Positions 1 through 48,396 of a stretch of DNA of 48,396 nucleotides are shown here, piece by piece. This DNA is from Sedimentisphaerales bacterium (GTDB taxonomy: Bacteria; Planctomycetota; Phycisphaerae; Sedimentisphaerales; Anaerohalosphaeraceae). The notes under the pieces were generated by a model, which had not been told where the DNA came from, made no database searches, and saw nothing but the letters and a program-made list of their open reading frames with translations. Positions within the stretch are counted from its first letter, which is position 1. Every line of letters starts with the position of its first letter. Both the position numbers and the translations under genes were made by a program. The DNA lies in NCBI GenBank assembly GCA_016926155.1, contig JAFGPC010000125.1, positions 1-48,396 on the forward strand, in the 5' to 3' direction.

Positions 1-1
1 A

Positions 2-97
2 CCGGAACCCATTTCAAACCCGGCTCCGGGAGCGCTGGTTCTGGCTTCCATTGGAACGGGTGTGGTCGGGTGGCTGAGACGCCGCAGGGCAATCTAA
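2..97 (+). CDS. C-terminal tail of a PEP-CTERM-like sorted surface protein (partial)
   Basis: The reading frame is open from the left edge and ends at TAA (95-97), leaving 31 residues. They begin Pro-Glu-Pro, continue with Asn-Pro-Ala-Pro-Gly-Ala, a short hydrophobic helix rich in Leu, Val and Gly, and end Gly-Trp-Leu-Arg-Arg-Arg-Arg-Ala-Ile. This is the layout of PEP-CTERM sorting signals: a PEP motif, one membrane helix and a basic tail. Such tails are known to be processed by exosortases, and the mature protein is usually delivered to the envelope or extracellular matrix. The body of the protein lies outside the window, so its function cannot be judged. No exosortase gene is visible here. 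Confidence 0.72.
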   Translation, partial: PEPISNPAPGALVLASIGTGVVGWLRRRRAI

Positions 98-189
98 TCT
101 GATCCAAGAACAACATTGGACTTAGACAAACAGCCGAGTCCTTATGAAGGATCACCAATTGCCATAAGAACTTGGCGAGAGACATGGAT

Positions 190-225
190 CCAGGGGTGAG
201 AGGGTGATTCTCGCCCTTGGTTTTC
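190..225 (+). terminator. probable intrinsic terminator after the PEP-CTERM gene
   Basis: Bases 190-201 pair with 209-220 over 12 positions, with two G-T wobbles, across a 7-base loop. TTTT follows directly at 221-224. The T run is short but the stem is long and GC-containing. It lies about 90 bases after the upstream stop codon on the same strand. Confidence 0.55.
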
Positions 226-379
226 GTGTCAAATGTAGGGATTATGAAGTGTATGTAACTTCAGAGTTGGTAGTTGTGCCTATATTATCCCCAACATTTG
301 TAATATCATAAGAAATAGAGTGATTCTCAGAAGATCCCTTATATAAAAGTCCCCAAACTGCATACTTTTTTGTCATTTC

Positions 380-394
380 ATATTACTGTAATAT
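380..394. promoter_or_regulatory. perfect 7-1-7 inverted repeat upstream of the RRM gene
   Basis: ATATTAC and GTAATAT flank a single central T, giving a perfect odd palindrome about 200 bases before the RRM start. It is AT-only apart from one C/G pair, so chance occurrence in AT-rich DNA is possible. It could be an operator; no regulator can be assigned. Confidence 0.3.
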
Positions 395-595
395 CGGACG
401 TTAAGAAAAGAAACAGTTCTCATTACGTGTGTGTTTCAAATAGAATCCCCTCGCTGGAGTGTACTTTCTTTGCTTTTTCTGTAGTCATACCGTATCTATG
501 CCGAATTACTTGAAGGCCTGGGTGGTAAACGTATGCATCAATTGCAGCCCATCCATCTTCGCGCCTATTTAGGAGACCTAAAACAGGGGAAGTTT

Positions 596-865
596 ATGGT
601 AATATATGTAGGAAACGTTTCACGGAGCACTACATCGGATACTCTTCGGGGCATCTTTGGTCGGTTTGGACAAATAGAAGATGTAGTTCTTATGAGAGAT
701 CGAGTCAGTCAGAATGCGTTGGGTTTTGGCTTTGTTACAATGCCGAATGCCAATCATGCTATGCAGGCGATTGAGGAACTTAACTATAGCGATGTCGATG
801 GTCGATCCGTTATCGTTGCCGAAACCACCGAACGGCCCGAGCGCAGGGCTGAACCTCGTGGATGA
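596..865 (+). CDS. RRM-domain RNA-binding protein, 89 aa
   Basis: A single RNA recognition motif fills almost the whole protein. Ile-Tyr-Val-Gly-Asn-Val near the start is the RNP2 strand, and Leu-Gly-Phe-Gly-Phe-Val-Thr-Met is the RNP1 strand with its two exposed aromatic residues; the usual basic residue before the first Gly is replaced by Leu. A short charged tail rich in Glu, Arg and Pro follows. Bacterial single-RRM proteins of this size bind RNA in the cytoplasm and several are cold-induced in cyanobacteria; the target here is unknown. I chose ATG 596 over the upstream in-frame ATG at 533 because AGGGGA sits seven to eight bases before it and the RRM fold starts directly there. A CBS protein gene follows 55 bases downstream. 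Confidence 0.85.
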   Translation: MVIYVGNVSRSTTSDTLRGIFGRFGQIEDVVLMRDRVSQNALGFGFVTMPNANHAMQAIEELNYSDVDGRSVIVAETTERPERRAEPRG

Positions 866-920
866 GTTGAAAGAGCCAGGAACGGCTTACTCAAGGCCGA
901 ATGTAGTAAGGAAAGAGAAC

Positions 921-1334
921 ATGTTCAAAGTCAAAGATATTATGATAAAAGCGGCCATTTGCGTATCTTCCGATATGCCAATTTATGATGCCATTCGGCT
1001 GCTTGTCAATCGCAACATTACCGGTCTGCCCGTTGTCGATGCTCACCTCAATTTGATTGGGATCCTGTCGGAAAAAGACGTGCTTTCCTTACTCTATGAC
1101 ACTGAAGATCGTGCCGATCAAACCGTCCGGGATTACATGAGTACTGACGTGGTGAGTTTTGACGTCAACGACAATCTCATTGATTTGTGCGATTGTCTGG
1201 TGAATAATCATTTCCGTCGAGTTCCTATTACATGTAATGGCAAGCTGGCCGGCATAGCAAGCCGGCGGGATGTGATTCATGCGATTTTAAAAATCAAGCA
1301 TCAACAACTGCCGGAACTGGCATTTGCATCTTGA
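921..1334 (+). CDS. two-CBS-domain protein, 137 aa
   Basis: Two CBS domains in tandem make up the protein. The first begins Val-Lys-Asp-Ile-Met with Asn-Ile-Thr-Gly-Leu-Pro-Val-Val; the second begins Val-Arg-Asp-Tyr-Met with Phe-Arg-Arg-Val-Pro-Ile and Ser-Arg-Arg-Asp-Val. CBS pairs form a Bateman module that binds adenine nucleotides or S-adenosylmethionine and usually senses cell energy state; the ligand cannot be read here. No catalytic or DNA-binding domain is attached, so it probably acts by contacting a partner. The frame is open upstream to 714, but ATG 921 is preceded by AAGGAAAGAG and matches the usual domain start, and the upstream portion would overlap the RRM gene. The receiver gene begins 70 bases after the stop. 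Confidence 0.85.
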   Translation: MFKVKDIMIKAAICVSSDMPIYDAIRLLVNRNITGLPVVDAHLNLIGILSEKDVLSLLYDTEDRADQTVRDYMSTDVVSFDVNDNLIDLCDCLVNNHFRRVPITCNGKLAGIASRRDVIHAILKIKHQQLPELAFAS

Positions 1335-1404
1335 GCTTTTTTGCTGAAGTAAAGAATGAAATATTTGCACAAAGTATCGCATTTATTTCAGACGACGAGG
1401 TGAT

Positions 1405-1815
1405 ATGAGATTTTTGATTGTGGAAGATGATGCAGTTTCTCGTGAGTTACTACGACTCCATTTGAGCGATTATGGAACGTGTTTTGAAGTACCGAATGGC
1501 CTTCTGGCTTCGGAGGTTATTCGAAACTCCCTGCAGGAAGGGGAGCCTTTCGATGCTGTATTTTTGGATATTATGATGCCGGGGATGAACGGCCATGAGG
1601 TGCTGGAAACCCTTCGTCAAACGGAAAGGGAGGTTGGTTCGCAAGACCACCGTATAAAGGTAATTATAGTGTCCGCCCTTGGGGATGCTACCAATATCAT
1701 GACCGCCATTCAAGAAGGTGCTGATGGCTATATCGTCAAGCCGGTTCGTGAAGAGAACCTTCTCAAGGAATTAGCCAAGGCCGCCCTTGTCCCGACCAAA
1801 TCTCATTCCAGATGA
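1405..1815 (+). CDS. CheY-like single-domain response regulator, 136 aa
   Basis: A lone receiver domain with no output domain. Key residues are present: the acidic pair Asp8-Asp9, the phosphoacceptor Asp55 in Phe-Leu-Asp-Ile-Met-Met-Pro-Gly, Ser90 in the Val-Ser-Ala switch segment, and Lys112 in Val-Lys-Pro. It should be phosphorylated by a histidine kinase encoded elsewhere and signal through protein contacts. No kinase gene is in the window. The start is supported by GACGAGGTGAT just upstream. It is the third plus-strand gene after the RRM and CBS genes and ends facing the RND pump gene. Confidence 0.9.
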   Translation: MRFLIVEDDAVSRELLRLHLSDYGTCFEVPNGLLASEVIRNSLQEGEPFDAVFLDIMMPGMNGHEVLETLRQTEREVGSQDHRIKVIIVSALGDATNIMTAIQEGADGYIVKPVREENLLKELAKAALVPTKSHSR

Positions 1816-1831
1816 CAATGACTCGCATGTT

Positions 1832-1857
1832 AAAAGCCTTACCAATTGTATTGGCTT
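1832..1857 (-). terminator. weak hairpin with T run between convergent genes
   Basis: Read on the minus strand, AAGCC and GGCTT pair around a 14-base loop that can itself pair, and TTTT follows the right arm. It sits after the RND gene stop and between two converging genes, where a terminator is expected. The five-pair stem is short. Confidence 0.3.
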
Positions 1858-1882
1858 CTAAGAAATAGAAGCACCGATAATT

Positions 1883-4800
1883 TTAAGTGATTTCCCCTGT
1901 AACGATCTCGGATATCTCCTTGCCTGTAGCCTTCAATCGAGTGGGAATCAGCTTAATGTCTTCCAGGATCATATAGAGTGACGGCACAAGGATCAGGGTA
2001 ATCATTGTTGCAAAGGCAACCCCGAACGCCAGACTGATCGCCATGGGAACAAGAAATCGAGCTTGTAGGCTTTTTTCCAACAGCATGGGAAGAAGGCCGA
2101 GGAAGGTCGTCAGGGTGGTCAGCATAATTGGTCGAAAACGACGCGTTACCGAATCCCGGACGACTTGGCGCAAAGTGACTCCCTCTCCTCGTTCCCGGTT
2201 AATCAAGTCGATCATAATCAGTGAATCGTTCACCACAACACCGGACAATGCTACGATTCCGAAAAAGGAAAGAAATCCCAAATTGAATTGTGCGTCATAA
2301 TTTCGCAATCCAAACACAAAAGCCCAATGCATAGCGTAACTCATGATCAAGTGTCCTAAAATGGCTCCGACAACCCCAAAAGGAATCGCCGACATCACAA
2401 TCAAGGGTTGGACATAACTTCTGAATTGCACGGCCAGAAGACCATAAATAGCCAATAGAGCGATGGGGAAAGTTACGAATAAAGAAGACAGTGATTCTGA
2501 CCGTTCCCGTTGTTCACCGGCAAAACGCCAGTTCAAGCCCGGATATTTAACCATTAGCATTGGCAGTATTTCGTCTTGAAGATTCCGGTTGATTTCGTCG
2601 GCATTGGCGATAGCCGGATCAACATCCGCTGTCACATTAACCACACGCCTGCGGTCGGCTCGGCGAATGGTGGCATATCCCTGACCGTATTTTACCTTTG
2701 CCACTGTTAAAAAAGGAATTTCCCGACCGTCCGCCATCCGAATCCTCATATTTTCCACATCTCCCGGACTTTTTCGCTCCTCCAACGGATATCGAAGCAT
2801 CACACGAATGTCATGTTTTCCTCTTTGAATCCGCTGTACTTCCTCCCCGTAAAAACCCTGTCGAACCTGTCTGGCCACATCTCCCAGTGTCAAGCCCAGA
2901 GTCCGTCCTGTATCAGTTAATTCCAGCTTGATTTCAGCCTTGCCGGGCTCAAAGCTGTCGGCAATATCGCTGACTCCTTCATAATTTCGAAGCAATTGTT
3001 TCAATTCTTCCGCCGCCACGAGAAGTTGGTTAAAATTGTTATGCGTCAATTCCGCATTGACGGCATCACCTGCATTGAAGATTTCCGACTGGAAAGTTAA
3101 AGAAGACACTCCTGGAATCTCACCGACCATTTCTCTCCAACGATTGGTCAGAGTGATAGCAGAGGTCTTTCGCTCCTCACCGCCCAGCAATTCGATATTC
3201 ACTTCTCCCAAATGTCCCTGACTGATACCCACAGAACCAGAACCGACCGGTCCTCGATTCCGACTGGTCGGTTGATCACCGATCGTAGTAGCCATATGTT
3301 TGAAAATAGAGGGATCCTTCGGGCTGGTACGATACTCGGTATCGTATTCATCACGAATTTGAATTGCCGCTGCCTCAATTCGTTTTAAGATGGCGGACGT
3401 TTGTTCCGGCGGAGTTCCCTGCGGCATGATAAGCGTTGCCACCATGTTGTCGGCTTCTACAGGATCAAAAAAGGTGGTTTTCACAATGCCGCCACGTACC
3501 AGTCCGATGGCGAACAGTAAGATAGAAAGTCCCATAGCCAGGGTTGCATATCGATATCGGACGGCAAACGTGGCGATCCTGGCAAAAGGGCCATTGACAA
3601 ACGAATCAAATACTTGGCCGATCCATGAGTGAAGCGTATCGATGGGATGGCGACCAGGGCGTTTCTTATCTTTGATTCTGGTGCCGGACAGATGGGCCGG
3701 TAAAATCAGTAAGGCTTCCAATAATGATACCGACAAAACCATAATTACAATTAAAGGTATTACCCGCATGATCTTGCCCATTATTCCTGAAACATAGAGC
3801 AATGGCGCGAATGCAAACATGGTTGTCAATACGGCCATGATGACCGGAGAAGCCATTTCCCGGACTCCCCGTACCGCAGCTTCCAGTGGTTTGAGGCCCT
3901 GTTGACGATATTCGAAGATATTCTCCCCAACGACAATAGCGTCATCGACGACGATCCCCAGAACCATAATAAAAGCGAACAGGGAAATCATGTTTAATGA
4001 GACATCAAAAAAAGGCATTAGGCAAAACGCACCTAGAAAAGAGATGGGAATGCCCATTGTGGTCCAGAAAGCCAGCCGGACATCCAGAAAAAGGGTCAGG
4101 CAAAGGAATACTAAAAGCAAACCCATATAGCCGTTTCTCTTGAGAAGATTCATACGTCCACGGAGCAATACCGACTGGTCTTCCCATATATCGGCACGAA
4201 TTCCGGGCGGTAATTGGGGCTGTTTTTCTGTCAGATAGTTTCTAACCGTGTTGGCAACATCCAACGCTCCCTGTTCTCCTACGCGATACACTCTGACTTG
4301 TACGGAAGGTTTGCCGTCGAATCGACCGGCAATATCGGAGTCATCAAAACCGTCGATAACCATGGCGATATCCCGCAGGCGTATCTTTGTCCCGTCTTTT
4401 CGGGTTAGCACAACAATCTCTTCGAATTCAGGGCCGGTATACATCTGACCTTTGGCGCGAACGAGGATCTCTCCACCGGCAGTTTTAACAGAACCGCCCG
4501 GAATGTCGAGAGAGCTGCCACGAATGGCTGCGGCTACCAGGTCGAATGTCAGTTCATACTTACGGAGGATTTGTTCGGAAACCTCAATGGATATTTCATA
4601 CGGTCGCACACCAGCTACATCGACCTGGCTGATGTTGGGCATAGTGGTCAGGTCATCCTTCAATTGTTCGGCCAGTTCCTTCAGGCTTTGTTCGCCGGCA
4701 TCTCCATGAAGTACAATAGTCAGCACCTGGTATCGTGTTTTGATGTCGCTGATGATCGGCTTCTCCGTTTCTTCCGGAAAGGTAATGATCCGATCCACTT

Positions 4801-5158
4801 CGGCCTTGACGTCATCCAGCACCTCGCTGGAATCGACATATTCTTCCAGTTCCAGTGTCAGCATCGAGGCCCCTTCGGCACTGGTGGAATACATACGTTT
4901 GATCCCATCTACGCCGGCGACCGCTTCTTCCACTCGTAAGGTAACACCCTGTTCAGTTTCTGAAGGCGATGCGCCTCGATACGGAACGGTAATCGTAATC
5001 ATATCCAGCGTCATTTCAGGGAAAAATTCGATTTTGATGGTGAAGATCGTAATGAATCCGGAAATGGTAATGAAAAGCATCAGCAGATTTGCTGCGACAT
5101 GGTTGCCTGCAAACCAGGCAAGGAGGCCTTTGTTTTTGGGATCGGTCAGGTCAGTCAT
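1883..5158 (-). CDS. RND-family efflux transporter (AcrB/MMPL-like inner-membrane pump)
   Basis: A roughly 1,090-residue protein with the RND layout: one N-terminal membrane helix, a large periplasmic domain, a block of helices, a second large periplasmic domain and a final helix block. The fourth-helix motif Val-Val-Asp-Asp-Ala-Ile-Val-Val-Gly-Glu-Asn carries the two aspartates of the proton relay. Such pumps use the proton gradient to expel drugs, lipids or metals; the carboxylate pair and overall sequence resemble hydrophobe/amphiphile exporters, but the substrate is not readable. I chose ATG 5158, which overlaps the fusion-protein stop by eight bases and has GGGGGA upstream; an in-frame ATG at 5188 lacks such a site. 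It is the last gene of the tetR-OMF-MFP-RND operon. Confidence 0.93.
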   Translation of the reverse strand: MTDLTDPKNKGLLAWFAGNHVAANLLMLFITISGFITIFTIKIEFFPEMTLDMITITVPYRGASPSETEQGVTLRVEEAVAGVDGIKRMYSTSAEGASMLTLELEEYVDSSEVLDDVKAEVDRIITFPEETEKPIISDIKTRYQVLTIVLHGDAGEQSLKELAEQLKDDLTTMPNISQVDVAGVRPYEISIEVSEQILRKYELTFDLVAAAIRGSSLDIPGGSVKTAGGEILVRAKGQMYTGPEFEEIVVLTRKDGTKIRLRDIAMVIDGFDDSDIAGRFDGKPSVQVRVYRVGEQGALDVANTVRNYLTEKQPQLPPGIRADIWEDQSVLLRGRMNLLKRNGYMGLLLVFLCLTLFLDVRLAFWTTMGIPISFLGAFCLMPFFDVSLNMISLFAFIMVLGIVVDDAIVVGENIFEYRQQGLKPLEAAVRGVREMASPVIMAVLTTMFAFAPLLYVSGIMGKIMRVIPLIVIMVLSVSLLEALLILPAHLSGTRIKDKKRPGRHPIDTLHSWIGQVFDSFVNGPFARIATFAVRYRYATLAMGLSILLFAIGLVRGGIVKTTFFDPVEADNMVATLIMPQGTPPEQTSAILKRIEAAAIQIRDEYDTEYRTSPKDPSIFKHMATTIGDQPTSRNRGPVGSGSVGISQGHLGEVNIELLGGEERKTSAITLTNRWREMVGEIPGVSSLTFQSEIFNAGDAVNAELTHNNFNQLLVAAEELKQLLRNYEGVSDIADSFEPGKAEIKLELTDTGRTLGLTLGDVARQVRQGFYGEEVQRIQRGKHDIRVMLRYPLEERKSPGDVENMRIRMADGREIPFLTVAKVKYGQGYATIRRADRRRVVNVTADVDPAIANADEINRNLQDEILPMLMVKYPGLNWRFAGEQRERSESLSSLFVTFPIALLAIYGLLAVQFRSYVQPLIVMSAIPFGVVGAILGHLIMSYAMHWAFVFGLRNYDAQFNLGFLSFFGIVALSGVVVNDSLIMIDLINRERGEGVTLRQVVRDSVTRRFRPIMLTTLTTFLGLLPMLLEKSLQARFLVPMAISLAFGVAFATMITLILVPSLYMILEDIKLIPTRLKATGKEISEIVTGEIT

Positions 5159-6599
5159 TTTGTCGGTCCCCCACGGCTTTGGAATCATCGCTCAATTGAA
5201 TCCGCAATGGCATACCTTCAGTTACCGTATCCAGGGAGCTGAGGACGACGATATCCCCATCGTTTAAACCTTGTGAAATATAACTGAACTGTTCATCCTG
5301 TCGGGCAATCCTGACAGTGCATATCTCCAGTTTGCTTTCACGGGCCACCCAAACCTGATTCCCTTTTCGTGTTGCATAGCGTGGAATTTTTACAATATTA
5401 TTTAATTCTTTTCCCTGGATAGCTACATCCTTGACGAACATACCCGGCGTCAGGGGAGGTCGCCCATCCGTTGTCTCGAACGGTGCCTCTACTTCCACTA
5501 CGAGGCCCACGGTACGTGCCGATTCTTCTATTCTACCCTGGGTACGAACTACCTTGCCTTGCCATAGATATTCCTGGCCGGCAAAGTCTATCGTCAGAAC
5601 CGCCGGCGAACCTTCCACCTTGGAAATGGGATTTCCATCATTCTTTGTCAGCGGTACATCGAACCATTCCAGTTTCCTGTCTTCCAGGGGAACAATAATC
5701 TCGGCCACGTCCGTGCTATATACGGTTGCTATCGATTGCCCCGGCGTGATGTATTGCCCCAGATCGACGACTTTTCTGGATACACGCCCGTTAAAGGGAA
5801 GACTAATCTGTGTCCGTTCCAAATCCAACAGTGCCTTGGCCAGTTGCGCTTCGGCGGCCTGTAACTGAGCTCTTGTCTGCTTGATCTGGGGTTCTCGAAG
5901 GACCAATGGCGAGGTTGGTTCGGTTTCCGGATGTAATTGTTTCCATTCCAGCTTGGCTACGGCAGCTTCGGCCTGCTCACGGGCTAGGTTGACTTCCGCC
6001 GCCGCAACCGCGGATTTGGCATTCTCTACGGCCAGTTGGTAATCTCGTTGATCAATGATGATCAAGGACTCATACGCTTGAAAGAAGCCGCCATTAACGA
6101 AATTGGGATGGCAAGAAACCACTTTACCGGCCACCTGAGGTACGACATTTACCTCCACCTTCGGTTGAACAGTTCCAAAGCCATGTACAATCATCCTCCT
6201 ATTCTCTACCGAAACCTTTGTGCCTGTAACAAGGGGAGAAGGGGTGCCACGTTCTTTTTTGACAGGGGGTCTACGTAACGAGGTAAGTCCGCCGGATATC
6301 ATCAATCCAAGTGCCAGAATCAGAGCAAAGGCAATGACATGCAGATAATCTTTTGCTGTTTGCTTTCGAAACAGACGCAGCAGAGAGACAAACAGTATGA
6401 TTCCCACGGCCTGTCCGGCCGCCACGCTGATCATTTTAAGTTGGGGATCGCCCCCGATTTCCTGACCGGAGGCAGAAGCCGCCATTTTAATTACAAACCC
6501 GAAAAGCCCTACGAGCAGGGTTCCAACTCCTAAAGAAAACAGTAAAAGAATCCCTGTGGCTATAAATTTGAGAATTTTTTGTCCGGATGAATCCGCCAT
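5151..6599 (-). CDS. periplasmic membrane fusion protein (HlyD/AcrA-like) with extra N-terminal membrane domain, 482 aa
   Basis: Residues from about 128 on are a typical adaptor: a first half-lipoyl strand with Val-Val-Pro-Gln-Val-Ala-Gly-Lys-Val, a coiled-coil hairpin rich in Ala, Gln and Glu (about 180-265), a second half-lipoyl strand with Leu-Pro-Phe-Asn-Gly-Arg-Val, then beta-barrel and membrane-proximal domains. The first 110 residues are unusual: three hydrophobic segments near 12-38, 57-77 and 86-104, where the family normally has one anchor helix or a lipid anchor. The adaptor joins the pump to the outer-membrane channel. AGGAG lies seven bases before the ATG. The gene starts 15 bases after the channel gene and overlaps the pump gene by eight bases. 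Confidence 0.92.
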   Translation of the reverse strand: MADSSGQKILKFIATGILLLFSLGVGTLLVGLFGFVIKMAASASGQEIGGDPQLKMISVAAGQAVGIILFVSLLRLFRKQTAKDYLHVIAFALILALGLMISGGLTSLRRPPVKKERGTPSPLVTGTKVSVENRRMIVHGFGTVQPKVEVNVVPQVAGKVVSCHPNFVNGGFFQAYESLIIIDQRDYQLAVENAKSAVAAAEVNLAREQAEAAVAKLEWKQLHPETEPTSPLVLREPQIKQTRAQLQAAEAQLAKALLDLERTQISLPFNGRVSRKVVDLGQYITPGQSIATVYSTDVAEIIVPLEDRKLEWFDVPLTKNDGNPISKVEGSPAVLTIDFAGQEYLWQGKVVRTQGRIEESARTVGLVVEVEAPFETTDGRPPLTPGMFVKDVAIQGKELNNIVKIPRYATRKGNQVWVARESKLEICTVRIARQDEQFSYISQGLNDGDIVVLSSLDTVTEGMPLRIQLSDDSKAVGDRQND

Positions 6600-6614
6600 G
6601 TTATACTCCTGTTT

Positions 6615-8081
6615 TTATAGCTGGTCTTGGTCCATTGATTGTCGCATAATCTGCATCGTTTTGTTCTCCGTGTCCCAATCTCCTCCCAATGCAAGGAATA
6701 AATCAATCCGAGCGTTATACAGTTGATTCTGTGTCTGAATAAGTTCATTTTCTGCCAGGAATCGCCGTCGCTGGGTTTCCAGTACGGTTAAAATCCCTTC
6801 TGCTCCTCTGGAATATCTCTCCGAGGCCAGTGACTCAGCCCGTCGAGCTTCTTCCAGACGTATCTCTAGCTGAGCCAGTCTTTCCTGGAGGATTTGTTCA
6901 CTTGCCAGAGCATCTTCCACCTCCCGTATTGCGTTAATCACAGTACCTGCGTAATTGGCGGCTGCTCTTTGTGTTCGTGCTTTGGCGGCCTCTACCTGAG
7001 CCTTTATTTGCCCCCCGTGAAAGACAGGAGCGGTCAATCCCATTACGAATGAATAGACTTCATTTTCCGAAAGTGTTAATGCATCTAAATGAGCGGCGCG
7101 ATAGCCTCCCGACGCAGTCATTGTCAAATCAGGATACATCTGGGCTATGCTGACACCGATTCGTTCGGTAGCGGCGACAAGCTGCATTTCCGCGGCTCGA
7201 ACATCCGGCCGGCGATCTAAAAGAGAGATCCGAAACGCCAGAGGAATCGGTTTTAAATTGGGCATATCAGGCAGAGTTGTGGTCGTTTCCCGGTCACCAG
7301 GGGGATTTCCAAGAAGCACATCCAGGGCATGACCGGCAAGAATGATACTCTGGAGAAAAAGAGGCTCCGAGGCTTTTGATGCGGCAATGTTTTCCCTGGC
7401 CAGATAAAGGTCTACTGGACTGGCTAAACCCTGAGAATATCGCCTTTCAACGACTTGGAGAGTTGATTGCCTGCTCTTTGTGGTAGCCTGTGCCACGGAA
7501 AGCAACCTCTGTTGCGTTGCGATCCGAACATGAGATCGAATGACAGATGCAATGATGACATGTATGAGAGACTCCTGTGTGGCCTGAGTTGCTGCTAGGT
7601 CTGCCTGAAAGGCTCGTTCGTTTCGTTTCAATTTTCCAAATAAATCCGTTACGTAACCAATGTTTAGAGCATGATCGTAACTTGTCGTTGCTTCACTACC
7701 AATTCCTGGAAATATGGAGGGGCTTTTAGAGCGTGCCCGATTAGCCCCGTAATCCAGCCATGGCGATCTGGAACCGGAAGCCTGTGCCAGTAATGCCTCG
7801 GCTTCAAGGATGGTTGCTGTCGCGGCCTGGAGATCGTAATTCTTTTCAAGAGCTTTCTGAACCAACTGATCGATCACCGGATCGTTGAAGCTGTACCACC
7901 ATGGACCTATTTCAGATGGGGCATTAGGGTCGATCCAATCGGCGGGGGCTCGATAAAAGGCCTGTTGATTCGCCTCTGTAACTGGTCGTTGATAGTCAGG
8001 TCCAACCATACAACCTGTTATGACAGTACAGTATAAAAGGACCGATAAAAGAAAAGACATACGATAAGTGATATGAATCAT
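6615..8081 (-). CDS. outer-membrane efflux lipoprotein (TolC/NodT family), 488 aa
   Basis: An N-terminal signal segment ends in a lipobox, Val-Ile-Thr-Gly-Cys, followed by Met-Val-Gly-Pro-Asp-Tyr-Gln-Arg-Pro, the conserved opening of NodT-type channels. The rest has the two-repeat alpha-helical structure of outer-membrane efflux proteins, with Leu-Asp-Arg-Arg-Pro-Asp-Val-Arg-Ala-Ala-Glu in the middle, a strongly conserved segment. It forms the exit duct of the pump. The ATG directly follows the tetR stop codon with no gap, and GGAGGAG inside the end of tetR serves as its ribosome binding site, which implies translational coupling. Confidence 0.93.
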   Translation of the reverse strand: MIHITYRMSFLLSVLLYCTVITGCMVGPDYQRPVTEANQQAFYRAPADWIDPNAPSEIGPWWYSFNDPVIDQLVQKALEKNYDLQAATATILEAEALLAQASGSRSPWLDYGANRARSKSPSIFPGIGSEATTSYDHALNIGYVTDLFGKLKRNERAFQADLAATQATQESLIHVIIASVIRSHVRIATQQRLLSVAQATTKSRQSTLQVVERRYSQGLASPVDLYLARENIAASKASEPLFLQSIILAGHALDVLLGNPPGDRETTTTLPDMPNLKPIPLAFRISLLDRRPDVRAAEMQLVAATERIGVSIAQMYPDLTMTASGGYRAAHLDALTLSENEVYSFVMGLTAPVFHGGQIKAQVEAAKARTQRAAANYAGTVINAIREVEDALASEQILQERLAQLEIRLEEARRAESLASERYSRGAEGILTVLETQRRRFLAENELIQTQNQLYNARIDLFLALGGDWDTENKTMQIMRQSMDQDQL

Positions 8082-8744
8082 TTACTTATCTCCTCCGTAA
8101 AAGGAACGGATTCCGGCAGCGGAAAACTTGACGATGTGTTCCAGCATCTTTATTGAGTCGATTGGAAGGAGTTCCGAACCTTCAGCACCTATGAACATTT
8201 CTTTAACTCGGACGATGTGCAGCAATTGGCCTACCAGACTGTGTATACAGGGAATGATTGCTTGCGTGGGTAACTGGGGACAGATGATCGATAAGGCCTC
8301 ATTGATATGTTTCTGGACAGGTTCAATCATCTCCTCCAGAAAGATTTCCGGGGGGAGTTGTCTTTCACTCATTTCCCGGCAAAATAGATTCATAGCTATT
8401 CGGCTGTCAGTGGCATCAACAAAGGGATCAAGAAAAGCCTTACAGTAACAGGAAAGTAATTCTTCCAATGAAGCCGAAGGCCCTTTGGTGATTACCGACT
8501 TGATGGCTTGGATTCTAGCTTCCCTCAATTGGATTAATCGACGACGAAAAACCTCACGGTAAAGCTTTTCCTTGCCTCTAAAATGATAATTAACCGCCGC
8601 CACATTGCAGCCGGCCTCTGCGGTAATTTCACGAATAGAGGCCCCTTCAAAGCCCTTCTCGGCAAAGAGCTTTTCTGCAGCACAAAGGAGTCTTTCTGCT
8701 GTAACATCAGATTCTACCGAAGGAAAATGGAAATTTTCATCCAT
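8082..8744 (-). CDS. TetR-family repressor of the efflux operon, 220 aa
   Basis: A TetR DNA-binding domain lies near residues 15-65: Ala-Glu-Lys-Leu-Phe-Ala-Glu-Lys-Gly-Phe, Ile-Arg-Glu-Ile-Thr and Val-Asn-Tyr-His-Phe-Arg-Gly-Lys-Glu-Lys-Leu are signature segments. The C-terminal ligand-binding half resembles the CecR (YbiH) type in length and in its Phe-Cys-Arg-Glu-Met-Ser stretch. Being the first gene of the pump operon, it most likely represses its own promoter and is released by a pump substrate (inference). A matching promoter and a perfect inverted repeat lie just upstream. Confidence 0.9.
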   Translation of the reverse strand: MDENFHFPSVESDVTAERLLCAAEKLFAEKGFEGASIREITAEAGCNVAAVNYHFRGKEKLYREVFRRRLIQLREARIQAIKSVITKGPSASLEELLSCYCKAFLDPFVDATDSRIAMNLFCREMSERQLPPEIFLEEMIEPVQKHINEALSIICPQLPTQAIIPCIHSLVGQLLHIVRVKEMFIGAEGSELLPIDSIKMLEHIVKFSAAGIRSFYGGDK

Positions 8745-8763
8745 TTAATCCCACCTTAAATAA

Positions 8764-8776
8764 TTGTTTCAAACAA
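8764..8776. promoter_or_regulatory. probable TetR operator
   Basis: TTGTTT and AAACAA flank a single base, a perfect 6-1-6 inverted repeat. It lies between the minus-strand -10 box and the tetR start codon, a position where a bound repressor would block transcription. A partial copy (TTGTTTT on the minus strand) sits next to it toward the -10 box. Confidence 0.5.
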
Positions 8777-8790
8777 GCGATTAAAACAAA

Positions 8791-8818
8791 AGTATAAAAC
8801 ATAGGTTTTTCCTGTCAA
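8791..8818 (-). promoter_or_regulatory. sigma-70-like promoter of the tetR-efflux operon
   Basis: On the minus strand, TTGACA (8818-8813) and TATACT (8796-8791) are separated by 16 bases. The -35 is a perfect consensus match and the -10 matches five of six. The start codon is about 47 bases downstream of the -10 box. Confidence 0.7.
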
Positions 8819-8869
8819 ATGTTTCGATAAAAATTTATCTCGATTTAAATGATTTTGAAAGATTTGCAA

Positions 8870-8898
8870 TTGACTTTTAAGGTATACATGTCTATTAT
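8870..8898 (+). promoter_or_regulatory. sigma-70-like promoter of the Rrf2-permease operon
   Basis: TTGACT (8870-8875) and TATTAT (8893-8898) are separated by exactly 17 bases. It drives the Rrf2 gene, whose start lies 30 bases after the -10 box. An inverted repeat overlaps the -10. Confidence 0.7.
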
Positions 8899-8909
8899 AT
8901 ACATAGACA
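8889..8909. promoter_or_regulatory. operator-like inverted repeat over the Rrf2 -10 box
   Basis: TGTCTAT and ATAGACA form a perfect 7-base inverted repeat with a 7-base spacer. It covers the -10 element and the likely start point, where a repressor would block RNA polymerase. Rrf2 proteins often control their own genes, so this is the best candidate site for the adjacent regulator. Confidence 0.5.
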
Positions 8910-8928
8910 AAATATTGAAGGAAGTACA

Positions 8929-9330
8929 ATGAAACTTACGACAAAAAGCGAATACACGCTTCTTGCGTTGTTGTATATGGCCCGGCAGGAAAAGGACCAG
9001 TATGTCAAGATTGAAGACATCTGTGCTTCCTGTAACATTCCTAAGAAGTACTTGGAGCTTCTTTTCCTGGCTTTGCGGCAGAATCGATATATTAAGACTC
9101 GTCGCGGCGCCAAAGGGGGCTACATGCTTGCTCGGCCTGCTGAGCAGATCACACTGGCAGAAATTCTTCGACTGATGGATGGGGCGTTGGCGCCCACCGA
9201 ATCTGTCAGCACCTATTTTTATTCGAATACGCCGATCAGTCGGGAGGAGAAAGTTGTGGCAATATTCAAGGAAATCCGTGATTTCATAGCTAACAGGCTG
9301 GAATCACTGACGTTGGCCGAATTGATATAA
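8929..9330 (+). CDS. Rrf2-family transcriptional regulator, 133 aa
   Basis: The N-terminus Met-Lys-Leu-Thr-Thr-Lys-Ser-Glu-Tyr-Thr-Leu is typical of Rrf2 proteins, followed by a winged helix with Ile-Pro-Lys-Lys-Tyr-Leu-Glu and the wing Arg-Gly-Ala-Lys-Gly-Gly-Tyr. IscR and NsrR hold an iron-sulfur cluster through three cysteines near residues 90-110; this protein has none there. Its only cysteines are Cys32 and Cys35 in the helix-turn-helix region. It therefore more likely resembles cluster-free members such as CymR, which responds to sulfur supply. AAGGAAG precedes the ATG. The permease gene follows after 21 bases, so it is the likely target. Confidence 0.88.
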   Translation: MKLTTKSEYTLLALLYMARQEKDQYVKIEDICASCNIPKKYLELLFLALRQNRYIKTRRGAKGGYMLARPAEQITLAEILRLMDGALAPTESVSTYFYSNTPISREEKVVAIFKEIRDFIANRLESLTLAELI

Positions 9331-9351
9331 ATAATATAGGAAGGTAGCCCA

Positions 9352-10179
9352 ATGCAGATCCTACTAGTGATTCTTGCGTTTTGTTGTGAATACGTCGATT
9401 CCACTCTGGGCATGGGGTATGGCACGACCCTGACACCGATTCTGTTATTGATGGGTTATAGTCCCCTGGAAGTCGTGCCCGTAGTGCTTCTCAGCGAACT
9501 GGCTAGTGGGATTTTTGCAGGTGTGTGTCATCATCGTCAGGGCAACGTGAATTTCAAGCCACGTTCCAATGAAGCTTTCGATGTTCGAGGATTATTACGA
9601 CCAAGGAATTATTTTCAGGCCCTGCGTCGATCACTGCCCATGGATTTGAAGGTGGCTTTGTTGCTTGCCCTATGCAGTATTATTGGTACAGTGGCGGCCG
9701 TAGTGCTGGCGGTAAAGATCCCCAAATTTTGGTTAAAGATGTATATTGGTGTATTGGTGTTGACAATGGGGCTTCTTGTTCTGGTGTTATATCGCCGTCG
9801 GCTGACTTTTTCAATCCGAAAGATTACGATTCTCGGACTGATCGCCTCCTTCAATAAGGGGATGAGCGGGGGGGGGTATGGTCCTTTGGTTACGGCAGGT
9901 CAGATCCTTTGCGGTGTGGAGGGCAAAAATGCCGTCGGTATCACCTCACTGGCCGAGGGATTAACTTGTCTGGTGGGTGTTCTCATGTTTTTGATCATGG
10001 GTAAGGATTCGTTGAGCTGGAAGCTTGCTCCCTATATCGTTCTTGGAGCAATCGTATCCGTTCCTTTATCGGCTCGCAGCGTTAAATGGATCAAGCCCCA
10101 GCTACTTAAGCTCGCTATCGCTATTTTGACGATTACGCTTGGCTCCTGGACAATTATTCAGACCCTTATTCATAAGTGA
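9352..10179 (+). CDS. TauE/SafE-family membrane permease (sulfite/sulfur-compound export), 275 aa
   Basis: A highly hydrophobic protein with about eight membrane segments and the two-fold repeat of the TauE/SafE family. The first repeat carries Asp-Ser-Thr-Leu-Gly-Met-Gly-Tyr-Gly-Thr-Thr-Leu, the second Phe-Asn-Lys-Gly-Met-Ser-Gly-Gly-Gly-Tyr-Gly-Pro-Leu; these Gly-rich segments are hallmarks of the family. Members export sulfite, sulfoacetate or related anions, and in some archaea and bacteria take up sulfur compounds; the substrate here is inferred only. The Rrf2 gene next door fits sulfur-responsive control. AGGAAGG lies just before the ATG. It ends 10 bases before the RNase D stop on the other strand. 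Confidence 0.88.
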   Translation: MQILLVILAFCCEYVDSTLGMGYGTTLTPILLLMGYSPLEVVPVVLLSELASGIFAGVCHHRQGNVNFKPRSNEAFDVRGLLRPRNYFQALRRSLPMDLKVALLLALCSIIGTVAAVVLAVKIPKFWLKMYIGVLVLTMGLLVLVLYRRRLTFSIRKITILGLIASFNKGMSGGGYGPLVTAGQILCGVEGKNAVGITSLAEGLTCLVGVLMFLIMGKDSLSWKLAPYIVLGAIVSVPLSARSVKWIKPQLLKLAIAILTITLGSWTIIQTLIHK

Positions 10180-10189
10180 GAGAGGATTC

Positions 10190-11362
10190 CTATCTGGACA
10201 GTACATTGCGAATAGGATGATGTAACAGATTCGCCTGCCATTGCATTAGTGGGCCGGATTGCATGAGATCTTCCCGGGTCAAAGGGCGGGCCATTGCGAT
10301 TCGTTCCAGACAGGTGCGGGACGCCAATACTGACGGTTCAATGTGCAATTGTCCGGCGATTTTTCGACAGACGGCCACGAGTGTATCGGTTAGAGGACGG
10401 ACTTCGAGCACCTTGGAAGGGCATTGTTTATATTCTTTTGGCCCAGGCCATTTAGATTGTGGTAAAATTCGGGCTTTTTGAATGGTTGCGTTGAGTTTGT
10501 GGAACCGTCTATTCTTACAATGTCGCGGCAGTTTGGGACCTTCCTCTAAAGATTGACCGGGGTGTTGAACTGCCCACCGCGCCAGTTCCAGTATAGCGCT
10601 GTCTCCCATGATTCGAAAAGGTGGCAAGTCAGCCTCTTTCGCCTCTTCCTGACACCAATGCCAGATAGATCGAACATAGGCCAATTCTTGCGGGCTCAAG
10701 GAACGGGTTCCTTTGATTCGCCAGGATTCGGCAATCTTTTCTTTGGGCGGTTCCATGGCGGCTCGTATAACCCACTCGCAGCTTTCCTGGTGCCACGAGA
10801 TTCGTCCAAGTGTTTCGAGCTTTTGGATTAGGATGTCGGCCAGTCGTTCCAGATGACGAGTATCTTCGATAGCATAATCGAGTTGTGCCTGGGTTAGCGG
10901 TCGCCGGGACCAGTCGGATTTTTGTCCCTTCTTAGACATCGAGATTCCCAGTACCTGTTCCAGCATGGCAATCAATCCGAATCGTTCATATCCTAGTAAT
11001 CGTGCTGCAACCATGGTGTCAATGATCCGATTGCCCGGGACAAATCCAAATGACGACCGCATCATTCGCAAGTCATACCCTGCATCATGAAAGATCAGTA
11101 CTTTTTGGGAGAGAAGATCCAAAAACGATCCCAGATCAAGCGATGCGAGTGGATCAATGATGACGTTTTTTCCCAAAGCGGTCAATTGGATCAGGCATAC
11201 TTTGGGGTAATAGTGGTGAAAACTGTCAGCTTCAGTATCCAGGCATATCCGGGAGGTATCTTTGAGGAGGTGTACCACTTTGGAAAGGGATTTATTGTTA
11301 TCAATGTAGCGGAAAGGTGGCTTCATCTGTCGTCTTTTCTTTTCCGTCCGGAATCCATTCAT
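10190..11362 (-). CDS. rnd: ribonuclease D-type 3'-5' exonuclease with HRDC domain, 390 aa
   Basis: The first half is a DEDD exonuclease: Leu-Asp-Thr-Glu-Ala-Asp supplies the first two metal ligands, His-Asp-Ala-Gly-Tyr-Asp-Leu the third, and Tyr-Ala-Ile-Glu-Asp-Thr-Arg-His-Leu the Tyr-x-x-x-Asp of the DEDDy class. The last 70 or so residues form an HRDC nucleic-acid-binding domain. RNase D trims 3' ends of tRNA precursors and other stable RNAs. Length agrees with the family. An alternative ATG twelve codons in (11326) is possible; neither start has a strong ribosome binding site. It is transcribed away from tsaD. Confidence 0.9.
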   Translation of the reverse strand: MNGFRTEKKRRQMKPPFRYIDNNKSLSKVVHLLKDTSRICLDTEADSFHHYYPKVCLIQLTALGKNVIIDPLASLDLGSFLDLLSQKVLIFHDAGYDLRMMRSSFGFVPGNRIIDTMVAARLLGYERFGLIAMLEQVLGISMSKKGQKSDWSRRPLTQAQLDYAIEDTRHLERLADILIQKLETLGRISWHQESCEWVIRAAMEPPKEKIAESWRIKGTRSLSPQELAYVRSIWHWCQEEAKEADLPPFRIMGDSAILELARWAVQHPGQSLEEGPKLPRHCKNRRFHKLNATIQKARILPQSKWPGPKEYKQCPSKVLEVRPLTDTLVAVCRKIAGQLHIEPSVLASRTCLERIAMARPLTREDLMQSGPLMQWQANLLHHPIRNVLSR

Positions 11363-11448
11363 ACAAATCTCTGTTATTGCCTGTTAATGAGAGGATATCA
11401 TAGAGGATTGTATTGCCTCCGTCAATGGCTTCTATAGGAAGCGAATGG

Positions 11449-11477
11449 TTGACTTTGTTACGCTATCCGGATAGCAT
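11449..11477 (+). promoter_or_regulatory. possible tsaD promoter
   Basis: TTGACT (11449-11454) and TAGCAT (11472-11477) are 17 bases apart. The -35 matches five of six consensus bases, the -10 only four. The TTG start codon of tsaD follows 26 bases later. Confidence 0.4.
11462..11475. promoter_or_regulatory. perfect 14-base palindrome upstream of tsaD
   Basis: GCTATCCGGATAGC is its own reverse complement and overlaps the candidate -10 box of tsaD. It may be an operator. A hairpin with no loop is unfavourable, so a DNA-binding site is more likely than an RNA structure. Confidence 0.4.
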
Positions 11478-11502
11478 AATAGGGTTTAATCGGGAGTAGA
11501 GA

Positions 11503-12531
11503 TTGAATAGACCAGTCAACATCCTGGGCATTGAGACCAGTTGTGATGAAACAGCGGCGGCCATCGTAACCGATGGGTATACGATTCGATCCTCGGTCGT
11601 AGCCTCGCAGGTCGATCTTCATCGGAAATACGGAGGGGTGGTACCGGAAGTGGCCGGCCGGGCTCATATCGAGCGGATACATCCGATTCTTTCCGAGACC
11701 CTCTCCCTGGCCCAAATAGGCCCGGAGGACCTGGATGCGATTGCCGTGGCTAATCAGCCGGGTCTGGTGGTGGCGTTGGTCGTGGGAGTCGTAGCCGCCA
11801 AGTCACTGGCGATGATCTGGGAAAAGCCTCTCATCGCTGTCAATCACGTGCATGCTCATCTGCAATCGGCGATGCTTGATCAGACCCAGATCGAGTTGCC
11901 GGCAGTGGCGTTGATTGTATCGGGTGGTCATACCAATCTTTATGAATGCACGTCTGCCGTGGATCTGACGCTGATCGGAAAAACGATCGATGATGCGGCG
12001 GGCGAAGCTTTTGATAAGGTGGCAACCATCCTGAACCTGCCGTATCCGGGCGGACCAAGCATTGAGAAGGTGGCCCGGCAAGGGGATCCCAAAGCCATCC
12101 CGTTTCCTCGATCCATGCTGAGCCCCGATTCGCTGGATTTTTCTTTCAGCGGGATTAAAACCGCTGTTCTGTACCATGTTCGGGGACAGGACATGAAAGG
12201 CGACAACCGTATTGAAGCTATGAATCCACAGGAAATCGCAGACATCGCGGCTTCCTTTCAAACAGCGGTGATAGATGTTCTGGTGGCAAAAACACAAAGG
12301 GCAGCGGAGCAGAAAGGGGCGCGAACAGTTTTGCTGGGTGGGGGAGTTGCCGCCAATTCGGCACTCCGGCAAGCCTTGCATAAAATGTGCGAGGATACAG
12401 GACGTGAGTTCTTGGTTGCCCCACGGCCGTTGTGTACGGATAATGCAGTCATGGTTGCCTCCCTGGCGTATCACAAGTTTAAGGCCGGGCAATTTGCCGA
12501 TCTGACGCTGGAGCCGAAGGCCGGCGCGTAA
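11503..12531 (+). CDS. tsaD: tRNA N6-threonylcarbamoyladenosine synthase subunit TsaD, 342 aa
   Basis: TsaD transfers the threonylcarbamoyl group to A37 of tRNAs that read ANN codons, together with TsaB and TsaE. The protein opens with Ile-Leu-Gly-Ile-Glu-Thr-Ser-Cys-Asp-Glu-Thr, the family signature, and carries Asn-His-Val-His-Ala-His, whose histidines bind the metal. Later ASKHA-fold segments (Ser-Gly-Gly-His-Thr; Gly-Gly-Gly-Val-Ala-Ala-Asn; Cys-Thr-Asp-Asn-Ala) are intact. Length is normal. The start codon is TTG at 11503 with GGGAG seven bases upstream; no in-frame ATG lies near it. No tsaB or tsaE is in the window. Confidence 0.96.
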   Translation: MNRPVNILGIETSCDETAAAIVTDGYTIRSSVVASQVDLHRKYGGVVPEVAGRAHIERIHPILSETLSLAQIGPEDLDAIAVANQPGLVVALVVGVVAAKSLAMIWEKPLIAVNHVHAHLQSAMLDQTQIELPAVALIVSGGHTNLYECTSAVDLTLIGKTIDDAAGEAFDKVATILNLPYPGGPSIEKVARQGDPKAIPFPRSMLSPDSLDFSFSGIKTAVLYHVRGQDMKGDNRIEAMNPQEIADIAASFQTAVIDVLVAKTQRAAEQKGARTVLLGGGVAANSALRQALHKMCEDTGREFLVAPRPLCTDNAVMVASLAYHKFKAGQFADLTLEPKAGA

Positions 12532-12544
12532 GGATTCCAATCAT

Positions 12545-12574
12545 CGAATCGGCTCAACCGCAACGGACGATTCG
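12545..12574 (+). terminator. hairpin between tsaD and the URO-D-like gene
   Basis: CGAATCG (12545-12551) pairs perfectly with CGATTCG (12568-12574), and the loop holds a second small pairing, CCG-CAA-CGG. No T run follows, so it is not a classical intrinsic terminator. It could be an attenuator or an mRNA end-protecting structure. Confidence 0.35.
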
Positions 12575-12614
12575 GTGACACTTTAGCACAAAAAAAAGTA
12601 CCGCAAGGAAGGGA

Positions 12615-13817
12615 ATGCCAATGACACAGGACAACGAGCAGCTTTATCAACAGCGATTAAAGCGTTATGTAACGGCAATGCGGAACGAAAAACCTGATAA
12701 AATTCCAATTCGTCCATTTGTCGCGGAATTTACGGCCAAGTACGCCGGCTATAACTGCCAGCAGGTGGCCCATGATTACACGATGGCCTTTGAGGCGGCA
12801 GTTCAATGCGCCAGGGACTTTGACTGGGATGCGGTCGTGGCGAATATGGTCTATGTCTGGACGGGTCTCAGCCAGGCCATCGGGCTGAAGTATTATGCGA
12901 CACCAGGATTAGAAATTCCTGTCGATACCGGCTTTCAGTATCGCGAACCCCCTGAAAAAAACGCCTTTATGAAACCCAATGAGTACGATGCACTGGCTGC
13001 CGATCCGACCGGTTTTTTGTATAATGTCTGGCTTCCTCGTGCCTCGAATGATGTCGTTGAGATTGGTTCACCAAGCACCTATCGCAACAATCTGTCATTC
13101 CTGAAGGGTGGGATGGCCATGCTGAGTTATTTCACGGCGTTCGGTCCGCAGATTCAGCGGTTGCAGAACGAATGCGGAACGGTATCGGCCATCGCCGGCA
13201 TTTTTAAGGCCCCCTTCGATATTCTGGCCGACAAGCTGCGAGGCTATATCGGTCTGACGATGGATCTGTTCGAGCGACCGGAAAAAGTGCTCAAAGCCTG
13301 TGAAGCCCTGATGCCGCACCTGCTGCATGTGGCTCTGTCGGGGGCCGATCCGGATAAGAATGTGCCCATCGGATTCTGGATGCATCGGGGCTGTACACCG
13401 TTTATCAATCAGGAGCAGTTCGACAATCTCTACTGGCCGACCCTCAAGCCGATCATCCAGGAAATCTGGAGAAACGGACATCAGGTACTGTTCTATGCAG
13501 AAGGCAAATGGATGCGCCATCTGGATGCATTTCTGGAACTGCCCGAAAGGAGTATCGTCTTTCACTGTGATCATGATGATATCTTCGAGGTGCACAAAAA
13601 GATCGGGCACAAGTTTGCCATCAGCGGAGGTATTCCCAATTTCCTTCTGGCCTATGAAACCCCGGACAAGGTTCGGGCGTTCTGTAAAAAAGTAATCGAT
13701 GAAGTCGCTTGCGACGGCGGATATATCATGGATGCCTCGGCGATCATGCAGAATGAGATCAGCATTGAAAACATCAAAGCGATGACCGAATTTACACGCG
13801 AATACGGCGTCTATTGA
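12615..13817 (+). CDS. uroporphyrinogen decarboxylase (URO-D)-family protein, 400 aa
   Basis: The TIM-barrel URO-D superfamily is recognised from its overall layout: an N-terminal Arg-Tyr-x-x-Ala-x-x-x-Glu-Lys-Pro-Asp-Lys-Ile-Pro segment, a central Phe-x-x-Pro-Phe-Asp loop, and a C-terminal Phe-His-Cys-Asp-His-Asp-Asp-Ile-Phe followed by Ile-Ser-Gly-Gly-Ile-Pro. The superfamily includes true heme-pathway decarboxylases and many corrinoid methyltransferase-like proteins. This one is about 50 residues longer than HemE and sits with sugar oxidoreductases rather than heme genes, so HemE activity is unlikely. Its reaction is unknown. An ATG two codons downstream (12621) has slightly better spacing to the AAGGAAGGGA site. 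The 58-residue protein gene follows after 15 bases. Confidence 0.82.
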   Translation: MPMTQDNEQLYQQRLKRYVTAMRNEKPDKIPIRPFVAEFTAKYAGYNCQQVAHDYTMAFEAAVQCARDFDWDAVVANMVYVWTGLSQAIGLKYYATPGLEIPVDTGFQYREPPEKNAFMKPNEYDALAADPTGFLYNVWLPRASNDVVEIGSPSTYRNNLSFLKGGMAMLSYFTAFGPQIQRLQNECGTVSAIAGIFKAPFDILADKLRGYIGLTMDLFERPEKVLKACEALMPHLLHVALSGADPDKNVPIGFWMHRGCTPFINQEQFDNLYWPTLKPIIQEIWRNGHQVLFYAEGKWMRHLDAFLELPERSIVFHCDHDDIFEVHKKIGHKFAISGGIPNFLLAYETPDKVRAFCKKVIDEVACDGGYIMDASAIMQNEISIENIKAMTEFTREYGVY

Positions 13818-13832
13818 GGAAAGGATAGACCG

Positions 13833-14009
13833 ATGAAGGAAATCAAAATTCAGCAGCCGACACCGAAACCGGGCGTATGCATCGAATGGGAACAGAAACG
13901 AAAAGAATTGCCTCCGATCCAGGGGGATGAAGAACTGTTCAAGCGGATCTGGGAAAATAACGAAGCCCTGGCGTATATGTATATCTGGCAGGTGCTTCTG
14001 TCGTTTTAA
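13833..14009 (+). CDS. small protein of unknown function, 58 aa
   Basis: ATG 13833 opens a frame of 58 codons ending at TAA 14007-14009. GAGGAAAGG lies eight or so bases before the ATG. The gene fills the gap between the URO-D-like gene (15 bases before) and the Gfo/Idh gene (18 bases after), as in a tight operon. The product begins Met-Lys-Glu-Ile-Lys-Ile-Gln-Gln-Pro, is charged, and contains three tryptophans, including Ile-Glu-Trp-Glu and Arg-Ile-Trp-Glu-Asn, plus a hydrophobic end, Tyr-Ile-Trp-Gln-Val-Leu-Leu. No signal peptide is evident. I do not recognise it; a small partner or subunit of the URO-D-like protein is one possibility. Confidence 0.7.
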   Translation: MKEIKIQQPTPKPGVCIEWEQKRKELPPIQGDEELFKRIWENNEALAYMYIWQVLLSF

Positions 14010-14027
14010 GACAAGGAGATTTATGGG

Positions 14028-15323
14028 ATGAAAAGAAGGATAAATCGCCGTACGTTTCTGTGTCATAGCACAGTTCTGGGGGCCTTGGTCACCATGCCGC
14101 AGGTCGTTCCGTCGTCTGTACTGGGCAAAGATGGAGCGACTCCGCCGAGTGAGAGAGTCACGATCGGATTTATCGGCACAGGAGGCCATGGCATCGGGCG
14201 GAATTTGAGGATGTATCTGCCTCAGCTGGATGCGAAAGTGCTGGCGGTATGTGATGTAGATGGCAACAACATGGTCCAGGCTCAAAAGCTGGTCAATGAA
14301 AAGTACGGTAATCAGGATTGCGCCACGACCAAAGACTTTCGTAACATTCTTGCCCGCCCGGATATCGATGCTGTGATGATCTCCACGCCCGATCATTGGC
14401 ATGTGCTGATGAGTGTGATGGCGATCAAGGCAGGCAAGGATGTGCAATGCGAAAAGCCTACGTTGACGATTGAGGAGGGCAAGATTCTGGTCAGGACAGT
14501 CCGCCGTTACGGCAAGGTCTTTCAAACCAGTACGGAAGATCGCTCCGAGCGAGTGTATCATCGGATGGCCGAACTGGTTCGTAATGGCCGGATCGGTAAG
14601 CTGCAGCGGATCGAAGTAATCCTACCTAAACAGCCAAACGGTCCGGGAGATTCCACTCCGCAACCGATACCTCCGGAACTCGATTGGGATATGTGGCTTG
14701 GCCCGGCCCCCTATGCACCATATACAAAGGACCGTGTGCATTTTAATTTTCGCTGGATCTGGGATTATTCCGGCGGGATCATCTGCGACTGGGGTACGCA
14801 CCTGTTCGACACGGCCCAATGGGCCAATGACACTGAACGATCCGGACCTGTAGAGATCGAAGGCGCAGGAACCTATTGGGAAGGGGGATTGTATAACACG
14901 GTCAAGGATTACGATGTGACATATCGATATGGCAATGGTGTTGAGATGACCTGTAAACCGGGCAATCCGAGTATCAAATTTATTGGGACCGACGGTTGGA
15001 TAGGCAACCACGGCTGGTTGGCCCCGTTGGAGGCCAGCAGCCCGGAGATCCTTAACAGCGTCATTGGACCGGAGGAGATTCATCTCTATACGAATCCGGC
15101 CGGGGAGCATCGTGATTTTCTCGATTGCGTAAAGAGCCGCAAGGATCCGTATTTCCCCGTGGATATTGGGCATCGCGTCTCAACCGTCTGTCACCTGGCC
15201 AATATCGCGATCAAGCTGGGACGAAAGCTCGAATGGGATCCGGAAAAAGAGCGCTTCGTGGGAGATACCGAGGCCGACCGGATGATGTCGCGACCAATGC
15301 GAAGTCCATGGAGGTTGACATAA
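14028..15323 (+). CDS. Tat-exported Gfo/Idh/MocA-family oxidoreductase, 431 aa
   Basis: The N-terminus has a twin-arginine signal, Asn-Arg-Arg-Thr-Phe-Leu, followed by a hydrophobic stretch to about residue 33. The Rossmann motif Gly-Phe-Ile-Gly-Thr-Gly-Gly-His-Gly follows near residue 48, and Cys-Glu-Lys-Pro supplies the family's Glu-Lys-Pro motif. A Trp-rich segment, Phe-Arg-Trp-Ile-Trp-Asp-Tyr-Ser-Gly-Gly, and Asp-Trp-Gly-Thr-His-Leu-Phe-Asp lie in the C-terminal substrate domain. Such enzymes oxidise or reduce sugar carbons with NAD(P), which is carried along through the Tat pathway already bound. AAGGAG precedes the ATG. The next gene, a TIM-barrel isomerase, starts 25 bases after the stop. 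Confidence 0.9.
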   Translation: MKRRINRRTFLCHSTVLGALVTMPQVVPSSVLGKDGATPPSERVTIGFIGTGGHGIGRNLRMYLPQLDAKVLAVCDVDGNNMVQAQKLVNEKYGNQDCATTKDFRNILARPDIDAVMISTPDHWHVLMSVMAIKAGKDVQCEKPTLTIEEGKILVRTVRRYGKVFQTSTEDRSERVYHRMAELVRNGRIGKLQRIEVILPKQPNGPGDSTPQPIPPELDWDMWLGPAPYAPYTKDRVHFNFRWIWDYSGGIICDWGTHLFDTAQWANDTERSGPVEIEGAGTYWEGGLYNTVKDYDVTYRYGNGVEMTCKPGNPSIKFIGTDGWIGNHGWLAPLEASSPEILNSVIGPEEIHLYTNPAGEHRDFLDCVKSRKDPYFPVDIGHRVSTVCHLANIAIKLGRKLEWDPEKERFVGDTEADRMMSRPMRSPWRLT

Positions 15324-15348
15324 TGCAAATGGGAAGTCGGAGGATGTT

Positions 15349-16299
15349 ATGAAAACACACGGAAGCCGGAGTCAGGTCTGGAATGACAGTACCCTGACGA
15401 CACAAGGGGCCGGTAGATTGCCCTTTCAAAGTTGTCTTGCTTTGATTGTCCTGATATTCATTGTGTCAACCATTCTAGCTGTGGAGGTCAAGAGACTGGA
15501 TAATCCATTCTATGCAATGGACACCAATATCTGGACATGGAAAGATCGGACGCCGGAAGAGGTCGCTTCACTGTTCAAAGATCTGGGTTATGACGGCTAT
15601 GGTCATGGCGGCGTTCAAGACGTGGATCGCTATCTTTCGAGCATGAAGGCCCGGGATCTTCGTGTGTTCAATACCTATGTTGGGATGGATCTGGATGCGG
15701 GGGGGAAGGTCGATCCCGCCGTCAACGAGGTTATTCGACAGTTTGGAGGTACCGACGCCATGCTTTGGCTGTTCATTACCAGTAAGCGATATAAAAGAAC
15801 GGCGCAGGATGGCGATGACCTGGCGATAAAAGCCATCCGCGAACTGGCCGATTTTGCCCACGACCAAGATGTCAAGATTGCGCTTTATCCGCACACGAAT
15901 TTTTATGTGGAAACAGTGGAAGATGCGATTCGTATTGTCAAAAAGGTCAATCGGCGTAATGTCGGGGTGACGTTTAACCTGTGCCACCATTTGAAGGTCG
16001 TCGGGGCCGAAACGATTCGGGAAGACCTGAAGACCGCCTTGCCCTATCTGTTCCAGGTTTCGATCAATGGCACTGATGCCGGTGATACGCGGCAGATGAA
16101 TTGGGATCGCCTCATTCAACCGCTCGGAAGCGGAACATTCCGTGTATATGAATTTGTCGCTTTGTTGCGAGACTTGGGTTATCGTGGACCGATTGGCCTT
16201 CAGGGATACGGAATTACTGGCGATCCAAAGGAGAATCTGAAACAATCCATTACGACATGGAAACAGATGCAGAAACGATATGCGTTACAGAACAAATAG
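15349..16299 (+). CDS. sugar phosphate isomerase/epimerase-like TIM-barrel protein with N-terminal membrane segment, 316 aa
   Basis: Residues from about 50 resemble the xylose isomerase-like TIM barrel family: Pro-Glu-Glu-Val-Ala-Ser-Leu-Phe-Lys-Asp-Leu-Gly-Tyr-Asp-Gly near the start, Ala-Leu-Tyr-Pro-His-Thr-Asn-Phe in the middle and Asn-Leu-Cys-His-His further on, positions where the family places metal ligands. A hydrophobic segment near residues 27-45 should act as a signal peptide or anchor, which would place the enzyme outside the cytoplasm like its oxidoreductase neighbours. GGAGG lies six bases before the ATG. Epimerases of this type often partner Gfo/Idh oxidoreductases in keto-sugar metabolism. 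The substrate is unknown. Confidence 0.82.
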   Translation: MKTHGSRSQVWNDSTLTTQGAGRLPFQSCLALIVLIFIVSTILAVEVKRLDNPFYAMDTNIWTWKDRTPEEVASLFKDLGYDGYGHGGVQDVDRYLSSMKARDLRVFNTYVGMDLDAGGKVDPAVNEVIRQFGGTDAMLWLFITSKRYKRTAQDGDDLAIKAIRELADFAHDQDVKIALYPHTNFYVETVEDAIRIVKKVNRRNVGVTFNLCHHLKVVGAETIREDLKTALPYLFQVSINGTDAGDTRQMNWDRLIQPLGSGTFRVYEFVALLRDLGYRGPIGLQGYGITGDPKENLKQSITTWKQMQKRYALQNK

Positions 16300-16374
16300 A
16301 TCCGCAAGAGAAATCAATATCCTCTTTTTTGAAGACAGGAGAAGGATTGTTTTTCCATAGAAAGGCCACAACAA

Positions 16375-17706
16375 ATGAAACGAATTACACGGCGTGAATT
16401 TGCGAAAATTACGACAGTGGTGGTTGGCGCACCGGCTATTGTACCCTCGAGTGTGTTCGGTGTGAATGCTCCGAGCAACCGCATCACAATGGGATTTATC
16501 GGTGTGGGTAATCAGGGCACTAACGATATGCGGGGCTTCTTGCAGGATGACCGTGTACAGGTGGTGGCCGTCTGTGATGTGAATAAGGAAAGCAACGGTT
16601 ACTGGTCCAATGCCGTGGGGGGGCGGGAACCGGCCCGGCGGATAGTAAATGAATTCTACGCCAGGAAGACCGGAAAATCCGATTACTCCGCCTGCGAGGC
16701 GTACGAGGATTTTCACGAACTGATCACACGTCGGGATATCGACGCCGTTGAAACAGCCCTGCCGGATCATTGGCATGCCATCCCTGTGATCGAGGCGGCC
16801 AAGGCAGGCAAGGATATCTACGGGCAAAAGCCGCTGTCCTTGACTGTTGCTGACGGCAGGGCGATGGTGCGGGCGGTCCAGCGGTATAATCGTGTCTTTC
16901 AATGCGGCAGCCAGCAGCGCAGCGACTGGAATTTTCGTCGGGCCTGTGAGTTGGTCCGCAACGGCAGGATCGGCAAGCTTCAGACCGTCGAGTGCGGTCT
17001 GCCGGGCGGCACACCTGATTATGTCGGCACCAATCCGAGCAAAGAACCTGAACCGATTCCGGAAGGCTTTAACTACAATTTTTGGCTGGGACCGGCCCCC
17101 GAGGCGCCCTATTGTCCGGCCCGCTGTCACGTCAATTTCCGCTGGATTCTGGACTATTCCGGTGGGCAGGTCACCGACTGGGGCGGCCATCATCCCGACT
17201 GTGCCCAATGGGGCATGGGGACCGAATTGACCGGCCCGGTAAAGATCATCAATGCCAAGGGCAAGTTCAATAAGAATGATCTGTGGAATACGGCGACCGA
17301 ATATACCTTCGATGCCGTCTATGTAAACGGCGTGATTCTCAAGATCAGCAACCGCCTGCGCGGCGGCGTCAAATTTATCGGGACTGACGGCTGGATCTGG
17401 GCCAACCGGGGACAGCACGAGGCCAGCAGCGAGGAAATCAAAAACAGCACAATCGGACCTGATGAGATCCAGCTTTATAAGAGCGATAACCACTTCCGAA
17501 ATTTCATCGATTGCGTGATCAGCCGCAAGGAGCCGGTCGCTCCTATTGAAGTAGCTCATCGCTCGATCACGATTGCACATCTGGGCAACATTGCCATGCT
17601 ATTAGGCCGGGATCTCCAATGGGATCCGAAACGTGAGCGAGTCATCAACGATACAGAGGCCAATACCATGCTTGCACGGCCTTATCGTGCCCCTTGGAGA
17701 TTGTAA
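16375..17706 (+). CDS. second Tat-type Gfo/Idh/MocA-family oxidoreductase, 443 aa
   Basis: The signal Thr-Arg-Arg-Glu-Phe-Ala-Lys and a weak hydrophobic region indicate Tat export. The Rossmann motif is Gly-Phe-Ile-Gly-Val-Gly-Asn-Gln-Gly. Where the first oxidoreductase has Glu-Lys-Pro, this one has Gly-Gln-Lys-Pro, so the lysine is kept but the glutamate is replaced. The C-terminal half shares Phe-Arg-Trp-Ile-Leu-Asp-Tyr-Ser-Gly-Gly and Asp-Trp-Gly-Gly-His-His with the neighbour. The two are clearly diverged relatives rather than a recent duplication. It lies 75 bases after the isomerase gene and 60 before larB. Confidence 0.9.
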   Translation: MKRITRREFAKITTVVVGAPAIVPSSVFGVNAPSNRITMGFIGVGNQGTNDMRGFLQDDRVQVVAVCDVNKESNGYWSNAVGGREPARRIVNEFYARKTGKSDYSACEAYEDFHELITRRDIDAVETALPDHWHAIPVIEAAKAGKDIYGQKPLSLTVADGRAMVRAVQRYNRVFQCGSQQRSDWNFRRACELVRNGRIGKLQTVECGLPGGTPDYVGTNPSKEPEPIPEGFNYNFWLGPAPEAPYCPARCHVNFRWILDYSGGQVTDWGGHHPDCAQWGMGTELTGPVKIINAKGKFNKNDLWNTATEYTFDAVYVNGVILKISNRLRGGVKFIGTDGWIWANRGQHEASSEEIKNSTIGPDEIQLYKSDNHFRNFIDCVISRKEPVAPIEVAHRSITIAHLGNIAMLLGRDLQWDPKRERVINDTEANTMLARPYRAPWRL

Positions 17707-17766
17707 TTCTATAATTATGTCGTATTAATTTTAAAGGGGCTGGACAGGGAATAAAATAGGAAGCAG

Positions 17767-18537
17767 ATGAACAAAGATCAGATATGTGAGTTGTTACTGA
17801 AGGTTAAGGACGGTTCCTTGACGATTGATGAAGCAGTGGAAAAACTGCGTCATCTTCCGTTTGAGGACCTTGGTTTTGCGCGGGTGGATCATCACCGACA
17901 GATTCGGTGCGGTTTTCCAGAAGTGATTTATTGCCCGGGCAAAACAACCGAGCAGATCGTCGGCATCTTTGAGCGTTTGGCACAAAAGGGCAATAATGTT
18001 CTGGCCAGCCGAGCCGGGCAGGAAGTCTATGATGCCTTAATGATGACGGGAAAATATGCCAAACTGCAATATGACGCAGTTGCCCGGGCGGTGACACTGG
18101 TGCAAAAACCCACCCAGCCATCCGATCATTATATCGCCGTCATCACGGCGGGTACCGCCGATCTGCCGGTGGCGATGGAAGCCAAGATAACCTGCGAGAT
18201 CATGGGCCAACAGGCCAGGCTCCTTGCCGATGTCGGTGTGGCGGGTTTGCACCGGCTTCTTAATAATCTGCAGGTCCTTCATCAGGCGTCGGTGATTATC
18301 GTCGTAGCGGGTATGGAAGGGGCTCTGGCCAGTGTCGTTGGTGGATTGGTTGGCTGCCCGGTGATCGCCGTGCCCACCAGTGTCGGGTATGGCGCCAGCT
18401 TTGAGGGATTGGCGGCTTTACTGACCATGCTCAATAGTTGTGCATCGGGCATTACCGTCGTCAATATCGACAATGGTTTCGGTGCTGGGTACGCTGCAAG
18501 CATTATCAACAGCAAGATAAATCGAAATCAGGGATGA
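17767..18537 (+). CDS. larB: nickel-pincer cofactor biosynthesis protein LarB, 256 aa
   Basis: LarB carboxylates the pyridinium ring of nicotinic acid adenine dinucleotide and hydrolyses its phosphoanhydride, the first step toward the nickel-pincer nucleotide of lactate racemase. The N-terminal part contains Leu-Arg-His-Leu-Pro-Phe-Glu-Asp-Leu-Gly-Phe-Ala-Arg-Val-Asp-His-His-Arg, the family signature; the C-terminal part is PurE-like, with Ile-Thr-Ala-Gly-Thr-Ala-Asp-Leu-Pro-Val and Val-Pro-Thr-Ser-Val-Gly-Tyr-Gly. Cys225 lies in the Asn-Ser-Cys-Ala-Ser-Gly segment that holds the catalytic cysteine of the family. Length is normal. Genes for LarC, LarE and LarA are not in the window. nnrD follows after six bases. 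Confidence 0.92.
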   Translation: MNKDQICELLLKVKDGSLTIDEAVEKLRHLPFEDLGFARVDHHRQIRCGFPEVIYCPGKTTEQIVGIFERLAQKGNNVLASRAGQEVYDALMMTGKYAKLQYDAVARAVTLVQKPTQPSDHYIAVITAGTADLPVAMEAKITCEIMGQQARLLADVGVAGLHRLLNNLQVLHQASVIIVVAGMEGALASVVGGLVGCPVIAVPTSVGYGASFEGLAALLTMLNSCASGITVVNIDNGFGAGYAASIINSKINRNQG

Positions 18538-18543
18538 AATCGT

Positions 18544-19407
18544 ATGGAAAAAATCACGGATATTCCACGCCTGCCTGTACGGGCAAGGGACGCTCATAAG
18601 GGTACCTTCGGCAAGGTTTTGATTATCGCCGGATCACGGGGGATGACCGGGGCGGCGGCGATTGCCGGGCGGGCGGCCCTTCGTTCCGGGGCAGGTCTGG
18701 TTCGTGTCGCCACACCTGCCAGTGTTTTGCCGATTGTGGCAAGTATCGAGCCCTGTTATACAATGGTTCCTTTGCCGGAAGGCCGTAATGGTCAGGTTTC
18801 AGTCAAGGCTATCGATATGATTCTGGCCGCTATCGATGATAATGATGTCATTGCTTTCGGACCGGGAATGGGGCAAGGCGGCGGTGTAAAAGATATACTG
18901 AATATCCTAATTGGATGCAAAGACCTGAGGATGATAATTGATGCCGATGGTTTGAACTGTCTGGCTAAAAGTGTTTCCTGGGTTCGCCACCGAAAAGCGT
19001 CTATAATCCTGACTCCGCATCCCGGTGAGATGAAGCGGTTGTGGAGCAGTGTATTTCGCGTCGCCATTCCGGGGGACCGGTTCCGGCTTGCCGCCGACTT
19101 TGCCCGGGAAACCGACTGTGCCATTGTCTTGAAAGGCGCCGGTACGGTCGTTGCCGAAGGGGAAAAAATTTATCTCAATGAAACGGGCAATCCCGGGATG
19201 GCGACGGCGGGAGCGGGAGATGTATTGACGGGAATCATTACTGCTCTGGTAGGACAGGGACTATCCAATTTTGAAGCGGCAGTGCTGGGAGTGTATATCC
19301 ATGGACGGGCAGGCGATCTTGCCGCCGTCGAAAAAGGACAAATCAGCCTGATTGCCAGTGACATTATCAATCACCTTGGCAGGGCATTTCAGGAACAGGA
19401 TGAATAA
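18544..19407 (+). CDS. nnrD: ADP/ATP-dependent NAD(P)H-hydrate dehydratase, 287 aa
   Basis: This enzyme repairs hydrated NADH and NADPH at the expense of a nucleotide. The ribokinase-like fold is seen in Gly-Lys-Val-Leu-Ile-Ile-Ala-Gly-Ser, Phe-Gly-Pro-Gly-Met-Gly-Gln, Asp-Ala-Asp-Gly-Leu-Asn, Leu-Thr-Pro-His-Pro-Gly-Glu-Met and the catalytic loop Asn-Pro-Gly-Met-Ala-Thr-Ala-Gly-Ala-Gly-Asp-Val-Leu. The epimerase domain that is often fused in front (NnrE) is absent; the length fits a stand-alone dehydratase. It starts six bases after larB, so the two are probably co-translated; both proteins act on nicotinamide- or nicotinate-type dinucleotides. Confidence 0.94.
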   Translation: MEKITDIPRLPVRARDAHKGTFGKVLIIAGSRGMTGAAAIAGRAALRSGAGLVRVATPASVLPIVASIEPCYTMVPLPEGRNGQVSVKAIDMILAAIDDNDVIAFGPGMGQGGGVKDILNILIGCKDLRMIIDADGLNCLAKSVSWVRHRKASIILTPHPGEMKRLWSSVFRVAIPGDRFRLAADFARETDCAIVLKGAGTVVAEGEKIYLNETGNPGMATAGAGDVLTGIITALVGQGLSNFEAAVLGVYIHGRAGDLAAVEKGQISLIASDIINHLGRAFQEQDE

Positions 19408-19414
19408 GTTGTGA

Positions 19415-20032
19415 TTATGCCTTGCGGCAGAACCGGGCGATGTCCGAGGCGACAATCTGTGTGATGACCGTATCGTCTATTCTGATCTCATCGGGCCAGG
19501 AAACTTTCCGCTCAGAGATTTGGGAAGTCGCTTTTGGTTGAAAGGTTTGTGTTTGCCTTTGTGAAGGTTGATTGATTGCACGGACCACTTGATGAATCCC
19601 GCGATCGTTCAGAGCCGATCCAATTCCATTCGTCGAACCGGACTTTTGACGACGCTGGGCGGCGGCGCGACGCTGTTCTACCAGAATCTGCTCAGCCAAA
19701 TTGAAGCGTGGAATATCTTTCTCCATTTGAACGAGATGCGAATTCTCCCCTTCTTCGTTGAAGGCAGTACGTGTCAGTTCCTCTTGCATCTGTTGGGACA
19801 AGTCCTTTAAATTATCCTGATCTGAGAGATTTTCCGGCTCGTCTGGTTCAGGCAGGTTTTTTAACCTGGCTTCTCCAACCCGGATCTGGTCCAGCGGACG
19901 CAGGGCTGCAGGGAGCGGTTTTTCTGGGGTGGAAGCTTTCATTCCCAGGCCTTCCTGTTGGGCGCGAAAAATATCAGCCTTGCTCTGCAGAATATCGGCA
20001 TCAATCTGCTTGAATGTTTCTTTTTCTTCCAT
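19415..20032 (-). CDS. hypothetical polar protein, about 205 aa
   Basis: I do not recognise this protein. It is hydrophilic, rich in Glu, Gln, Asp and Pro, with no signal peptide or membrane segment. Low-complexity and probably disordered stretches occur around Glu-Pro-Asp-Glu-Pro-Glu-Asn and Gln-Arg-Arg-Ala-Ala-Ala-Gln-Arg-Arg-Gln. A short more ordered C-terminus contains Ile-Arg-Ile-Asp-Asp-Thr-Val-Ile-Thr-Gln-Ile-Val. I chose ATG 20032 because GGAGG lies six bases before it; the alternative ATG at 20038 would touch the ribosome binding site. It lies 44 bases after the active M16 peptidase gene on the same strand and converges with nnrD. Confidence 0.7.
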   Translation of the reverse strand: MEEKETFKQIDADILQSKADIFRAQQEGLGMKASTPEKPLPAALRPLDQIRVGEARLKNLPEPDEPENLSDQDNLKDLSQQMQEELTRTAFNEEGENSHLVQMEKDIPRFNLAEQILVEQRRAAAQRRQKSGSTNGIGSALNDRGIHQVVRAINQPSQRQTQTFQPKATSQISERKVSWPDEIRIDDTVITQIVASDIARFCRKA

Positions 20033-20076
20033 CGACATCCTCCATGGTCCACTATGAATAGGTTAATAAATCGGAA

Positions 20077-21303
20077 TTATGTTTGGCCCTCAGGCCCCAG
20101 CGAAAACAGTGTATACTCGCTCGGCTTGAATTCGTCAAGAAGTCCGTTCACTTCATCTGCAGTTACTGCCTTGATTGCCTTTACGTCATCGGCCACACTT
20201 CGATACTCTTTCAGATATACCCAGTTAAAACCAAGATCGACAAGTCTGCCCATCGGCTGTTCACTTTTAATGGTAACAGAACTGAGGACTTTGTTCCTGG
20301 CGGCATCCAGTTCTTCCTGGGTAATCCCATTTTGGATGACGTCATCGAAGATATTGTCAACAATCTCCATAACCCGAGTAACGTTTTCACGACCGCATTG
20401 AATATAGCTGTAAAAAGCTCCCACTCCATCCATAGACTCGTATTGCATAGCGGCTGTCTCGGCCAGGGCGGTATCTACCAAAGCCCAGAAAAAACGCGAT
20501 CCTGTCGAATCTCCAAGGATCAATCCCAGCAGCGAAGCGGCAAATCGTCGCGGATCCTGGGCCGCTACACCCGGACTGACCAGGCAGATGTGCTCACGGA
20601 CCAGGTTGGCTTTGATTTCATGCTGTCTGTTTTTGCTTCCGGGAAAAAAGCTTAATTCGCGACCGACCTCTGAAGGAGTCCATGAATCACATTTGTCTTT
20701 GGCCAGCTTGCAGAAATGATCAAAGTCAAAATTCCCACAACAGGCCAGAACCAGATTATTGGGTGCATAACGACACGTAAAATAGTCCCGCATTTGTTCC
20801 GCTGTCAATGCGGTGATGCTCTCCTTGCTGCCGAGAACACTATGGCCGCAGGGATGCTCAGCGAAATGCAGCGAACGGCACTGGTCCATCACGTCAAATT
20901 GAGGCAGATCCTTATACATCGCGATTTCTTCAAGGATTACGTTCTTTTCCATGTTGAAATCATCATCCCGAAGGGCCGGTCGCATTAATTGGGTCCACAG
21001 ATCGGTCACTTTATCGAGATATTCGGGCAGGACAGTAGCATAGTAGACGGTGTTTTCCTCGCTGGTGAAGGCGTTGAATTTGGCGCCGGTACTGTCGAAT
21101 GCCTCATTCACTTCCAACGCACTGAGCTTGTCGGTGCCCTTGAAAAGCATGTGTTCCAAAAAATGCGAAACGCCGCTGATTTGGGCCGTTTCATCCCGTG
21201 CGCCGGTCCGCACAAAAAAACCCACCGCCGCCGATTGGGCGGATGGATGAATCTCCCCGACGAGAGTCAGCCCGTTCGTTAATTGATGTTTTTGAAATTC
21301 CAT
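20077..21303 (-). CDS. M16-family zinc metallopeptidase, catalytic member, 408 aa
   Basis: The inverted zinc motif His-Phe-Leu-Glu-His lies near residue 48, followed by Met-Leu-Phe-Lys-Gly-Thr, and the downstream glutamate ligand is present in Val-Ile-Leu-Glu-Glu-Ile-Ala-Met-Tyr-Lys-Asp. The conserved Gly-Ala-Lys-Phe-Asn-Ala-Phe-Thr-Ser-Glu-Glu segment is intact. Members of about 400 residues with this layout work as clamshell peptidases, often pairing with a second, inactive subunit. There is no signal peptide, so it is probably cytoplasmic. The likely partner gene lies 29 bases upstream. Confidence 0.93.
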   Translation of the reverse strand: MEFQKHQLTNGLTLVGEIHPSAQSAAVGFFVRTGARDETAQISGVSHFLEHMLFKGTDKLSALEVNEAFDSTGAKFNAFTSEENTVYYATVLPEYLDKVTDLWTQLMRPALRDDDFNMEKNVILEEIAMYKDLPQFDVMDQCRSLHFAEHPCGHSVLGSKESITALTAEQMRDYFTCRYAPNNLVLACCGNFDFDHFCKLAKDKCDSWTPSEVGRELSFFPGSKNRQHEIKANLVREHICLVSPGVAAQDPRRFAASLLGLILGDSTGSRFFWALVDTALAETAAMQYESMDGVGAFYSYIQCGRENVTRVMEIVDNIFDDVIQNGITQEELDAARNKVLSSVTIKSEQPMGRLVDLGFNWVYLKEYRSVADDVKAIKAVTADEVNGLLDEFKPSEYTLFSLGPEGQT

Positions 21304-21332
21304 ATTTGAATATCTTCCCTTTATTATATTGT

Positions 21333-22565
21333 TCAGGAGCAGTGGACTTCGCTGGGACCGATCGTGGCGACGGTGTATTCAGTGAAACGATTGTGTTGGA
21401 GAAAAGAAAGAACCGTTTGGACAGTGGTTTCTTCCAGACGTTGTTTGATTTCTTCCATGGGTCGTACCCGTCCGAGCAGATAGTAATCTCCGGCGATCCC
21501 TCCGGCCCGGGAAATTGTCGATTCGCTCTGCATGATTAGTGTGCTTTTTAGCCCGACTTTCGCCCGGTCCATTTCTTCCTCAAGAATCCCCTCATGAAGC
21601 CGGTTGAATTCGGCGACAATGACATCCAGTGTTTCCTGGGCCTTATCCGGCGTTGTGCCGGCATAACACCGGATTCCGGCTATGTCGCGAAGCGAATGAT
21701 ACCGGGCTCTGACAGCATAACAGAGGCCGCGTTTTTCCCGTACCTCGGTAAATAATCGGCTGCTCATGCTCCCGGACAGAACCGACACCGCCGCCATGGC
21801 ATTGTAATAATCCTGGCTGGTGATCGGCGGTGTTTCCGTCATCAGTCCGATATGCACTTGCGCGCCGTCATGACTTTCGTGAACATACTTATTGCCTCGA
21901 GGACCGTTTTGTACTGTTGCGTCCGATCCGGTTTTAGCGGAGCCAAAGATCGATTCCATCTGACGACAGACGGTTTCAAAGTCGTATTTCCCCGCTACGG
22001 TAAAAATCATGCGACCGATATTGAATCTGTCCTGAATGATCTGTCGTGCATGGGCGGGTGTAAGGGCCTGCAGTTCTTCCAGCTTGCCCATCGACGGGCG
22101 ACCCCATGGACTGGGATAAAACTGCTCCGAAACGAGCATGCCGATTTTCTGTCTCGGATCATCATCCAATCCTGCCAACTCATGAAGCGCCAGTTGCTGG
22201 GAAAAGGCGAATTGTTCCTCGGTCAGGGCAGGCTGAAGGAGGATATCGGCATATAGATCAATCGCTTTGTGCAGGTTGCTTGCCTCAAGAGCACCGGCCA
22301 GTGACAGATGGGCGGCCGATACCTCGCCGGCCCGATGCAGACCGAGTGCATCCAGCGCATCGCTAAGCTGACGGCTGTTACGTTTTCCGGCCCCACGTAA
22401 AATCCAGTCGGCGATCACTTCCCCCGCTCCACATGCGCCCTCCGGAAGCAAAGCGGCCCCGCAGGGCAACAAAAAGGTGAACGCTGCGGACTGGACATGC
22501 TCCATCCGTTCACCTAGGATTACCATGCCGTTGTCGAGTGTATATTGGTCGAGTTTATTGGCCAT
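21333..22565 (-). CDS. M16-family protein lacking the zinc motif, 410 aa
   Basis: The protein matches M16 peptidases in length and layout, including Leu-Asn-Asn/Leu-Asp-Asn-Gly-Met at the start and Glu-Val-Arg-Glu-Lys-Arg-Gly-Leu-Cys-Tyr-Ala-Val in the C-terminal half. At the place of the His-x-x-Glu-His motif it has Gly-Glu-Val-Ile-Ala-Asp-Trp-Ile-Leu-Arg-Gly, so zinc cannot bind in the usual way. In M16B pairs the inactive subunit contributes substrate-binding residues to the active one. The next gene downstream is the active member, which supports a heterodimer. Confidence 0.9.
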   Translation of the reverse strand: MANKLDQYTLDNGMVILGERMEHVQSAAFTFLLPCGAALLPEGACGAGEVIADWILRGAGKRNSRQLSDALDALGLHRAGEVSAAHLSLAGALEASNLHKAIDLYADILLQPALTEEQFAFSQQLALHELAGLDDDPRQKIGMLVSEQFYPSPWGRPSMGKLEELQALTPAHARQIIQDRFNIGRMIFTVAGKYDFETVCRQMESIFGSAKTGSDATVQNGPRGNKYVHESHDGAQVHIGLMTETPPITSQDYYNAMAAVSVLSGSMSSRLFTEVREKRGLCYAVRARYHSLRDIAGIRCYAGTTPDKAQETLDVIVAEFNRLHEGILEEEMDRAKVGLKSTLIMQSESTISRAGGIAGDYYLLGRVRPMEEIKQRLEETTVQTVLSFLQHNRFTEYTVATIGPSEVHCS

Positions 22566-22669
22566 GCAGGACGATCTCCATATTTACAATACCATTCCAG
22601 CAGGATTATACCGGCTGGTACGATTCGATACAACAGGCGATCTTCAGAATGAAGGCGTCGATGATCTGT

Positions 22670-25600
22670 CTAAGCGACAGCGGTTTCGGGCGGCTCTTCG
22701 GCACTATCAAATTGAACGCTGATCTTTTTACTGACCCCCTTGGTTTGCATTGTGACACCGTACAACATATCCGCAATGCTCATGGTGCGCTTGGCATGAG
22801 TAACAATGACAAACTGGGAATCCTTCTTGAATTCCTGCACCACCAGGTTGAAACGTTCGTTATTGGCTTCATCGAGAGCCGCATCGACCTCATCGAGGAA
22901 ACAGAAGGGCGAGGGCTTGGTTTTGAAGACCGCGAATAGAAGACTGATCGCCGTCATGGTTTTTTCGCCGCCGCTTAGAAGACTGATGCTGCGGGTTTCC
23001 TTGCCGGGCGGGCGAGCGATAATCTCGATCCCGCTTTCAAGCAGGTCTTCCGGATTTTCCATTACAATATCCGCCTTGCCGCCGCCGAACAGTTTGCGGA
23101 ATAAGATATGGAAGTTTTCTCGGATTTCTTCGAAAGTAATCCGGAATTTTTCGCGGCTTTCCTTGTTAATCTTGGCGATAAGTTGTTCCAGTTGGATCTT
23201 GCTTGTATTTAAATCTTCAACCTGGGTGCTGAGAAACTCGAATCGCTTTTCCAGTTCATCCTGTTCTTCGATGGCATCGAGATTTACATTGCCGATCCGA
23301 TCGATTCTATCTCGTAGTTCAGTAATTTCTTTACGAACCAATTCCCAATCGACATCTTCCTGCTGGAAGTTGTCATATGCCTCCAGCAGATTGATTTGCA
23401 GTTCCTCTTGCACTCTCTGGGTAAGATCCTCTTCTTTGACCTGCAATTGACCCAGTTCGATCTTGAGCTGCTGCATCTGCTCTTCGACTTCGGCCTGGAC
23501 GACTCGCTGCTCACGCAGTCGCTGTTCCGTCATTTTCCGCTGTGCCAGAAGATGTTCCACTTCGCTGTGCAGTTGCTTGCTGATACGTTGGGCGTTTTCC
23601 TTTTCCACATACAGTTCTGAGACCCGACTTTCACTGGACAGGATATTTCGTTCGGTTTGAGAAACCTGTTCGTCGCAACCGAGTAGTTCCGTCCGGGCCG
23701 ATTCGATTGCCATTCGATTGTGCTGCAGTTGGCTTTGGTATGAGGCTACCTGCTGACGGATCGATCGTTGCTGCTCGGTAAACTGGCCGATTTCCACTTT
23801 CAACTCGGTGCGGAGAGCGGTTTGATGATCCAGAAGGGTCTTTTTTTCCTCCAAATGCTGTCCCAGTTCCTCAATATGAGCCGCTCGTTGTGTATTGATC
23901 TGTTCCAGTTCCTGCAGTTTCTGCTTGGAATCATGCTCACGCTGGACGGATTGGGAAATCTCTTCTTCCAGCATCTTGATCTCGCCGTTCAAAACGGGTT
24001 GTTCGTCGGTGAGACGCTGTATGTTCTGTTCCAGCATGCGAAGGCGGGATTCGGTATCGACCTTTTCCGTGCTGGCTTCATAGATACTTGTACGAAAATC
24101 CTTGCATAGTCGTGCCAGATGTTCAGTATGTCGGGTTTGTTCCTTACGATGATTTTCCAGTTCGGTGATCTGCTGCGACAGGCGGACCGTTTCTTCTTCC
24201 AGTTGGACAATCCGACTGCGTCGTGAAATCAGCCCCGTACTTTTGCCCAGCGGACCAATGCGAAGTGTATGACCGCCGTCAAAGACCTGCCCGTCGGTTG
24301 TAACAAACCGGTATCTGGGCCCGAGTTGACGCGATAAATCCATGGCCGTGTCCAGAGATTCTACAACGATTACCCGTCCCAGCAGATTCCATACCAGACG
24401 GGCGTGTTTGCTGTCATATTGAACGAATTCTATAACCCGGCCCAACACCGAAGCGTATTGCGAAAGGTCGTGAGTTTCAACAAAGGGCTCGACTCGATCC
24501 GAGCAGATAACGTTGACCCGACTGTTCAGGCGATCATGAAAATCCTGGTCATGGACAAATGCCCCGGTGCTGTTAACTACGAGGGTGTCGGCCTTGCCTT
24601 CCAGGGCGGCCTCCACGAGGGCGGCGTGTTCGGCATCCGCGTGAATAATATCGGCGACAATTCCCTCCACGAACTCAAACGAAGCCGAGCGGCTTTCGTT
24701 GCGCCGGCACAAAATGTCTTTCAATGCTTCATTAAGCCCTTCCCGTTTGGCCTCCATGTCACGGAGAATATTCAATTCACTCATCAAGCCGCTGCGCCGC
24801 TGTTTGGTGTCATTTAACAGGTCGGCTTCCTGCGCCATTTCACCATCGATCGCTTCCATTTCAGCACGCTTGGTATCTAAGCTGTCCTGGAGTTGTCCCA
24901 AAATACCATTAATATCTTGAAGCCTTGCCTGGTACTGGGCTTTGTCCGTAAGCAGGTTCGAGAGTTGTTGCTTGGCTGTAGCGGCTCGATCGCTGAGGCG
25001 GCTGACTTGCCCACTCAGGTTGTCGCGATAGGTATTCATGCTCTGGATCTCGTTGTGCAGTTGGGCGGTGCGGCGAACAATGTCGATAATCCCGCTTTTT
25101 TCGTCCTCCAGTTCCGCCTGAAGACTATCCAGTTCCATGTTGATCTCTTCCACGATAAGATCCATGGCCTCAAGCTGCTCTCGTTTGCCGGTAAAGATCG
25201 TCTCATTTTTTTCCAGATCTTGATTACAGCATCGAAGCTGGCGGGTAAATTCATCCGTGCGCCCGCCGAGTTGGCGGATCTGCGCAGAGGAGGTGGCTTT
25301 TCGCTGGTCCAATTCTTTCAGCCGGTTTTGCAAAAAGGAGATCCGTTCCATCTGCTGTTCGATTTTGCTGGTGGCAGCCACCAGGGAATTATCCCAGCGA
25401 TTGATCTGACCCTCGGATTCGATAATCTGGCTGCCAATCTGACTCAATTCGGCGTCACATCGTGCTACATCGGCGGCAACTCTGCCAAAACGGCCTTCCA
25501 ATTCTCCCAGAGCAGCCTTTTTTTCCGATTTTTGACAGGTAATTTTATCATATTCCGAAAGTGAATAGTTTACGCGCAGTTCCTTGAGGCGTTCACTGTA

Positions 25601-26248
25601 TTTCAGGTAGTTTCTGGCTTTGCCGGCCTGAAGCTTGATACTGCGAAGCTGCCGTTGCACTTCCGCTACGATATCGGCCAGACGAAGTAAGTTTTGTTCG
25701 GTCCGTTCGAGTTTGCGAGCAGCCTCCTTTTTGTGGGCCTTAAATTTGCTGATCCCAGCGGCTTCTTCAAAAATGACACGCCGATCGGTTTTAGAGGCTT
25801 GCAGGAGCTGATCGATCTGTCCCTGTTCAATGATGGAATAAGCACTGACGCCAACCCCGGTATCCATAAAGAGCTCTCGGATATCGCGCAGGCGACAGAC
25901 TCGATTATTGATTAAGTATTCGCTTTCTCCGCTTCGATAAAGACGGCGTGTGATTTCCAGGTCATCCTGTTCGATTCCCAGGCCTCGAACATCGGAAAAG
26001 CGGAGGGAAACCTGTGCCATGCCGCTGGGTTTGCGGCTACTGGATCCGCTGAAAATTACATCGAGCATTTGACCGCTACGAAGTTGTTTTGGGCTCTGGT
26101 TGCCGAGTACCCATTTCACGGCATCGACAACATTACTTTTGCCGCATCCATTGGGGCCTACAATCGCCGTGATCCGCTGATTGAATGCGAATTCGGTTTT
26201 ATCGGCAAAACTCTTGAAGCCGTTCAGGACGATCTTTTCAAGCTTCAT
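22670..26248 (-). CDS. smc: chromosome segregation protein SMC, 1192 aa
   Basis: SMC is the ATPase of bacterial condensin and works as an antiparallel coiled-coil dimer with ScpA and ScpB. The N-terminal ATPase half has the Walker A motif Gly-Pro-Asn-Gly-Cys-Gly-Lys-Ser near residue 31. Two long coiled coils flank a hinge near residues 510-660, which starts at Phe-Val-Glu-Gly-Ile-Val-Ala-Asp and includes Ala-Ala-Leu-Glu. The C-terminal half has the ABC signature Leu-Leu-Ser-Gly-Gly-Glu-Lys and the Walker B segment Phe-Cys-Phe-Leu-Asp-Glu-Val-Asp-Ala-Ala-Leu-Asp. Length is normal. GGAGG lies seven bases before the ATG. scpA and scpB are not in the window. Confidence 0.96.
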   Translation of the reverse strand: MKLEKIVLNGFKSFADKTEFAFNQRITAIVGPNGCGKSNVVDAVKWVLGNQSPKQLRSGQMLDVIFSGSSSRKPSGMAQVSLRFSDVRGLGIEQDDLEITRRLYRSGESEYLINNRVCRLRDIRELFMDTGVGVSAYSIIEQGQIDQLLQASKTDRRVIFEEAAGISKFKAHKKEAARKLERTEQNLLRLADIVAEVQRQLRSIKLQAGKARNYLKYSERLKELRVNYSLSEYDKITCQKSEKKAALGELEGRFGRVAADVARCDAELSQIGSQIIESEGQINRWDNSLVAATSKIEQQMERISFLQNRLKELDQRKATSSAQIRQLGGRTDEFTRQLRCCNQDLEKNETIFTGKREQLEAMDLIVEEINMELDSLQAELEDEKSGIIDIVRRTAQLHNEIQSMNTYRDNLSGQVSRLSDRAATAKQQLSNLLTDKAQYQARLQDINGILGQLQDSLDTKRAEMEAIDGEMAQEADLLNDTKQRRSGLMSELNILRDMEAKREGLNEALKDILCRRNESRSASFEFVEGIVADIIHADAEHAALVEAALEGKADTLVVNSTGAFVHDQDFHDRLNSRVNVICSDRVEPFVETHDLSQYASVLGRVIEFVQYDSKHARLVWNLLGRVIVVESLDTAMDLSRQLGPRYRFVTTDGQVFDGGHTLRIGPLGKSTGLISRRSRIVQLEEETVRLSQQITELENHRKEQTRHTEHLARLCKDFRTSIYEASTEKVDTESRLRMLEQNIQRLTDEQPVLNGEIKMLEEEISQSVQREHDSKQKLQELEQINTQRAAHIEELGQHLEEKKTLLDHQTALRTELKVEIGQFTEQQRSIRQQVASYQSQLQHNRMAIESARTELLGCDEQVSQTERNILSSESRVSELYVEKENAQRISKQLHSEVEHLLAQRKMTEQRLREQRVVQAEVEEQMQQLKIELGQLQVKEEDLTQRVQEELQINLLEAYDNFQQEDVDWELVRKEITELRDRIDRIGNVNLDAIEEQDELEKRFEFLSTQVEDLNTSKIQLEQLIAKINKESREKFRITFEEIRENFHILFRKLFGGGKADIVMENPEDLLESGIEIIARPPGKETRSISLLSGGEKTMTAISLLFAVFKTKPSPFCFLDEVDAALDEANNERFNLVVQEFKKDSQFVIVTHAKRTMSIADMLYGVTMQTKGVSKKISVQFDSAEEPPETAVA

Positions 26249-26329
26249 GCACTTCCTCCGTGGCCACTTGCCACATCAACATCCTTGTCGCATTATTTGT
26301 TCTTGTTGTTCCGGAATCGGACAAGGTCC

Positions 26330-27955
26330 TCATTGTCCCACCTCTGTTATCGGTCCAGAGATGAATTTGGCATCAATGATCCCCGCTTCACAAAGCTGTC
26401 GGATGATTGTCACAGTATCACAATAGGGAAGATTCAATCCCTGTCGCAATCCCGGTTTGTTCTCTACATCCAACCGTTCACACATCGTTCGCACGATATC
26501 GCCGACATTCCGTTCGGCCTTGAGAGGGCCGACCGGTCGCGGAAAACGCGGATCTTTTCGGATAATGGAAATCTCCTTGTCTTCCGGTCTGGCGTTGATC
26601 AGCACCTGTCCGTCAGTGCTGGTGAAGAAAACGTCTTTATCTATCGGGATCGGTGCACCGAACACTACCGCGCGAGGGCTGGATTTGCGCGAAATATAAA
26701 TGATTTTCGGCCCCCCGCACCGAACCTTGTCTATAAAGAAATCCCCTGCTACGAATAGATGCGTGATGGATAAATCTTCCAGTCGTCGAAGCTGTTCGTA
26801 AGCGGACCATCGAGCATTAAATGCTTTGTCATCAAGAAGCCTGGTCAATATGGGAGAAGCCTTGCTGCGATCGCATCCCATTCCGATAGCGGTTATCGCT
26901 TCGAGTCGATAGGTGTAATTCTCATCTTCGGCCATCGTTTTCAAAACAACCAGACCTCGGTCATCGTTCAAATTCAGAAGGCATCGAGCGGCATGAAAAC
27001 GCGTTAGTTCGTTAGGATCGTTCAACAAAGGTGCAATCGTATCAGCACTGCGTCGACCGATGGCTTCCAGGGCAAGTTCAGCAGGTCGCTTGTTCTTGTT
27101 GGTTTCCAGATGATTGACAAGCATGGTAATTCTGTCCTGCTGCTGTTGTGGATTATCGGCCAAAAAAAGATTACCGATCAAGGAGATAAATCGTTCCTTT
27201 TGGTTCTGATACTTCTTTGGAATCGATATTACAATCTCTTCAGGCGAAATAGCCGAAGCGGTTTTGCTTCCGAATCGTTCGTTAATCTGATTGCGAATGG
27301 CAGTCGAGGCATAGTAATTGGGTTGATGTAACGCGAATGAAGTGCGAACGGCGTTGAGGACGGTCCCTCCCCCCAGTATAAAACCCTCGAGCAGGCTTGG
27401 ATTACCGTTGAGTTTATCGATATAGATCGGTCCTTGAGCGGTAGCCAGGATTTTGAGATGAACGCCCAATCCGGTAAAACCACGTGCTTCCTTCAGTTCT
27501 GCCGTGTAAAGCCGTCCTCCATCGAGCGAGATGGTCTGGGTGCGGGAAAGGGCGCGGACCTTAATGTCGAAGTTTTCTCCCACCGAGGCCAGAGATGGGA
27601 TCACACCGTAAATCTCCACAACAGCGGTGTCCCGACTGTCAATGAATTTACCGGCATCAAATTTCACATCCCGGGGCATCTGTTGATTGATGTATTTAAC
27701 GAGCATGGCTCGCATGTCGGGGGGGCATTCGGCGGAACCGGTCCCCGGTAAACCGGCTACGATCCCGAAACCACGGACCGGGACGGCTCGGAACTGGTAA
27801 ACCCGCCCCAGTGAGCCGACAGTGACACCCAACTTGATTGGTTTCTCAAGTTCAGCGTTGGGATCAACCTTGGTTTCCTCACAACCGATCAAACCCGAGA
27901 TGGCGACTGCGAGGGCCGTAAAAGCTATATATAAAAACCGCTTCCTTGTATCCAT
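26330..27955 (-). CDS. FlgI-like/HEAT-repeat lipoprotein, about 541 aa
   Basis: A signal segment ends in a lipobox, Leu-Ile-Gly-Cys, with the cysteine at residue 25 from ATG 27955. The following 240 residues resemble flagellar P-ring protein FlgI: Val-Arg-Gly-Phe-Gly-Ile-Val-Ala-Gly-Leu-Pro-Gly-Thr-Gly, then Val-Gly-Glu-Asn-Phe-Asp-Ile-Lys-Val-Arg-Ala-Leu and Leu-Asp-Gly-Gly-Arg-Leu-Tyr. Residues of about 295-400 form two to three HEAT repeats (Ala-Leu-Glu-Ala-Ile-Gly; Ala-Arg-Cys-Leu-Leu-Asn-Leu). A C-terminal segment again recalls FlgI, with Asp-Gly-Gln-Val-Leu-Ile and Asn-Val-Gly-Asp-Ile-Val. True FlgI has no lipobox and no HEAT insertion, and no flagellar gene is near. A GTG four codons upstream (27967) is a weaker start. 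smc follows after 81 bases. Confidence 0.78.
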   Translation of the reverse strand: MDTRKRFLYIAFTALAVAISGLIGCEETKVDPNAELEKPIKLGVTVGSLGRVYQFRAVPVRGFGIVAGLPGTGSAECPPDMRAMLVKYINQQMPRDVKFDAGKFIDSRDTAVVEIYGVIPSLASVGENFDIKVRALSRTQTISLDGGRLYTAELKEARGFTGLGVHLKILATAQGPIYIDKLNGNPSLLEGFILGGGTVLNAVRTSFALHQPNYYASTAIRNQINERFGSKTASAISPEEIVISIPKKYQNQKERFISLIGNLFLADNPQQQQDRITMLVNHLETNKNKRPAELALEAIGRRSADTIAPLLNDPNELTRFHAARCLLNLNDDRGLVVLKTMAEDENYTYRLEAITAIGMGCDRSKASPILTRLLDDKAFNARWSAYEQLRRLEDLSITHLFVAGDFFIDKVRCGGPKIIYISRKSSPRAVVFGAPIPIDKDVFFTSTDGQVLINARPEDKEISIIRKDPRFPRPVGPLKAERNVGDIVRTMCERLDVENKPGLRQGLNLPYCDTVTIIRQLCEAGIIDAKFISGPITEVGQ

Positions 27956-28336
27956 AAATATACCCACTATAAAAGTTTATGGAGAGCAAGACCTATGCCA
28001 GAATCCCATACGGACTATCTGGACATGGACCGATAAAGCAAAAGGATACGCTTGACATGTAAACTCGTCAAGTAGATTCTATTTCTAGTCCATAGAAGCC
28101 TCAATGGCACAAGATATTGTGGTTTCAGGACTTGGAGTTTTTTTAGGGTACTGGGGAGAAGATTTAAAAAAAGGAGCCACGAGAATTGGAATACGCTTAT
28201 CGGATCCGAATAAATATGTAGGTTGCAGGGATTAACTGAGTATAGAAATTGGACGGGAAAAGCTCAAGGAGGGTAAACGGACAATTTAGATAACGTAATA
28301 TTTTTCAAGGCTTAGGTTCAGTGCTTCCGGTAATGT

Positions 28337-28359
28337 ATTTTAGGGCAATACCTTAAAAT
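28337..28359. other. AT-rich hairpin in the leader
   Basis: Bases 28337-28345 pair with 28351-28359 over nine positions, with one G-T wobble, around a five-base loop. No T run follows on either strand, so it is not a typical terminator. Confidence 0.35.
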
Positions 28360-28501
28360 TTAGTAGTAGGCTCTAAACAGCTTGATGCCGGAGTGAAAAG
28401 AAGATTGTGATAATAAAAAGTCTTACAAGATTTCATTCATTATGCGAGCTTGCTATGTAGATTGCAATTTTGATTATTCCACATAAGGAGAGATCGTATC
28501 A

Positions 28502-28530
28502 TTGACGGGGATTGGATAATAGGGTAATAT
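28502..28530 (+). promoter_or_regulatory. sigma-70-like promoter of the rfb operon
   Basis: TTGACG (28502-28507) and TAATAT (28525-28530) are 17 bases apart. The rfbA start lies about 100 bases downstream. An imperfect inverted repeat (TTGGCTG and CAGTCAA, 28542-28557) follows just after the expected start point and could bind a regulator. Confidence 0.65.
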
Positions 28531-28632
28531 CCCTGTTTTAATTGGCTGTGCAGTCAATCTAGTCTGCATAGGAATAGGATCTATGGTGTTGATATGGGTA
28601 AGGGATTGGACCAGCAAGGGAGTGGTTGTACC

Positions 28633-29505
28633 ATGAAGGGAATTGTGCTGGCAGGAGGCAGCGGTACTCGTCTGTATCCGATTACCAAGGTTGTCAGTAA
28701 GCAGCTTCTGCATGTATACGACAAGCCGATGGTGTATTATCCACTAACAACGCTGATGCTGGCCGGTATACGAGATATTTTGATCATTTCTACACCTTCA
28801 GACCTGCCGCTTTATGAGCAGCTTCTGGGAGATGGATCTCAATGGGGACTGAACCTGTCGTATGCAGTTCAACCTAGACCGGAGGGGCTGGCTCAGGCAT
28901 TTATTATTGGTCGGGATTTTGTGGGGGGGCAACCGGCATGTCTGATTCTGGGAGACAATATCTTTTATGGGCATGGATTGATAGAGTCGCTTCGCCGGGC
29001 GGCCCAGGATAGCCCGGGCGCGACAATCTTCGGGTACAGGGTCCGGGATCCTCAACGATATGGTGTGATCGAGTTTGATTTGAGTGGGAAGGTGCTTTCC
29101 ATAGAAGAAAAGCCCGCCAATCCAAAATCGAATTATGCCGCTGTTGGGCTTTATTTTTATGATAAGGATATTACTGAAATTGTCGCCCGTGTTAAGCCTT
29201 CTGCTCGCGGAGAACTGGAAATTACCGAAGTGAATAATCTCTATCTCAAGAAGGGGAATTTACGTGTGGAATTGTTCGGTCGGGGGATCGCCTGGCTGGA
29301 TACAGGCACGCCGGAATCAATGCTGCAGGCTTCCAATTTTGTACAGACCGTTCAGCAGCGGCAGGGGTGGATGATCGCCTGCCCGGAAGAAATCTCCTTT
29401 CGTATGGGTTGGATTGATGCGGAACAGGTTCTTCGCCTGGCTGATCCTCTTCGTAAAAATCATTATGGAGAATATCTTCTGGATCTGGTCAAGGTGGGAC
29501 GATAA
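28633..29505 (+). CDS. rfbA: glucose-1-phosphate thymidylyltransferase, 290 aa
   Basis: The enzyme makes dTDP-glucose from dTTP and glucose 1-phosphate, the entry to dTDP-deoxysugars. The opening [16 protein letters not shown] is the nucleotide-binding signature, and Gly-Asp-Asn-Ile-Phe-Tyr-Gly carries the metal-binding aspartate. ATG 28633 fits the family start and has AAGGGAG ten bases before it; an in-frame ATG at 28594 would add 13 unsupported residues. The length of 290 is typical. It is the first gene of the rfbA-C-D-B run, with rfbC starting directly after the stop codon. Confidence 0.96.
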
Positions 29506-30066
29506 ATGCGGATCTTGCAGACAAAACTGCCGGAAGTATTACTGATCGAACCGACGGCTTTCGGAGACGATCGTGGCTTCTTTCTGGAAACCTGGAATGG
29601 GCAGCGATATACGGAAGCCGGACTGGATGTCGATTTTGTACAGGACAATGTATCATTCTCCCAGAAAGGCGTATTACGAGGATTGCATTTTCAACATCCG
29701 CAGGCACAGGGTAAGCTTGTACAGGTCTTGGCGGGTGATGTGTTTGATGTGGCTGTGGATATCCGGATCGGTTCGAAAACATTCGGGCAGTGGATTGGGG
29801 AGAAGTTGTCGGTGGAGAACCATCGACAATTGTATATCCCGCCGGGCTTTGCACATGGATTCTGTGTCTTGAGCGAGACGGCACTGTTCAGCTACAAATG
29901 CACCGATTATTACCACCCGCAAACCGAAGGTGGAGTGCTTTGGAACGATCCGGAGGTGGGGATCGACTGGCCGGTCGATCATCCGCAGCTTTCCGCCAAA
30001 GACAAGAAATATACCTGTTTGTCGGACATCCCTGCAGATCGACTCCCGAGGATAGGAGAGGTCTGA
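29506..30066 (+). CDS. rfbC: dTDP-4-dehydrorhamnose 3,5-epimerase, 186 aa
   Basis: The cupin-fold enzyme epimerises C3 and C5 of dTDP-4-keto-6-deoxyglucose. Diagnostic segments are Gly-Val-Leu-Arg-Gly-Leu-His-Phe-Gln, which holds the catalytic histidine, Phe-Asp-Val-Ala-Val-Asp-Ile-Arg with the catalytic aspartate, and Ile-Pro-Pro-Gly-Phe-Ala-His-Gly-Phe. Length is normal. The ATG follows the rfbA stop with no gap, and the stop overlaps the rfbD start by one base, so the genes should be translationally coupled. Confidence 0.96.
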   Translation: MRILQTKLPEVLLIEPTAFGDDRGFFLETWNGQRYTEAGLDVDFVQDNVSFSQKGVLRGLHFQHPQAQGKLVQVLAGDVFDVAVDIRIGSKTFGQWIGEKLSVENHRQLYIPPGFAHGFCVLSETALFSYKCTDYYHPQTEGGVLWNDPEVGIDWPVDHPQLSAKDKKYTCLSDIPADRLPRIGEV

Positions 30067-30914
30067 TGTCGGACAAAGATATGGTTATTGTAGGCGGTCG
30101 TGGGATGCTGGGTACCGACCTTATTACAGCTTGCCTCTCTGTAGGGATCAAACCCATGGTGTACGACCTGCCGGAATTTGATATTTGTCGGTGTGACCAT
30201 CTGGAGCAGGCGATTGTCACGGGATCGATAGTTGTGAATTGCGCTGCCTATACGAATGTAGAGAAAGCCGAATCGGAGCCGGAACTGGCTGAGAAGGTCA
30301 ACGCGGAAGCGGTAGACATGCTTGGACATGTAGCCCGGACCCGGAATGCTTATGTAATTCATATCAGTACGGATTTTGTATTTGACGGTTTGCAGGATCA
30401 TCCTTACGTGGAAACAGATCTCCCAAATCCTGTCAGTGTTTATGGTACCAGCAAATTTCACGGTGAACAGGCATTGGCCCACAGTGGGGCCCGACATTGT
30501 ATAATTCGTGTGCAATGGACCTATGGACACGGCGGAACCAATTTTGTCAAAAAAATCCTGGAACTGGCCCAATCAAGAGATCGCCTCAAGGTGATCGACG
30601 ATCAAGTCGGATCTCCCACGGCAACGACAGAAGTGGCTGGAGTGCTCGTTGAAATATTGTCCATGCAGGAAAAGCCGACCGGGCTCTTTCATCTTGCGGC
30701 GTCAGGTTATACCAGCCGGTATGATATGGCCCGATTCGTATTGGCCGCAAAAGGTTTACGGACTTTGCTTGAGCCCTGCAAGACCAGTGATTTTCCCACC
30801 GCAGCACGACGTCCCCTTAACAGTCGGTTTGACTGCAGCAAAATACAGGCTCTATTAGGACGGAATCTTACGCACTGGGAAGAACCGTTGAAGCATTTTA
30901 TGGAGGAATTATGA
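30066..30914 (+). CDS. rfbD: dTDP-4-dehydrorhamnose reductase, 282 aa
   Basis: This short-chain dehydrogenase-type enzyme completes dTDP-L-rhamnose. It has the N-terminal dinucleotide motif Gly-Gly-Arg-Gly-Met-Leu-Gly, the segment Val-Asn-Cys-Ala-Ala-Tyr-Thr-Asn-Val-Glu-Lys-Ala-Glu, and the catalytic Tyr-x-x-x-Lys in Val-Tyr-Gly-Thr-Ser-Lys. The frame is open far upstream, across rfbC, but ATG 30066 has AGGAGAGG ahead of it and begins the known fold. It overlaps rfbC by one base and rfbB by four (ATGA). Confidence 0.95.
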   Translation: MSDKDMVIVGGRGMLGTDLITACLSVGIKPMVYDLPEFDICRCDHLEQAIVTGSIVVNCAAYTNVEKAESEPELAEKVNAEAVDMLGHVARTRNAYVIHISTDFVFDGLQDHPYVETDLPNPVSVYGTSKFHGEQALAHSGARHCIIRVQWTYGHGGTNFVKKILELAQSRDRLKVIDDQVGSPTATTEVAGVLVEILSMQEKPTGLFHLAASGYTSRYDMARFVLAAKGLRTLLEPCKTSDFPTAARRPLNSRFDCSKIQALLGRNLTHWEEPLKHFMEEL

Positions 30915-31921
30915 ATCTTCTTGTAACCGGCGGGGCGGGTTTTATCGGCAGTAATTTCGTACGTATGGTCTTGCGGGATCATCCAGACTGTCGGATCGTA
31001 AACCTCGATAAATTAACCTATGCCGGTAACCTTGAAAATCTGGCAGGATATATGGAGAATCCTAACCATATGTTTGTCAGAGGCGACATCTGCGATGCGG
31101 ACCTGATTTCCCAGCTCATGGATGAATACGGAATCAATGTAATGATCAATTTTGCCGCCGAGAGCCATGTGGACCGCTCATTGGTGGATCCGGGAGTATT
31201 TATAGACACGAATGTAACCGGCACATTAACCTTATTGAAAGTCGCCCTGGAACGGAAAATCGATCGATTTCTTCAGGTTTCAACGGATGAAGTATATGGT
31301 TCACTAGGGCCGGATGGATTTTTTACGGAACAGTCGCCGATTCAGCCCAATTCCCCCTATTCCGCGAGCAAAGCGGCCGCGGATCATCTGGTACACGCCT
31401 TTGGGCATAGCTGGGGATTAAAGGTTAATATTACCCGCTGTTCGAACAACTATGGGGAATACCAATTCCCGGAAAAGATGATTCCGCTGATGATTCATAA
31501 TGCAATGCACGATAAGGAATTGCCGGTCTATGGGGATGGCTTGTATATTCGAGACTGGCTGTATGTGTACGACCATTGCACGGCGATCTGGCAGGTGTTG
31601 ACGAAAGGTCGTATTGGTGAAGTATACAATATCGGGGGAAACAATGAGAAAACCAATCTGGAGGTGGTTGGATTGATTCTGGAACATCTGGGTAAGCCTT
31701 CGACGCTGATCCGGCATGTCAAGGATCGTCCTGGTCATGACCGTCGTTATGCGATTGATTCCGGCAAAACCATGCAGGAGTTGGGTTGGTCGCCATCGGT
31801 GACATTTGAGGAGGGGATTGCCAGGACAATCGACTGGTATCGTTCCAATACGGAATGGCTCAATCATATCGTTTCGGGCGCCTACCAGCAGTATTATGAA
31901 AGCATGTACCGAGACAGATAA
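30911..31921 (+). CDS. rfbB: dTDP-glucose 4,6-dehydratase, 336 aa
   Basis: The enzyme turns dTDP-glucose into dTDP-4-keto-6-deoxyglucose using bound NAD. Motifs: Gly-Gly-Ala-Gly-Phe-Ile-Gly-Ser-Asn at the start, Ala-Ala-Glu-Ser-His-Val-Asp-Arg-Ser, Ser-Thr-Asp-Glu-Val-Tyr-Gly with the catalytic Asp-Glu pair, and Tyr-Ser-Ala-Ser-Lys. Its product feeds both L-rhamnose (rfbC, rfbD) and, in this locus, the 3-amino sugar branch (36692-38727). It overlaps rfbD by four bases. The ABC exporter gene begins 29 bases downstream. Confidence 0.97.
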   Translation: MNLLVTGGAGFIGSNFVRMVLRDHPDCRIVNLDKLTYAGNLENLAGYMENPNHMFVRGDICDADLISQLMDEYGINVMINFAAESHVDRSLVDPGVFIDTNVTGTLTLLKVALERKIDRFLQVSTDEVYGSLGPDGFFTEQSPIQPNSPYSASKAAADHLVHAFGHSWGLKVNITRCSNNYGEYQFPEKMIPLMIHNAMHDKELPVYGDGLYIRDWLYVYDHCTAIWQVLTKGRIGEVYNIGGNNEKTNLEVVGLILEHLGKPSTLIRHVKDRPGHDRRYAIDSGKTMQELGWSPSVTFEEGIARTIDWYRSNTEWLNHIVSGAYQQYYESMYRDR

Positions 31922-31950
31922 CCATCGGATACTGAAGCTAAGGATAATTT

Positions 31951-34224
31951 ATGTCACCGACCATGTCGGATCATCCAATTGAAAAAAAACGTAACCGCAA
32001 AACACGACCGCCGGTAAGGCAATTCTGGCGTGTCTGGAAATACGTCTGGCCTCAATGGTTTCGTCTTGCTTGGGTTGTAATCACCGCTCTCTTTGTAGGT
32101 ATGCTGTTTTCGGTAAGTTTTATGGCGATCATCCCTCTTCTGAAGGTGATGATGGGCGAAGAAGGCCTACATGGATGGATCGACCGTAAGTGTTGTGACC
32201 TTCGTTACGGCATGGATTTTTATGTACCCAATCGTTCGGATTTCATGGGGGTCAACGCCGAGATTGCCTATTATCTTCTTGTCACAGGAGTCGAGGAGGA
32301 GGAGAGGGCCTATGCAAATGGTTTTCGGCCTCAAGACCGCATCCTGGATGTAGCCCATTATGCGCGTGAAAAGGGACTTGAAAAGGTTCCTGCCTCCAGA
32401 CTGCTGGAACTTCTGGCGACAGCCGAAGACGGTGTCTCTCTTCCGGTGCGAATCCTGCGGCCGAATGCGTCCGGAATACAGGAGCCAAGGGAAATCGTCT
32501 TGCACACTCTCAAGCATCCGGACAACATCTCTCCGGAGGAGATGCCGCTGTCTTCTCGCCTGGAATGGGGCTTCAAATGGGCGATTGTGCACTGGGCCCA
32601 AAAGGCAATCAGTGTTGTTTCTCGAGAAGAATCGCGTACCGCGCGAAGCCAAAGTGTGGTCTTTATCATTCTGGTGATGGCCTTCATCACTTCATTCCGA
32701 TGTATCGGTACGTTCGTACAAAAATATCTGTCCGAGAGGGTGGTGCAGACGGCAATCACTCATTTGCGTGATGATGTATTTGCTCATGTGATGTTCATGC
32801 CGATCGGCTTTTTTTCCGTAAAAGGAACCAGTGATACGATCAGCCGGATTCTTGGAGATACGGCCGCCTCGGGAAAAGGGATTAAAATTCTCCTGGGCAA
32901 AGCCCTCCTGGAGCCGATCAAGGCTTTCTTCTGTCTTGTCGGGGCCATGTTGATCAACTGGCAACTGGCATTGATTTTTATGGCGGCGGCGCCGGTTACG
33001 ATTGCCTTACTGGGTCTTCTGGGTAAAAAAATGCGTCGGGCGACCAAACGTTCACTGATTGCCAGCGCTATGATGCTGGGACGTTTGCAGGATAGTATCA
33101 GTGCGTTGCGTGTCGTAAAAGTGTATAACCGTCAGAACACGGAGGTAGTATCTTTCAGTGGCGTGAACCGTCAATTGTTGCGACGGGCGATTCATATTGC
33201 CAAACTGGATGCGGCGACCGGTCCGATTATGGAATTTTTGGGAATGGTGGCCGGATCAGCGGCTCTTCTTGTCGGGGTGCACTGGGTTATGCAAAACGAC
33301 ATGGAAGGCAGTTTTTTCTTCGCCCTTTTGGTTCTGCTTGGGACCAGTGCTGAATCGGTCCGGAAAGTCAGCGATGTCTGGAACCGCGTGCAAGAGGCCA
33401 ATGCGGCGGCGGATCGCGTCTTTGAAATTGTCGACAATCCTTTGGAGCACGAGGACCCCGAGGCCTTTGAATTGAAACCTTTGCATGAGGAAGTTGAATT
33501 TCGCGATATTACATTTTCGTATCCCGGCGCCGATACCACCGCGTTGAATGATGTGAGTCTGAAAGTGCAGGCGGGGCAGACCATTGCCGTGGTGGGGCCA
33601 AACGGATCGGGTAAAACCACCCTGATCAATCTGATTCCGCGTTTTTATGATCCCGATGCTGGACAAGTCTTTATTGACGGACAAGACATTCATATGGCGA
33701 CTCTGCGAAGCCTTCGAGCCCAGATCGGGATGGTGACACAGAATGTAGTGACCTTTCATGAGTCTGTAGCAGCCAATATCGGATACGGGAAAGAGGGAGC
33801 GACTCGTGAGGAAATCATAGCGGCGGCCCAAAAAGCGCATGCGCATGAATTTATTGAGCGCCTCCCGGATGGGTATGATACTGTAATCGGAGAACACGGA
33901 TCGGGTTTTAGCGGAGGGCAGTTGCAGCGGCTTGTCATTGCCCGGGCGGTAGTGAAAAATCCAGCTATCCTGATCTTTGACGAAGCAATGAGCCAAATTG
34001 ATGCCGATAGCGAGGCGAAAATCAATGAGGCACTGTCGGAACTGATGGAAGGACGAACCTGCTTTATTATTGCACATCGTTTCAGCACGGTTGTTCATGC
34101 CGATTCGATTGTGGTGATGGATAAAGGCGGAATCGTAGCGCAGGGCAGACACGGCGAACTGATGGAATCATGCAGCGTGTATCGCAGCCTTTATGAAACG
34201 CAGTTAATTACCGCCGATGAATAA
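31951..34224 (+). CDS. MsbA-type ABC exporter with a PDZ-like insertion in the first outer loop, 757 aa
   Basis: One chain carries a transmembrane domain and an ATPase. The ATPase is complete: Walker A Gly-Pro-Asn-Gly-Ser-Gly-Lys-Thr (about 549-556), signature Phe-Ser-Gly-Gly-Gln (653-657), Walker B Ile-Leu-Ile-Phe-Asp-Glu-Ala (673-679) and the switch histidine at 709. Between the first membrane helix (about 36-62) and the second (about 234-256) lies a loop of some 170 residues, where MsbA has only a short turn. Residues 100-188 of it look like a PDZ domain: Ala-Asn-Gly-Phe-Arg-Pro-Gln-Asp-Arg-Ile-Leu-Asp-Val, a helix, then Val-Ser-Leu-Pro-Val-Arg-Ile-Leu-Arg. The family exports lipid-linked glycans or lipid A. 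It follows rfbB and precedes glycosyltransferases. AAGGAT precedes the ATG. Confidence 0.9.
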   Translation: MSPTMSDHPIEKKRNRKTRPPVRQFWRVWKYVWPQWFRLAWVVITALFVGMLFSVSFMAIIPLLKVMMGEEGLHGWIDRKCCDLRYGMDFYVPNRSDFMGVNAEIAYYLLVTGVEEEERAYANGFRPQDRILDVAHYAREKGLEKVPASRLLELLATAEDGVSLPVRILRPNASGIQEPREIVLHTLKHPDNISPEEMPLSSRLEWGFKWAIVHWAQKAISVVSREESRTARSQSVVFIILVMAFITSFRCIGTFVQKYLSERVVQTAITHLRDDVFAHVMFMPIGFFSVKGTSDTISRILGDTAASGKGIKILLGKALLEPIKAFFCLVGAMLINWQLALIFMAAAPVTIALLGLLGKKMRRATKRSLIASAMMLGRLQDSISALRVVKVYNRQNTEVVSFSGVNRQLLRRAIHIAKLDAATGPIMEFLGMVAGSAALLVGVHWVMQNDMEGSFFFALLVLLGTSAESVRKVSDVWNRVQEANAAADRVFEIVDNPLEHEDPEAFELKPLHEEVEFRDITFSYPGADTTALNDVSLKVQAGQTIAVVGPNGSGKTTLINLIPRFYDPDAGQVFIDGQDIHMATLRSLRAQIGMVTQNVVTFHESVAANIGYGKEGATREEIIAAAQKAHAHEFIERLPDGYDTVIGEHGSGFSGGQLQRLVIARAVVKNPAILIFDEAMSQIDADSEAKINEALSELMEGRTCFIIAHRFSTVVHADSIVVMDKGGIVAQGRHGELMESCSVYRSLYETQLITADE

Positions 34225-34364
34225 CGTTTGTCTGCAAGGAAGGCGTAACAGTGCATGGTTCGGGGCTGACATGCGGAAGCGAAATCATCTGTCTCGGTCT
34301 TGCTGCTATCCTGTTATCGTGATGTATAGAATGGAGAGGTCTATTCTCTCTGCAAGGCGCTGTC

Positions 34365-35540
34365 ATGGAATCTGAGAAAATTACTCTGGCGATGGTATGG
34401 GGCAAGCCCGGATCGGCAGTGACCAGTGTGGATGATCTGGTTGTCGGATTGGATCGGGAACGGTTTCACATTCTTTTTATCTATCTTTCCGGTTCAGGCG
34501 AAGATTCGAACCACCTGGAAGACATGGGATTTCCCGTGTTCTATCTGTCTAATATAGATCGCCTGAACGCCTTTCGACCTTCCATTTTATGGAATTTAAT
34601 CAGGCTTCTCCACCGCGAAAAAGTCGACCTTGTCCATTCGCATACACACAAGGCCACATTTTACGCATCGCTTGCGGGGATGTTTATCCGTCGCCCGGCA
34701 ATCCTGGCTCATGTGCATGGCCTGAATCGCAGTGCTCGCGGACGAAGAAAAATGACCAATCTGCTGACTCTATGGCGTGTGAATCGATTCTTGCCGGTTG
34801 CCGAGGCGGTGCGGCGTGATCTTGTTGGTCATAATCTATGTATGACGGAGTCGAGAACGACGGTGATGGAGAATTCCATCGAGTTCACACGATTTGCTGA
34901 GGTTCCTTGCGATCACCATGAAGTGCGTGGGCGATTTGGAGTGACCGAAGATGCGTTTGTGTTCGGAATGGTGGGCCGACTGGCGGCCACTAAAGGAATT
35001 GATTACCTGATCCGGGCGTTTGCCGAGATGCGAAGGGATATCCCGCAGTCGCATTTGGTGTTGATCGGTACTGGGGATCGACAGCCATATGAACAATTGG
35101 CAAAGCAATGCGACTGTCTGACAGCGGTTCATTTTTTGGGATATCGAGATGATGTGAGAGAACTGTATCAGGGGATGGATGCATTTGTACTGTCTTCCGT
35201 GGCGGAAGGGATGCCGCGGGCGATTTTGGAGGCGATGGCCTCCGGGACTCCCTGCGTGGCCACTCGGGTTGGCGGGGTGTCGGAGATTGTCATCGAGGGG
35301 GAAACCGGTTTTCTTGCCGACCCGGCGGATGTTGCATCCCTCGCTCAAGCGATGAAAAAAATGGCCGTACTCGATTCGATAAAAAAAGCTGCGATGATTC
35401 ATCGGGCCCGAAAAATGGTTCGAACAACCTATTCGCATGTTGTGGTGAGGGAGAAGTTACGACGTATTTATGAACAGGAATATGAAAAGCGTCATCCCCA
35501 TGCCGGTCGGGATAGGAATAGAAAGGATGAAGCGTTGTAA
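34365..35540 (+). CDS. GT4-family glycosyltransferase, 391 aa
   Basis: A GT-B fold enzyme with the family 4 C-terminal motif, Glu-Gly-Met-Pro-Arg-Ala-Ile-Leu-Glu-Ala-Met-Ala-Ser-Gly, whose two glutamates bracket the sugar-nucleotide phosphate site, preceded by Met-Val-Gly-Arg-Leu-Ala-Ala-Thr-Lys-Gly. The N-terminal half has Val-Asp-Leu-Val-His-Ser-His-Thr-His-Lys. It adds a sugar to a growing surface glycan, at the inner face of the membrane; donor and acceptor are unknown. A basic tail ends the protein. The stop overlaps the next ATG by one base. The 140 bases before it hold no evident gene. Confidence 0.9.
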   Translation: MESEKITLAMVWGKPGSAVTSVDDLVVGLDRERFHILFIYLSGSGEDSNHLEDMGFPVFYLSNIDRLNAFRPSILWNLIRLLHREKVDLVHSHTHKATFYASLAGMFIRRPAILAHVHGLNRSARGRRKMTNLLTLWRVNRFLPVAEAVRRDLVGHNLCMTESRTTVMENSIEFTRFAEVPCDHHEVRGRFGVTEDAFVFGMVGRLAATKGIDYLIRAFAEMRRDIPQSHLVLIGTGDRQPYEQLAKQCDCLTAVHFLGYRDDVRELYQGMDAFVLSSVAEGMPRAILEAMASGTPCVATRVGGVSEIVIEGETGFLADPADVASLAQAMKKMAVLDSIKKAAMIHRARKMVRTTYSHVVVREKLRRIYEQEYEKRHPHAGRDRNRKDEAL

Positions 35541-36544
35541 TGGAGCGGCCTCTGATTACCCTTATGATGATTGCGTTTAATCAGGAGCAGTATATTCAAT
35601 ATGCTGTCCAGGCCGCTTTTATGCAAACCTATTCTCCTCTGGAGATCCTTTTGTCTGATGATCGTTCGAGCGATTCGACCTATACGATTATGGAAGAGAT
35701 GGTTGACACCTATCATGGCCCTCATCGTGTGCGTTTGAATCGGAATGAGAACAATCTTGGAATCGGAGGGCATGTCAATCGTCTTATGGAAATGGCGGAG
35801 GGGGAATTGATTGTCGTGGCGGCAGGGGATGATATTTCGGTTCCTCATCGTGTCGAAAAGATATGGACGGAATACCTCTGTTCTGAGGGAAAGGCCAGGT
35901 CGATCTACTCAAATCTGATTGTGATCGATGAGCTGGGACAGTTACAGGAAACGGTTCATATACCGGTAGAGAGAAAAGGGGATGATGTCGAGTCTCGTAT
36001 CCGGGCGATGAGCGCGTGCGGCTGTTCGCATGCTTGGCATCGAAGCGTATTTGATGTGTTTGGTCCGATGTTGCCTGATACGGTTTGTGAGGATAAGGCG
36101 ATTGCGTTTCGGTCCTGTCTGCTTGGTGAAATCCGACATATTGAAGAACCCCTGGTTCATTATCGCAGGCATACAGGTAATATCACAGCGAGGCGGACCG
36201 AGAATTTGCATCGCGAGACCATAGTTGCCCATCTGGCCGAAACGCTGAGAAGACGTCTTGTAACCTTCCGAAATTATCAAAGAGACCTTCTGAAATCGGA
36301 AGCGATCAGAACCTTATCATCGAAGGATCAGGTCGAGTTCGGGCATTATATCCATCAACAGATTTGCCTGCTTGAATTGGAATTTGCCTTCGTACGGGGA
36401 ACGTTTCGGGAGCGTTTGCAGGTGATCGGTCGAGGACGTTCCAAGCAGGTCGGTTTATCACAGATCGGGAAGTGGTGCATTCGCCTGGTATATCCCTATG
36501 TCCTTAACAGAACAAAAAAGAAATTGATAAAAGGGATGTCTTAA
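35540..36544 (+). CDS. GT2-family glycosyltransferase, 334 aa
   Basis: The N-terminus, Ile-Thr-Leu-Met-Met-Ile-Ala-Phe-Asn-Gln-Glu, followed by Leu-Leu-Ser-Asp-Asp-Arg-Ser-Ser-Asp-Ser-Thr, is typical of inverting family 2 enzymes, with a later Ala-Ala-Gly-Asp-Asp-Ile supplying the metal-binding acidic pair. About 230 residues of catalytic domain precede a basic C-terminal region that may touch the membrane. It probably adds one sugar to the repeat unit. It overlaps the GT4 gene by one base, so both are likely co-translated. Confidence 0.9.
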   Translation: MERPLITLMMIAFNQEQYIQYAVQAAFMQTYSPLEILLSDDRSSDSTYTIMEEMVDTYHGPHRVRLNRNENNLGIGGHVNRLMEMAEGELIVVAAGDDISVPHRVEKIWTEYLCSEGKARSIYSNLIVIDELGQLQETVHIPVERKGDDVESRIRAMSACGCSHAWHRSVFDVFGPMLPDTVCEDKAIAFRSCLLGEIRHIEEPLVHYRRHTGNITARRTENLHRETIVAHLAETLRRRLVTFRNYQRDLLKSEAIRTLSSKDQVEFGHYIHQQICLLELEFAFVRGTFRERLQVIGRGRSKQVGLSQIGKWCIRLVYPYVLNRTKKKLIKGMS

Positions 36545-36603
36545 TCGCCGTGAAAAAGATGGGGATCCAAAAGTTAGGAACAAATGCTCGATGTTCAGAA
36601 ACA

Positions 36604-36632
36604 TTGACGGATTCGATTTATATCGGTACATT
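36604..36632 (+). promoter_or_regulatory. possible internal promoter for the amino-sugar genes
   Basis: TTGACG (36604-36609) and TACATT (36627-36632) are 17 bases apart, 60 bases before the ketoisomerase gene. The 147-base gap here is the largest within this stretch of the locus, which supports a separate transcription start. The -10 matches only four of six. Confidence 0.4.
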
Positions 36633-36691
36633 TATGCATGAATTCATGGAAGATACTGCGCGATAGGGATTAACCGATAAAGGGCAAAGAT

Positions 36692-37630
36692 ATGGGCAAA
36701 ATCTCTGAAGCTGGATGTATACATCCCCAGGCCATCGTTGAGCCCGGGGCGAAAATTGGTGCCGGGACTCGTGTCTGGGCGTTTGCTCATGTTCTGCCCG
36801 GTGCGAAAGTGGGCAAACAATGTAACCTGTGCGATCATACCTTTCTTGAGAACGATGTCATTCTCGGCGATGAAGTGACCGTGAAGTGCGGTGTTTATCT
36901 CTGGGATGGTATTGAGATTCAAGACCGCGTTTTCATCGGTCCCAATGCGACGTTCACCAACGATAAATTCCCGCGCAGCCGTCAATATCCCGAGCGGTTT
37001 GAACGCACTGTTGTCTGTCAGGGGGCGTCGATCGGGGCCAATGCTACGATTCTTCCCGGTTTAACAATCGGTGCTAACGCCATGGTCGGAGCCGGCGCGG
37101 TTGTCACCCATGATGTTCCCGCCAATTCCATCGTGACCGGTAATCCGGCTCGCATTGTCGGATATGTCGATACGGCCGTGAAACCTTCTCTGCGTTCAAA
37201 AGAATCGACGGAGGTGGAAGATTCCACTGTACAAGGCGTCAAGTTGATTCGGATGCACCATGTGGAAGATATGCGAGGCGATCTGTGTGTGGCCCAATGG
37301 GAAAGCGATCTTCCCTTTACGCCGCGACGGGTGTTTTATGTGTATAATGTGCCAAATGTGCGGGTGCGGGGTGAACATGCCCACAAAGAATGCCACCAGT
37401 TCCTTGTCTGTGTTTCCGGATCTGTATCGGTGGTAGTGGATGACGGCCGGAACCGCGAGGAGTATAGCCTTGATCGACCCTGGATCGGCCTGTATCTGCC
37501 GCCTCGAGTCTGGGGGATTCAATACAAATATTCCGCCAATGCCGTTTTGATGGTGTTTGCCTCTCATCTGTATGATGCCGACGATTATCTTCGTGAATAC
37601 GACGCATTTTTGAAGTTTATCGGGAGCTGA
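36692..37630 (+). CDS. bifunctional N-acyltransferase / dTDP-4-keto-6-deoxyhexose 3,4-ketoisomerase (FdtD/WxcM-like), 312 aa
   Basis: Residues 1 to about 165 form a left-handed beta-helix acyltransferase: hexapeptide repeats such as Ile-Gly-Ala-Gly-Thr-Arg-Val and Ile-Gly-Ala-Asn-Ala-Met-Val, ending Gly-Asn-Pro-Ala-Arg-Ile-Val-Gly. Residues from about 180 form a cupin of the FdtA/QdtA (WxcM) family: [13 protein letters not shown] holds the catalytic histidines, and Leu-Pro-Pro-Arg-Val-Trp-Gly follows. The cupin moves the keto group of dTDP-4-keto-6-deoxyglucose from C4 to C3; the helix acylates the 3-amino group added by the next gene product. The fusion parallels FdtD of Shewanella. Whether the product is the Fuc3N or Qui3N type depends on C4 stereochemistry and cannot be read here. 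Confidence 0.88.
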
Positions 37631-37632
37631 GC

Positions 37633-38727
37633 GTGTCGATCCCTGCGTTGGATATGAAAACTCCTTACCTCGAACTACAAGAGGAGCTTGATGCGGTTTA
37701 TAAGCGATTCATGCGTTCCGGGTGGTACGTTCTGGGCGAAGAAACGAGGGCGTTTGAACAGGAGTACGCAGCCTATTGTGAAAGTCAATATTGCATTGGA
37801 ATTTCCAGCGGTCTGGATGCTTTACATCTGGCGCTGCGGGCTTGCGACATTGGCAAGGGGGATGAAGTCATCGTTCCTTCCAATACCTATATTGCCACCT
37901 GGCTGGCGGTTACCTATGCCGGAGCAATGCCCGTTCCGGTTGAGCCGGATGTAAAGACCTTCAACATCGATCCGGATCGTATCGAAGCGGCAATCACCTC
38001 ACGCACGAAAGCCATTATGCCGGTTCATCTTTATGGACAACCCGCCGATATGGATCCGATTATGCGGATTGCCTCGAACCATTCCTTGCGGGTGCTTGTT
38101 GACAATGCCCAATCGCAGGGAGCTCGATATAAAGGTCGCCGTACAGGAGGACTCGGACATGTAACGGCCCACAGTTTCTATCCGGGTAAAAATCTCGGCG
38201 CGTTCGGTGAAGCGGGCGCTGTAACGACCGATGACGCGCAAGTGGCCGAAAAGGTAGGCGTCTTGAGAAATTATGGTTCTCAGATCAAGTATCATAACCG
38301 GTATAAAGGATTTAATGCGAGGATAGATGAGCTGCAGGCCGGCTTTCTTCGAGTGAAATTAAAAGTTCTGGATACATGGAATGACCGTCGCAGGGAACGG
38401 GCCAAACAATATATAGGAGGATTACAGGATTTCCCGAATGTCGTTCTGCCTGTTGTGCCGCAGTGGGCCGAGCCTGTCTGGCATCAGTTTGTGATTCGTC
38501 ATCCGCGACGGGATGTATTGCAGACCAGGCTGAGAGAGGCGGGGATCGGTTCGTTGATCCATTATCCCATTCCACCCCATTTGTCCGAAGCCTATTCGGA
38601 CATGGGCTGGAAGGCCGGAGATTTTCCTCTGGCCGAGGATCTGGCGCGAACGGTTTTAAGCCTGCCCATGGGGCCGCATCTAACGGCGCAGCAGGTTGCT
38701 TTTGTCGTAGAGCAAATCCGTGCCTGA
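37633..38727 (+). CDS. PLP-dependent sugar 3-aminotransferase (DegT/DnrJ/EryC1 family; FdtB/QdtB-like), 364 aa
   Basis: A fold-type I aminotransferase. Ser-Ser-Gly-Leu-Asp-Ala-Leu-His-Leu-Ala-Leu binds the cofactor phosphate, Val-Asp-Asn-Ala-Gln-Ser-Gln-Gly contains the aspartate that contacts the pyridine ring, and Ser-Phe-Tyr-Pro-Gly-Lys-Asn-Leu-Gly holds the Schiff-base lysine. Placed two bases after the ketoisomerase gene, it should transfer an amino group to C3 of the 3-keto sugar. The start is GTG at 37633 with GGGAG seven bases ahead. Together with rfbA and rfbB the set suffices for a dTDP-3-acylamino-3,6-dideoxyhexose. Confidence 0.92.
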   Translation: MSIPALDMKTPYLELQEELDAVYKRFMRSGWYVLGEETRAFEQEYAAYCESQYCIGISSGLDALHLALRACDIGKGDEVIVPSNTYIATWLAVTYAGAMPVPVEPDVKTFNIDPDRIEAAITSRTKAIMPVHLYGQPADMDPIMRIASNHSLRVLVDNAQSQGARYKGRRTGGLGHVTAHSFYPGKNLGAFGEAGAVTTDDAQVAEKVGVLRNYGSQIKYHNRYKGFNARIDELQAGFLRVKLKVLDTWNDRRRERAKQYIGGLQDFPNVVLPVVPQWAEPVWHQFVIRHPRRDVLQTRLREAGIGSLIHYPIPPHLSEAYSDMGWKAGDFPLAEDLARTVLSLPMGPHLTAQQVAFVVEQIRA

Positions 38728-38763
38728 AATCTTATGAAAAGATATCGTACACTGTAGAGATGT

Positions 38764-39345
38764 ATGGGAGGTGCCCATCGTTTGAAATATATGTTTTACA
38801 AATGGACCGCCTGGATAAAGACTCTTTCGAGACATCTGTTCATGGGTAAACGAGTACGTCTGTTTGTCCCTTTGCGATGTGACGGGGAAGGAAAGGTGTA
38901 TGTATCAGAGCGAACCAAGTTAGGTTGGCCGCAGGCGCCGCGTTATGGCAATGGATGCATACTGCTGCAGGCGCGAACTAAAGAGGCCGTTATCCGGATC
39001 GGAAACCATTGTGCGATTTCCAATAATGTCTCTGTGATAGCGATGGAATCTGTGGAAATCGGAGAAGATTGTCTGATTGGGGAACTGGTTTCCATCATGG
39101 ACAGCGATTTTCATGGGATTGCCCCGGAGCAGCGCCGATCAGGTCCCATTCAAACCAGGCCGATAACGATTGAGAAAAACGTCTGGCTGGGAAGTCGTGT
39201 CATTGTTCAGAAAGGAGTGACGATCGGTGAAAATTCCATTGTCACTCCCAATGCTGTGGTGACGGCAAACATTCCTCCCAATGTGATCGCCGGCGGCATC
39301 CCGGCCAGAGTTATCCGAGCCTTGACGGAAGGCGATCATGTCTAA
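38764..39345 (+). CDS. hexapeptide-repeat acyltransferase (O-acetyltransferase-like), 193 aa
   Basis: Left-handed beta-helix repeats run through the second half: Ile-Gly-Asn-His-Cys-Ala-Ile, Ile-Gly-Glu-Asp-Cys-Leu-Ile, then Asn-Val-Trp-Leu-Gly-Ser-Arg-Val-Ile-Val-Gln-Lys-Gly-Val and the usual ending Ala-Gly-Gly-Ile-Pro-Ala-Arg-Val-Ile. Asp-Ser-Asp-Phe-His-Gly contains the histidine that is catalytic in maltose and galactoside acetyltransferases. It probably acetylates a sugar of the surface glycan. The first 30 residues are basic and aromatic; a start nine codons later is possible as no clear ribosome binding site is present. It overlaps the next gene by eight bases. Confidence 0.85.
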   Translation: MGGAHRLKYMFYKWTAWIKTLSRHLFMGKRVRLFVPLRCDGEGKVYVSERTKLGWPQAPRYGNGCILLQARTKEAVIRIGNHCAISNNVSVIAMESVEIGEDCLIGELVSIMDSDFHGIAPEQRRSGPIQTRPITIEKNVWLGSRVIVQKGVTIGENSIVTPNAVVTANIPPNVIAGGIPARVIRALTEGDHV

Positions 39346-40264
39346 GCCTCTGACCAATATTATATTTACTCGAAACCGTCCTTTGCAACTGGCCGCCTAT
39401 CTGGAAAGCTTCTTGCAAAGTATGGGTCCGGCGGTCCATCAAGTGTATATTATTTATAAAGAGGATTTGTTTGATGAGGAGTATACCAAGGTCTTCAGTA
39501 TGTTCCCTCAATGTCGGATCGTCCGGGAACAGGAATTTCATCAGGATTTCATGTGTGTTTTTGAGCAGGTAGAAACACAGTATGTGATTTTCGCCACTGA
39601 TGATGTGGTCTATTTCGATTCGGTGGATTTTAGTGTGATAAATGCAACCTTTGAACAACGTCGGGATATCTTTGGTTTTACCCTCAAGTTTGGGCCGGAT
39701 TATTTTTCAGATGGAAAAGAACCAATATTCGAGGACCGAATTGGCGACCATACAGTGTATAAAGTAAACTGGAAGAAGGCTATGGACTTGCCGTCTAAAT
39801 ATCCATTTGAGTTGAATAGCACGATCTATAGAACATCCCTGGTTAGAAAGATACTGCACCATATAGGACGGGACCGGACCGGTTGGCAGCGGGCCTTTGC
39901 AGAAGGGACGATCCTGTACAGGCTGGGCAGGCTTTTTTTCTCTCGTAAGCGATTGTATCATGCCTTTCGTACCTTTTACGATCCCAATAACCTGGAAGGG
40001 TATGGATACCGATGGTGCCGCAGTCACAAATGGCAATTATCCAAGTATTTATATTTCCAAAAAATTTGCGCCACGACGCTCCAGGTTAATCGGGTAAATA
40101 CCGTTGTCGATAATCCTGTCTATGGAACGGATGAACATGCCGTCGAAACATTAAATGCAAAATTTCAACAGGGATATCGTCTTAATCTTGATTTTCTACA
40201 AAAAAACAAACCGTCCTACTGTCGAGTGGGGAAAGAATATTTTCAACTGACCAAGACTGACTAA
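39338..40264 (+). CDS. putative GT-A-type glycosyltransferase, 308 aa
   Basis: The start, Thr-Asn-Ile-Ile-Phe-Thr-Arg-Asn-Arg-Pro-Leu-Gln-Leu-Ala-Ala-Tyr-Leu, resembles GT-A glycosyltransferases acting on nucleotide sugars, and Phe-Ala-Thr-Asp-Asp-Val-Val-Tyr-Phe-Asp looks like the acidic metal site. The rest does not match a family I can name; it is aromatic and basic, with a Tyr- and Trp-rich C-terminal part. The location in a glycan locus supports a sugar-transfer role. The ATG overlaps the acyltransferase stop by eight bases. Confidence 0.65.
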   Translation: MSKPLTNIIFTRNRPLQLAAYLESFLQSMGPAVHQVYIIYKEDLFDEEYTKVFSMFPQCRIVREQEFHQDFMCVFEQVETQYVIFATDDVVYFDSVDFSVINATFEQRRDIFGFTLKFGPDYFSDGKEPIFEDRIGDHTVYKVNWKKAMDLPSKYPFELNSTIYRTSLVRKILHHIGRDRTGWQRAFAEGTILYRLGRLFFSRKRLYHAFRTFYDPNNLEGYGYRWCRSHKWQLSKYLYFQKICATTLQVNRVNTVVDNPVYGTDEHAVETLNAKFQQGYRLNLDFLQKNKPSYCRVGKEYFQLTKTD

Positions 40265-40296
40265 TGCCGTCATCTCGGTTTATTTAGGTAACAGAA

Positions 40297-40956
40297 ATGA
40301 TGAAAGTGTTGAGAAACATAGTGAAACGAATTCCCTTTTTGGCCGAGCGATCGCGTCAGAGAAAAATATTGCGGTGGCGCAGCAGGTATGAACAGTGGAA
40401 GCAGGAAGGGGCGGTATTGCCGTTACCTACGTATGGCAAGCAGCTGGTTCTGCAGGAATACGCACTGCGATTCGGTCCTCGTATACTTATCGAAACGGGG
40501 ACTTACACCGGCCACACCGTAATGGGATTGCTGGACAAATTTGACCGAGTCTATTCCATAGAACTGGATCCGACGTTATGCAAAAAGGCGCAGCAGCTCT
40601 TTGCACAATATCCTCATGTGCAAATTATTGAAGGGGCCAGCGAAGTGTGTTTGCCTCATATACTTTCCGAAGTGGATCAACCATGCCTCTTCTGGCTTGA
40701 TGCGCACTATTCAAAAGGGGCGACGGCCAAAGGGGAGACGGAAACGCCAATTATACGCGAACTGGACTCCATTCTGCAGCATTCCCGTTCCCGTGAGCAC
40801 GTTCTTTTAATCGACGATGCACGGTGCTTTACCGGGCAGAATGATTATCCTACAGTGGCCGCGGTTCGAGAGGCCATTCTGAAAGAACATCCAGACTGGC
40901 AATTTGACGAAAAAGATGATATTCTTCGGGCCCATCGAGTACTGGAACGAGCGTGA
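40297..40956 (+). CDS. class I SAM-dependent methyltransferase-like protein, 219 aa
   Basis: The motif Leu-Ile-Glu-Thr-Gly-Thr-Tyr-Thr-Gly-His-Thr, followed by Val-Tyr-Ser-Ile-Glu-Leu-Asp, is the SAM-binding region of a Rossmann-type methyltransferase, and Leu-Phe-Trp-Leu-Asp-Ala-His-Tyr-Ser and Leu-Leu-Ile-Asp-Asp-Ala-Arg correspond to later strands. About 45 basic residues precede the fold. It may methylate a glycan, possibly to cap or modify a chain end; the acceptor is unknown. The next gene starts directly after its stop codon. Confidence 0.75.
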   Translation: MMKVLRNIVKRIPFLAERSRQRKILRWRSRYEQWKQEGAVLPLPTYGKQLVLQEYALRFGPRILIETGTYTGHTVMGLLDKFDRVYSIELDPTLCKKAQQLFAQYPHVQIIEGASEVCLPHILSEVDQPCLFWLDAHYSKGATAKGETETPIIRELDSILQHSRSREHVLLIDDARCFTGQNDYPTVAAVREAILKEHPDWQFDEKDDILRAHRVLERA

Positions 40957-41958
40957 ATGAAACTGATGGTGATTACAAACAATCCCGAACGGGCTGGTTA
41001 CAGGCAGCGGATTGGCATCTATCTGGAGCCCCTGGCCCGGCAGGGGATTGTCTGTACGGTCGAGTCTCTGCCGGCGTGTTTATTAGCTCGGCGCGGATTG
41101 TTTCGCAGGGCGGGGGAGTATGATGGTGTTTTTTTGCAGAAAAAGAAGCTGAATTGGTTCGATGCACGTTGGTTGAGAGCGTTCGCTCGAAAGATCATTT
41201 ACAGCTATGACGATGCGATTCTTTTCAGCGATAAACGCCCGGGTCGATACAGCCGAGCCCATTTTGTACCGTTTCGTCGAACTGTCCGGTTGGCGGATAT
41301 GGTACTGGTGGGAAGCTGCTATCTGGCCGAGCAGGGCCGACCGTTCAATTCCAATGTGCGGATTCTTCCTTTGGGACTGGATGTGAGCAAATACGGCCCC
41401 GTTGTAAAAAAACCTGCAGACGGCAAGGTCCGGCTGGTGTGGATCGGCAGTGCCACCACGCTGAACTATCTTCAAAGCCTCTCCGCTTGTTTGGAACAGA
41501 TCGGACAAAAATACAGTAACGTGGTGTTACGGATTATCGGAGACCGTTTCTTGGATCTGGAGCATATGCCTGTCGAGAAAGTGCAGTGGGATTCCCATGG
41601 ACGTTACGCCGCTCTGGCGGAGTGTGATATCGGTCTGGCGCCGTTGCCGGATGATCCGTTTACCCGAGGCAAATGCAGCTTCAAGGTGTTGGAATACGCC
41701 GCGTCGGGTTTGCCGGTGGTGGCTTCCCCGATCGGAACGAATCAGGACCATGTCGTTCCGGAGAAAACAGGATTTCTAGTCTCCGGTCCGCAGGAATGGA
41801 CGGAAAGATTATCAGAATTGATTGAAAACGCCGACCTGCGTTCTCGGATGGGGCAACAAGGCAAAGAACATGCGCAACAATATGATGTGTCCGTCATTGC
41901 CGATCGGCTGGCCGGGCTGATTCAGGAATGTATTTCAGAACAGAAGGTAAGGCGGTGA
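40957..41958 (+). CDS. GT4-like glycosyltransferase, 333 aa
   Basis: A GT-B enzyme. The C-terminal half has Leu-Val-Trp-Ile-Gly-Ser-Ala-Thr-Thr, Asp-Ile-Gly-Leu-Ala-Pro-Leu-Pro-Asp-Asp-Pro-Phe, then Lys-Val-Leu-Glu-Tyr-Ala-Ala-Ser-Gly-Leu-Pro-Val-Val-Ala-Ser, the donor-binding region of family 4, in which the second glutamate of the usual pair is kept and the first is replaced by an aspartate region. It probably transfers a late sugar of the surface glycan. There is no gap to the preceding methyltransferase gene and only six bases to the FkbM gene. Confidence 0.85.
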   Translation: MKLMVITNNPERAGYRQRIGIYLEPLARQGIVCTVESLPACLLARRGLFRRAGEYDGVFLQKKKLNWFDARWLRAFARKIIYSYDDAILFSDKRPGRYSRAHFVPFRRTVRLADMVLVGSCYLAEQGRPFNSNVRILPLGLDVSKYGPVVKKPADGKVRLVWIGSATTLNYLQSLSACLEQIGQKYSNVVLRIIGDRFLDLEHMPVEKVQWDSHGRYAALAECDIGLAPLPDDPFTRGKCSFKVLEYAASGLPVVASPIGTNQDHVVPEKTGFLVSGPQEWTERLSELIENADLRSRMGQQGKEHAQQYDVSVIADRLAGLIQECISEQKVRR

Positions 41959-41964
41959 GAACCT

Positions 41965-42693
41965 GTGGGAAATCGACTAGGCACATATATCAAGAAAAAA
42001 ATTCTGCGTAAAGACCAGAATCTGATCTCTCTTGAGTCCCCTTATGAGGTGATTCGTCGGCTTCTGACAAGGCGAACCATCAATACGATTGTAGATGCCG
42101 GCGCCAGTAATGGACATGTCTCCGGGCGTTTTTTGCGACTCTTTCCCGAGGCTAGGGCCTATGGATTCGAACCCAATGCGATGTATCGGGCGATCCTGGA
42201 AGAATATGCCGGACGGGATCGAAGATTTCATCCGGAGTTTGAAGCATTGTCGGATCATGTCGGCACGGAAAAACTCTATGTGACCAAATCCCCCGGTAAT
42301 ACATCCTTGCTATCGCCCGGACAGCGATTGGAGCAGATCTCCCCGGGGGGCCATCAGGTTGTGGAGGTTCAGGAGATCGCCGTGACCACTCTGGATGCAT
42401 GGGCAAAAGAGCGGAACATTGAACGAGTGGAACTGATGAAATTTGATATTCAGGGGGGAGAACTAAAAGCCCTGAAGGGGGCATCCGAACTGCTGAAACA
42501 AACACTTGCGATCTATGCAGAAGTCTGGTTCAACGGGACATATGAAAATATCCCCTTGTTTGGAGATATCGATGCATATCTTCGAACCGCAGAATTTGTG
42601 TTGTATGATTTATATCGGCCGAAATACGGACCGAAAGGACTTTTAATGTGGGCCAATGCCTTATGGATTAAAAGCGATCTGATCGATTCATAA
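41965..42693 (+). CDS. FkbM-family methyltransferase, 242 aa
   Basis: The SAM-binding motif Ile-Val-Asp-Ala-Gly-Ala-Ser-Asn-Gly is followed by Tyr-Gly-Phe-Glu-Pro-Asn, and Leu-Met-Lys-Phe-Asp-Ile-Gln-Gly-Gly-Glu-Leu is the conserved FkbM segment (usually Asp-Val-Glu-Gly). FkbM enzymes O-methylate sugars and polyketides; here a glycan sugar is the likely acceptor. The start is GTG at 41965; no ATG is available nearby. It is the last plus-strand gene of the polysaccharide locus, and its stop codon overlaps that of the converging kinase gene by a few bases. Confidence 0.87.
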   Translation: MGNRLGTYIKKKILRKDQNLISLESPYEVIRRLLTRRTINTIVDAGASNGHVSGRFLRLFPEARAYGFEPNAMYRAILEEYAGRDRRFHPEFEALSDHVGTEKLYVTKSPGNTSLLSPGQRLEQISPGGHQVVEVQEIAVTTLDAWAKERNIERVELMKFDIQGGELKALKGASELLKQTLAIYAEVWFNGTYENIPLFGDIDAYLRTAEFVLYDLYRPKYGPKGLLMWANALWIKSDLIDS

Positions 42694-43542
42694 ACGAACG
42701 TTTTGGCCATAAGGTTTTTGGGCCAGACGGTTGCGCGTTTGCATCATGATGCGGCCGGCCCATCCTTTGGACATTTTTCGGATTTTTAGATTCTCTTGTA
42801 GGTAAGCTTGAAAGAACCGAAAGCGATCTGTCCTTTTCAGCCCTTCCGGGAACATGTTAATCTGGACGAGATTTTTTAACCGCCACGGATCCGGTAAATA
42901 AGACCATTGTTGGGTTCGCTCGTTATCGAGGAAGTATACCCGCCATCCCTTTTTGTCATTTGAGATCAGCATGTTGCGGGGGCGTAAATCTCCATGCATA
43001 ATCCCGGCAGCATGCATTTTCCCGATCGTTTGACCTAAAACCCGGATCAGTTTTCTTCGTTCCGACAGGTTAACTTTAGTAACATTGTTGGCCGTCCGAA
43101 GTATATATTCGTAAAGGTCTTCGGCATGTACAGCGATGCTTAGTGTGATGGAGCATTGATGAAATAGACCAAACTGTTTTTCTGCAAAAGCGACAATCTG
43201 TGGGCAGTCAAATCCTTGCTGCTGAAGCATGAGTGAGGCAGCGGCGGCTCGTGCGGCTCGGCTGGATCGAAACAGATGTTTAACCCCATCCCACAGCGAA
43301 CGATGAAAGAATTCCTTTATATAAAGGGTATATGTTTGTCCATGAAACGCGATGTGCCCTTTCTGTACTCGTGCATAATCGGAATGGGCGACCGGTTCAA
43401 AAGGGCCGCGAACTCCATCGAAACCTGGTTCGGACTGAAAAGCCTGCTCAACCATTTCTTGCGGAAATCGAGGATTAAGCCGGATGGTCCAACCCTTAAT
43501 TCGAAAGTGGGTAAATTCGCGAATGTGAAAAGGATCTGTCAT
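42688..43542 (-). CDS. lipopolysaccharide core kinase-like protein (WaaP/KdkA family), 284 aa
   Basis: A protein-kinase fold of the lipopolysaccharide kinase family. Leu-Tyr-Ile-Lys-Glu-Phe supplies the ATP-binding lysine, His-Gly-Asp-Leu-Arg-Pro-Arg-Asn-Met-Leu the catalytic loop, and Tyr-Phe-Leu-Asp-Asn-Glu-Arg the metal-binding aspartate that replaces Asp-Phe-Gly. Members phosphorylate Kdo or heptose of the lipid A core at the inner membrane. The position behind lpxD and lpxI agrees with this. It starts nine bases after lpxI. Its stop overlaps the end of the FkbM gene, so the two transcripts are antisense at their tails. Confidence 0.85.
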   Translation of the reverse strand: MTDPFHIREFTHFRIKGWTIRLNPRFPQEMVEQAFQSEPGFDGVRGPFEPVAHSDYARVQKGHIAFHGQTYTLYIKEFFHRSLWDGVKHLFRSSRAARAAAASLMLQQQGFDCPQIVAFAEKQFGLFHQCSITLSIAVHAEDLYEYILRTANNVTKVNLSERRKLIRVLGQTIGKMHAAGIMHGDLRPRNMLISNDKKGWRVYFLDNERTQQWSYLPDPWRLKNLVQINMFPEGLKRTDRFRFFQAYLQENLKIRKMSKGWAGRIMMQTRNRLAQKPYGQNVRL

Positions 43543-43551
43543 GAGCGTCGA

Positions 43552-44385
43552 TCAGTGTCCTACGACAGCAATTTTATGTTTATCGGCTAATGCAATCGTC
43601 TGCGGTTTATCTAGAATAATCGTCCTTCCTTTTTCGACCACTAAACAACTGGCTTTGTACTTAGCCATACTTTCAATAGTGTCGGGACCGACACAGGGTA
43701 CATCAAATCGAAGGTCTTGATTCGGCTTGGCGACCTTGATCAGTGTCCATCCGCCTTTTCGACACAATTGACCGGCCCGTTCAATCATTTTCGCAGTGCC
43801 TTCGATGGCTTCCACGGCGAGTACTTCACGTTCTTTCACGGCAACGGCCTGACCGATATCCAGCTCCCCCAGCTTTTTGACGATTTGCCAACCGAATTCA
43901 ATGTCCGCTTGAACAAATGGTCCCGGCTGGGTGCGCGTCATTACACCCTCATCGGCTAGATGTTCCCTGCAATACTGTGTCGAATCCTGCAACACGATTC
44001 CTCCACTTGCCAGTTCATCGGCGATGGCGCCTAGGATCGAATCATTTCGTTTGTCCCTGCCTCGCAATCTCCAGTACCAGATACGGAAGGCCCGCCAATC
44101 CGGTAGATAACGAAGAATCCGCCACGGAGTATAAATCCGAGTCTTGGCGACTCGCCCGACCATAATTGTATTGGTTACTCCATGCCTGTGCAACATTCGG
44201 ATCCAGGCTCCCGGTCGCGCAATCGGACAATACCCAAACACATCCACATGTTCGGCCAGGCTCGGTTCGGCGTTATCCGCCAGTCCGGCACATACTATCG
44301 AAAGCCCGGCAGCTCGTGCTCCTTGGGCGACAAGAAAAGGCAGACGCCCCTGGCCGGCGATTAAGCCCAGTACCTGTTTGCTCAT
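43552..44385 (-). CDS. lpxI: UDP-2,3-diacylglucosamine pyrophosphatase LpxI, 277 aa
   Basis: LpxI cleaves UDP-2,3-diacylglucosamine to lipid X, the fourth step of lipid A synthesis, and replaces LpxH in many bacteria. The N-terminal half begins Leu-Gly-Leu-Ile-Ala-Gly-Gln-Gly-Arg-Leu-Pro and the C-terminal DUF1009 half has Lys-Val-Ala-Lys-Pro-Asn-Gln-Asp-Leu-Arg-Phe-Asp-Val-Pro-Cys-Val-Gly-Pro-Asp-Thr, which holds the conserved catalytic aspartate region. Length is normal. The ATG lies three bases after the lpxD stop, with GGAGT inside the end of lpxD as ribosome binding site. Confidence 0.95.
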   Translation of the reverse strand: MSKQVLGLIAGQGRLPFLVAQGARAAGLSIVCAGLADNAEPSLAEHVDVFGYCPIARPGAWIRMLHRHGVTNTIMVGRVAKTRIYTPWRILRYLPDWRAFRIWYWRLRGRDKRNDSILGAIADELASGGIVLQDSTQYCREHLADEGVMTRTQPGPFVQADIEFGWQIVKKLGELDIGQAVAVKEREVLAVEAIEGTAKMIERAGQLCRKGGWTLIKVAKPNQDLRFDVPCVGPDTIESMAKYKASCLVVEKGRTIILDKPQTIALADKHKIAVVGH

Positions 44386-44388
44386 CGG

Positions 44389-45420
44389 TCAGGACTCCGA
44401 CTTTTCCATTGTTCGCAGGCGGCGTTCGATGTCTTTTATCGAGCGACGCAACTCGGGTAGATATTCGATCAGGGCATAGGATCGACGAGCTTTACTGGCG
44501 TCGATTGCGGGAGAGCCGACGATTTCCTTACCATCGGGCACATCCCCGATGACTCCGGCCTGGGCTCCGATGCGAACCATATTACCGATTTTAATATGTC
44601 CGATTACACCGACCTGTCCGCCGAGAACACAATGATGGCCCAACGTGGCCGAACCGGCAATACCGGCTTGCGGGACCAGCAGGCAGTGGGGACCAATGCG
44701 CGTTCCGTGTCCGATGGTGACCGTATCACCGATTTTGGTTCCTTCCCCGATGATCGTGTCTTCCAGGGTGCCGCGTTCAATGGCGCTGCCCGAACCGATT
44801 TCCACATCATCTTCAAGGATGACTCTGCCGATCTGCGGAATCTTATGATGCACTCCCTTGTAAGTGGCATAACCGAATCCGTCTTCACCTACGGTCGCAT
44901 TAGCCTGCAAAATAACACGATTGCCGAGGATGCATTCATCATAGACCACGGCATTCGGATACAGGATACAGTCATTGCCCAGTTTCGCTCGGGGGCCGAT
45001 AAACACACCCGGATATAAGATACAATCATTGCCGATTGTCGCGTCAGAGCTGATCGTAGCGAACGGATGAATATGACAGTTTTGCCCAATGTGGGCCGAA
45101 GGGGCAATGTTGGCTTGCGGACTGATGCCCGTCGGCTCATGTTTCCGATGTCCGTAAAGAAAAACTACAATCTGCATAAAAGCGTAGTATGGATCTTCTG
45201 CGATCAGTAAGTCGGCAGAGCTTTCCATTTCCTGATTGACGATCGCAGCAGCGGCCTGTGTGGTTTTAACCAAAGGGATATATTTCTTATTGCTCAGGAA
45301 AGTAATCTGACCGGAATGAGCGTTTTCCAATGTTGCAGCCCCGGTAATGACTGTATTGGGATTACCGACGATTCGACCGCCGACATGTTGGGCTAACTCT
45401 GCCAATGTGTTTGATTGCAT
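44389..45420 (-). CDS. lpxD: UDP-3-O-acylglucosamine N-acyltransferase LpxD, about 343 aa
   Basis: LpxD adds the N-linked hydroxyacyl chain in lipid A synthesis. The N-terminal uridine-binding domain has Ile-Thr-Phe-Leu-Ser-Asn-Lys-Lys-Tyr; the beta-helix follows with many Ile-Gly-x-x repeats; Asp-Gly-Phe-Gly-Tyr and Lys-Ile-Pro-Gln-Ile-Gly-Arg-Val are family signatures, and Ile-Gly-His-Gly-Thr corresponds to the segment with the catalytic histidine. A short C-terminal helical tail ends the protein. The frame also offers TTG 45435 and ATG 45429, but ATG 45420 has GAGG nine bases before it and matches the usual start. It is 59 bases downstream of the GT9 gene. Confidence 0.95.
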   Translation of the reverse strand: MQSNTLAELAQHVGGRIVGNPNTVITGAATLENAHSGQITFLSNKKYIPLVKTTQAAAAIVNQEMESSADLLIAEDPYYAFMQIVVFLYGHRKHEPTGISPQANIAPSAHIGQNCHIHPFATISSDATIGNDCILYPGVFIGPRAKLGNDCILYPNAVVYDECILGNRVILQANATVGEDGFGYATYKGVHHKIPQIGRVILEDDVEIGSGSAIERGTLEDTIIGEGTKIGDTVTIGHGTRIGPHCLLVPQAGIAGSATLGHHCVLGGQVGVIGHIKIGNMVRIGAQAGVIGDVPDGKEIVGSPAIDASKARRSYALIEYLPELRRSIKDIERRLRTMEKSES

Positions 45421-45479
45421 CTGCAACATCCTCAAATAGTCACCTTACACTGTGGATTATAGCGGGCCGAGAGCCGGGG

Positions 45480-46520
45480 TCAATCCTTAAGAAGCTGTTC
45501 TAGGGCTTGTTGGGCACAGGTGGTATCGGTTTTTCCCTCTTTGGAAAAGCTTTCGGCAGGTTCGATGAGCACTTTGACCCGAGATCCCAGAGGCCGATAA
45601 ATATTCGAATCGGTAGGGCCGAATATGGCCAGAGTGGGAATACCCAGACCCGCAGCCAGATGAGTAATGCCGCTGTCGCTACCGCAGAACAAGATAGCAC
45701 AGGACAGGACTTGAACGACTTGTTCCAGGTCAAGGTCTGTAAAACACATGCTGCTTTCGGCCAGCCGTCTTTTTTCCTCCTCGCTTAAGCGTTCCTGTTC
45801 GGCAGGGCCCAGGAGAAAAACAACCTGCATTCCCTTGTTCCTGAGGACCTGTGCCAGAGAGATAAAATTTTCCAGATTCCAGCATTTTGCCGATCCACCG
45901 CTGCCTGGATGTAGAATCGCCAAAGGTTTGGATGTCGGAATCATGCGAGCGCTCAGGATATCCGAACCGATGCGGGGATCGCTTTCGAGAGAATGGATAA
46001 AGGGTACTTGTGAATCGGTTCCCTCAAACTTCATTTCCTGCAGAGTGGCCGCGATCAACTGGCGAATATAGAAATTACTGATATGTTCCTTGATATTATC
46101 GGATTGAAGAGGAATAAACACAACTTCGGCAGCCCGGCTGCAATTGACGCTAAAAAATAAATTATTTTCAAAATCCGAGTGACCGACGCCGAGAAAGCTG
46201 ATAATCCATTCGTATGGGGAAAAGACATGGATGAGGGGATCTTTGTCGGCCAGATCGAATTCCTTCTCGGCTGTAAAAAACCGGTGAAAGTCGATTTGAT
46301 CCAGGGAACGGATTCGATCCAGACAGGTCCGGCCGGGATAAAAATGAATATACTCGGTGTGACCGATGAAATCCACACGATCCAGACCCAGTGACTGTTT
46401 CATAAATCGGGCCAACGGAAGCATTAATAGGTTATCTCCTAAGGCACCGGGGCTGATGATCACACCGTTTCGTTCCGGTCGGCCGCAAAAACTCCCTTTG
46501 TCAAATAGATTGCTGACCAT
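45480..46520 (-). CDS. GT9-family glycosyltransferase (heptosyltransferase-like), about 346 aa
   Basis: The protein begins shortly before Ile-Ile-Ser-Pro-Gly-Ala-Leu-Gly-Asp-Asn-Leu-Leu-Met-Leu-Pro, the conserved N-terminal loop of family 9. The C-terminal half has Ile-Leu-His-Pro-Gly-Ser-Gly-Gly-Ser-Ala-Lys-Cys-Trp and Gly-Ser-Asp-Ser-Gly-Ile-Thr-His-Leu-Ala-Ala, the ADP-heptose binding region. Such enzymes add heptoses or related sugars to the lipopolysaccharide core. I chose ATG 46520, with AGGA before it, rather than TTG 46565, which would lie 34 bases inside mnmA. Confidence 0.9.
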   Translation of the reverse strand: MVSNLFDKGSFCGRPERNGVIISPGALGDNLLMLPLARFMKQSLGLDRVDFIGHTEYIHFYPGRTCLDRIRSLDQIDFHRFFTAEKEFDLADKDPLIHVFSPYEWIISFLGVGHSDFENNLFFSVNCSRAAEVVFIPLQSDNIKEHISNFYIRQLIAATLQEMKFEGTDSQVPFIHSLESDPRIGSDILSARMIPTSKPLAILHPGSGGSAKCWNLENFISLAQVLRNKGMQVVFLLGPAEQERLSEEEKRRLAESSMCFTDLDLEQVVQVLSCAILFCGSDSGITHLAAGLGIPTLAIFGPTDSNIYRPLGSRVKVLIEPAESFSKEGKTDTTCAQQALEQLLKD

Positions 46521-46531
46521 CGATCGATTTC

Positions 46532-47581
46532 CTATTGTATCCAGCCGCCACCGGCGACCTGCCAACCAAGATTATTATGCAGGTAGAATACAGCCGTCTG
46601 GCCCGGCGTAATGGCCGAAACCGGCTCATCAAATTGGACTTGTACCTCGTTTGCATCCGTTCCCAGCGGTCTGATTATTCCTGGCGCGCCGTGGTGATTA
46701 TAACGGATTTTAATCTTTCCGTGAACTGCCTGTTCGGGGGGATCGATCAACCAGTTTACCTCCAAGGCGCGAAGCGAAGTATTCATAACCTCCTCTTGCG
46801 AGCCAAGGATAACAGTGTTGGTCTGTGTATCGAGCCCGATTACATAAGCCGGCTGGCCCAGGGCAATACCCAGACCCCGTCGTTGCCCGATGGTAAAGCG
46901 ATGCAAACCGGTGTGTTCTCCCAGCACTTTGCCCGATGTATCGACGACCTTGCCCTGCCGAACCAGATCGGGACACCGTTGTTCCAACAGGCCGACGTGG
47001 TTGTCATCGGGAATAAAGCAGATTTCCTGTGAATCAGGCTTTTGTTCGATATGCAGGCCCACCTTGGATGCAAGACTTCGTGTCTGGTCCTTGGTTTGTG
47101 AACCGAGCGGTAAAAGAATATACTCCAGTCGCTCTCGTGGAACCATGCTCAATACGTAGGATTGATCCTTCTCAGGATTAGATGCCGCGTATAAGCCGGC
47201 CCTGCCGTTTTGATGCAGAATACGGGCATAATGTCCTGTCGCGATCCGGCTGGCCCCATGATCGCGGGCATATTCCCAGAGCAGGCCGAACTTGATATAC
47301 CGGTTGCAAAACACGCACGGATTGGGTGTCCGGCCCACGGCGTACTCATCACAGAAATATTGAATAATCCGTTCGAATTCTGGTCTCAGGTCCAGTACAT
47401 GAAGCTCGATGTCGAGCTGATCGGCCACCCGTTGCGCATCGGACCGATGGGCCTGGGTCTGGTCGTTGGTAATCATGAACAGACCGCTGCAATGATACCC
47501 TTCCTGTTTCAGCAAAGCCGCCGAAACAGAACTGTCCACTCCTCCGCTCATGGCAACAAAAACATGTTCCTCCGAATTCAT
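46532..47581 (-). CDS. mnmA: tRNA-specific 2-thiouridylase MnmA, 349 aa
   Basis: MnmA activates U34 of tRNA Lys, Glu and Gln with ATP and inserts sulfur. The PP-loop motif Ala-Met-Ser-Gly-Gly-Val-Asp-Ser-Ser is at the start; the catalytic cysteine is in Thr-Pro-Asn-Pro-Cys-Val-Phe-Cys-Asn-Arg and its partner in Asp-Ser-Gln-Glu-Ile-Cys-Phe-Ile-Pro-Asp. The C-terminal beta-barrel is complete. Length is normal. It starts two bases after the stop of the FG-GAP gene, so it may share its transcript, although the functions are unrelated. Confidence 0.96.
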   Translation of the reverse strand: MNSEEHVFVAMSGGVDSSVSAALLKQEGYHCSGLFMITNDQTQAHRSDAQRVADQLDIELHVLDLRPEFERIIQYFCDEYAVGRTPNPCVFCNRYIKFGLLWEYARDHGASRIATGHYARILHQNGRAGLYAASNPEKDQSYVLSMVPRERLEYILLPLGSQTKDQTRSLASKVGLHIEQKPDSQEICFIPDDNHVGLLEQRCPDLVRQGKVVDTSGKVLGEHTGLHRFTIGQRRGLGIALGQPAYVIGLDTQTNTVILGSQEEVMNTSLRALEVNWLIDPPEQAVHGKIKIRYNHHGAPGIIRPLGTDANEVQVQFDEPVSAITPGQTAVFYLHNNLGWQVAGGGWIQ

Positions 47582-47583
47582 CG

Positions 47584-48396
47584 TTAGTAATCCTGCGGAT
47601 AGACGATAATCCGGTCGTGGATGATCGTCACCAGATCAGCCGCCCCATCGCCCGTAACATCGGCAATCTGCAGTTCTCGCGGTTCGACACCGGTCTTCGC
47701 GGGGGCATCCTGAAATGACTTTTCTTCAAATATACGAAACCGCAATCCTGGTACAGGCACGTTTTTCGTATCCCCTTTGGAAAAGCTGAGGATTTCCAGA
47801 TGTTTTTTCTTGTATTCGACCATGACCAGATCGGCAATGTTGTCGGAATTCATATCACCGCAAACCAGCCGGGCATAGGATCCTTCATTGATGTGTGTTT
47901 CGTAGCTGAATTGTTTTTCACAGCGCCATGCCCCGGTCTCGACATTGTTGGCCGACAAAGGAAGCAGGGCGAACTTATCAGCGTCGAAGATTAGCAGCGT
48001 CGGCGTTTTGTCTCCCGTCAAAGGCGCCGCCAGCATCTTCAGATGTCCCACCTGGTTCCATTTCCCGATTTCGATTTGACGATCCGGCTTATACACTTCT
48101 CCGGGCGTGCCCTTGAGGATTTCGAGTCGGCCGTCGGTGGCGTTGAGCAATAGGATTTCTCGCGTCTGGTCCCCGTCCAGATCAACAGCCGCCAGTGCCG
48201 CCACTTTATCGTCCGTCCCCGTCGCATTATACTGATCTACGACGGACCAATGGTTGCCGGCTTCGAAGAGGAGGCTTCGTGCGAAGTTGTCGCGTGCGAC
48301 CAGGATGGTGCCCTCGGTTTCAGTGCCGTCGGGAATCGTGGCAAAGGTGCTCAGGCGGGCGTCCTTGATCAGGCTCATCTGGGCAAAGGCGCTGGG
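47584..48396 (-). CDS. FG-GAP/VCBS-repeat protein, C-terminal part (cut by window edge)
   Basis: The frame is open to the right edge, and the first in-window ATG (48378) has no ribosome binding site, so the gene extends beyond the window. About 270 residues are seen. They contain at least three calcium-binding-like blade loops: Asp-Leu-Asp-Gly-Asp-Gln-Thr-Arg-Glu, Asp-Met-Asn-Ser-Asp-Asn-Ile-Ala-Asp and Asp-Val-Thr-Gly-Asp-Gly-Ala-Ala-Asp, each followed by a hydrophobic strand. This is the pattern of FG-GAP beta-propellers, generally secreted or envelope proteins. The function cannot be given; mnmA follows closely, so it may be in the same operon. Confidence 0.82.
   Translation of the reverse strand, partial: PSAFAQMSLIKDARLSTFATIPDGTETEGTILVARDNFARSLLFEAGNHWSVVDQYNATGTDDKVAALAAVDLDGDQTREILLLNATDGRLEILKGTPGEVYKPDRQIEIGKWNQVGHLKMLAAPLTGDKTPTLLIFDADKFALLPLSANNVETGAWRCEKQFSYETHINEGSYARLVCGDMNSDNIADLVMVEYKKKHLEILSFSKGDTKNVPVPGLRFRIFEEKSFQDAPAKTGVEPRELQIADVTGDGAADLVTIIHDRIIVYPQDY

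Follow-up and report, generated by a model that had tools for sequence, protein, structure and literature searches.

FlgI forms the P-ring, a ring of 26 subunits around the flagellar rod, and is secreted without a lipid anchor. In mature Salmonella FlgI the outer rim domain ends at residue 230, the lower inner ring domain spans residues 231-346, and lysines 63 and 95 face the rod (PMC8298488). FlgH (PF02107), which builds the L-ring, is a lipid-anchored part of an envelope ring (PMC8298488). As far as the literature searched is concerned, neither a non-flagellar FlgI nor HEAT repeats inserted in a P-ring fold have been described, and no paper on the protein family presented here was found. The main text of a study on essential genes of Planctopirus limnophila mentions neither FlgI nor smc.

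The window, a stretch of 48,396 nucleotides from a Sedimentisphaerales bacterium with a metagenome-type genome of 5.0 Mb in 222 contigs, carries a minus-strand gene (26330..27955) whose 541-amino-acid product combines both features. Its reading frame starts either at an in-frame GTG (26330-27967) or at the ATG at 27955. Residues 1-24 (27884..27955, minus strand) form a hydrophobic N-terminal helix read as a signal peptide, and this export signal is kept across the phylum. It is followed by the lipobox LIGC with Cys25 (27881..27883, minus strand), a position occupied by cysteine in 64/65 aligned relatives. The remaining protein, encoded on the same strand, is divided into a first FlgI-like part (residues 44-267, 27155..27826), a HEAT-repeat insertion (residues 268-398, 26762..27154) and a second FlgI-like part (residues 414-534, 26354..26716). 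A short spacer of approx. 80 bp (26249..26329, minus strand), in which no terminator-like site was found, separates the gene from smc (22670..26248, minus strand; TIGR02168, E 2.5e-295). Two M16 peptidase genes on the same strand lie 3′ of smc (20077-22565). The divergent upstream region (28594-34224) contains dTDP-sugar genes, namely rmlA and, by reading, apparent rmlC, rmlD and rmlB, together with a gene for an MsbA-like exporter that is extended considerably at its N-terminus.

A sequence-only reading of this locus had noted the lipobox, FlgI-like segments before and after a HEAT block and smc as the next gene, and had proposed that the P-ring fold was reused as a membrane-anchored ring or scaffold in the periplasm, with the HEAT repeats as a partner-binding surface. 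The observed features were confirmed, and the interpretation is partly supported: a P-ring fold outside the flagellum, a membrane-anchor motif and HEAT repeats inside the fold are borne out, whereas a ring, a periplasmic location and partner binding would be further properties of the protein. The Pfam FlgI family PF02119 matched residues 50-267 (E 5e-25, 88.5 bits, cut-off 25.3) and HEAT_2 PF13646 matched residues 279-349 (E 4e-11, 43.6 bits, cut-off 27.7). The NCBIfam model PRK05303 gave 70.9 bits against a cut-off of 300, which argues that the protein is not a standard FlgI. A profile built from 65 relatives aligned with solved FlgI chains over profile positions 42-287 (E 1.6e-26), and its repeat region matched designed HEAT proteins. 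The monomer structure prediction that the earlier reading had suggested yielded a confident FlgI-type AlphaFold model (pLDDT 94.4, pTM 0.88), and a structure search with this model placed four FlgI chains on top (Foldseek E 4e-15). Residues 44-267 of the model aligned with FlgI 20-246, corresponding to the upper inner ring and outer rim domains, with VIA-align Z values of 15.9-16.4 (16.4 for 7nvg). The rmsd of about 9 Å suggests a probable shift of the domains against one another.

Pfam gave no match to the FlgI segment C-terminal of the HEAT block. Alignment by hhalign paired this segment with the last 43 FlgI columns (E 6e-5, probability 65%), and the C-terminal 150 residues folded separately with a pLDDT of 91. 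Searched alone with Foldseek, the piece returned nothing under 0.001 and FlgI was not within the best 50; FlgI ranked first only in a second look with VIA-align. There, the best of all compared chains was FlgI 8z5n 247-363, the region of the lower inner ring domain, with an rmsd of 2.9 over 76 aligned residues and a Z of 5.3, in a range below 8 that may mean merely a common arrangement. The runner-up was an unrelated chain with Z 3.5. We assign the segment to FlgI because of the rank, the gap to the next chain, the register and the independent profile match, taken together. The match is modest in score but lies exactly where FlgI continues, and all three FlgI domains appear to be present in order, as judged from profiles and model. 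With the published domain borders, the HEAT insert would be placed between the outer rim and the lower inner ring domains, so that the HEAT domain might protrude at the rim of a ring. The insert itself is predicted to be helical, with structural matches to alpha-Rep and HEAT proteins.

The HEAT insert is a constant part of the family, being found in all 65 aligned relatives with a length of 130-138 residues. A query of genome contigs with the single protein gave no match, and an alignment of closer relatives led to 67 loci. The family was detected in 64/66 good genomes of the order, and in the profile survey all genomes listed for the class Phycisphaerae had it; elsewhere in the phylum it occurred in six further families (f35, f56, f76, f85, f102 and f103); these phylum-wide figures refer to an even draw of genomes and not to all species. 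It was absent from Brocadiae-like and several other Planctomycetota families, in which smc is present. Family members scored at least 251 bits for the main match and true FlgI proteins at most 113 bits. In a tree of the FlgI part the family stood apart from true FlgI, with a support of only 0.60 for the family node. Named relatives were nearly all from Planctomycetota metagenome-assembled genomes labeled Phycisphaerae, Phycisphaerales, Sedimentisphaerales or just Planctomycetota.

The earlier reading had mentioned smc merely as the next gene; its pairing with the FlgI-HEAT gene across much of the phylum is a stronger clue. The comparison covered 41 loci, namely the window and stretches of up to 20 kb from 40 genomes, the gene being found only frame by frame in three of them. 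In 37/41 loci smc lay directly 3′ on the same strand, with spacers of -17 to 249 bp. One intervening gene was present in locus L100, and in L099, L103 and L107 smc did not adjoin. Among named genomes, a set that overlaps with these loci, smc was adjacent in 58/64 loci with enough flanking sequence to show it. The surroundings of the pair are shuffled; no other neighbor was common to more than 10/41 loci, the most widespread being an M16 peptidase cluster in 10 loci. Tree distances of the FlgI-HEAT protein and SMC correlated with r 0.92, a value that may be what vertical descent alone would give.

Outside the families with a FlgI-HEAT gene, smc is preceded by nrdR, nrdD and a radical SAM gene (the Brocadiae-like family f53, and family f98) or by other genes. 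The nrdR-nrdD-radical SAM genes directly 5′ of smc were seen in L228-L233 and L246 (2944-8086). Family f56 shows the order nrdR-nrdD-radical SAM-radical SAM-FlgI-HEAT gene-smc. Family f33 has, ahead of smc, a gene for a lipoprotein that lacks HEAT repeats and contains a divergent FlgI-like domain (L235:5714-7354, L245:5699-7297). This lipoprotein was found in 16 genomes, was confined to f33 in the survey and had smc within the flank in 10/14 loci; PF02119 matched P0003 with E 1.4e-7 and P0002 with 0.03. A FlgI-like lipoprotein before smc therefore likely predates the HEAT insert or arose twice, and either origin argues for a real association with smc. In family f26 (L240:578-1873, minus strand, and L241), a protein of 432-440 amino acids without an obvious signal peptide is encoded directly 5′ of smc; Pfam gave no match to the L240 protein.

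These arrangements bear on a competing explanation, in which an envelope lipoprotein with a function of its own shares the smc promoter and has no functional link to SMC, the gene order being kept because breaking the transcript would harm smc expression. The two products should sit on opposite sides of a membrane, smc follows nrdR-nrdD or other genes in families where it can live without the FlgI-HEAT gene, and in f56 the gene lies between nrd-type genes and smc, all of which would fit such a passenger. Adjacency in nine tenths of the loci despite shuffled surroundings, and the HEAT-less FlgI-like lipoprotein at the same place in f33, are more than a passenger needs. We regard this explanation as rather unlikely, and still as the most serious competitor of the reading that we prefer.

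The FlgI-HEAT gene lies away from flagellar genes, as the sequence-only reading had stated. The true FlgI of the same genome is encoded on another contig (C97, E 1e-97) beside FlgH and FlgA, and FlgH, FliG and FlgA are all present in this genome away from the window. In the survey of flagella that had been suggested, 16/40 genomes of the order, at least 90% complete, kept the FlgI-HEAT protein without true FlgI, FlgH or FliG, and flagellated genomes carried a separate true FlgI alongside it. The protein is thus neither unrelated to FlgI nor tied to complete flagellar operons that lack a true FlgI, and it does not depend on flagella. ChapFlgA (FlgA) was unmatched in 13 of the 16 non-flagellated genomes and gave weak matches in three. 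In genome G005 two FlgH matches were seen (C12:30937 and C101:7), the second of which is partial and located at a contig end. At the position of the rod-facing Lys95 of FlgI, 64/65 relatives have a residue other than lysine; the Lys63 position is K in 7/65 and R in 12/65. The true FlgI proteins of the order vary too, with lysine at the Lys95 position in 15/22 and mostly glycine at the Lys63 position.

Alternatively, a pilus, a secretion system, the crateriform structures on the surface of Planctomycetota or some other machine crossing the envelope might use the protein as its bushing or pore ring. The FlgI fold encircles a shaft, and an envelope location would agree with a lipid anchor. Aspartate at position +2 is rare (3/64); under the sorting rule known from E. 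coli this would favor the outer membrane. The loss of the rod-facing Lys95 in 64/65 relatives speaks against such a use, no third gene is widely conserved beside the FlgI-HEAT gene, and the pairing with smc would be left unexplained. We consider such a ring improbable. A cytoplasmic HEAT-repeat regulator of SMC resembling the HAWK subunits, with a misread signal peptide, was likewise considered, given HEAT repeats next to smc. The HEAT part resembles the cohesin loader Scc2 (6zz6) with Z 7.0, within the range expected for any HEAT repeat. Outside the repeats the protein has a P-ring fold. Judged from sequence, its conserved export signal and lipobox led us to reject a cytoplasmic SMC partner, and a regulator of this type is very improbable. 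ScpA, present as usual (40/40 genomes), speaks against it as well and led us to reject a replacement of ScpA. That the protein is an accessory component of the flagellar P-ring, as its FlgI homology and the many members in flagellated genomes might suggest, is hardly tenable, because flagellated genomes carry a separate FlgI and the 16 genomes without FlgI, FlgH and FliG rule out an accessory flagellar part.

The predicted fold, the position of the insert, the conserved lipidation motif, the independence from flagella and the pairing with smc are best accounted for by a FlgI paralogue that departed from the flagellum and took on the role of a membrane-anchored scaffold in the envelope, coupled with smc, a tentative reading to which we give a probability of about 0.42. 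The retained FlgI domains would assemble into a ring or arc in the envelope, with the HEAT domain facing outward and binding a partner. The protein may act in a process that requires SMC; the likeliest candidate is the part played by the envelope in chromosome segregation or in FtsZ-independent division or budding. SMC is cytoplasmic and the FlgI-HEAT protein has an export signal, so that direct contact is not expected: the inner membrane would separate the two proteins, and a link would need a membrane protein in between or act through regulation alone. Against a scaffold coupled with smc, the conserved gene order could mean shared transcription only, and the pair is split in some genomes; the lost rod-facing lysines count against a ring. 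Moreover, families with smc but without the FlgI-HEAT gene indicate that the protein is not needed for segregation or for FtsZ-less division in general.

It is an open question how Planctomycetota manage cell division in the absence of FtsZ (PMC10632474). The ftsZ gene is reported to be lost in all Planctomycetes (PMC10632474), and FtsZ loss in the phylum is also described in PMC10945688. Among the genomes tested here, 0/40 had an FtsZ above the family cut-off. Two adjacent FtsZ/tubulin-like genes, which might be a divergent tubulin-like pair, scored far under the ftsZ cut-off (47 and 37 bits) and lie on another contig of the host genome (G000:C199:23249-25649), and single low-scoring FtsZ/tubulin-like genes occur in G008, G011 and G057. 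A more specific version of the scaffold reading is improbable: it places the ring or arc where FtsZ-less Planctomycetota divide or bud and lets it couple envelope constriction to SMC-driven chromosome segregation. A widespread and apparently envelope-located protein of ring-forming ancestry that is encoded beside smc and is independent of flagella may bear on FtsZ-less division, and it offers one gene to delete, tag and image.

Among known systems, FlgI (PF02119; 7bgl, 7nvg, 8z5n) is the closest in fold and domain order. The FlgI-HEAT protein differs from it by the lipidation motif, the HEAT insert of approx. 130 residues, its occurrence without flagella, the loss of Lys95 and the position of its gene beside smc instead of flagellar genes. 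With FlgH it would share the role of an envelope ring part and the lipid anchor, as far as the lipidation motif indicates; in contrast, the FlgI-HEAT protein has no FlgH match, and FlgH is missing from the 16 genomes that keep it. The insert scores above the Pfam cut-off and is predicted to fold like other HEAT proteins (PF13646), from which it is set apart by its location inside a P-ring fold. The HAWK subunits of condensin and cohesin likewise combine HEAT repeats with a link to SMC, which here is given by gene order only, whereas the export signal and the lipidation motif would direct the FlgI-HEAT protein to another compartment than SMC and the kleisin. The f33 lipoprotein (P0002, P0003) shares the lipobox, the FlgI-like domain and smc as the next gene, and differs in its very divergent FlgI part and the lack of HEAT repeats.
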